From positions 1-34,871 of the IMG/VR virus record IMGVR_UViG_3300021197_001517: a stretch of DNA of 34,871 nt, one strand, 5' to 3'. The position numbers and the translations under genes are program-made. Position 1 is the first letter of the stretch. Every line of letters starts with the position of its first letter. Origin of the DNA: a virus. This document shows positions 1 through 34,871 of this stretch, piece after piece. The notes beneath the pieces were generated by a model that was not told where the DNA came from, searched no databases, and was given only the letters and a program-made list of their open reading frames with translations.

Positions 1-5
1 CATGC

Positions 6-707
6 GTGACAGTGGAGTCGCAGACAAAAAGTGAACTGTATAAATGCAAGTACTGCGAACGTGAGTTTAGAAAAGAAAGCACACTGGCAGTACATCTCTG
101 TGAGCAAAAACGCAGATACCAAGAAGAAAAAGAAGTTGGTGTGCAAATTGGATTGCAAAGTTATTTAAAGTTTTACACCATGACACAAGGCAGTGCAAAA
201 CTTAAAACCTATGCAGACTTTGCCACATCACCATACTATAAAGCATTTGTAAAATTTGGAAGACACTGTGTTGGCATAAATGCAATCAACGTGCCCAAGT
301 TTGTTGAATGGGTAATCAAAGAAAACAAGAAACTGGATCACTGGTGTAAAGAAGCAGTGTATGATGAATATTTGCGTCAGTACATTCAAAGAGAAGCACT
401 TACTGATGCACTACAACGTGGCATTGAATACAGCATAAAGTGGAGTGAAAAAACAGGACACCCTGCACAGGACTTTTTACGTTATGGAAATGATAACAGT
501 GTAGCATTTGCAATAAGTACTGGACGAATATCGCCGTGGTTGGTATTTAACTGTGAATCAGGACAAGCATACCTGGCAGACATGAATGCAGATCAAACAA
601 AAATAGTATGGCCATGGATTGATCCAGACTTTTGGACTAAAAAGTTTAAAGACTATCCAGCAGATCAGGCATACTGTGAAGAAATATTAAAACAAGCAGG
701 ATGGTAA
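6..707 (+). CDS. Zinc-finger-containing conserved phage protein, possibly 5' incomplete
   Basis: The N-terminus holds a C2H2-like zinc finger (C14, C17, H30, C32, followed by a basic KRR stretch), suggesting binding of nucleic acid or protein. The remaining ~190 residues are helical, rich in Trp and Tyr, and match no enzyme motif I know. This arrangement, a short finger followed by a conserved body, recalls uncharacterised proteins of T4-like marine phages; that is from memory, not a search. The start is GTG at 6 or GTG at 12. Because the window begins just upstream, the true start could lie outside it and no ribosome site can be judged. The 3' end overlaps the next gene by 7 bases, so the two are probably co-transcribed and translationally coupled. 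Function unknown. Confidence 0.75.
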   Translation: MTVESQTKSELYKCKYCEREFRKESTLAVHLCEQKRRYQEEKEVGVQIGLQSYLKFYTMTQGSAKLKTYADFATSPYYKAFVKFGRHCVGINAINVPKFVEWVIKENKKLDHWCKEAVYDEYLRQYIQREALTDALQRGIEYSIKWSEKTGHPAQDFLRYGNDNSVAFAISTGRISPWLVFNCESGQAYLADMNADQTKIVWPWIDPDFWTKKFKDYPADQAYCEEILKQAGW

Positions 708-2176
708 TGAAAGTACTTTGCCTCGGTAACAATCGCAAACACACAGATGAATTAACAAGCAAACTTGGCAATAATCACGGCTTAATTAGCAACTTAGATA
801 TTAAAGTAAAAGATGGCTTTTATCATACCAGTGTTCTTGATTTAACAAACAGTGAGATACTTAAACTTTCTACGCAGTTTGATGAAGTAATTGTGCTGGA
901 TCAATCCGTAGAACAATGGAACCATCCGGCTGAGTTTCATGCCACACAAGATATAGCCAAAAGAATTGGTAGCAAAGTACGTTGGCAAAATGCAGATGGA
1001 AAATTACAACTAGAATATTGGCAAAATTTAATTGATACTAACAAAAGTTTTTGTATATTTCCTTTTATAGAACTGCTTACACAAAATGGACATACCACGG
1101 TTTGTTGTAGAAGCAATACTCCTATAGTAGATATAAACGAGTTAGAAAACTTTTCTACAAACAGTGCATACCAGAAGATACGTCAATCAATGATTGACGG
1201 AAAGCTGCTACCTAAGCATTGCAATCACTGTTATAAAATAGAAGACAAAGGTATACAGTCTGCTAGACAGGAAGAAACAGTTGAATGGGCATTAAAGCTC
1301 AACTTAAAATCAATTGATGACCTAAAAACAATCACTGATCCTGTGTACTATGAAGTCCGGCCAAGTAATACTTGCAATTTAATGTGTAGAATGTGCTCGC
1401 CTATGTTTAGTAGTCTAATTGAAAAAGAACAAAAACAATTAGGCAAGATACCACAAGAGTATACAGAAGAATACAGTAATTTTGATATAGTAAAAATAGA
1501 AAATATTGTAAAGTTGTATGTTGCAGGCGGCGAACCAACTGCCATGCCAGAATTTTATGATTTTATACGTAAATGTGTTAGACGAAAATACACTGATTTT
1601 GAATTTGTTGTGAATACAAATGGAATGAAAGTATCAACACTGTTACTCGAACTTGGAAAGCATTTTAAAAATTTGCAGTATATCATCAGCATTGACGGTT
1701 ATAAAAAACACAATGACTATGCTCGTTGGCGTAGCAATTGGGAAACAATTATTGCAAATGCACACAAGCTAGAAAATAATGGACACAAAATACATTTTAA
1801 CACTACATTGAGCTTGTGGACAGTATTTGACTATCATAAACTTATACATTTTCTTGACACCAAATTTCCAAATTGCTTAATACACGGACAATACGCAGAT
1901 GGGTATTCGCCATTTGTTTTTACATACTCTCAGGGTCAAATACAAAATCTTGAATCTATTTGTACAACCAAGATTTACAATAATAACTTACTGTTTAAAA
2001 GTTTCATAGACGGAACAATTCACAGTGCTAAACAAAGTTTTGTAAATAAAAAAGCTATTACTAAATTTTTTAAATACAATGACGAACTTGACAAAGCAAG
2101 AACCAGTCGCTTAATTGACTATATACCTGAGTTAGAACAACTACGAATTCAGGTTGACAATCCAGGAGATTTATAG
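701..2176 (+). CDS. Radical SAM protein with N-terminal twitch-type Cys domain
   Basis: The radical SAM cluster motif CxxxCxxC is C225-C229-C232, and the SAM-binding AGGEP motif lies at 275-279. Before the radical SAM domain there is a second cysteine set (C118, C135-C136, C174, C177), as in proteins described as twitch-domain radical SAM proteins, where the auxiliary-cluster domain comes first. Residues 1-110 form a separate alpha/beta-looking domain starting with a CLGNN motif. The enzyme should cleave SAM to a 5'-deoxyadenosyl radical; the substrate is unknown. The start is ATG 701, or ATG 707 two codons later. Its 3' end contains the promoter of the next gene (TTGACA at 2154). A second, divergent family member is at 8578-9711. 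Radical SAM assignment is firm, the role is not. Confidence 0.88.
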   Translation: MVMKVLCLGNNRKHTDELTSKLGNNHGLISNLDIKVKDGFYHTSVLDLTNSEILKLSTQFDEVIVLDQSVEQWNHPAEFHATQDIAKRIGSKVRWQNADGKLQLEYWQNLIDTNKSFCIFPFIELLTQNGHTTVCCRSNTPIVDINELENFSTNSAYQKIRQSMIDGKLLPKHCNHCYKIEDKGIQSARQEETVEWALKLNLKSIDDLKTITDPVYYEVRPSNTCNLMCRMCSPMFSSLIEKEQKQLGKIPQEYTEEYSNFDIVKIENIVKLYVAGGEPTAMPEFYDFIRKCVRRKYTDFEFVVNTNGMKVSTLLLELGKHFKNLQYIISIDGYKKHNDYARWRSNWETIIANAHKLENNGHKIHFNTTLSLWTVFDYHKLIHFLDTKFPNCLIHGQYADGYSPFVFTYSQGQIQNLESICTTKIYNNNLLFKSFIDGTIHSAKQSFVNKKAITKFFKYNDELDKARTSRLIDYIPELEQLRIQVDNPGDL

Positions 2177-2182
2177 TATTAT
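2154..2182 (+). promoter_or_regulatory. Sigma70-like promoter
   Basis: A perfect -35 box TTGACA (2154-2159) and a -10 box TATTAT (2177-2182) are separated by exactly 17 bases. The promoter lies inside the end of the radical SAM gene. Predicted +1 is about 2189, upstream of the ATG at 2232. It would drive the 66-aa ORF and the miniature polymerase gene. Confidence 0.7.
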
Positions 2183-2231
2183 GTTTTATACAGAAAAGAT
2201 TACAATAACCGTACCTGCAGAGGAGAAGAAA

Positions 2232-2432
2232 ATGGGATTAACAAGACCAAAAATTGATCAAATGGAGGTTAGGAAAAAGCCTAAACTACAGGACAATGAT
2301 TTTATAATTGGCATGATAAAAAGTGCTATACGTTTAGGTGCATGCTATATGTTGTTCACAGGCAACATTGAAATGGCGGCCGCAACATTTGCTATTGCAG
2401 AATTTGCTGGTATAGGAAACAGACTTATCTAA
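2232..2432 (+). CDS. Small hypothetical protein, possibly membrane-associated
   Basis: A 66-residue protein with a basic N-terminal third (RPK, RKKPK) and a hydrophobic C-terminal half containing two apolar stretches (around 29-40 and 45-58), suggesting membrane association. The ATG at 2232 is preferred because GGAG at 2222-2225 is well spaced and because the promoter at 2154-2182 would start transcription near 2189, after the in-frame upstream ATG at 2181. If other promoters read through, the longer form from 2181 (83 aa) is possible. The stop codon overlaps the next start (TAATG), so it is coupled to the miniature polymerase-like gene. No family recognised. Confidence 0.55.
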   Translation: MGLTRPKIDQMEVRKKPKLQDNDFIIGMIKSAIRLGACYMLFTGNIEMAAATFAIAEFAGIGNRLI

Positions 2433-2992
2433 TGAGTGCTGATGTCGACATAGACTTTGCTGATAGGCAGCACATAATGGATCTAATCCAGTGTACCCCT
2501 GCAAGGCAAAATGCTGAAGGTCGTAAACACAACAGTGGAGTTTATGTTACACCAATACCTGTTGATGCACCCAATGGTTGTGCAAGTATAGACTATGAAT
2601 ATGCAGAACAACGTGGATATTTTAAACTTGACTTGCTTAACCAAAGTGTGTATACATTGATACGTGATCAAGCACACTATGATAGTATGTTGGCAAAAGA
2701 ACCAGAATGGCATAGATTAAATGACAAAAGTTTCTGTGAACGTGTAGTGCATATAGGCAACTACCACGATTTGCAAGTAGCAATGCAGCCTAACTCAATA
2801 GCTCGTATGGCAGCGTTTATAAGCATTATACGTCCAGGAAAAGCACACCTACAACACAAGCCATGGAAAGAAGTATTTGAAACTGTTTGGGACGGTGATG
2901 ATAGTGCTGGTTTTGTGTTTAAGAAATCACATGCAGTAAGTTATGCAAGTCTGGTTGCATTGCACATTAATCTACTTTGCGAACCAACGTAA
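2432..2992 (+). CDS. Miniature C-family (DnaE-like) polymerase-related protein
   Basis: In only 186 residues this protein carries, in the right order, short matches to landmarks of bacterial DNA polymerase III alpha: the acidic palm motif DVDIDF (D4, D6, D8), KHNSG at 32-36 (compare the H-x-x-G segment of DnaE), GYFKLDLL at 62-69 with D67 in the place of the third palm aspartate, IIRPG at 132-136, and KKSHAVSYA at 164-172 (compare NKSHAxAYA in DnaE). The PHP, most of the fingers, the beta-binding and the OB regions are absent; ordinary DnaE is over 1,000 residues. It could be a minimal palm acting with the larger DnaE-like protein at 6779-8473, or a regulator derived from one. It overlaps the opposing 125-aa gene by 26 bases. 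Homology is inferred from motif order; activity is unknown. Confidence 0.7.
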   Translation: MSADVDIDFADRQHIMDLIQCTPARQNAEGRKHNSGVYVTPIPVDAPNGCASIDYEYAEQRGYFKLDLLNQSVYTLIRDQAHYDSMLAKEPEWHRLNDKSFCERVVHIGNYHDLQVAMQPNSIARMAAFISIIRPGKAHLQHKPWKEVFETVWDGDDSAGFVFKKSHAVSYASLVALHINLLCEPT

Positions 2993-3344
2993 TACTACGA
3001 CGTTTTATTTTTTTACGGCTCAATTCAGCCAAACTTGTACTTGGTCCTAATAGTATATTCAAGTCTTTATTAATAAAAGTTTTAAGGTAAGGCTTGAACT
3101 GCTCCCAATCTTGTTTTAAGAATATGTTTATTGGTATACTGCGGTTAGATTCCCACCACCATTGATTTGCTAGTTCTAAAAACAGGCGTTTGGTCTGATC
3201 ATTAACTATACCGCCAAAGTCATATATCGTTGTGATTTGATCGTCGCGGTTCTGGATTACACCAACATATTCATTTCCTGCATATGTACAAAAAGTGATA
3301 AACGGATATCGTTCTGCAATCTTTTCGAATAGCTCTACGCCCAT
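2967..3344 (-). CDS. Hypothetical conserved phage protein
   Basis: A 125-residue protein with an N-terminal half rich in aromatic residues (FITFCTYAGNEY, then a WWWE segment near 62-65) and a basic C-terminal tail (RKKIKRR around 109-116). No known motif was recognised. The start is ATG at 3344, preceded on the minus strand by AAGG about six bases upstream. A T4-late-type TATAAATA on the minus strand at 3396-3389 is well placed to transcribe it. Its 3' end overlaps the converging mini-polymerase gene by 26 bases. It is one of only three minus-strand genes in the window. Function unknown. Confidence 0.65.
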   Translation of the reverse strand: MGVELFEKIAERYPFITFCTYAGNEYVGVIQNRDDQITTIYDFGGIVNDQTKRLFLELANQWWWESNRSIPINIFLKQDWEQFKPYLKTFINKDLNILLGPSTSLAELSRKKIKRRSITLVRKVD

Positions 3345-3349
3345 AAATA
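3342..3349 (+). promoter_or_regulatory. T4-late-type promoter element (CATAAATA)
   Basis: CATAAATA matches the phage late element at 7 of 8 positions. Predicted +1 is about 3356, followed by GGAG and the ATG at 3371 of a virion gene. It overlaps the start codon of the divergent minus-strand gene. Confidence 0.55.
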
Positions 3350-3370
3350 CCTTATAATTGGAGTTAATTA

Positions 3371-4363
3371 ATGTATTCTACACCCGTCTATTTATATCAA
3401 CAAAAGCAACAGGTACTATTACCTGCCACCGACGGATCGTACTTTCAAAGGAGATGGCAACCAGTGTATGCTAAAAAATTAATAGTCAACAAAGGTGTTG
3501 ACAATGTAATACTGTTTGAGTTTATTAACCAAGATCAAAAACCAGTAAACATATCTGGCAGTACAATAACCTACAGAATGATGTCAACAGATGGAGACGA
3601 ATTGCTTATAGCAAAAGATCTTGAAACTCTTAGTGCCGCATTTGGTAGAGCTAAAGTAACTCTGTCCAGCGAAGAACTTGACTTAATTGAGCAACAAACT
3701 GCCACATACAGTTTAGAACGTGCGAGTGGCAACTTATATGAAGCAGTATACACAGATGCTTATAGTGCTGGCAGAGGACAAGTTGAAATAGTAGACAGTG
3801 TGTATCCAGACTATGTAGAAAGCAAATTACTAGAGATACCAAAGCCAGATGATTATGGTATTGATAAAGACGAAGGCAACAGAAGATATACCAGCATGGC
3901 CTATACAGCTAACAATACACTTACCACATTTCAATTGGACTTTGATAACTTTACTGGCAATGTTAAAGCACAAGGAAGCGATACACAAATAGGCCCAACA
4001 TGGTATGACATTGGTTCACAGACTGTGTACAACAACCAAGATACAAGAGCATTTATCAACGTTGATGGAAGACACAATTGGATACGTTTTGAAATCAATC
4101 AATACGGAATTGCCGCAACTGGCACTGCTACAGTTGTTGATGGTGTAGTAACACAGATAGCGGCAACAGGCGGATCTGAATACCTAGGCACTGGAACTCC
4201 AAATGTTGTGATCACAGGATTAGGCACAGGTGCTACTGCAACCGCAACAGTTACTGGAAATGCAGTCAGTACCATTACAGTAACAAATGGCGGACAAGGT
4301 TACGAAAGTACGCCAACTGTAGAAGTAAATAACGGAACTATCACACAGATTACCTATAGGTAA
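3371..4363 (+). CDS. Virion structural protein, BppU-like N-terminus and beta-rich repeats
   Basis: 330 residues. Residues ~40-125 look like the beta-sandwich found at the N-terminus of baseplate upper or fibre-associated proteins (ILFEFINQDQ, then SGSTITYRM). Residues ~240-330 contain two Gly/Thr-rich beta repeats built around TGxATxTV and GGQGYESTPTV-like segments, typical of marine phage virion proteins. No catalytic motif is visible. It probably forms part of the baseplate or fibre attachment. The start ATG 3371 has GGAG ten to eleven bases upstream and a late-type promoter element at 3342. The gene stands alone: the primase promoter follows directly after the stop. Confidence 0.7.
   Translation: MYSTPVYLYQQKQQVLLPATDGSYFQRRWQPVYAKKLIVNKGVDNVILFEFINQDQKPVNISGSTITYRMMSTDGDELLIAKDLETLSAAFGRAKVTLSSEELDLIEQQTATYSLERASGNLYEAVYTDAYSAGRGQVEIVDSVYPDYVESKLLEIPKPDDYGIDKDEGNRRYTSMAYTANNTLTTFQLDFDNFTGNVKAQGSDTQIGPTWYDIGSQTVYNNQDTRAFINVDGRHNWIRFEINQYGIAATGTATVVDGVVTQIAATGGSEYLGTGTPNVVITGLGTGATATATVTGNAVSTITVTNGGQGYESTPTVEVNNGTITQITYR
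3389..3396 (-). promoter_or_regulatory. T4-late-type promoter element (TATAAATA) on minus strand
   Basis: An exact TATAAATA on the minus strand, predicted +1 about 3382, with a 38-base leader before the start codon at 3344. It lies inside the 5' end of the opposing virion gene. Confidence 0.5.
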
Positions 4364-4372
4364 CCAAAACAC

Positions 4373-4401
4373 TTGCAAACATCTAGTTCTTATGTTATTA
4401 T
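4373..4401 (+). promoter_or_regulatory. Sigma70-like promoter of primase-helicase, predicted leaderless
   Basis: -35 TTGCAA (4373-4378), a 17-base spacer and -10 TATTAT (4396-4401) with an extended TG one base upstream. The predicted +1 is 4408, the A of the primase start codon. No Shine-Dalgarno precedes that ATG. Confidence 0.65.
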
Positions 4402-4407
4402 TACATA

Positions 4408-5379
4408 ATGATTGATCTATTAAGTTACATTCCGCAAAAGAGAAAACAAACAAGCTCTGGTTGGGTAAGTTTTAATGCACCTTGTTGTGTACACAAAGGC
4501 GAGTCACAGGACAAACGTCTGCGTGGAGGTATAAAACAAGCAGAAGATGACTGGAGTTATCACTGTTTCAACTGTGGCTTTACTGCAAGTTTTACTGCAG
4601 GGCGTAGTGTTGGTTACAAAGCACGTAAGTTGCTTGAATGGCTAGGTGTTGATCCAACTGATATTGAAAGACTTAACTTAGAAAGTTTAAAACGTAAAAG
4701 TTTATTAGATTTAACTTCTGAACGTAACACAATTAAACAAAAGCAGATTGACTTTGAAGAACAAGAAATACCCACAGGTGTTGAACGCATAGATGAAAAC
4801 AACAAACTACATTTTCACTATGTCGAATACCTAAAAAACCGTGGCATGGTATTTGGATATCCGTTTTTAGTAGATAAAAAACGAGGACCAAGAGATAGGA
4901 TTGTTATACCATACACATACAAGAACAGGATAGTAGGACATACATCACGTTACTTGGATAATCGTACGCCAAAGTTTATAAACAGTCAACAACCAGGATA
5001 TGTGTTTGGTTATGATTTACAAAAGTCAGACTGGACCACGGCTATAGTTGTCGAGGGTATATTTGATGCACTAAGTATATCTGGATTAGCATGTATGCAT
5101 GAAACAATAAGCAAGGATCAAGCACAGTTGCTCAAGCAGTTGCAACGTAGAATTATAGTAGTTCCTGATCATGATCGTGCAGGATTAAGTATAATTGATG
5201 CCGCAGTAGAACACAAGTTTGAAGTAAGTATACCAGAGTGGCCTGAAGATGTAAAAGATGTAAATGATGCAGTTGTGCGTTTTGGTGTAGCACAAACACT
5301 ACAACAAATACATCAGTGTGCAGAACGTAGTAAGATAAAAATTGAAATGGCACGTAAACGCCTAGCGAGGATAGTATGA
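4408..5379 (+). CDS. DNA primase (zinc-binding and TOPRIM domains)
   Basis: A 323-residue primase of the size of T4 gp61. The N-terminal zinc-binding domain has C26, C27, H29 and then CFNCG (C53, C56). The TOPRIM catalytic core shows EGIFDAL at 216-222 and PDHDRAG at 253-259, the acidic metal-binding residues needed for RNA primer synthesis. A basic linker and a helical C-terminus (KMARKRLARI-type, Lys/Arg rich) probably contact the helicase. It would lay down lagging-strand primers together with the DnaB-type helicase encoded directly downstream with a 4-base ATGA overlap. The start codon coincides with the predicted transcription start and lacks an SD, so translation may be leaderless. Confidence 0.93.
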   Translation: MIDLLSYIPQKRKQTSSGWVSFNAPCCVHKGESQDKRLRGGIKQAEDDWSYHCFNCGFTASFTAGRSVGYKARKLLEWLGVDPTDIERLNLESLKRKSLLDLTSERNTIKQKQIDFEEQEIPTGVERIDENNKLHFHYVEYLKNRGMVFGYPFLVDKKRGPRDRIVIPYTYKNRIVGHTSRYLDNRTPKFINSQQPGYVFGYDLQKSDWTTAIVVEGIFDALSISGLACMHETISKDQAQLLKQLQRRIIVVPDHDRAGLSIIDAAVEHKFEVSIPEWPEDVKDVNDAVVRFGVAQTLQQIHQCAERSKIKIEMARKRLARIV

Positions 5380-6782
5380 CAGAATATACATATGATGTAC
5401 AAAAATTATTCTTAGAAATGATGATGCATGATGCACAAAGTTTTCTTAGAGTACAAAACATATATAATGATGAAAACTTTGACAGAGACTTGAGAGAAAC
5501 TGCAAAGTTTATCTATGATCATGCTAACGAACACAAAACACTTCCAGACAGAGCTCAGATAAAAGCAGTAACTGGAATTGAACTTGTTGAGATTCCAGAT
5601 CTAAACAGTGGACATACAGATTGGTTCTTAGAAGAGTTTGAGGCATTTACTAGACGTACTGAACTAGAACGTGCAATACTTAAAAGTGCAGACTTACTTG
5701 AAAAAGGTGAGTATTCACCAGTTGAGAAACTGATTAAGGATGCAGTACAAATAAGTTTGACAAAGGATCTGGGTACAGATTATTTTGAGGATCCAAGAGC
5801 AAGACTTGCGGCACTGAAAGACAACAACGGACAAAACAGCACTGGTTGGCCTAAGTTGGACAAACTGCTATATGGTGGATTCAACAGAGGCGAACTACAG
5901 ATATTTGCAGGTGGTTCAGGATCTGGTAAAAGTTTGTTTATGCAAAACTTAGCAGTGAACTGGATGGAAGCAGGACTCAGTGGAGTATATATTACACTTG
6001 AATTAAGTGAAGGCTTGACTGCTATGCGTGTTGATAGTATGTTAACAAACACTCCAAGTAAACAGTTATTCAAAGACATTGAAACTGTTGAAATGAAAGT
6101 TAAGATGATGGGCAAGAAAGCAGGTGGCTTGCAAATAAAGTACATGCCTGCACAAAGCACAGTAAATGACATAAGAGCATTTGTAAAAGAACTAAGCATA
6201 AAGCAAGGCAAAAGCATAGACTTTATGTGTATTGACTATTTGGATCTGCTTATGCCAGTTAGTGCTAAAGTATCGCCAAATGATCTGTTTGTTAAGGACA
6301 AGTATGTTTCGGAAGAACTGCGTAACCTAGCAAGAGAACTGAACATACTGTTTGTTACTGCGTCACAGTTGAATAGAAGTGCAGTTGAAGAAGTAGAGTT
6401 TGATCATTCGCATATATCAGGTGGTATTAGTAAGATTAATACTGCTGATAACGTGTTTGGTATATTCACAAGTCGTGCAATGCGTGAACGTGGCAGATAT
6501 CAAATACAGGCTATGAAAACAAGAAGTTCAAGTGGTGTTGGTATGAAAGTGGACTTGGAGTTTGACATAGAAAGTTTACGTATACGTGACTTAGGAGATG
6601 ATGAAGAGTATCAACAGTTTAAGAAACAGAGTTCAAGTATCTATGATCAAATAAAAGCCAAGACACTTACAACAGATACTGCAAATGATGCAACTGTTGA
6701 AGACGAGCCAGGTAAGATTGTTGCTGATGTACAAAGTACAAAACTTAAACAGATGTTAGCAGGTATCAAGGCAAAAGGTTAA
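5376..6782 (+). CDS. Replicative DNA helicase, DnaB/gp41-like
   Basis: 468 residues, close to T4 gp41 (475). Residues 1-130 form the helical N-terminal domain. The RecA-like motor carries Walker A GGSGSGKS (179-186), an ELSE segment at 209-212 with the likely catalytic Glu, and Walker B FMCIDYLDLL (283-292), followed by a TASQLNRS stretch typical of SF4 helicases. It should form a hexameric 5'-3' helicase at the fork with the upstream primase, whose stop it overlaps (ATGA). The stop codon shares bases with the stop of the converging polymerase gene (TTAA at 6779-6782), with no terminator between them. Confidence 0.93.
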   Translation: MTEYTYDVQKLFLEMMMHDAQSFLRVQNIYNDENFDRDLRETAKFIYDHANEHKTLPDRAQIKAVTGIELVEIPDLNSGHTDWFLEEFEAFTRRTELERAILKSADLLEKGEYSPVEKLIKDAVQISLTKDLGTDYFEDPRARLAALKDNNGQNSTGWPKLDKLLYGGFNRGELQIFAGGSGSGKSLFMQNLAVNWMEAGLSGVYITLELSEGLTAMRVDSMLTNTPSKQLFKDIETVEMKVKMMGKKAGGLQIKYMPAQSTVNDIRAFVKELSIKQGKSIDFMCIDYLDLLMPVSAKVSPNDLFVKDKYVSEELRNLARELNILFVTASQLNRSAVEEVEFDHSHISGGISKINTADNVFGIFTSRAMRERGRYQIQAMKTRSSSGVGMKVDLEFDIESLRIRDLGDDEEYQQFKKQSSSIYDQIKAKTLTTDTANDATVEDEPGKIVADVQSTKLKQMLAGIKAKG

Positions 6783-8473
6783 GCATACTGATCAATAGGC
6801 ATTGCTTTTACATTTTTACGTTTTACTTTTAGATAGTTACTGTTGTCTTTGGTCCACATCTGTCCTTCACCAACAACCACTGTATCTCGAGAATACTTTA
6901 TAGGCCGATCAACAACAAGATCCACATAGCGACCCTCACCTACACCTAGTGTTATAAAGTGTATGTAATTTTTTGCATCGCTTTTGAATACTCTACTGGC
7001 GGCAATTATACCTGCAAATTGAAACTTGTCTAAGAATAAATTTTGCAATCCCATGTTTGGCAAAAAGCCAGGACTGTTCCAAGCACCATGTTGTTTAAAA
7101 CTTTCAACCGGATCCTCTGTAATCCAATTGTCAAAGCCTAAATCACGCAGATCCCAACCAGCACGTTTTGCTTCGTTACGATATACCCAACGTGCATAAC
7201 TTCCTTGGCAGTGTTTTAAACAAGCACGCCAGAACTCTTTTGGATTGTATACTTTATGATATGCCAGTGCCCATATAAGTCTGCCCAAGTTTACTGCGTG
7301 TGCTCTACACAAACCAAACCCACTTAGGCTTTGCATTTGTTCATAGATGTCATGCTTGTCTGGATGATCACCTAAGCGTGCCATAAACTGCATCATCTTT
7401 TCTTCATTCTTTTTGGCAAATGCACGTCTGTACATGTCTGCTTCATATGGTGATATACCAATCAACTTCATTATTTTGTGTATAGCATCATCTTCATACA
7501 CTATTGCATTCTTTTGTATGCCTTTTTCACTCCAGTCACGAAACCAACTGGCTTTACGTCTGCCTTCCATAGCAACAGGACGTACCAATGCACTGGCAAA
7601 CACACAGTCCTCAACTCCAGTTGGTTGCAATGCACGAAACAGTCTTTTCATTGTTGGTGACTCTCCTTGTGTCACACCAAGCACATCACCTCTGCATAGC
7701 AAATCAGCAACACGTTCATCCTGTTTTGGATAAGCATCCAGTCTTGTGTGAGGGTCTATTTCTAGTAACTGTGATAATCCTCTGTTGGCAAGTATGTCTA
7801 CCTTTAGATGTTCCAAATCTTCTACTTCATTTTTGTCAAGTAGTATAAGATTGTCATCACGGAATAAACTTTTTGGTAATGCTCTGTCAAACACAAGCAC
7901 ACCACCACAGTGTTTGCTTATACAACGTTTCTTGCCCATGAGTTTGCGTTCAATGCGAGTTGCTTCTTGTTCATCAACACCTAGTTTTACGTAGTCTATA
8001 TCTTTTGGCAGTCTGCCTTTTGCTCCAAGGCGTTTGGCAGCTTCACGACGTGCTGATTTTTCTCTGTAAAGCACATAGTTTGATATCCTAGCACTCTGTG
8101 TTGGCCATTTGTCAAACACACGTTGCATTGCAAGTTCTTGTTTGTGATGAGGTATGTCAATATCCACATCAGGCAAGTCATCTCTGTATGGATTTAAAAA
8201 TCTTGCCAGTGGTATGTTCCATTCAAGTGGATCAACGTCTGTTATGCCCATGAGATAGCAAACCAAACTGCTACCAGCACTGCCTCTGGTCATGTGTGGT
8301 ATGTCTTCGTTGAGATCAAGTATGAGTCTTATTTTGAGAAAGTAATCTGTAAAACGTTGCTGAAGTATAATTTCAAATTCTTCTGCTAGTCTGTTTTGAT
8401 ATTCTTCGCCTTGTGGAGTTGGTCTTCTAAATTGTTCTAATAATGATTGTATCTGTTCTATTTCTGTTTTCAT
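6779..8473 (-). CDS. C-family DNA polymerase, PHP-less DnaE-like
   Basis: 564 residues resembling the core of DNA polymerase III alpha. Visible landmarks: RGSAGSSLVCYLMGITDVDP (63-82), palm motif PDVDIDI (101-107), SKHCGGVLV (186-194), HLKVDIL with D226 as the third palm aspartate (222-228), a RPV-EGRR segment around 310, and GLCRAHAVNL matching the GxxKSHA segment. The last ~80 residues look like an OB fold. The N-terminal PHP domain of ordinary DnaE is missing, so the protein is about half the usual length and probably lacks intrinsic exonuclease activity. All three catalytic aspartates seem present. The ATG at 8473 follows three AGGCA repeats with 10-base spacing. It converges with the helicase gene. 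Confidence 0.88.
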   Translation of the reverse strand: MKTEIEQIQSLLEQFRRPTPQGEEYQNRLAEEFEIILQQRFTDYFLKIRLILDLNEDIPHMTRGSAGSSLVCYLMGITDVDPLEWNIPLARFLNPYRDDLPDVDIDIPHHKQELAMQRVFDKWPTQSARISNYVLYREKSARREAAKRLGAKGRLPKDIDYVKLGVDEQEATRIERKLMGKKRCISKHCGGVLVFDRALPKSLFRDDNLILLDKNEVEDLEHLKVDILANRGLSQLLEIDPHTRLDAYPKQDERVADLLCRGDVLGVTQGESPTMKRLFRALQPTGVEDCVFASALVRPVAMEGRRKASWFRDWSEKGIQKNAIVYEDDAIHKIMKLIGISPYEADMYRRAFAKKNEEKMMQFMARLGDHPDKHDIYEQMQSLSGFGLCRAHAVNLGRLIWALAYHKVYNPKEFWRACLKHCQGSYARWVYRNEAKRAGWDLRDLGFDNWITEDPVESFKQHGAWNSPGFLPNMGLQNLFLDKFQFAGIIAASRVFKSDAKNYIHFITLGVGEGRYVDLVVDRPIKYSRDTVVVGEGQMWTKDNSNYLKVKRKNVKAMPIDQYA

Positions 8474-8476
8474 GTT

Positions 8477-8502
8477 TGCCTATGTGTGCCTAAAGATGCC
8501 TT
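8477..8502 (-). repeat. Three TGCCT direct repeats with 10-base period upstream of the polymerase gene
   Basis: TGCC occurs at 8477, 8487 and 8497, followed by TA, TA and TT. On the polymerase mRNA strand this reads as three AGGCA units one helical turn apart, ending three bases before the ATG. It could be an operator or a translational control site that also supplies the ribosome site. Confidence 0.45.
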
Positions 8503-8534
8503 AATAGGTATATTTACTCAGAATTTTATGTTAC

Positions 8535-8542
8535 TATAAATA
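8535..8542 (+). promoter_or_regulatory. T4-late-type promoter element (TATAAATA)
   Basis: An exact TATAAATA with predicted +1 near 8549. A separate TATAAT at 8551-8556 could act as a sigma70 -10 box but its -35 is poor. Both lie upstream of the second radical SAM gene at 8578. Together with the repeats this accounts for the ~100 bases between the divergent genes. Confidence 0.5.
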
Positions 8543-8577
8543 TTTGCTACTATAATTAGAAAAAAGTAAAGGATAAA

Positions 8578-9711
8578 ATGAAAAATTATTGTGCTGACTT
8601 ACAAGGCGGCCTGTGGTTGCAATATAATACGTCAAAAAACCAATGGGAGGCAAAACCCTGTTGTTTATATAAAGAACGTTATCCTGTACAACAAGATATA
8701 AACAAAGAGTATTGGTTGCATCCAGAAATTCAAAAACACAGACAAGAAAATTTAGACGGCAAAGATTTGCCTGACGCATGTATCACATGTAAAAAAACAG
8801 AACAAGACGGCAACTATAGTAGACGTCAAAGCTGGAATGAAAGATTAGGAAATCAATGGAAAAATCCTGAATCAGTAATAGAAATTGATGTACAATGTGA
8901 CTTCAGTTGCAACTTGGCTTGTAGCATATGCTCATCAAAATTTAGCACCACCTGGAGAAAATTTGACAAAGACTATAAATCATTGGAAAATAAAATGATT
9001 GTTCGGGCAAAAAACGACAATGTTCTAGATATTATATCGACAATTCCAACAAACAACCTGAAACAAATACATTTCCAAGGCGGCGAACCTTTTTTGAGCA
9101 ATACGCATGTGCAATTGCTTGAAAAACTCAGTGAAACAGTAGACTTTTCGGATGTAATATTATGGTACCATTCAAATGGCACAATTAAAGTATCTGACAA
9201 AGTTTTAAAATTGTGGGAAAATTTTAAAATGGTAGATATCTATTTTAGCATCGACGATATAGGTACTAGAATGGAATATCAACGTTGGCCTGTTAAATGG
9301 AAAAACCTTGCCGAAAATCTGTTATGGTATCGAAATAATATTCCGCACAATGCAATGATGAACATAGAAAGAACAGTTAGTGTTCTTTCAGCCTACTGGA
9401 CAGATGAGCTCGACGCTTGGGCAGAACAACACTTACAAAAAACCATATATGGCGACAAAATTAGAATTAATTATCATCCATGTTTTGGACCATACAGCTT
9501 TGATGCTGTAACTTCAGAATATAAAGAAGATTTGTTAAAAAAATTACCAACTAACAGTTGGGCTTATAAAACTTTTAAAAATCTAGAAACTGATCAAGAT
9601 TTACACATAAATGAAATGTTAACAATGTTAAACAAACAAGATCAATATAGGAATCTAAACTGGAGAACAGTTTACCCAGAATTTGATAAATGGTACAAAA
9701 GATACCTGTAG
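8578..9711 (+). CDS. Radical SAM protein with N-terminal twitch-type Cys domain (second copy)
   Basis: 377 residues. The radical SAM motif CNLACSIC gives C111, C115, C118; QGGEP at 167-171 is the SAM-binding loop. The N-terminal segment has further cysteines (C5, C28-C29, C68, C71) that could bind an auxiliary Fe-S cluster, the same reversed domain order as in the protein at 701-2176, but without that protein's extra N-terminal domain. C107 adjoins the cluster motif. The substrate is unknown; peptide or small-metabolite modification are both possible. The start ATG 8578 has an AAAGGA ribosome site eight to nine bases upstream. The gene is flanked by its own late-type promoter and by the late promoter of the next gene, so it is probably a single-gene unit. 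Confidence 0.88.
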   Translation: MKNYCADLQGGLWLQYNTSKNQWEAKPCCLYKERYPVQQDINKEYWLHPEIQKHRQENLDGKDLPDACITCKKTEQDGNYSRRQSWNERLGNQWKNPESVIEIDVQCDFSCNLACSICSSKFSTTWRKFDKDYKSLENKMIVRAKNDNVLDIISTIPTNNLKQIHFQGGEPFLSNTHVQLLEKLSETVDFSDVILWYHSNGTIKVSDKVLKLWENFKMVDIYFSIDDIGTRMEYQRWPVKWKNLAENLLWYRNNIPHNAMMNIERTVSVLSAYWTDELDAWAEQHLQKTIYGDKIRINYHPCFGPYSFDAVTSEYKEDLLKKLPTNSWAYKTFKNLETDQDLHINEMLTMLNKQDQYRNLNWRTVYPEFDKWYKRYL

Positions 9712-9729
9712 ATGTTTATAGTAAATTAC

Positions 9730-9737
9730 AATAAATA
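9730..9737 (+). promoter_or_regulatory. T4-late-type promoter element (AATAAATA)
   Basis: AATAAATA, 7 of 8 to the late consensus, predicted +1 about 9744, then an AAAGGA ribosome site and the ATG at 9756. It would drive the long co-directional block from 9756 towards 15069. Confidence 0.5.
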
Positions 9738-9755
9738 CTGACAAAGGAAACAAAA

Positions 9756-10016
9756 ATGCAAAAAAAGACTCGTAGCATCTTTGAAGAATTAGACGGCATC
9801 TACGTAGAACGCTATGCTAAACATCAAGAGCGTGGATACATTGTAGAAAGTCGTGCCAGCAATGTGATTGCTAGTGCTATCCGTTTGATGGAACAGATCG
9901 ACGAGTTATATGATGCAGAGCAAAGTGAAAATCTACAACGCAAACTATTAAATGCTATTCGGTTGCGTGATGCGGATAAATTTGCAAGATCAGTGAAGAG
10001 AACCAATGACAAATAG
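9756..10016 (+). CDS. Small helical hypothetical protein
   Basis: 86 residues, charged and predicted almost entirely helical (RASNVIASAIRLMEQIDELY, then LQRKLLNAIRLRD), so it may be a small coiled-coil or packing protein. There is no membrane segment and no recognised motif. AAAGGA about nine to ten bases upstream supports ATG 9756. Its 3' end overlaps the next gene by 11 bases. Position at the head of the late block suggests a virion or assembly role, but nothing in the sequence proves it. Confidence 0.65.
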   Translation: MQKKTRSIFEELDGIYVERYAKHQERGYIVESRASNVIASAIRLMEQIDELYDAEQSENLQRKLLNAIRLRDADKFARSVKRTNDK

Positions 10017-10878
10017 ATTAACAGAACAACAGTTACAAGAAGAACTGCTAGGCGAAATTAGTGACTTTTCTAAAGCCATTAGTCGAAAAATTGGCCAAGG
10101 TACTGGAGTGGTTACAGGCGCAGGACAAAAAATTAAAGGTGCTACCAAGCGTGGTGTAGATGCACTAGGCAATGCATTCACACAAGGCAAACAACAAACA
10201 CAAAAAGCAGTTGCTGGACAAGATTATAAAGCACCACAACCAAAAGCACAAGCACAGGCACAACCGCAAGCACAACAAACAAAACAGCCAGGTGCAATCA
10301 CAACTGGAATTGGCAAAGTAGATGCATATGCACAAAAAGCCCTTGACAAAGTCAATGATATTTCAAACTATGATTGGCGTCAAGATGATGCTATTAAGGA
10401 TAGAAGCAAACAAACCTATACTGGAGTTGGTGGAGCACAGATAGGAAAAAATGCTAAAAGTTCTAACCTAACACAGAAGAACCAAGCCTCGACTCAGCAA
10501 CAAGCGACAACAAAGACAACTCAGAAAAAAACTGGCGGAAAAGTAAAAGGCAAAGTAAGCAATACTAGTAGTGCCAAGTATCAAAGAGATCTACGTGCTA
10601 GAAAGAAAGCTGGTAGTGGTGCAGTAAACCAAGGAATTAAAACAGCAAGACAACCAACAAAATCGGGTGGTGTTCAAAGAGATAGCACAGGTAAAATCGT
10701 ATCAACAGGCAGTGGAGTGCAAAGAGATAGTAAAGGTAAAGTAATATCAAATACTGCACAAAAGGTATCGACAAATACAAAAGTTCCGTCTGCTAAAATT
10801 GGTGGACAAAAACTTGATTTGAATGATCCTAAGAATGCTAATATCCTAAAACAAATTCAAAAAAAGACAGGAACATAA
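10006..10878 (+). CDS. Basic, low-complexity, probably disordered protein
   Basis: 290 residues dominated by Lys, Gln, Ala, Gly, Ser and Thr with almost no aromatic residues. It contains an alternating KAQAQAQPQAQ tract (80-90), long Lys/Thr/Gln stretches and a tandem repeat, GVQRDSTGKIVST (222-234) and GVQRDSKGKVISN (237-249). Residues 1-60 are more ordered. Such proteins are often nucleic-acid binding or internal head proteins; here that is only an inference from charge and composition. The stop overlaps the next start (TAATG). The first ~15 residues (LTEQQLQEELLGEISDFSKA-like) are amphipathic and could be a targeting or processing segment. Confidence 0.7.
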   Translation: MTNRLTEQQLQEELLGEISDFSKAISRKIGQGTGVVTGAGQKIKGATKRGVDALGNAFTQGKQQTQKAVAGQDYKAPQPKAQAQAQPQAQQTKQPGAITTGIGKVDAYAQKALDKVNDISNYDWRQDDAIKDRSKQTYTGVGGAQIGKNAKSSNLTQKNQASTQQQATTKTTQKKTGGKVKGKVSNTSSAKYQRDLRARKKAGSGAVNQGIKTARQPTKSGGVQRDSTGKIVSTGSGVQRDSKGKVISNTAQKVSTNTKVPSAKIGGQKLDLNDPKNANILKQIQKKTGT

Positions 10879-12758
10879 TGCTTATCAAAGAAGGTGGCAA
10901 CGTCTTCAAGGATGCCGACGGTGCTATAGCAACAACACGCATCAATCAAACAGACGTAAAGCCAACAGTACAATGGTTAGAGCAACTAACTGGCTTGCCT
11001 CTTATGGACAACATGCTGGGTAGCACAGGACAAAAGCCAACATCAGGCGATTTAGATCTAGCAGTTGATCCTAAAACAATAGGCAAAGACGACCTTGTGG
11101 CAAAACTCACCAAGTGGGCCGAGTCACATGGCTTTGATCCTAAGGAATGGATACGCAAGTCAGGAGTCAGTGTACACTTCAAAGCTCCTATCACTGGCAG
11201 AGAAGATCAAGGTTATATACAAACAGATTTTATGTTTGTTCAAAAGCCAGACTTTTCAAAGTTTCTAATGAGGGCGGATCCAGCTAGTACTTACAAAGGT
11301 GTAACACGTAATGTGCTTATGAATTCAATTGCTAAGGCTGCAGGATATAAGTTATCACCAAACTCGGGATTGTTAAGCAGAGTTGATAACAGTTTTATTA
11401 CAGATCAACCAGAACAAATTGCAAAATACATCCTTAACAAAGGTGCTACAGAAAAAGACCTGTTCAGTGTTGAAGCAATACTTGGTGCGTTACAGAATGA
11501 TCCAGATAAAGATGCAAAGTTAGCAGACTTTCGTGGCTATGCTGAACGTGAAGGATTGCAATTTGAAAGCATCAAAGAAGGCGGTAGTGATTGGCTTGCA
11601 AGACTGCGTGATAGGATTGTAAACCAAGGCATGGAAGTTGTTACTGACAATCGATCACCATACAAACCTTATCTTGCAGAAGGTGCACGTATCGAACACC
11701 CAGAAGATTTGGTTTTTGACTATGGATCAAAAGGAATTAAACAAGCAATTGACGGAATAAAACGCAGTGCCGAAGAACCAGCAAAAGTAAACACAATAAA
11801 GTGGGATGGCAAACCAGCTATAGTATTTGGTCGTGACGATAGTGGACAATTTATATTAACTGATAAAGGTGGCTTTGTTGCAACAGGATACAACGGCATG
11901 GCTACTAGTGCAAAAGATATGGCTAGAGTATTCAGCAATAGAAAAGGTGATTATACAGATCTAATAGGTGTATATCAAAAACTTTTCCCTCTGTTACAAC
12001 GTGCAGTACCACAACACTTTAAAGGATTCGTACAAGCAGACTTGCTATACAGTGCAACACCGCCTGTACAAGATAATTCATATGTGTTTACACCGAATCA
12101 AGTAACATATAGAGTAAGTGCCGATACACCACTTGGAAAAGAAATAGGCAACAGTGATGTAGGTATTGCGGTACACACAGAAATTGACAAGCCAGGCGGA
12201 ACAGTACGTCCGGTAACCACACGTGTTCTTGACAAAGTTCCAGGAGTACTAGCCTTAGATAGCACAATGAAAGACACAGGAAGTGCCATAGAATTGGACA
12301 AAGGACTGGTAATAAAAATACAAGATGCATACAACGAATATGCTCCAGCAATTGATGCTTTTTTATCACCACAAGAACTTACACGTAGGAAGATTACAAG
12401 CACACCAAAGTTGATGAAGCAGTATATTAATTTTAAAGTACGTCAAGGTGGATTTACTAACATGATCAAAGATTTTGGTCCGTGGGTAACACAAAAGATA
12501 CCTACTCAAGCACCGAGAATAATTGAATGGATGAGTGAGAACCAAGGTGCAGTCAGTGCATTGTTCAGTACATTTGTAAACATAGCATTGCTTAAAGATA
12601 AACTGATTAAAGATCTTGACAATCAGGATCAAGATATAAAAGCAGATATCAAAGGCGTAAGCGGACATGAGGGTTATGTTGGCGATGGAATTAAACTGGT
12701 AGACAGAGATAAGTTCAGCAGAGTGAACTTTGCCGCCAATAACCCAGGAGCGGCATAA
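10878..12758 (+). CDS. Nucleotidyltransferase and ligase-like two-domain phage protein
   Basis: 626 residues. Residues ~1-230 resemble a pol-beta-type nucleotidyltransferase: a GS-like segment followed by GDLDLAV (57-63) and a later acidic strand QTDFMF (D117). Residues ~290-490 carry motifs reminiscent of covalent nucleotidyltransferases such as DNA or RNA ligases: KWDG (308-311, candidate motif I lysine K308), FGR (317-319), GFVQADLLY (383-391, motif III place) and DKGLVIK (474-480, motif IV place). I recall similar long conserved proteins in T4-like marine phages without known function. The two-fold reading is inference. It lies in the late block, coupled to both neighbours by TAATG overlaps. 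Confidence 0.7.
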   Translation: MLIKEGGNVFKDADGAIATTRINQTDVKPTVQWLEQLTGLPLMDNMLGSTGQKPTSGDLDLAVDPKTIGKDDLVAKLTKWAESHGFDPKEWIRKSGVSVHFKAPITGREDQGYIQTDFMFVQKPDFSKFLMRADPASTYKGVTRNVLMNSIAKAAGYKLSPNSGLLSRVDNSFITDQPEQIAKYILNKGATEKDLFSVEAILGALQNDPDKDAKLADFRGYAEREGLQFESIKEGGSDWLARLRDRIVNQGMEVVTDNRSPYKPYLAEGARIEHPEDLVFDYGSKGIKQAIDGIKRSAEEPAKVNTIKWDGKPAIVFGRDDSGQFILTDKGGFVATGYNGMATSAKDMARVFSNRKGDYTDLIGVYQKLFPLLQRAVPQHFKGFVQADLLYSATPPVQDNSYVFTPNQVTYRVSADTPLGKEIGNSDVGIAVHTEIDKPGGTVRPVTTRVLDKVPGVLALDSTMKDTGSAIELDKGLVIKIQDAYNEYAPAIDAFLSPQELTRRKITSTPKLMKQYINFKVRQGGFTNMIKDFGPWVTQKIPTQAPRIIEWMSENQGAVSALFSTFVNIALLKDKLIKDLDNQDQDIKADIKGVSGHEGYVGDGIKLVDRDKFSRVNFAANNPGAA

Positions 12759-12889
12759 TGGGAGACGCAGAAGCAGGAATACAATTTATATACCATATGC
12801 GTGAACATATAGTAGATGTAGGCATAGCAACAGTATATCTGATTGCAGTTTATGCAATAGTACTATGGATAAAGAAGAAGTTGAGTTAA
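12758..12889 (+). CDS. 43-aa single-span membrane protein
   Basis: A 43-residue ORF starting at ATG 12758 with AGGAG at 12746-12750, seven bases upstream. The first ~20 residues are polar, then one hydrophobic helix (VGIATVYLIAVYAIVLW) ends in a KKK tail, predicting one membrane span with a cytoplasmic C-terminus. Its start overlaps the stop of the previous gene and its stop overlaps the next start (both TAATG), which strongly supports it as a real gene. It may be a lysis or membrane-anchoring protein; no family recognised. Confidence 0.6.
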   Translation: MGDAEAGIQFIYHMREHIVDVGIATVYLIAVYAIVLWIKKKLS

Positions 12890-15069
12890 TGAGTGTAACC
12901 GCAGTAGATATACAACAACTAGAAAAGTTTGCAGATAGAATATTTGCAGACGTTGGTATCGATGTGGAATTTACAAAACATTTTTTAGATAGAGTCAATG
13001 ACGAACGCAACGACAAACCTATTGTGCCTGCTGAACTTACTAGATTGTTCAAGCAAGAACGTAAACGTTATGGCAAACCTATTGCTCAAATGGGTCCAGA
13101 TAATGAAGCAGTGATGCGTGACTTACAAACAAACATCAATGTGCCTTTTGCATTGGTGCTGGATAAGAGCAATGATGAACTTGATCTTATTGCCAAAACA
13201 ATAATGCGTAAGGATAACTTTACAACTCCTAATCGAGTATTTGCAGTTGAAGATTCGCCTTTTAGAATTGGCACACGTTATGAGATGCCACGTAGCACCA
13301 TCAGAGAAGAAGTTGATGTAAGCACAGAAAGAGGCAGACTAGAATACTATCTAAAAAAGCCAACTGAAGGCAAAGTTGTTCATCTAGAAAAACTAGGCAA
13401 GTTTCATGATGACAAAGATGAATTAGTTGACTATGTTCCTCAACGCAATGGTCGTTATGCACTGCATCCAGACAAATGGGAAAGCACATTTTATAGTTTA
13501 ACCAACAAAGATCTCAAAAAAGTAAATCTATATCGTCCTACATTTGTTAACCCTCCTGCAGGAACTGTAGTCGCAGACATGGCTATTGCTAACCAATTCT
13601 ATCGTACTGATGATGAAGAAGAAAAAATAGATCTAGCACGAAGATACGAAAAAAGTATTGTGCCTTTTGGCAGTAATATCTCACATATAAAAATGCCAGA
13701 AGTAATAATGCGTACAGGTGTAAAAGAAACAATTGTTCTTAACAATATATTTGAAGGCATAGATGCTGACGCAGAAATATATGTTGATATGGACGGTGTA
13801 CTTGCAGACTTTTTTGGCGAGTGGGCTAGACTAATGGATAAAGAAAATTGGCGTGATATCAAAGATGTATCACCTGCACTTGCAAAAATTAGAGCAACAG
13901 ACACCTTTTGGTTAAATTTACCTATACTGCCCCAAGCAAAAAAACTTTTGGCAATGATTAAACAAGTTAAAGGTGAGTACAATATCTGTACTAGTCCGTT
14001 AGCAGATGATCCTAATTCAATACCACACAAGCGTGAATGGATTGAAAAGAATTTAAGTTTCTTCCCTCCAAAGAATGTTTACATCACACACAATAAACCG
14101 CAATATGCTACTAACAACAATGGCACACCTAACATCTTAATTGACGACTATGGTGTTAATATTGATGCGTGGGAAGCTGCAGGCGGCATTGGTATTAAGC
14201 ATAATGACAATAAGTTTGAAAGAACTAAAAAAGCACTAACAAGTCAACAAGCTGTAACCGAAGGCGCAACTAGGAAGCATCCAAAAGAGCCGGGTGCATA
14301 CTTGATGACACACAACGGATTAGAATACAAAATATCGAGACACCTAGATGATAACGATATACACAGAGGCGAATGGGATATATTTGTAAAAGGCGTAAGT
14401 GCATTTACAGGCGACAAATGGGAATGGGTAGACACTGTAAGTCAAAGATGGAATGCTATTGCTCGTGTAAAAGGACTTACAGAAAGCAAAGAGAAAGAAA
14501 AAATTGCTTTTGACTGGTTAAGTGAAAGTCGTGCATACAGAACACCAAGACAACTTAATAAGCTAACGCAAAAAGCAGTGGCTGAACAGTTGTTTGAACA
14601 GTTGTTGGCATTACAAATATTTGTTGATAGTGATCCTGCGTATGCCGCTCGTATTGCTGAAGAGATAATGAAACTGCAAAACTGGCCTGGATTTAGAACT
14701 AGCCAACCAGACTTGTATAATCTAATTGCAATTGCAATGAAACCAGAAAAGTTCAAAGATCGTATCAAACAAGATGTAAACATTGCTATTCCAGAACTTA
14801 GATTGAAACGTAACCTTAGAAACATAATGAAACGTGAATTTAACAACAGTGATTACAGTTACATGATGCTGATATTGCAACGACAAATGGTAGACTTTTT
14901 ACCAGCACCACTAATACAAATGCGTAGGCAGATATCCAATTGGGATAGACAAACACCAAGAGATAAGAATACTATAAGACAACGGCTGATGCTACAGATG
15001 CGTAAGACTGGTTTGCAAAACGAGTTCTATGAGTTTTTACGCCGAACAAAAAACTTTGATAGACGCTAA
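12889..15069 (+). CDS. Large multidomain protein with HAD-type nucleotidase/phosphatase domain
   Basis: 726 residues from ATG 12889, chosen because it overlaps the stop of the 43-aa gene; ATG 12865 is an in-frame alternative. Residues ~15-115 form a conserved alpha/beta module (VEFTKHFLDRVND, then VPFALVLD). Residues ~290-440 are a HAD domain: VDMDGVLADF with nucleophile Asp near 300 and acid Asp near 302, a CTSPL motif II region, and ILIDDYG as motif IV, most like 5'(3')-deoxyribonucleotidases. The C-terminal ~250 residues are helical and basic. It may combine nucleotide salvage with another activity, or be a structural protein that absorbed an enzyme domain. HAD identity is firm, the rest is unknown. 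Confidence 0.75.
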   Translation: MSVTAVDIQQLEKFADRIFADVGIDVEFTKHFLDRVNDERNDKPIVPAELTRLFKQERKRYGKPIAQMGPDNEAVMRDLQTNINVPFALVLDKSNDELDLIAKTIMRKDNFTTPNRVFAVEDSPFRIGTRYEMPRSTIREEVDVSTERGRLEYYLKKPTEGKVVHLEKLGKFHDDKDELVDYVPQRNGRYALHPDKWESTFYSLTNKDLKKVNLYRPTFVNPPAGTVVADMAIANQFYRTDDEEEKIDLARRYEKSIVPFGSNISHIKMPEVIMRTGVKETIVLNNIFEGIDADAEIYVDMDGVLADFFGEWARLMDKENWRDIKDVSPALAKIRATDTFWLNLPILPQAKKLLAMIKQVKGEYNICTSPLADDPNSIPHKREWIEKNLSFFPPKNVYITHNKPQYATNNNGTPNILIDDYGVNIDAWEAAGGIGIKHNDNKFERTKKALTSQQAVTEGATRKHPKEPGAYLMTHNGLEYKISRHLDDNDIHRGEWDIFVKGVSAFTGDKWEWVDTVSQRWNAIARVKGLTESKEKEKIAFDWLSESRAYRTPRQLNKLTQKAVAEQLFEQLLALQIFVDSDPAYAARIAEEIMKLQNWPGFRTSQPDLYNLIAIAMKPEKFKDRIKQDVNIAIPELRLKRNLRNIMKREFNNSDYSYMMLILQRQMVDFLPAPLIQMRRQISNWDRQTPRDKNTIRQRLMLQMRKTGLQNEFYEFLRRTKNFDRR

Positions 15070-15095
15070 CAAGCGGTAAAAAAACCTTAATCTAT

Positions 15096-15103
15096 GCTAA
15101 ATA
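15096..15103 (+). promoter_or_regulatory. Late-type promoter element (GCTAAATA)
   Basis: GCTAAATA with predicted +1 at 15110, where a stem-loop begins. It precedes the probably abundant small structural gene at 15153. Confidence 0.55.
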
Positions 15104-15109
15104 AAAGTA

Positions 15110-15129
15110 GGAACCGCATAAGCGATTCC
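15110..15129 (+). promoter_or_regulatory. 5'-terminal mRNA stem-loop
   Basis: GGAACCGC (15110-15117) pairs with GCGATTCC (15122-15129) with one C-A mismatch and an ATAA loop. The predicted transcript begins exactly at the first base of the stem. 5'-terminal hairpins of this type are known to slow mRNA decay. Confidence 0.45.
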
Positions 15130-15152
15130 ACCATTAGATATAGGAGATTAAA

Positions 15153-15575
15153 ATGGCAGAATTTACAAGAACCCATGGTAATGCACAACAAGTATTCCAT
15201 ATGGACACAAGCAATGGTGCTTTAGGTAACGGTGCATTAGCAGAATCCGCACCAGTTAACGTAGCCGGTCCAAAACTAGACTTCTTCAAAATCATTGTAG
15301 AAAACGCATCAAACGCAGCTCAGGACTTACAAGCACAAGTTGGAACAGGTTTAGCAGTAGAAGCAATCCTTGAAAACATTCAAACAACATCAACTGTTGC
15401 GGTTTACCAAGTTGAAGACGATACAACTGGACAAATTTCAATTGGATTATATCCAACAGGCGCTTACACAGCAGCAACATTACAAACATCAGTTAGAACA
15501 CTAACTGCAGCAGGTAGTGGAAGCATTGACTGTTCAGGTTCAGACGTTACTGATTCAGGTTTCAAACTAGCATAA
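15153..15575 (+). CDS. Small structural protein, probably abundant (decoration or capsid type)
   Basis: 140 residues, mostly small and polar (Ala, Gly, Thr, Ser), with predicted beta strands such as LDFFKIIVENASNA and TGQISIGLYPTGAY and hardly any charge, fitting a virion protein. No catalytic motif. Everything around it points to heavy late expression: a late-type promoter at 15096, a 5'-terminal hairpin, a strong TAGGAG ribosome site six to seven bases before the ATG, and a strong intrinsic terminator directly after. It is thus a monocistronic unit. A head decoration protein is the likeliest role, but a tail component cannot be excluded. Confidence 0.72.
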   Translation: MAEFTRTHGNAQQVFHMDTSNGALGNGALAESAPVNVAGPKLDFFKIIVENASNAAQDLQAQVGTGLAVEAILENIQTTSTVAVYQVEDDTTGQISIGLYPTGAYTAATLQTSVRTLTAAGSGSIDCSGSDVTDSGFKLA

Positions 15576-15600
15576 TTTTAATTTGCTATAAACAAATATC

Positions 15601-15632
15601 AAACCCTAGTTTTTATTAACTAGGGTTTTTTT
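15601..15632 (+). terminator. Intrinsic terminator
   Basis: An 11-bp perfect stem, AAACCCTAGTT (15601-15611) with AACTAGGGTTT (15618-15628), a six-base TTTATT loop and a T run to 15632. It is the clearest terminator in the window and closes the unit at 15153. Confidence 0.9.
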
Positions 15633-15635
15633 GTG

Positions 15636-15643
15636 GCTAAATA
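15636..15643 (+). promoter_or_regulatory. Late-type promoter element (GCTAAATA), predicted leaderless
   Basis: GCTAAATA directly after the terminator. Its last base is seven before the ATG at 15650, so the predicted +1 falls on or next to the start codon; no SD is present. Confidence 0.5.
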
Positions 15644-15649
15644 TTCGTA

Positions 15650-15874
15650 ATGGAAAAGACAGAATGGATATATGAAAGTCCAGATAGAGGCAATACAGTC
15701 TATCGGCGACGTGCTAACAGTAGAGAACGTGAACTTGTGATCAAGAAGCCAGATCCTCATACAATTACGGCTCATCTATCACACATAGTTGCAGAAAGTG
15801 CCAATGATCCTGCATTGAAAGAAATGCTAGACAAACTACAAGTTTACTGGAGTTTACGAAATGCAAATAATTAG
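15650..15874 (+). CDS. Small hypothetical protein
   Basis: 74 residues, charged, with a basic RRRANSRERELVIKK segment near 19-33 and a helical C-terminal half. No recognised motif. It may bind nucleic acid or a virion partner. The gene begins just after a terminator and a late-type promoter element, and has no SD, so its mRNA may be leaderless. It overlaps the following gene by 14 bases. Confidence 0.6.
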   Translation: MEKTEWIYESPDRGNTVYRRRANSRERELVIKKPDPHTITAHLSHIVAESANDPALKEMLDKLQVYWSLRNANN

Positions 15875-16304
15875 TGTAATTACCCATTTTGACTGTACAC
15901 CAACAGGTACCAAGAGCTATAGAAAATTACAAAATGGGTACGTTGACAATGCAGGAAAAACTATATCAACACTAGATGATTGGAATTTCAGTAGAAATCA
16001 ACAACGTAATTGGGAAACAATACTGCAATGTGTAAGTTTACAAACACAACCAATGAATGTGTCAGAGCCTCAGATAATTAAGAAGAAAGAAAACAAATTA
16101 TGGACATTCAGCTTTGGAATAGAACACAGAGGCATCTTCACCAAAGACAATGAGCAACTTGGGTTGTTAAAAGAAGAAGTTCACGGTGTTCCAATGATCG
16201 TAGGCTTAGATGAAACCTACAGGGAAGGATTTTTGTTGCCTTATCTAATCGCTAAGGGCGATAATCAAAATATTGTGTTTGATATAATTGAATCTATCGA
16301 ATAG
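15861..16304 (+). CDS. Hypothetical conserved phage protein
   Basis: 147 residues, soluble and mixed alpha/beta, with an early HFDCTPTGTKSYRK segment and a GVPMIVGLDETY stretch in the C-terminal half. No known catalytic motif. The start ATG 15861 lies within the end of the preceding gene, indicating translational coupling. It belongs to the late block and may be an assembly or tail component, although the sequence does not decide it. Confidence 0.65.
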   Translation: MQIISVITHFDCTPTGTKSYRKLQNGYVDNAGKTISTLDDWNFSRNQQRNWETILQCVSLQTQPMNVSEPQIIKKKENKLWTFSFGIEHRGIFTKDNEQLGLLKEEVHGVPMIVGLDETYREGFLLPYLIAKGDNQNIVFDIIESIE

Positions 16305-16322
16305 TGTAATTCTACTATAATT

Positions 16323-16330
16323 TATAAATA
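16323..16330 (+). promoter_or_regulatory. T4-late-type promoter element (TATAAATA)
   Basis: An exact TATAAATA in a 55-base intergenic gap; predicted +1 about 16337, with a leader of about 23 bases before the holin-like gene at 16360. A TATAAT overlaps just upstream (16316-16321) without a convincing -35. Confidence 0.6.
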
Positions 16331-16359
16331 CATGCAGATACGAATTTAGAGAGACTACG

Positions 16360-16623
16360 ATGGCTGACACAGCACCAATCGAAAAAAAGAGTTTAGAAGC
16401 ACATGTTGACTTATGTGCAGAGCGATATAAATCTATGGCAGGAAACATAGAAAACTTAGATAGAAAAGTAGATCGCTTGGAAATGATGATTAATGAAGTT
16501 CATAGTATGGTTGAGAAAATGGCTCAACGTAGGACTGACCAGCTAATAGGTTGGGGAACAGGTATAATTGCAGCTCTTGTAGGAACGGTTGGATGGCTAG
16601 TGATAACTTACGTAGTCGGGTAA
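16360..16623 (+). CDS. Holin-like (XhlA-type) coiled-coil plus membrane protein
   Basis: 87 residues. Residues ~22-58 form an amphipathic heptad region (IENLDRKVDRLEMMINEVH), followed by one hydrophobic helix (about 62-85, GWGTGIIAALVGTVGWLVI). This order matches XhlA-like haemolysin/holin accessory proteins of phages. It could sit in the inner membrane during lysis, or alternatively be a small virion membrane-contact protein. AGAGAGAC precedes the ATG. Its 3' end overlaps the next gene by 31 bases. No endolysin is visible nearby, so a lysis role remains unproven. Confidence 0.6.
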   Translation: MADTAPIEKKSLEAHVDLCAERYKSMAGNIENLDRKVDRLEMMINEVHSMVEKMAQRRTDQLIGWGTGIIAALVGTVGWLVITYVVG

Positions 16624-17087
16624 CAGAAAAAGCCTCCCGATTATTAAATAAAATTGCAGATGAACTTCTGAACTCAAATCCCAATGCTATTTTTAGAAAT
16701 GGTGATAGTATAATGGCGTTTGCAGACTATGAAATAGTTCGAGAATCACAAAATGAATATAGTATATACAGAGACGATCTGCTAGTTGAAACTTGTAGTA
16801 CCTGTAGGATCGCATTAACATATTGTATCTTAGACAAGTATAAGAAACCGATGGATGCAAAACACCTAGTAGCACTTGAACAAAAACTTCTTGGTAGACA
16901 GAATGAAATGATGCATTATAGACATGTTATTACAAGTCCACGTACAGATGATTTTAAGAGAGAAGTTGTTTTACATAGACTAGATAGTGCAAAACACGAA
17001 TACCATATCATACAAGAACAATTAACGAAAAGTATAAATGTTGCTAAATACTGTCAGCAAAAAGGATTTGATAATGAAATTATTTGA
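16593..17087 (+). CDS. Conserved hypothetical phage protein
   Basis: 164 residues from ATG 16593, chosen over an upstream in-frame TTG at 16551 because AGGAA lies about eight bases before it. Two parts are visible: a beta-rich section (residues ~40-75, DYEIVRESQNEYSIYRDDL) and a helical C-terminal half (LVALEQKLLGRQNEMMHYRH). Three cysteines occur around 68-78. No family recognised. It overlaps the holin-like gene at its start and the scaffold-like gene at its end, in a tight late cluster. Confidence 0.65.
   Translation: MASDNLRSRVTEKASRLLNKIADELLNSNPNAIFRNGDSIMAFADYEIVRESQNEYSIYRDDLLVETCSTCRIALTYCILDKYKKPMDAKHLVALEQKLLGRQNEMMHYRHVITSPRTDDFKREVVLHRLDSAKHEYHIIQEQLTKSINVAKYCQQKGFDNEII
17043..17050 (+). 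promoter_or_regulatory. Late-type promoter element (GCTAAATA)
   Basis: GCTAAATA inside the end of the previous gene; predicted +1 about 17057, ahead of an AAAGGA site and the ATG at 17074. A TATAAATG lies a few bases upstream (17033-17040). Confidence 0.55.
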
Positions 17088-18354
17088 CTTAGACTCACCT
17101 CAAACCAAAAAGTCTCAGAAAGTACTTGAGAGCTACTTTGGTAACAGTGTAGATTTTACTAAGATGTCTCTTAGAGACTCAAGCGATATGTTAACAAAAG
17201 TTCGGGGGTTGATTTACGAACATCGTACAACACAAACTGTTGTAGGTAGTGAGAAAAACCCAACTTACTTAAAACTCTTGGTTATGGAAAGAGGACTACA
17301 TGCAAGATTACGTGAAGCAGATGTAAGCCTTGAACCACAAACAGGTGCAACAAATATAAAAGTTGATGGCGAAGTTGTAGGTTCCGCAAATGATCAAGCA
17401 ACTGCTATGCAGTTTAAGAAAGATGTTGATGATGGTAAAATTACAATTGGCGAAGCAACATGGCCCAAATCAGATGATGATGAAAGTGCACCTGACGTAG
17501 GCGATACGGTAATGCATGACAGACTCGGATTAGTCAAAGTTTTAAAAATTACTGACCGAGATATGATGATGGAGCCTGCAGAATATATTGTACAATCTAA
17601 AAAAGGCAAGGCGAAAATAAGTTTTGACCAACTTGTAATGGGTGAAAGTGTTACTGAAGCAGAAAACTGGATCAAGAAAGCAACAAGTAAAAATCCTGGT
17701 GCGTTTACAAGACAAGCAAAGGCTGCTGGCATGAGTACAACTGCATTTGCTAACAAAGTATTAGCAAACAAAGATGACTATAATGCTAAAACAGAAAAAC
17801 GTGCAAACCTTGCAAAAACACTAAGCAAGTTTGAAGGCAAAGCAGGTAAAGTGCTTAACCAGATTGCTGAAGGTGCTACACTTAAAATGTCAGGTCGTGT
17901 ACTAAGTGAAAGCGAAGTACAACAAGCACAAGTTGTTTTAGCCGCACAAGATATGGTAGACAGAATGCAAAAGATGTTAGAAGACGTGACATCAATGCAG
18001 TTTAAAGATTTACCGGCGTTGAGCAGTAGCATACAAACAACAATAGGCACTAACGAAGCACAAGCATTCAATGATGCAGCCGGACAAAGTTTAGCAGTGT
18101 TAGTAGATGCAATACAGGCTTCAAAAGTTGAAATGGAAACTGCACAAGGAACACTAACAGGTGTTGCTCCTGTGGTACCAGGACAAGAAGAAGTTGCAGG
18201 CACTCCAGCAATAGATGAGCCAATGGCAGATCCACTAGCGGCAGATCCAATTGATGCAGTTGCAGACGTAAATGTTGATGCAGAAGCAGGCGGTGAAGCA
18301 GTTGATGTAAATGTTGATGTACAAGATGGAGCTCTTGGTAGAGCAAGAAGATAA
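17074..18354 (+). CDS. Scaffold-like or virion structural protein
   Basis: 426 residues from ATG 17074, preferred to ATG 17038 because a late promoter element and an AAAGGA site lie just before it. Residues 1-75 are helical and basic. The middle has a SKNPGAFTRQAKAAGMSTTA segment (around 209-228) of a kind I recall from several T4-like marine phage virion proteins. Residues ~270-370 are long helices suggesting a coiled coil. The C-terminal ~60 residues are acidic and repetitive (ADVNVDAEAGGE, then VDVNVDVQDG) and end in GRARR. Acidic, coiled-coil composition fits a prohead core or scaffolding protein, but this is inference. Confidence 0.7.
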   Translation: MKLFDLDSPQTKKSQKVLESYFGNSVDFTKMSLRDSSDMLTKVRGLIYEHRTTQTVVGSEKNPTYLKLLVMERGLHARLREADVSLEPQTGATNIKVDGEVVGSANDQATAMQFKKDVDDGKITIGEATWPKSDDDESAPDVGDTVMHDRLGLVKVLKITDRDMMMEPAEYIVQSKKGKAKISFDQLVMGESVTEAENWIKKATSKNPGAFTRQAKAAGMSTTAFANKVLANKDDYNAKTEKRANLAKTLSKFEGKAGKVLNQIAEGATLKMSGRVLSESEVQQAQVVLAAQDMVDRMQKMLEDVTSMQFKDLPALSSSIQTTIGTNEAQAFNDAAGQSLAVLVDAIQASKVEMETAQGTLTGVAPVVPGQEEVAGTPAIDEPMADPLAADPIDAVADVNVDAEAGGEAVDVNVDVQDGALGRARR

Positions 18355-18390
18355 ACATTTTAAAATTATCATAAAAAGGAAAAGAAGATA

Positions 18391-18720
18391 ATGAACTCAA
18401 CAGAATACAGAGCATTACAAGAAAAATTAGATCGGATAGCACAACCTCTCAAAGAATATGATGATATAGAGCAAATGGACAAACCGGCATATGACAGTCC
18501 AGAAGAGGATGAAATTCTAAAAAGAATTGATGACCTCTGGGACGGCAGAATGGAGCAACTCGCTAATATGATCGATACCTTTGAGGATAATGGCCTTCTA
18601 GCCAAGATGACCAGAAAACTTGACGGTGTTCCCGGACAATTCGAAGATGTTAGAGCAGTACTTAAAAAGGCATATGCAGTAATGAAACATGTCAAACGTC
18701 ATAGCAATCCGTATCCTTGA
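18391..18720 (+). CDS. Small helical hypothetical protein
   Basis: 109 residues, highly charged and helical (EYRALQEKLDRIAQPLKEYD, then LAKMTRKLDGVPGQFEDVRA), compatible with a coiled-coil assembly factor. No motif recognised. An AAAAGGAAAAGAAG ribosome-site region precedes the ATG at 18391. Three bases separate its stop from the next ATG. It is probably transcribed with the scaffold-like gene upstream. Confidence 0.62.
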   Translation: MNSTEYRALQEKLDRIAQPLKEYDDIEQMDKPAYDSPEEDEILKRIDDLWDGRMEQLANMIDTFEDNGLLAKMTRKLDGVPGQFEDVRAVLKKAYAVMKHVKRHSNPYP

Positions 18721-18723
18721 TCT

Positions 18724-19074
18724 ATGCGTATCCTTGAATTTACTAGTAGATCAGATAAACCATCTGCACAACAACTCACTGCACTAGCAGAATATCTGCT
18801 TGGCAGAGCAGACGATGAAGATACTCAACACACAGTTCCAATAGATGTGTTTTTAAGTATGGCACACAACATGGGTGTGAACATTACTGATCAACAACTA
18901 CGTACTCTAGCAACACAAGATCCTTTAAAAAATACTATTTCAAACATAGATGCCGACAACATTATTCTAGTTGGTGCAGGCGTAACTGGCGAAGAAGGTG
19001 CTGATACAATGACTGTTGATCAAGCACAAGATACTGTTGCCGGCATGGCAGACAGTGCAAACGATCTAACCTAA
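18724..19074 (+). CDS. Small acidic hypothetical protein
   Basis: 116 residues, acidic. An N-terminal helical part (SAQQLTALAEYLLGRADDED) is followed by PIDVFLSMAHNMGVNITDQQ, then an Asp/Ala/Gly-rich tail ending in a QAQDTVAGMADSA-like segment that I recall from other marine T4-like phage proteins. No enzyme motif. The ATG lies four bases after the previous stop, so translation is probably coupled. Likely a virion assembly component; function unknown. Confidence 0.62.
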   Translation: MRILEFTSRSDKPSAQQLTALAEYLLGRADDEDTQHTVPIDVFLSMAHNMGVNITDQQLRTLATQDPLKNTISNIDADNIILVGAGVTGEEGADTMTVDQAQDTVAGMADSANDLT

Positions 19075-19079
19075 ACCAA

Positions 19080-19107
19080 TTGACTTTGTCTTATTATCAT
19101 GTATAAT
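19080..19107 (+). promoter_or_regulatory. Sigma70-like promoter, predicted leaderless
   Basis: -35 TTGACT (19080-19085), a 16-base spacer and a perfect -10 TATAAT (19102-19107). The predicted +1 at 19114 is the A of the nuclease start codon. No SD is present. Confidence 0.7.
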
Positions 19108-19113
19108 AGATAG

Positions 19114-19827
19114 ATGCTTATAGAAAAATTTCAATACAAAAATCTCTCACGGAAACAGGTCGACGGCAAGCGACTGTATTCTACTCCTGATGGCAATGCC
19201 GTGCCCAGTGTAACTACCATACTTAGTGCTACACAATCAAAAGAAAAGCAAGAAGGTCTAGCACGATGGCGTAAACGTGTAGGCACTGATCAAGCACAAA
19301 AGATAGTGACTGAAGCTGCCAACAGAGGTACACGAATGCATACCTACTTAGAAAACTACTGTATTGATGGCACTATCAAAGAGCGTGGTAATAATCCATT
19401 CAGTTGGCAATCACATGCTATGGCACAAGCAGTGATAGAACAGGGCATGTGCAACGTAGACGAAGTATGGGGTGTTGAAGTACCCATGTACTTTCCGGGA
19501 ATATATGCAGGTACAACAGACTGTGTCGGAGTACACAGTGGCGATGATGCAATTATGGACTTTAAACAATCAAACAAGCCCAAGAAAGTTGAGTGGATTG
19601 AAGATTACAAACTACAACTTTGTGCATATGCAGAAGCACACAACGAAGTATACGGAACAAAAATACGCAAAGGTGTAGTGCTTATGGCAGTAAAGCCAGC
19701 AGTTGATGACATGGGTCATCTTAAAGAAGATCCTCTTTACCAAGAGTTCGTTGTTGAAGGTGACGACTTTGAACACTGGCGCCAGCAATGGTGGAAGAGA
19801 GTTGAGCAATACTATGTGCAAAGCTAA
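19114..19827 (+). CDS. PD-(D/E)XK nuclease, RecB/Cas4-like
   Basis: 237 residues with the hallmarks of the RecB-type nuclease fold: RGTRMHTYLE with H76, GTTD (133-136), DFK (149-151, metal-binding Asp and catalytic Lys) and EDYKLQLCAY (163-172, motif with the conserved Gln and Tyr). N-terminal PSVTTILSAT is also typical of this phage family. It should be a metal-dependent DNA exonuclease acting in recombination, host DNA breakdown or genome processing. It has its own sigma70-like promoter between two late genes, and a start codon that coincides with the predicted +1 and lacks an SD. Confidence 0.85.
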   Translation: MLIEKFQYKNLSRKQVDGKRLYSTPDGNAVPSVTTILSATQSKEKQEGLARWRKRVGTDQAQKIVTEAANRGTRMHTYLENYCIDGTIKERGNNPFSWQSHAMAQAVIEQGMCNVDEVWGVEVPMYFPGIYAGTTDCVGVHSGDDAIMDFKQSNKPKKVEWIEDYKLQLCAYAEAHNEVYGTKIRKGVVLMAVKPAVDDMGHLKEDPLYQEFVVEGDDFEHWRQQWWKRVEQYYVQS

Positions 19828-19830
19828 ATA
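19823..19830 (+). promoter_or_regulatory. Late-type promoter element (GCTAAATA)
   Basis: GCTAAATA overlapping the nuclease stop codon; predicted +1 about 19837, with GGAG and then the ATG at 19856 of the tail-fibre gene. Confidence 0.55.
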
Positions 19831-19855
19831 CAGCTAGATTACGGAGTTTCAATAA

Positions 19856-21448
19856 ATGGCAATAGTACAAGTTTCTAGAATTACAAACCGTAAAGGTCTT
19901 GCTGATAACCTACCTCAACTTGCAGGTGCAGAATTTGGATGGGTGATAGATCAACGTAAATTGTATATCGGTAACGGCACTATAGCGGATGGTGCTCCGG
20001 CGATAGGAAACACTGAAATACTCACTGAGTATAGTGATATTTTAAATGTTGCCACTACTTACACTTACAAAGGTGACCATGCTGGTTACACAGTGCAAAC
20101 AGGACCTACATCTAGTGATTCGGTAACACAAACACTACAAGCAAAATTAGATAACTTTGCAAGTGTATTGGACTTTGGCGCAACTGGTGACGGAGTAACT
20201 GACGACACAGATGCCATTAACCGTGCGTTATTCCAACTATTCTGCAGACAAACAAACACAACTATTAGACGAAGTTTATATTTTCCTGCAGGAACATATA
20301 GAATTACCAATTCAATAAAAGTTCCACCATTTGCAAAACTTTGGGGCGATGGTCCAGATAGTGCAATACTTGAGATGGATGTCTCAAGTGATAGTAGTTT
20401 TGGCTCTTATGTCTTACAAACTGCTGACAGTTTACAACAAACAGGTGTAAACATAGGCAGCAATAGTGCAACTGCTCCAAAAGATATTGTTATCACTGGT
20501 ATGTCATTTACAAGCAAAGAAGAAATTGATCTTGTATTAATAGACCGTGCAGAAGGTGTAAGCATCAGTAACTGTAACTTCAAAGGCAGTTTAGCCAGTG
20601 CTCCAGCAAACGCTACTGCAGATATTGCTGGTTTGCGATTTGATAGTACTGTTGCAAATACTTGTAAACAGATAGAAATAAACAATTGTAAATTTAGTTT
20701 TTTGAGCTATGGCATTAACACTGATGAAAATATTCAAGGTGTTACTGTTCAAAACTCACAGTTTAACACACTGTATCAAGGTGTATTACTTGGCACTGGT
20801 ACTCCAGATAACGGCGGTCCAGAAGGTGTAAGAATTGTACAAAATTTATTTGATGAAGTAGGAAAGCAAGCAATTTCAATCGGAGCAGTTGCTTTCAATG
20901 TAAGTGCTTATAATATTTTTCTTGACTGTGCAAACGATTATCTCGGAGCAGGTAACGCGGCAGCCGCAGTAATTGAATTCAACGGTGATAACAATGTTTC
21001 AGTTGGTGATATGTTCGAACGTAGTGATGCCGATGACAGATCACAACCTCGTGTAAAGAATAACGACAAAGCCTGTTATGCACTAACAAACGGCGATGAA
21101 ATTGAAATTGGAACATATCATAGACTTGCAGGTGTAAATTCTGCACTGTCAGTACAAGGATCAGCAACAACAATTTTTACAGTGAACACACTTAATGCAA
21201 CTGCTTTTAATGTAATATATCAATACAAAGAACCAACAACCAACGTCATACGTTTTGGAGAGTTAAGAGTTGTAGGACAGGATACAGATGACAGTGCTGG
21301 TACATTAGCATATGTCGATGACTTTTCAGAAGACAATCCAAATAGTTTTGTACTAAGTGCAATACAAAGCGGATCAACAATAAGTATTCAATACACAAGT
21401 ACCATTGCAGCAACCTTTAAATATTCAATAGAACATCTTTCTGTATAA
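19856..21448 (+). CDS. Tail fibre/tailspike with right-handed beta-helix
   Basis: 530 residues. The N-terminal ~70 residues (AEFGWVIDQRKLYIGNGT) are the short attachment module found on many phage fibre proteins. At ~100 a VLDFGATGDGVTDDTDAI segment begins a pectate-lyase-like parallel beta-helix, continued by repeated short strands and turns (VSISNCNFKG, EINNCKFSFL, VQNSQFNTLY) to about 390; the last ~130 residues form a beta-rich cap. It should bind, and possibly degrade, a host surface glycan. GGAG precedes the ATG and a late-type promoter lies at 19823. A weak hairpin near 21474-21488 follows the stop but has no T run. Confidence 0.85.
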   Translation: MAIVQVSRITNRKGLADNLPQLAGAEFGWVIDQRKLYIGNGTIADGAPAIGNTEILTEYSDILNVATTYTYKGDHAGYTVQTGPTSSDSVTQTLQAKLDNFASVLDFGATGDGVTDDTDAINRALFQLFCRQTNTTIRRSLYFPAGTYRITNSIKVPPFAKLWGDGPDSAILEMDVSSDSSFGSYVLQTADSLQQTGVNIGSNSATAPKDIVITGMSFTSKEEIDLVLIDRAEGVSISNCNFKGSLASAPANATADIAGLRFDSTVANTCKQIEINNCKFSFLSYGINTDENIQGVTVQNSQFNTLYQGVLLGTGTPDNGGPEGVRIVQNLFDEVGKQAISIGAVAFNVSAYNIFLDCANDYLGAGNAAAAVIEFNGDNNVSVGDMFERSDADDRSQPRVKNNDKACYALTNGDEIEIGTYHRLAGVNSALSVQGSATTIFTVNTLNATAFNVIYQYKEPTTNVIRFGELRVVGQDTDDSAGTLAYVDDFSEDNPNSFVLSAIQSGSTISIQYTSTIAATFKYSIEHLSV

Positions 21449-21490
21449 TTAGTATATAAGATTTTATAGCCAAAAAGACCTATTATAGTC

Positions 21491-21519
21491 TTGCAAAATT
21501 CTTATGAATATGCTATACT
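21491..21519 (+). promoter_or_regulatory. Sigma70-like promoter of the ribonucleotide reductase unit
   Basis: -35 TTGCAA (21491-21496), a 17-base spacer and -10 TATACT (21514-21519) with an extended TGC. Predicted +1 is 21526. It precedes nrdA by about 160 bases. The leader holds a palindrome ACTATATAGT (21537-21546) and an 8-bp hairpin (21634-21655). Confidence 0.65.
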
Positions 21520-21550
21520 AATCGTATATCAGAATTACTATATAGTCCAA

Positions 21551-21685
21551 GTGAACAATGGATTATACACACTTAATTCGAAGGTGGATAACACAGTAAA
21601 TAGGACACTTAAAGAATTCCAAAAATTAACCAGAAACATAGACTCTGCTATGTTTGCACACAAGATTGATAGAAAGGCCCCATAA
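21551..21685 (+). CDS. Possible small ORF in the nrdA leader
   Basis: An open frame runs into nrdA, its stop adjoining the nrdA ATG. From GTG 21551 it encodes 44 residues with a helical, polar sequence (VNRTLKEFQKLTRNIDSAMF) that looks protein-like. The frame stays open back to a TTG at 21491, but that TTG is the promoter -35 box. There is no convincing ribosome site. The region may instead be an untranslated leader. Confidence 0.35.
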   Translation: MNNGLYTLNSKVDNTVNRTLKEFQKLTRNIDSAMFAHKIDRKAP

Positions 21686-23992
21686 ATGACAATTCAAGTT
21701 ACCAAGAGAGACGGAAGCAAAGAAGCATTAGACATTGAAAAATTACACAAAGTTGTAATGTGGGCAACAGAGAATATAACCGGAGTAAGTGCAAGCCAAG
21801 TTGAAATAAGCAGTAATGTACAGTTTTATGATGGCATCACAAGTACAGATATACAGGAGACACTTATAAAAAGTGCCGCTGATTTAATATCCGAAGAAAC
21901 ACCAAACTATCAAACAGTTGCTGGTAGACTCATAGTATATCATATTAACAAAATGGTTTATGGTGGTGCTACGCCGTGGCATATTTACAAACTTGTAAAG
22001 CATAATGTTGAAAAGGGTTTCTATGATGCAGAACTGTTGAGTGAATACACTAAAGAAGAATGGAATACTATCAACGGTTGGGTAAAGCATGAACGTGATG
22101 AACAACTAACATATGCGGCCATGGAACAATTTCGTGGCAAGTATCTTGTACAAAACAGAGTAACAAAAACACTTTATGAAACTCCGCAGATGGCATACAT
22201 GCTTATAGCCGCCACACTGTTTCAAGACTATGATCGCAAAAACAGACTGCGTTGGGTAAAAGATTATTATGATGCAATCAGCACACACCAGATAAGTTTA
22301 CCTACGCCAGTAATGGCTGGTGTTCGGACACCACAGAGGCAGTTTTCAAGTTGTGTGCTAATAGAAGCAGATGATAGTCTTGATAGTATAAATGCAACTG
22401 CAAGTTCGATTGTAAAATACGTTTCACAAAAAGCAGGCATTGGTATTAACGGTGGACGTATTAGAGCATTAGGGTCACCTATTAGAAACGGTGATGCTTA
22501 TCACACTGGCGTTGTGCCATTTTATAAAATGTTTCAAGCGGCCACACGTAGTTGTTCGCAAGGTGGAGTGCGTAACGGAGCGGCTACCCTTTACTATCCA
22601 CTGTGGCATCTAGAAGTTGAAGACTTGTTAGTGTTAAAGAATAACAAAGGCACAGAAGACAACAGAGTTAGACACATGGACTATGGTGTACAGTTTAACA
22701 AACTGATGTACGAACGTTTGATGAGTGGCGGAGATATTACACTGTTCTCTCCAAATGATGTTCCAGGATTGTACGACGCATTCTTTGCTGACCAAGACAA
22801 GTTCCGTGAACTATACGAAGCCGCAGAACGCAAAACAAGTATACGTAAGAAGAAGATAAGTGCCACAGAACTTTTTAGTGCGTTCATGCAAGAACGTAAA
22901 GACACAGGAAGAATATACTTGCAAAATGTGGATCATGCAAATGAGCACAGTAGTTTTAAAACAGATGTTGCACCTATAAAGCAAAGCAACTTATGTTGTG
23001 AAATAGACTTGCCAACCAAGCCTCTTGATGATATAAATGATGTAACCGGTGAAATTGCTTTGTGTACATTAAGTGCAATTAACTGGGGTAGTTTTTCAAA
23101 TCCAGAGGATATGGAAAAGGCATGTACACTTGCAGTACGTGGACTTGATGCACTCTTAAGTTATCAAAACTATCCAATCATAGCCGCACAAATGGCAACG
23201 GAAGGTAGACGTCCTTTAGGTGTTGGTATAATTAATCTTGCATACTTTCTTGCAAAAAATGATACCAGTTACAGTGATCCAGATGCACTTAAACTAGTAG
23301 ACACTTGGGCACAACACTGGAGTTATTACTTGATCAAAGCCAGTGCCGATCTTGCAGTTGAGTTTGGAGCATGTCCAAAGAATAACGAAACAAAGTATTC
23401 AGATGGTGTGTTGCCAGTTGACACCTACAAGAAAGATGTTGATGAACTAGTGTTACATGTTGATGCCGTTGACTGGACAGGTTTGAGAACACAACTTAGA
23501 GAAACTGGCATACGTAATTCAACACTGATGGCACTTATGCCTGCAGAAACATCAGCACAGATAAGCAACAGTACAAACGGTATTGAGCCACCAAGAGCAT
23601 TTGTAAGTATCAAGCAAAGCAAAGATGGTGTACTTAAACAGGTTGTGCCAGGATATGCACGTTACAAAAACAAATACGAACTACTATGGGACCAAAAGTC
23701 ACCAGAGGGTTACATAAAGATAATGGCAGTTATGCAAAAATATATTGATCAAGGCATAAGTGTAAACACGTCTTACAACCCCGTACATTACGAAGATGAA
23801 AAGATACCAATGAGTACAATGCTACAACATCTGCTACTATGTTATAAATATGGACACAAGCAGTTGTATTACTTCAACACATTTGACGGTGCTGGAGAAA
23901 TTGACGTCGATAAAATGAACGAAACACAACAACAAGATATAACTATCGAAGATCCTCTATATGAGGAAGCCTGCGATAGTTGCACAATATAG
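21686..23992 (+). CDS. nrdA: Class I ribonucleotide reductase, large subunit
   Basis: 768 residues, full length for NrdA. An ATP-cone (VTKRDGSKEALDIEKLHKVV) at the N-terminus gives allosteric activity control. Active-site residues can be placed: C223 in SSC, N435, C437 and E439 in NLCCEI, C460 in ALCTLS, a Tyr pair in the LYYFNTF segment, and the C-terminal redox CDSC. It reduces ribonucleoside diphosphates to deoxy forms, supplying phage DNA synthesis with NrdB and the glutaredoxin encoded next. AAAGG lies about ten bases before the ATG; the promoter is at 21491. Confidence 0.96.
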   Translation: MTIQVTKRDGSKEALDIEKLHKVVMWATENITGVSASQVEISSNVQFYDGITSTDIQETLIKSAADLISEETPNYQTVAGRLIVYHINKMVYGGATPWHIYKLVKHNVEKGFYDAELLSEYTKEEWNTINGWVKHERDEQLTYAAMEQFRGKYLVQNRVTKTLYETPQMAYMLIAATLFQDYDRKNRLRWVKDYYDAISTHQISLPTPVMAGVRTPQRQFSSCVLIEADDSLDSINATASSIVKYVSQKAGIGINGGRIRALGSPIRNGDAYHTGVVPFYKMFQAATRSCSQGGVRNGAATLYYPLWHLEVEDLLVLKNNKGTEDNRVRHMDYGVQFNKLMYERLMSGGDITLFSPNDVPGLYDAFFADQDKFRELYEAAERKTSIRKKKISATELFSAFMQERKDTGRIYLQNVDHANEHSSFKTDVAPIKQSNLCCEIDLPTKPLDDINDVTGEIALCTLSAINWGSFSNPEDMEKACTLAVRGLDALLSYQNYPIIAAQMATEGRRPLGVGIINLAYFLAKNDTSYSDPDALKLVDTWAQHWSYYLIKASADLAVEFGACPKNNETKYSDGVLPVDTYKKDVDELVLHVDAVDWTGLRTQLRETGIRNSTLMALMPAETSAQISNSTNGIEPPRAFVSIKQSKDGVLKQVVPGYARYKNKYELLWDQKSPEGYIKIMAVMQKYIDQGISVNTSYNPVHYEDEKIPMSTMLQHLLLCYKYGHKQLYYFNTFDGAGEIDVDKMNETQQQDITIEDPLYEEACDSCTI

Positions 23993-24000
23993 GAACGACA

Positions 24001-25125
24001 ATGAGTGTATTGAATACAGCCAACAGAGACCATACAACCAGTCTTGCATTTTTAGATCCGGCAGGAGGAGTCGGCATACAACGTTATGATACATTGAAGT
24101 ACAGACAGTTTGATAAACTTACTGACAAGCAGTTGGGATTCTTTTGGCGACCAGAAGAAGTAGATGTACTACGTGATGCAAAAGACTTTAAAGAACTTAC
24201 TGCTAACGAAAAACATATCTTTACTAGTAATCTCAAAAGACAAATACTTTTGGATAGTGTGCAAGGTAGAGCACCAATTGAGGCATTTGGGCCTATTGTT
24301 AGTTTGCCCGAGTTGGAAAACTGGATTATTACCTGGACATTTTCAGAAACAATACATTCAAAAAGTTATACACACATCATCCGTAATGTATATGCAAATC
24401 CAAGCAAGGTGTTTGATGAGATGATGGACATACAGGAGATCATTGATTGTGGAGAAGACATCACTGCATACTATGATGATTTGGTAGAAACTTGCAGTTA
24501 CTATAACTTACTAGGTGAAGGTACACACACTATAAACGGTAAGAAAATTAAAATTGATCTATACGAACTTAAAAAGAAACTGTGGATCTGTTTAGCAAGT
24601 GTTAACATTTTAGAAGGTGTTAGATTCTATGTGTCATTCGCATGCAGTTGGGCATTTGCTGAACTTAAGAAGATGGAAGGTAATGCTAAAATCATCAAGT
24701 TCATTGCACGTGATGAGAATGTACATCTAGCAAGTACACAACAACTGATGAAAATACTTCCACAAGATGATGCAGACTTTGTAAAAATTAAAGCAGAGTG
24801 CGAACCACTTGTTATCAAAATGTTTGAAGATGCAGTGGAACAAGAATGTGCATGGGCTGACTATTTGTTCAAAGATGGGTCAATGATTGGACTAAATGCA
24901 CAGTTGTTAAAAGAATATGTACAATGGATTGCAAACAAACGTATGACCGCAGTTGGAGTCCCTAGTAGTTATAAAGGTGCAAGTAACCCACTTCCATGGA
25001 CACAAAAATGGATCGCTGGCGGCGATGTACAAGTTGCTCCACAGGAAACGGAGATAACTAGTTATGTTAACGGTGGTACAAAACAAGACGTAGATAATAA
25101 TACATTTAAAGGGTTTAGTTTATGA
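24001..25125 (+). CDS. nrdB: Class I ribonucleotide reductase, small subunit
   Basis: 374 residues from ATG 24001, supported by AGGAACG about seven bases upstream. The diiron-tyrosyl radical site is complete: D85, E116 and H119 with Y123 in ETIHSKSYTH, then E205 in ILEGVRFY, and E239 and H242 in RDENVHL. This aligns with class Ia NrdB. It produces the radical used by NrdA. The last ~30 residues carry the flexible tail that should dock to NrdA. The stop overlaps the glutaredoxin start (ATGA). Confidence 0.96.
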   Translation: MSVLNTANRDHTTSLAFLDPAGGVGIQRYDTLKYRQFDKLTDKQLGFFWRPEEVDVLRDAKDFKELTANEKHIFTSNLKRQILLDSVQGRAPIEAFGPIVSLPELENWIITWTFSETIHSKSYTHIIRNVYANPSKVFDEMMDIQEIIDCGEDITAYYDDLVETCSYYNLLGEGTHTINGKKIKIDLYELKKKLWICLASVNILEGVRFYVSFACSWAFAELKKMEGNAKIIKFIARDENVHLASTQQLMKILPQDDADFVKIKAECEPLVIKMFEDAVEQECAWADYLFKDGSMIGLNAQLLKEYVQWIANKRMTAVGVPSSYKGASNPLPWTQKWIAGGDVQVAPQETEITSYVNGGTKQDVDNNTFKGFSL

Positions 25126-25373
25126 GTGTTGTAACTGTTTATACAAAAGACTTATGTGGCTATTGTGATGCGGCTAAAAGTCTTCTAGAAAGAATGAACG
25201 TTAGATTTGACGAAGCAAAAATTGGAACTGACATCACCAGAGAAGAGCTTCTTGAAATTGTTCCAAATGCACGTACTGCTCCGCAGATTGTAATAAACAA
25301 TAAGGTTGTCGGTGGATACGATGATTTAGTTGATTATATTGAAAATACAGGGTGGAATGGTTCAGGTTACTAA
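25122..25373 (+). CDS. Glutaredoxin
   Basis: 83 residues with the redox motif CGYC (12-15), TAPQIVI with the cis-proline and GGYDDL, all standard glutaredoxin landmarks. It should re-reduce the NrdA C-terminal dithiol using glutathione. Overlap with nrdB (ATGA) places it in the reductase operon, the usual phage arrangement. No anomaly apart from a short Gly-rich C-terminal extension (WNGSGY). Confidence 0.92.
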   Translation: MSVVTVYTKDLCGYCDAAKSLLERMNVRFDEAKIGTDITREELLEIVPNARTAPQIVINNKVVGGYDDLVDYIENTGWNGSGY

Positions 25374-25381
25374 GTAGTAGC

Positions 25382-26497
25382 ATGAATTATAACATTTGGA
25401 ACAAATGGGATCCTCTTGAAGTTTGCATGTTAGGAAATAACTATGCACCAGAGTTTTTCAATGGCATACCTGATAAAGCAGGCGACCCATTAAAACGTAT
25501 CTGCGAAGAAACTCTTGAAGACTTAGAAGGATACAAAAACACACTAAAGCAGTTTGATGTTAAAGTTATTCAGCCAGACATGGATACTAAAGAAAGGTTT
25601 TTAGACAATCCACATGAATACCCAAGAGGTCCGTTACAGCCTAGAGATCACCAACTCGTAATTGGCAACGTATGTTTTACAAATAAAGAAAAAGATCATC
25701 CAAATATTCACAAAAAACTTTTAGAATATGATAAAAACAATACTATCTGTGCAGACAAACTTTTATTGCCTCCACACAAGTACAACGAAATTGCGTGTAC
25801 TGTTAGCGGAGATTGGCCAATATATGAAGACTACGCCAATGGTTGCGAATTAAAAACACATGTATCTAAAGAAATTTCAGAACTAAACTTTGAACCGTTT
25901 TGTATTACGAGTGCTAATAGTTTTATGTTTGACAATAGACTTGTAATTGGTTGTGACGATTTTGGTGGCATAACCGATAACAGTGATGGAATTTTATATT
26001 ACTTAAAAAAATATACTAACATTGACTTTGAATTAGAAATGGCTCCGATGGACGGGCATATAGATGGTAACTATCATCCACTAAAGCAAGGAGCCATAAT
26101 AAGTTTGAATGATGTTCAAACTTATGAAGACACATTTCCAGGATGGGAAATATGCTTTTTACCTGAGGAAGGTTTTGAAAAACTTACGCCTTTTATAGAT
26201 CTAAAACAAAAAAATCAAGGCAAATGGTGGCTGGCAGGAGAAGAAGACAATGACGAGTTTACAAATTTTGTAGAAACTTGGTTACAAGACTGGGTAGGGT
26301 ATGTAGAAGAAACTGTATTTGATGTTAATGTACTCATGCTTGATCAGAACCACTGTTGTGTGAGTAACCCTAATAATGAGACAGTAAATAAGTTTTTTAA
26401 GAAGCATAAAATCAAACCAGTGCATGTGCCATTCAGGCACAGATACTTTTGGGATGGCGGATTACATTGTATAACACTAGATTTAAAAAGAAGGTAA
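25382..26497 (+). CDS. Amidinotransferase/deiminase-fold enzyme
   Basis: 371 residues from ATG 25382; a GTG at 25352 is in frame but inside the glutaredoxin gene. The sequence has landmarks of the guanidine-modifying superfamily (arginine:glycine amidinotransferase, arginine and agmatine deiminases): an early WDPLEVCMLGN strand, an RDH segment (88-90), GHIDGN with H226 and D228, and the C-terminal GGLHCIT with candidate nucleophile C363. It would transfer or hydrolyse an amidino group, perhaps from arginine. No clear ribosome site is visible. It follows the reductase genes and precedes tail genes. Exact substrate unknown; an amidinotransferase is more likely than a deiminase from the overall start. 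Confidence 0.78.
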   Translation: MNYNIWNKWDPLEVCMLGNNYAPEFFNGIPDKAGDPLKRICEETLEDLEGYKNTLKQFDVKVIQPDMDTKERFLDNPHEYPRGPLQPRDHQLVIGNVCFTNKEKDHPNIHKKLLEYDKNNTICADKLLLPPHKYNEIACTVSGDWPIYEDYANGCELKTHVSKEISELNFEPFCITSANSFMFDNRLVIGCDDFGGITDNSDGILYYLKKYTNIDFELEMAPMDGHIDGNYHPLKQGAIISLNDVQTYEDTFPGWEICFLPEEGFEKLTPFIDLKQKNQGKWWLAGEEDNDEFTNFVETWLQDWVGYVEETVFDVNVLMLDQNHCCVSNPNNETVNKFFKKHKIKPVHVPFRHRYFWDGGLHCITLDLKRR

Positions 26498-26501
26498 AAT
26501 T

Positions 26502-26798
26502 ATGTTTGAAAAAGATAAAACCTATTCACTTAGACTAAGCGATAGCAGCGAAATAATTTGCAAAGTTGTTAGCAGTGATGAAACAACAACTATTATATCC
26601 CATCCATTTTCCTTAATACCCACACAACAAGGTGTACAACTTTTGCCTGCAATGATGAGTGCAGATGAGACAAAAAATGTGACCATAAATACAAATAACA
26701 TCACAATGTGGACTGAAACAAACAAAGATGTTATTGCAAGTTACATACAAGCAAGTACTGGTATAGTGGCTGCACCAAAAGGAATATTAAAAGGATAA
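26502..26798 (+). CDS. Small beta-rich protein, possibly Sm/Lsm-like
   Basis: 98 residues. The pattern TYSLRLSDSSEIICKVVSSD, then ISHPFSLIP and later VTINTNNITMWTE, alternates in a way that resembles an Sm-like small beta barrel, followed by a helical tail. This is pattern reading only. It begins four bases after the amidinotransferase stop, with AAGAAGG upstream. The next two genes are PAAR and a large tail-tip protein, so a baseplate assembly role is as plausible as RNA binding. A late-type promoter element lies within it. Confidence 0.6.
   Translation: MFEKDKTYSLRLSDSSEIICKVVSSDETTTIISHPFSLIPTQQGVQLLPAMMSADETKNVTINTNNITMWTETNKDVIASYIQASTGIVAAPKGILKG
26684..26691 (+). promoter_or_regulatory. 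Possible late-type promoter element (CATAAATA)
   Basis: CATAAATA inside the 98-aa gene, about 110 bases before the PAAR gene. It could add late expression of the PAAR and 706-aa genes to read-through from the nrd operon. Being intragenic, it may also be chance. Confidence 0.35.
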
Positions 26799-26800
26799 AA

Positions 26801-27094
26801 ATGCCAGGCGCAGTAAGAATAGGTGATCCAAACTCAGGTGGTGGACTTGCAGTAGGAACAGGTGCAAGCAGTGTAATTATTAACGGCCGCCCAGCATGCC
26901 TTATAGGAACATCAGTTACTCCACATCCTTGTTGTGGTGCCCCAGGTTGTAGCATACATTGTGCCGCAGTAACAACACTTGGTTCAATGAGTGTACTTGC
27001 AGAAAATAAACCTATTAACTATGTTGGTTCTCCAGACACATGCTTTCATACTAGAGCAACTGGAAGTAACGACGTTATAATACCAAGGGGATAA
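26801..27094 (+). CDS. PAAR-domain tail spike tip protein
   Basis: 97 residues forming one PAAR unit: MPGAVRIGDP at the start, VIINGRPACLIG, a His/Cys cluster HPCCGAPGCSIHC that probably binds metal at the cone tip, and a C-terminal TGSNDVIIPRG. In T4-like phages PAAR proteins (gp5.4) cap the central spike and pierce the outer membrane. It starts three bases after the previous stop and is one base from the next gene, so the three tail genes are coupled. Confidence 0.92.
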   Translation: MPGAVRIGDPNSGGGLAVGTGASSVIINGRPACLIGTSVTPHPCCGAPGCSIHCAAVTTLGSMSVLAENKPINYVGSPDTCFHTRATGSNDVIIPRG

Positions 27095-27095
27095 C

Positions 27096-29216
27096 ATGGC
27101 TTGTGGAGGAGCAATTACCGCTACAGTACTAACGGCAGGTGCAGGATTAGCAGGCAGTGTCGGTGGCAATCCACTTGAAAGTATATCAGGTGCACCATTA
27201 AATGTAACCGACAGTGTGACTGGACTTACAGGTGCTCCAACAATGGCAGCCTTTACTAGTAATCAAGCGAGCTTTCAAGCCTTAGCATCACCAACTGCAC
27301 TTACAAGTACAATTAGTGGTGTATCAGGACTCGGTGGCACTATGCCACAAACTTTTAGTAACATGGCAAGCGGGTTAGGAGATAACGTCTTTAGTGCTGG
27401 ATTTGATGTATTCTCAGGAGATGCTCTTGGTGTATTAGGACCAACAACTGGCATCGGAAGTGTACTTCCAACCGGTTTAGGTGAAGCGGCTAAGGTAATG
27501 GGCGGAAGTTTAAGCGGTGCTAATATAGTTGGTGATGCAAGCAAGTTTGGAAGTATATTAGGAGCCGCTGAAGGCTTTGTAGGTAGTTCGAATCAAATGA
27601 TAGCGGCAGCTACAAATGCCGCGGGCAGTTTTGCTGGTGGCACATTTCCTGGAATGGATGCTATAGGCACAGGCGGACTAAGCGGAATTACAAATGCACT
27701 TCCAGACTTTGGTGCAGATCTTGGAAGTTTAGGAAGTACAATAGATTTTGCCAGTATCGGTGATCTTGGTTCACCAGGACAACTATTAAAAAACATGGAC
27801 CTTGCAGGAAGTCTAGGGCCAATGTATGATAAGGTAGCTGATATTAATATTGATCCAGGACTTGCTGGAAGTCTCGGCGGATCTCTCAGCAGTGTTACTA
27901 ATGCAATTGCAAATAACACTGGTGGACTAAGCATAGGTGATTTAGGCATTAGTTCTACTGATATTGCACAATTAGGACCAGCACTACCTAATAATATTCA
28001 AGGACAAGTATTTGATGCATTTAATGGATTATCTACTGCAGAACTAGGTGATGTAAAAGGAATACTTAAAAATACCCAGTCTGCAATAACTTCTGGTGGA
28101 GACCTAATGAATCCACAAAAACTTTTTCCAACAAGTTTCTCTACACTTACTGCTCCTCTAAGAACAGCAAGTGTAGGTGACAGAGCAATATACACTGCGG
28201 ATGGTGCAGTGAATGAAGAATTTGATAGCCTTGGAGCATCTTTAGCCGGTGCTTTACCTGATGATCTAGCAGTTGCAAACGGAGCCTTGGCAAGAAGTTT
28301 TGGTCAAATCAAAGGCATTGAAAGCACTAATAACGAAACATTAACTGCGGCTGCAACCGATCTTGAAACACTTAAAGATTTACCGCTTGTGCAGAATCAA
28401 ACTGTTTACGTTGAACCTGCAGTGGTAACATATTGGCAAAGTCAGTACAGTGTGCAAGACAATATTACCTTAGCAACTGGTCCAAACGGCACATACACTT
28501 TAAGTGATGTAATTGGATATGCCGCTGGTTATAACAGTGCGGCTCCACTGCAACAAAATATTATAGAAATGCAAAAACTCCAAACATCTGGAGCAATGGA
28601 TGTGTTTACACGTGATGATGGATCAGGAAGTGCAAACACAGGAATATACAAAGTGATAGATTATTTTATTGCTGGGGCATACGATCCAACACCACCAGCA
28701 GTAACTCCTTTTGTTATACCAGCAGGTGTGTATGGTGCAGGAACCTATGCAACACAAACAGAAGCTTTTGAAGGCATTATTGCCGCCGCTAAAACTCTAA
28801 TGCAAACATTCTACAATGATAATCCTGGAGCACAAATTATCCAACGTAACTTTAAACGTATGCAAGATCAGCAGGCAAGAGAGAAACTCATACGTGCCAA
28901 GATCGACTTAGATCTTACCACAGTACCTGCCAACACAAACAATGCAGTACAGTTAGCAACTAACTTGCCAAACTATGCACTTGATACCAGTTCTGGAGGA
29001 CCAGGAGAACTTTTAGAACGTGTTATGAACTTTGATAGTACAGGTGGGCAAGCGAGTGTAGCTGCAATGAGAGAAGCAAGAAATATAGACAAATTGACGG
29101 CAGCAAACATTGTGCAGGATGGACCAATTCCAACAACACCACCAGCAAACCCTGGCTCATTGCTCAGTGCAACCTACACTGTTGCAGAAGCAGATGCAAT
29201 AATAATTAGAAACTAA
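27096..29216 (+). CDS. Large Gly/Ala/Ser-rich tail-tip or baseplate protein
   Basis: 706 residues. Residues 1-330 are low-complexity, Gly/Ala/Ser/Leu-rich with loose repeats (GSLGS, GLGGT, LGDNVF, SIGDLG), lacking charge; the remainder is helical and more ordered, with EKLIRAKIDLDL near 590. No lysozyme or other catalytic motif was seen. The ATG follows the PAAR stop directly. Its position suggests a baseplate hub, needle or injected protein partnering the PAAR tip. Similar Gly-rich proteins beside PAAR are, from memory, usual in marine T4-like phages. Confidence 0.7.
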   Translation: MACGGAITATVLTAGAGLAGSVGGNPLESISGAPLNVTDSVTGLTGAPTMAAFTSNQASFQALASPTALTSTISGVSGLGGTMPQTFSNMASGLGDNVFSAGFDVFSGDALGVLGPTTGIGSVLPTGLGEAAKVMGGSLSGANIVGDASKFGSILGAAEGFVGSSNQMIAAATNAAGSFAGGTFPGMDAIGTGGLSGITNALPDFGADLGSLGSTIDFASIGDLGSPGQLLKNMDLAGSLGPMYDKVADINIDPGLAGSLGGSLSSVTNAIANNTGGLSIGDLGISSTDIAQLGPALPNNIQGQVFDAFNGLSTAELGDVKGILKNTQSAITSGGDLMNPQKLFPTSFSTLTAPLRTASVGDRAIYTADGAVNEEFDSLGASLAGALPDDLAVANGALARSFGQIKGIESTNNETLTAAATDLETLKDLPLVQNQTVYVEPAVVTYWQSQYSVQDNITLATGPNGTYTLSDVIGYAAGYNSAAPLQQNIIEMQKLQTSGAMDVFTRDDGSGSANTGIYKVIDYFIAGAYDPTPPAVTPFVIPAGVYGAGTYATQTEAFEGIIAAAKTLMQTFYNDNPGAQIIQRNFKRMQDQQAREKLIRAKIDLDLTTVPANTNNAVQLATNLPNYALDTSSGGPGELLERVMNFDSTGGQASVAAMREARNIDKLTAANIVQDGPIPTTPPANPGSLLSATYTVAEADAIIIRN

Positions 29217-29219
29217 CGG

Positions 29220-29248
29220 TTGACAAACCCATAGAACCGTTGTATACT
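29220..29248 (+). promoter_or_regulatory. Sigma70-like promoter of the ligase operon, overlapping an inverted repeat
   Basis: A perfect -35 TTGACA (29220-29225), a 17-base spacer and -10 TATACT (29243-29248). AACGGTT (29215-29221) and AACCGTT (29235-29241) form a 7-bp inverted repeat across the spacer, a possible operator. The predicted +1 at 29255 is the A of an ATG opening a 22-codon frame that overlaps the ligase start. Confidence 0.75.
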
Positions 29249-29270
29249 TATAGTATGATATGTAACAGGA

Positions 29271-30656
29271 ATGGAGACATCACTCGTGCTAAACAAAATA
29301 AAATATACTTCAGAAAATTATAATGGATTACAAGTGGCTTGCGATTGGATACAAGATCTCGAGGAAAGCAATAGTCGCTTACACAAAGAAGGTGTAATTG
29401 AAAAAGCACTTGTGGCGGCTAGACTTGGTAGTCATAGTGCAGAGTGCTTTTTGTACAACTGCTACCTAGCATATAATCCATACTTCATGTACAATATAAA
29501 ACAAGTTGCTGAAACATCTGGCTACGAACACAGAGAAAATCCTTGGGTTGCATTTTGGGGATTGTGCGAAAGTTTACGTACTAGAACTATTACAGGTAAT
29601 GCGGCACGAGAAGCAGTAGAACTTATGAGTGAAAAGTTTGACAGTGATCAATGGAACCTATTAGCAAGACGTGTGCTTATAAAAGATTTACGTTGTGGTA
29701 TCACAAGTAAAACACTTAACAAAATAGTTGGCAAAACAGAATGGAAGATTCCTGTGTTTGAAGTACAACTAGCAACAGACTCAAAAGGACATCCTAAGAA
29801 ACTTGCAGGCGAAGTTATGATTGAGCCAAAGTTAGATGGTGTAAGAACTATTGCTATTATCTATGCAACAGGTAATGTGATGTTATACAGTAGAAATGGT
29901 AAAGAGTTTGAGAACTTTCCTCACATTGCAAAGGAACTTGCTAAGATAGCAGACACATTTAGATCACATGATACTGATGCATTAGTCATAGATGGTGAGA
30001 TTACAGGTAAGAGCTTTCAAGAACTAATGAGAGGTGCTACTAAAAAAGATCATACTGCAACTGACAGTGTGTTTAATGTGTTTGATTTTATGATACTAGA
30101 AGATTTCAAACGTGGATTTAGCAATCAGAGTCAAATTGATAGATTACTTGCACTGGAAAGTATAGTAAATAGAGTACAAATGCAAAACGTTGTTATGGTT
30201 AAAGGCAAGCAAATTAACCTCGACGAACCCGAAGCACATGAATTTATGGCAAAGTATGCAAACGATTGTGTTGCTGAAGGCTACGAAGGCATTATGATTA
30301 AGAAGTTAGATGCTCCATACGAATGTAGACGTAGTACATTTTGGATGAAGTGGAAGCCAGTAATAACAGTAGACTTGGAGGTAATTGACATTGAAGAAGG
30401 AACAGGAAGAAATGCAGGACGTTTGGGAGCTCTTGTATGCGAAGGTGTCGACGAAGATCGTACCATACGTGTTAACGTTGGAAGCGGCCTGTCTGATAGT
30501 GATAGGGATGACTTTTGGACTAGAAAAGATAGTCTAGTTGGTTATATCGTCGAAGTTAAAGCAGACGCAGTAACACAGAATCAAGATGGAACATATAGTT
30601 TACGTTTTCCTAGATTTGAAAGATTCAGAGGCTTTGAAGCAGGCGAGAAAATCTAA
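29271..30656 (+). CDS. ATP-dependent DNA ligase
   Basis: 461 residues, near the length of T4 gp30 (487). The adenylation domain carries motif I EPKLDGVR with K187 as the AMP-binding lysine, SRNGKEF, DGEI (241-244), EGIMIKK and a WMKWKP motif V. Residues 1-160 are the helical DNA-binding domain and the last ~110 residues the OB fold. It seals nicks in lagging-strand and repaired DNA. ATG 29271 has AGGA directly adjoining, which is too close; GTG 29286, with GGAG nine bases upstream, may be the true start. First gene of a tight operon running to clpX. Confidence 0.92.
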   Translation: METSLVLNKIKYTSENYNGLQVACDWIQDLEESNSRLHKEGVIEKALVAARLGSHSAECFLYNCYLAYNPYFMYNIKQVAETSGYEHRENPWVAFWGLCESLRTRTITGNAAREAVELMSEKFDSDQWNLLARRVLIKDLRCGITSKTLNKIVGKTEWKIPVFEVQLATDSKGHPKKLAGEVMIEPKLDGVRTIAIIYATGNVMLYSRNGKEFENFPHIAKELAKIADTFRSHDTDALVIDGEITGKSFQELMRGATKKDHTATDSVFNVFDFMILEDFKRGFSNQSQIDRLLALESIVNRVQMQNVVMVKGKQINLDEPEAHEFMAKYANDCVAEGYEGIMIKKLDAPYECRRSTFWMKWKPVITVDLEVIDIEEGTGRNAGRLGALVCEGVDEDRTIRVNVGSGLSDSDRDDFWTRKDSLVGYIVEVKADAVTQNQDGTYSLRFPRFERFRGFEAGEKI

Positions 30657-30883
30657 TGCACAAAGTTTATTTTGAAATACGTTACATTGACCAATGGTAT
30701 GAAATCATTGCAGAACTAAAAACATGGTTTGGTAACGAATGGAAAGGTCAACGTGGTATACGTAAAAAGTTCCACAAAACAATGTGGAGCCTAGACGCAC
30801 ACACTGTTTGGTTCCTTATTCCTGACCTTGCATTCAAGACTTTTATGGATTTAAAATTGTCAAACTCACCTAAATTAAGATAA
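30656..30883 (+). CDS. Small basic hypothetical protein
   Basis: 75 residues, rich in Trp, Lys and Arg (WFGNEWKGQRGIRKKFHKTM), with a VWFLIPDLAF strand near the C-terminal third. It could bind nucleic acid. No family recognised. Its ATG overlaps the ligase stop (TAATG), so it is co-translated with the ligase. Seven bases separate it from the next gene. Confidence 0.65.
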   Translation: MHKVYFEIRYIDQWYEIIAELKTWFGNEWKGQRGIRKKFHKTMWSLDAHTVWFLIPDLAFKTFMDLKLSNSPKLR

Positions 30884-30890
30884 GTACAAC

Positions 30891-33119
30891 ATGCTCTTAG
30901 GTTTATTAATATTATTCGTTGCATTAGCACTAAGTGGAATTGCCGCTTACTACAGTATCATTGGCTTGACTGCAATTTTTGCGGCGGCTGTTATACCTAT
31001 CATTGTTATGGGTGGCGTGCTTGAAGTTGCTAAATTAGCCTGTACTGTATGGCTACATCAAAACTGGCAACGTGCAAGATTTGTGATGAAATTGTATCTT
31101 GTTCCAGCAGTAGCAGTATTGATGTTTATTACTTCAATGGGTATATTTGGATTTTTAAGCAAAAGTCACATTGAACAAAGTGCCATGGGCACAGAGCAAA
31201 TTGAACAAGTAAAAGTCATTGACGACAAACTGCTTAGAGCACAAGCAAAAGTAGAACGTTGGAATACAGAAATTGGAAGGCTAAACAGAGGTGAGACATC
31301 AGGTCGTATAGATGGACTTATCACAAGAGAACAAGAACGTATTGACAATGCAAACAAACGTATACAACCACAGATAGATGCTGAAAATAGCAAAGTAAAA
31401 GGCTTGCGTCTACAAGCAGATAAAGAAATCGCACAACAAAACAAAAGACTTGGAGATGCACAAAAACGTACAAGTGCTGACATTGCGATTGCAGAAAAAC
31501 GACTGGCACAACTTGACAAAGACGTTGCGGCATATACATCACAGGGTACTACCACAGGAGGAGTATTTACTGCTGACGTTGATAACGTTAAGAAAGGCAA
31601 TCAACTACGTGCAAGCCAAAAGCCAGAAAGAGATGCATTAGAAAAAGCAATTGCAAAAGCAAAACGTACAGAAATTGGTGTAGCCAGTAGAGTACAACGT
31701 GAGATAACAAATATAAACAAACGACTAGCAGAACAGATAAAATCAGTTGAGGCAAACGTAGCCAAAATACGTACAGGAATTACAAAAACCATTGACAGTG
31801 CGAATGCAAACATTGCAAAATATACACTAGAAGCCGGAAGCAGTAATAAAAATGTTGACGTAAGGATAAAAGAACTTGAACTGAACATAGAAAACATTCA
31901 ACCACAAATCGACGGTTTACGTGAAGAAAAGTTTGTTTTTGAGAAGCAGTATCGACAGTTTGAAGCAGAGGTTGGTCCGGTTAAATACATAGCTCAACTG
32001 ATTTACGGTGATAATCCAGATCAGAATCTATTGGAAAGTGCTGTCCGTTGGGTTATAATACTAATCGTAGCAGTGTTTGATCCGCTTGCTATAATGATGT
32101 TACTTGCCGCGACTGAAACATTTGCATGGCGAAGACAGGATAAGGAGACAGCAGTTGAAACTGTTACGACGATGCCGAGCACACTGCCGGTTGAGGAGGT
32201 TGAAGAAGTTCAAGAGCAAGAAGCTCCAGATGAACCAGAGCCCGACCAGCCAGTTGAGGATGGACCAACAGATGAAGAGCCTGGTGAGACTAGAAGCGAG
32301 GATAAGTCTGATGGAGGAGAAACTGGAGTCAATATTGAAGAACCTAAGCAAGATCCTAAACCCTTAGAACGCACATTGCATGTAGAACATATTGTTTTAC
32401 CTGATCCTGATATGGATGCAATCAAAACCCCACAACAGGTTATATACGAAGACGAATATGTTCCAAATCAAGAAATTGAAGAAGAAGTTACAACAGAACA
32501 AGTAGAAGTAGAAGTAGACGTACCTGTTGAAAAAACTGCTAATATATATAACTGGCAAGAACATGCCGCAGAAGAAGATGTAGTTATTGTCAATACTGAC
32601 GGCAGGCAAGATGAGTCAATATATCTTGAAGAACCAACCGAAGAAGAAATAAATGAAATTGAAGAAGACATCTTTGAATGGAAAGAAGAAGATGAAGATG
32701 ATCCTACTAAACGTGCAAGACGTATCTGGAAACGTCTAAATCCAGATGACACAATGAAGAATCAAGAACAAATGTTTGCACGTAGGGAAATTGATGTATT
32801 ACCATGGGAGCAATACATTGATCAACCTGATGAAAAACTAGAACAATTTGCACAAAGCACATTTGGTGAAACATTTCCTACACATCCAATCAAAGGTGAC
32901 ACCTATGTAAAGACAGATGTTTTTCCTAGTACACTACACAAATTTAACGGTGAAGTTTGGATCACAGTAGACAAAGAAACTTCCGGATCTTATGTATATA
33001 ACGATATGTACATACAACATCTAATAGAAAAACTAGGTTCAGGCGAGTATGATCCTGAACTTCTCAATGATGCAGAACGTGCGGCGATAGAAGAGCAACT
33101 TAAAAAGGATGATCTATAA
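30891..33119 (+). CDS. Large membrane coiled-coil protein with acidic tail
   Basis: 742 residues. Three hydrophobic helices lie in the first ~90 residues (1-22, 25-50, 66-90), then a ~270-residue coiled coil rich in Lys, Glu, Gln and Asn, a fourth span near 383-405 (RWVIILIVAVFDPLAIMMLL), and a Glu/Pro-rich acidic stretch (~420-630). The last ~110 residues form a compact module (VLPWEQY, then YVKTDVFPSTLHKFNGEVW) that I recall in other T4-like marine phage proteins. It may span the inner membrane with a long periplasmic or cytoplasmic coil, and might contribute to replisome anchoring, superinfection exclusion or DNA entry; none of this is proven. Coupled to clpX (TAATG). Confidence 0.72.
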   Translation: MLLGLLILFVALALSGIAAYYSIIGLTAIFAAAVIPIIVMGGVLEVAKLACTVWLHQNWQRARFVMKLYLVPAVAVLMFITSMGIFGFLSKSHIEQSAMGTEQIEQVKVIDDKLLRAQAKVERWNTEIGRLNRGETSGRIDGLITREQERIDNANKRIQPQIDAENSKVKGLRLQADKEIAQQNKRLGDAQKRTSADIAIAEKRLAQLDKDVAAYTSQGTTTGGVFTADVDNVKKGNQLRASQKPERDALEKAIAKAKRTEIGVASRVQREITNINKRLAEQIKSVEANVAKIRTGITKTIDSANANIAKYTLEAGSSNKNVDVRIKELELNIENIQPQIDGLREEKFVFEKQYRQFEAEVGPVKYIAQLIYGDNPDQNLLESAVRWVIILIVAVFDPLAIMMLLAATETFAWRRQDKETAVETVTTMPSTLPVEEVEEVQEQEAPDEPEPDQPVEDGPTDEEPGETRSEDKSDGGETGVNIEEPKQDPKPLERTLHVEHIVLPDPDMDAIKTPQQVIYEDEYVPNQEIEEEVTTEQVEVEVDVPVEKTANIYNWQEHAAEEDVVIVNTDGRQDESIYLEEPTEEEINEIEEDIFEWKEEDEDDPTKRARRIWKRLNPDDTMKNQEQMFARREIDVLPWEQYIDQPDEKLEQFAQSTFGETFPTHPIKGDTYVKTDVFPSTLHKFNGEVWITVDKETSGSYVYNDMYIQHLIEKLGSGEYDPELLNDAERAAIEEQLKKDDL

Positions 33120-34324
33120 TGTCAATTGACAAAGAGCAGTACAATAAGTGTGATTTTTGTAAAAAAGAAAAGAATCAAGTCCAAAAATTGATTGTAGGCG
33201 ACAGTGTTGCTATTTGTAATGAATGTGTAAACTTATGTGGAGATTTGTTAACATCTTTGGCAAAAGAAACAGTTGACGCAATCACATACAAAGACATCGA
33301 TCCAAAAGAATTAAAGGATTTTTTAGACAAATATGTGATCGGCCAAGATGATGCAAAAACAGTACTAAGTGTTGCGGTTGCAAATCATTATAAAAGAATT
33401 CAAAACAAATCAAAAGAATTGGAACTAGATAAGGCTAATGTGTTGTTATTAGGGCCAACTGGTTGTGGTAAAACATTACTGGCAAAATCAGTAGCAAGGT
33501 ACTTAGATGTGCCATTCGCAGTAACCGATGCCACAAGTATAACTGAGGCAGGTTATGTAGGAGACGATGTAGAAACACTAATTGGAAAACTACTAAGCAA
33601 TGCAGGTGGTGATGTTGAAAAGTGTCAAAAAGGTATAATATTCCTCGATGAAATTGATAAAATCTCACGTAAAAGCGAAAATAGTTCTATCACACGTGAC
33701 GTAAGTGGAGAAGGTGTACAACAAGCATTGCTAAAGGTAGTAGAAGGAACTGTTTGTAGGGTTCCAGCACAAGGTGCAAGTCGTAAAAACCCACAGGCTG
33801 AGATGGTAGAAGTTGATACATCAAACATATTGTTTATAGCTGGTGGAGCATTTGTTGGTATCAATGATGTAATTAAAAGACGGGCTGAAGGTTCAGGTAT
33901 AGGCTTTGGAGTTGATGTAAAAACAAATGCTGAAGGAAAACTTGGCGATATGGAACCGGATGACCTGGTAAAGTTTGGAATGATACCCGAGTTTGTAGGT
34001 AGATTTCCGACCTGGGTAGGACTAACACAACTAACAGAAGAACAATTGAAGTTTGTGCTTACAGAAATTAAGAATAGTCTAATAGCTCAATACACTTACT
34101 TGTTTGAAACAGATGGTGTGAAACTAAAGTTTAGTGATGAAGCACTGCTTGAGATCGCAAAAAATGCGGCAACACGTAAAACTGGAGCAAGAAGTTTGCA
34201 AGCCGAGCTTGAACGAATATTGATGCCGCATATGTTTAGCCTAAAAGAATATGCTAAACAGGATATTACCGAAGTAGTTATAACTCCAGGACTAGTTAAG
34301 AAACCAATTAAATTAGCTGCCTAA
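33119..34324 (+). CDS. clpX: ClpX-like AAA+ unfoldase
   Basis: 401 residues, nearly full-length ClpX. The N-terminal zinc-binding domain has C11, C14, C33 and C36. The motor shows GPTGCGKT (112-119), pore loop GYVG (145-148), Walker B IIFLDEID (173-180), and sensor-2 RKTGARSL. The IGF tripeptide (261-263) that docks bacterial ClpX on ClpP is kept, so it could recruit host ClpP. In the RKH loop, which reads degradation tags, the histidine is replaced: R222-K223-N224. No ClpP gene is visible in the window. It is the last gene of the ligase operon and its stop overlaps the stop of the converging peptide gene. Confidence 0.93.
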   Translation: MSIDKEQYNKCDFCKKEKNQVQKLIVGDSVAICNECVNLCGDLLTSLAKETVDAITYKDIDPKELKDFLDKYVIGQDDAKTVLSVAVANHYKRIQNKSKELELDKANVLLLGPTGCGKTLLAKSVARYLDVPFAVTDATSITEAGYVGDDVETLIGKLLSNAGGDVEKCQKGIIFLDEIDKISRKSENSSITRDVSGEGVQQALLKVVEGTVCRVPAQGASRKNPQAEMVEVDTSNILFIAGGAFVGINDVIKRRAEGSGIGFGVDVKTNAEGKLGDMEPDDLVKFGMIPEFVGRFPTWVGLTQLTEEQLKFVLTEIKNSLIAQYTYLFETDGVKLKFSDEALLEIAKNAATRKTGARSLQAELERILMPHMFSLKEYAKQDITEVVITPGLVKKPIKLAA

Positions 34325-34434
34325 CTGGCTTGTTTGCATATGCAAGACGATTTGCGATAGTTCAGTATTTTATGAACTAGAGCACGATTTCGTGCGTCAG
34401 CAAACTTCTTCCATTGATATGGTCTGTAAGTCAT
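34321..34434 (-). CDS. 37-aa basic peptide downstream of a glutamine-type riboswitch
   Basis: A short minus-strand ORF encoding 37 residues: MTYRPYQWKKFADARNRALV followed by HKILNYRKSSCICKQAS. It is strongly basic with no acidic residue except one Asp. GGAGG (34447-34443) lies eight bases before the ATG, the best ribosome site in the window. The stop shares bases with the clpX stop (CTAA). The leader is a glutamine-riboswitch-like RNA. Known Downstream-peptide riboswitches also precede very short ORFs. Function unknown; in cyanobacteria glutamine riboswitches control small basic proteins that inhibit glutamine synthetase, which makes a similar role conceivable. Confidence 0.7.
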   Translation of the reverse strand: MTYRPYQWKKFADARNRALVHKILNYRKSSCICKQAS

Positions 34435-34460
34435 TTTGCCACCCTCCCTAAGTAAATGGT

Positions 34461-34510
34461 TAGGTGCGTTCCTTCAGCGATTGCCTACTTCCGCCCTCTC
34501 GGGTGAACGT
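34461..34510 (-). ncRNA. Glutamine riboswitch-like aptamer (Downstream-peptide/glnA type)
   Basis: Read on the minus strand from 34509: CGUUC, ACCC-GAGA-GGG-C, GGAAGUAGG, a short variable part, CUGAAG, GAACGC and ACCUA. P1 is CGUUC (34509-34505) with GAACG (34471-34467). P2 is CCC-GAGA-GGG. The pieces CGGAAGUA and CUGAAGGAACGC match the conserved glnA/Downstream-peptide core as I remember it. UAGG (34487-34484) can pair with CCUA (34464-34461), the pseudoknot expected for the Downstream-peptide form. CACCC (34504-34500) could instead pair with GGGUG next to the ribosome site of the peptide gene, giving a simple switch. Confidence 0.85.
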
Positions 34511-34515
34511 ACTTT

Positions 34516-34523
34516 TATTTATA
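34516..34523 (-). promoter_or_regulatory. T4-late-type promoter element (TATAAATA) of the riboswitch transcript
   Basis: An exact TATAAATA on the minus strand. The predicted +1 is 34510 or 34509, the first base of the aptamer P1 helix, so the RNA would begin with the aptamer itself. Confidence 0.65.
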
Positions 34524-34553
34524 ACATTTGTTATGCAAAACACAAGAAAAAGG

Positions 34554-34582
34554 TTGCTCTTTTTGCATATTCCGGTTATACT
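34554..34582 (+). promoter_or_regulatory. Weak sigma70-like promoter, predicted leaderless
   Basis: -10 TATACT (34577-34582) with a poor -35 TTGCTC (34554-34559) at 17 bases. The predicted +1 at 34589 is the A of the ATG of the 77-aa gene. No SD is present. Confidence 0.45.
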
Positions 34583-34588
34583 ATGTGT

Positions 34589-34822
34589 ATGTATAAAGGT
34601 AAACAAGTTCATTTTTTTGGTTTTAGAGGCTATGAGTACGTCAGTGCAGTAAGAGTTTGGGGTCAGCCTGACTTCATACATCCTGTGCATGATAGACGTA
34701 GTTACATAGAGTACGACCCTATCAATGACATTGGTATCTTTGCAAATAAAGAAACAGAAGAACTAATACACAGTTACAGACGTGAATACGCCGATATGAA
34801 TAAAAAGGTTGACAATGTCTAA
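34589..34822 (+). CDS. Small hypothetical phage protein
   Basis: 77 residues from ATG 34589; ATG 34583 would add two residues. The frame extends further upstream, but that part overlaps the riboswitch on the other strand and reads as non-coding. Beta-rich first half (KQVHFFGFRGYEYVSAVRVW), then QPDFIHPVHDRR and a charged helical tail. The pattern recalls small conserved proteins of T4-like cyanophages; no known function. The promoter of the next gene lies within its 3' end. Confidence 0.6.
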   Translation: MYKGKQVHFFGFRGYEYVSAVRVWGQPDFIHPVHDRRSYIEYDPINDIGIFANKETEELIHSYRREYADMNKKVDNV

Positions 34823-34836
34823 TACTGTGCTATACT
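34809..34836 (+). promoter_or_regulatory. Sigma70-like promoter for the gene leaving the window
   Basis: -35 TTGACA (34809-34814), a 16-base spacer and -10 TATACT (34831-34836) with an extended TGC. Predicted +1 is about 34843, followed by AGGAG and an ATG at 34869. Confidence 0.7.
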
Positions 34837-34868
34837 GTTTATATTGTTAGAGAATAGGAGACTTTACA

Positions 34869-34871
34869 ATG
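34869..34871 (+). CDS. Start codon of a gene continuing beyond the window
   Basis: The window ends on ATG, preceded by AGGAG (34857-34861) at seven bases and by a sigma70-like promoter. Only the start codon is present, so nothing can be said of the product. Confidence 0.55.

Follow-up and report, generated by a model that had tools for sequence, protein, structure and literature searches.

A putative relocating phage cassette that joins a late-type promoter element and a glutamine riboswitch to the gene of a tiny basic peptide

Glutamine riboswitches that precede small genes have been described in cyanobacteria, and glutamine riboswitches have also been reported from phages. The gifB leader of cyanobacteria has an aptamer of type 1 (RF01739) followed by the gene of a small protein, and the review PMC6316151 describes IF7 and IF17 as small cyanobacterial proteins that are rich in positive charge and lie under glutamine riboswitch control. 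The same review reports that both glutamine riboswitch types tested in cyanobacteria activate expression and that the binding mode of IF7 is electrostatic. The type 2 glutamine riboswitch, RF01704, likewise places a glutamine aptamer directly upstream of reading frames of 17-100 aa (PMC2864571). Among phages, glutamine riboswitches have been published for Melnitz, for Mosig and for Prochlorococcus phage AG-345-P14 (PMC9004378).

Here we analyse a unit of this kind in a 34,871-base record from a marine virus of bacteria; the whole stretch is referred to below as the window. We consider it likely, as the best explanation overall, that the unit is a relocating phage cassette composed of a late promoter, a type 1 glutamine aptamer, a hairpin that holds the ribosome site and a tiny basic peptide gene. 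In cyanobacterial RF01739 leaders, too, a ribosome-site hairpin abuts the aptamer helix P1; the window unit differs from the gifB leader in being phage-borne, in its late-type promoter element, in encoding a peptide unrelated to IF7 and in being a mobile cassette. It differs from RF01704 in having the RF01739 structure with P3 and no RF01704 match. Melnitz and Mosig carry phage-borne RF01739 as the window does, with a small reading frame directly downstream, but the peptide sequences of the Melnitz, Mosig and AG-345-P14 group (PMC9004378) differ from those of the window peptide and its relatives, which we term family A. Phage glutamine riboswitches and riboswitch-peptide pairs are thus already known, whereas the peptide families, the fusion to a late promoter, the ribosome-site hairpin and the mobility are new. 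In the open full-text literature we found no paper that describes the phage peptides as a class.

Layout of the unit and its leader

The late element, the aptamer, the GGAGG ribosome site and the 37-codon reading frame that a sequence-only reading had placed in succession on the minus strand are all present there (Table 1). A covariance search with Rfam bears out the phage-borne glutamine aptamer of that reading. The RF01739 match has E-values of 4.4e-9 over the whole window and 6.4e-11 over 501 bases, and it is the sole match in the window above its Rfam gathering score, which for RF01739 is 35 bits. Of the two families that had been put forward for checking, glnA (RF01739) is the one that matches; the Downstream-peptide family (RF01704) has no gathering-score match in the window and none at E up to 5 in 34200-34700. 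Pair counts over 28 leaders support the aptamer helices P1-P3. The UAGG/CCUA pseudoknot that had also been proposed is not supported, as 85.7% of cells are paired, two-sided changes are absent and the result is no better than that of shuffles. The aptamer is separated from the downstream start codon by 28 nt.

Table 1. Positions of the unit, its parts and its convergent neighbour in the window.
Feature	Position	Strand	Basis
T4-type late promoter element TATAAATA	34516..34523	-	sequence; positional enrichment in viral leaders
Glutamine riboswitch aptamer, type 1 (RF01739)	34463..34511	-	cmscan, full model, 53.0 bits
Aptamer helix P1	34509-34505 paired with 34471-34467	-	
Ribosome-site hairpin, CACCU (34466-34462) with GGGUG (34444-34440)	34440..34466	-	covariation, partner-swap test
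Shine-Dalgarno GGAGG, within the hairpin	34443..34447	-	sequence
37-codon ORF MTYRPYQWKKFADARNRALVHKILNYRKSSCICKQAS, family A (ATG at 34434, stop 34323-34321)	34321..34434	-	peptide-only patterns, in-frame selection
Putative relocating cassette, extent	34325..34536	-	missing at the orthologous site of relative G001, elsewhere in G001
ClpX-like gene, convergent neighbour outside the unit	33119..34324	+	Pfam zf-C4_ClpX and AAA_2

The ribosome-site hairpin abuts P1 with no linker, beginning at the very next base, and most phage leaders enclose their ribosome site in a hairpin that likewise begins right after P1. Its stem reads CACCU/GGGUG in families A, D and E, and CAUCU/AGAUG or CAAUC/GAUUG in family F. 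Over 28 leaders, 99.3% of the hairpin cells are paired and three of the five pairs show two-sided changes; the covariation score was reached by none of 500 shuffles, which we take as support and not as a probability because the leader sequences are related and not independent. When stem partners were exchanged between leaders, the helix score, on average 12.00 for the true partners, fell to 10.04 +/- 0.15. A different pairing, of CACCC in P2 with GGGUG, had originally been suggested to hide the ribosome site. Its covariation does not exceed that of shuffles, and as the candidate switching pair it is replaced by the covarying CACCU/GGGUG hairpin. Energy folding gave no signal of a two-state switch: the hairpin forms with and without the aptamer, and such a switch is therefore not predicted.

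We scored the layout across leaders as a helix of at least 5 bp that starts at P1 and closes near the ATG. It is present in 94 of 111 phage leaders, in 11 of 12 leaders of the DUF4278/IF7 group, which are mostly cyanobacterial, and in all eight leaders of cellular small peptides. It is scarcer in amt (4/16) and glnA (2/15) leaders, most of which have a different, longer layout.

The late box of T4 spans -13 to -6. Counted in this way, the element in the window predicts 34510 as +1. This base immediately precedes P1, and the earlier placement of +1 on the first base of the aptamer was thus correct to within 1 nt. By count alone TATAAATA is unremarkable, with five occurrences in the window against 3.06 expected; what is significant is where it stands relative to the aptamer. 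It stands 12-23 nt before CGTTCA in 58 of the 127 distinct single viral leaders listed, as opposed to 1 of 118 cellular leaders, and shuffled upstream regions of the viral leaders contain 0.28 occurrences on average against the 58 observed. This positional enrichment argues for the fusion of a late-type promoter to the riboswitch, as had been claimed. In many tandem arrangements, an upstream aptamer stands where the promoter element would be. One family A contig, G011, encodes a gp33-like late coactivator (PF16805) and another encodes a T4-type portal; the window record and its near relative G001, both of them fragments, yielded no match to gp33 or to the T4 portal.

The peptide gene and its genomic setting

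Two degenerate DNA patterns that use peptide-coding letters only were scanned over the viral_contigs collection. Together with the window, these peptide-only patterns gave at least 51 rows, among them the window copy (L001) and at least 49 further loci; pattern scans catch only close matches, and the locus counts are lower bounds. The family A consensus is MTYRP(F/Y)xWKxFxxARxRAxVHKILNYR. An aptamer core lies 56-63 nt upstream of the ATG in every listed family A row (51/51), and each of the 22 family A records searched for RF01739 has it exactly once. The pN/pS ratio, computed from 32 distinct 25-codon cores, is 0.36 in the reading frame of the peptide, and the two alternative frames give 1.10 and 1.26. 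The family A peptide evolves as coding sequence under purifying selection and is a real gene, and the constant presence of the aptamer upstream of the listed copies further sustains the original view of the tiny peptide as the controlled gene.

The window peptide has a pI of 10.2. It has no known relatives in the libraries searched and no Pfam match, including to DUF4278 (YRG, PF14105), against which a phage peptide of family B reaches 19.9 bits and thus misses the 25.3-bit cut-off. Homology between family A and IF7 was not detectable (hhalign probability 0.2%), and the similarity of family D to IF7 is not significant. Among deposited phages, the best family A match has E = 8 only; ten host genomes gave no match to the family A peptide, in a search run without a positive control, and psbA, a marker of cyanobacterial hosts, occurs in none of the family A records. 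AlphaFold run without an alignment models the window peptide as a single helix over residues 5-35 (mean pLDDT 74), and a fold search with this model returned no match.

Evidence for relocation comes from G001, a 98-kb relative with 73-96% identity to much of the window. In G001, the clpX stop (76497) is directly joined to sequence that matches window position 34537, and this junction at 76497/76498 means that the cassette interval of Table 1 is absent from the site. The unit is located elsewhere in G001, at 6075-6309, with about four differences from the window copy by our own count on the alignment. In both records a convergent reading frame ends within the stop of the peptide gene; in the window this frame is the ClpX-like gene, and the two stop codons overlap. 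The other flank of the cassette looks by eye, in both, like a divergent sigma-70-type promoter. Recombination at promoter-like repeats is a possible route of cassette movement. Family A units as a whole occur in several different gene contexts, and no DNA relatives of the unit region were found among deposited phages.

Beyond the unit, window 34799-34871 contains a strong sigma-70-like promoter, TTGACA-16-TATACT (34809-34836), with at least three similar copies in G001; this stretch and its copies may be shuffling sites. The remaining gene content of the window includes DNA polymerase, primase, helicase, ribonucleotide reductase and ligase genes together with structural genes. Two DNA-polymerase-like frames, at 2432-2992 (+) and 6779-8473 (-), both match phrog_405 although they lie several kb apart on opposite strands, and are possibly the parts of a split polymerase.

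Spread among marine phages and bacteria

Riboswitch-peptide units of the same kind are present in well over a hundred further sequences of marine phages, and the aptamer scan of viral_contigs returned at least 120 stretches. Each of the 112 distinct viral leaders scored leads within 40 nt to a reading frame of 15-90 aa, which fits the earlier claim of a tiny-peptide target; 21 of 110 cellular leaders have such a frame. The other cellular leaders largely precede ammonium transporter, glutamine synthetase and glutamate synthase genes, as read from the sequence without a profile search.

The phage peptides form at least eight groups, and among them are several families missing from the libraries searched. 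A pI above 9 was calculated for 99% of the 121 distinct phage peptides listed, with a median of 10.4. For some groups, isolates indicate the host. Family E occurs in Pelagibacter phages; the riboswitch is present in Mosig, and none was detected next to the peptide gene of HTVC104P or HTVC023P. YRG peptides occur in cyanophages, and the host of Melnitz is OM43.

RF01739-like aptamers are also frequent outside cyanobacteria, at genome_contigs loci L167-L285 with the labels SAR11, SAR86, SAR116 and others. This frequency in non-cyanobacterial contigs contradicts the statement that glutamine riboswitches are restricted to cyanobacteria (PMC6316151). Stand-alone small peptides related to families C and F lie behind tandem glutamine aptamers at L180, L229, L230, L243, L284, L192 and L242, on bacterial contigs, SAR86 among their labels, that appear to be chromosomal. 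In marine alphaproteobacterial contigs, a conserved gene of 468 aa is often found 3' of the glutamine aptamer (L168 and similar loci).

Proposed function and rival explanations

We propose that, late in infection, a phage-modified RNA polymerase would start at the aptamer or one base before it, as the promoter-like sequence and its position suggest. A start at the aptamer would make the leader all sensor and switch. The aptamer would bind L-glutamine, as expected from its family membership, and the hairpin that begins at the end of P1 would hold the ribosome site, in keeping with its covariation. Glutamine binding would free the ribosome site, so that the peptide would be made when glutamine is plentiful, and the peptide may then act on host nitrogen metabolism.

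For the last of these steps there are two readings. A nitrogen role is indirectly supported by the glutamine sensor, by the small basic bacterial peptides under the same switch and by the electrostatic binding described for IF7. The peptide might equally well act elsewhere, for instance on RNA polymerase, ribosomes, nucleic acid or lysis, with glutamine as a host-state signal only. Helical peptides this small and this basic could have many acidic binding partners, and some pelagiphages have family E or D-like domains with no riboswitch upstream; on the other side, the bacterial relatives of families C and F, in apparently chromosomal contigs, are single genes behind the same riboswitch, which fits nitrogen homeostasis but does not prove it. 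Within the nitrogen reading, glutamine synthetase as the specific target, by likeness to small basic glutamine synthetase-binding proteins, is a speculative suggestion that we rate as unlikely. We place similarly little weight on the widest form of the idea, in which marine phages would carry glutamine-induced, late-expressed cassettes of very basic micro-peptides and would use them to redirect nitrogen assimilation much as glutamine synthetase inactivating factors do, in hosts from which no such factor is known.

As to polarity, we lean towards an ON switch, with the peptide made at high glutamine, the model being the cyanobacterial leaders that share its layout. Glutamine is reported to activate expression through the cyanobacterial riboswitches (PMC6316151), and the DUF4278/IF7 leaders have this layout, which makes ON the better guess. 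The folding runs leave unexplained how an intact P1 would open the adjoining hairpin. In the opposite arrangement, glutamine would stabilise P1 stacked on the hairpin and keep the ribosome site shut, so that the peptide would be made at low glutamine. The linker-free junction makes such stacking plausible and folding allows P1 and the hairpin simultaneously, yet the same-layout cyanobacterial leaders belong to a class reported as glutamine-activated, and amt and glnA, for which one would expect repression when glutamine is abundant, mostly have the other layout. We regard this inverse polarity as possible but rather improbable.

Very unlikely, in our assessment, is that the reading frame is a mere frame or a leader peptide and that the riboswitch RNA, or an antisense transcript into clpX, is what matters. 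A search around the end of the 37-codon ORF gave no terminator-like site, and a transcript could therefore enter clpX on the opposite strand; against this, the peptide is under purifying selection, the varied gene contexts of the relatives leave no fixed antisense target, and no gene follows on the minus strand in the window. Chance capture of a non-functional host riboswitch fragment, which the abundance of glutamine riboswitches in marine bacteria would make easy, is hardly credible in the face of peptide selection, hairpin covariation, a late element at a fixed distance and the near identity of the units in the window and G001.

If the cassette functions as we propose, lytic phages would use RNA to sense a metabolite of the host at a late stage of infection and would respond with a dedicated micro-peptide, and phage nitrogen control would be directly testable with a unit of ~200 bp. 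The same layout bears on a published case. The Melnitz riboswitch is annotated inside the tmRNA gene and is said to control tmRNA (PMC9004378; MZ577097.1). In the coordinates of locus L286 from that record, the Rfam matches lie at 1974-2391 for the tmRNA and at 2399-2447 for the riboswitch, and the riboswitch is followed by a ribosome-site hairpin similar to those described here and a same-strand 32-aa reading frame, MTLYQQWCYLKAQKEYRRRQKILMYFRIRLKG, that is unannotated there (L286:2399-2568). This order suggests that the published Melnitz riboswitch controls the overlooked 32-aa peptide and not tmRNA.
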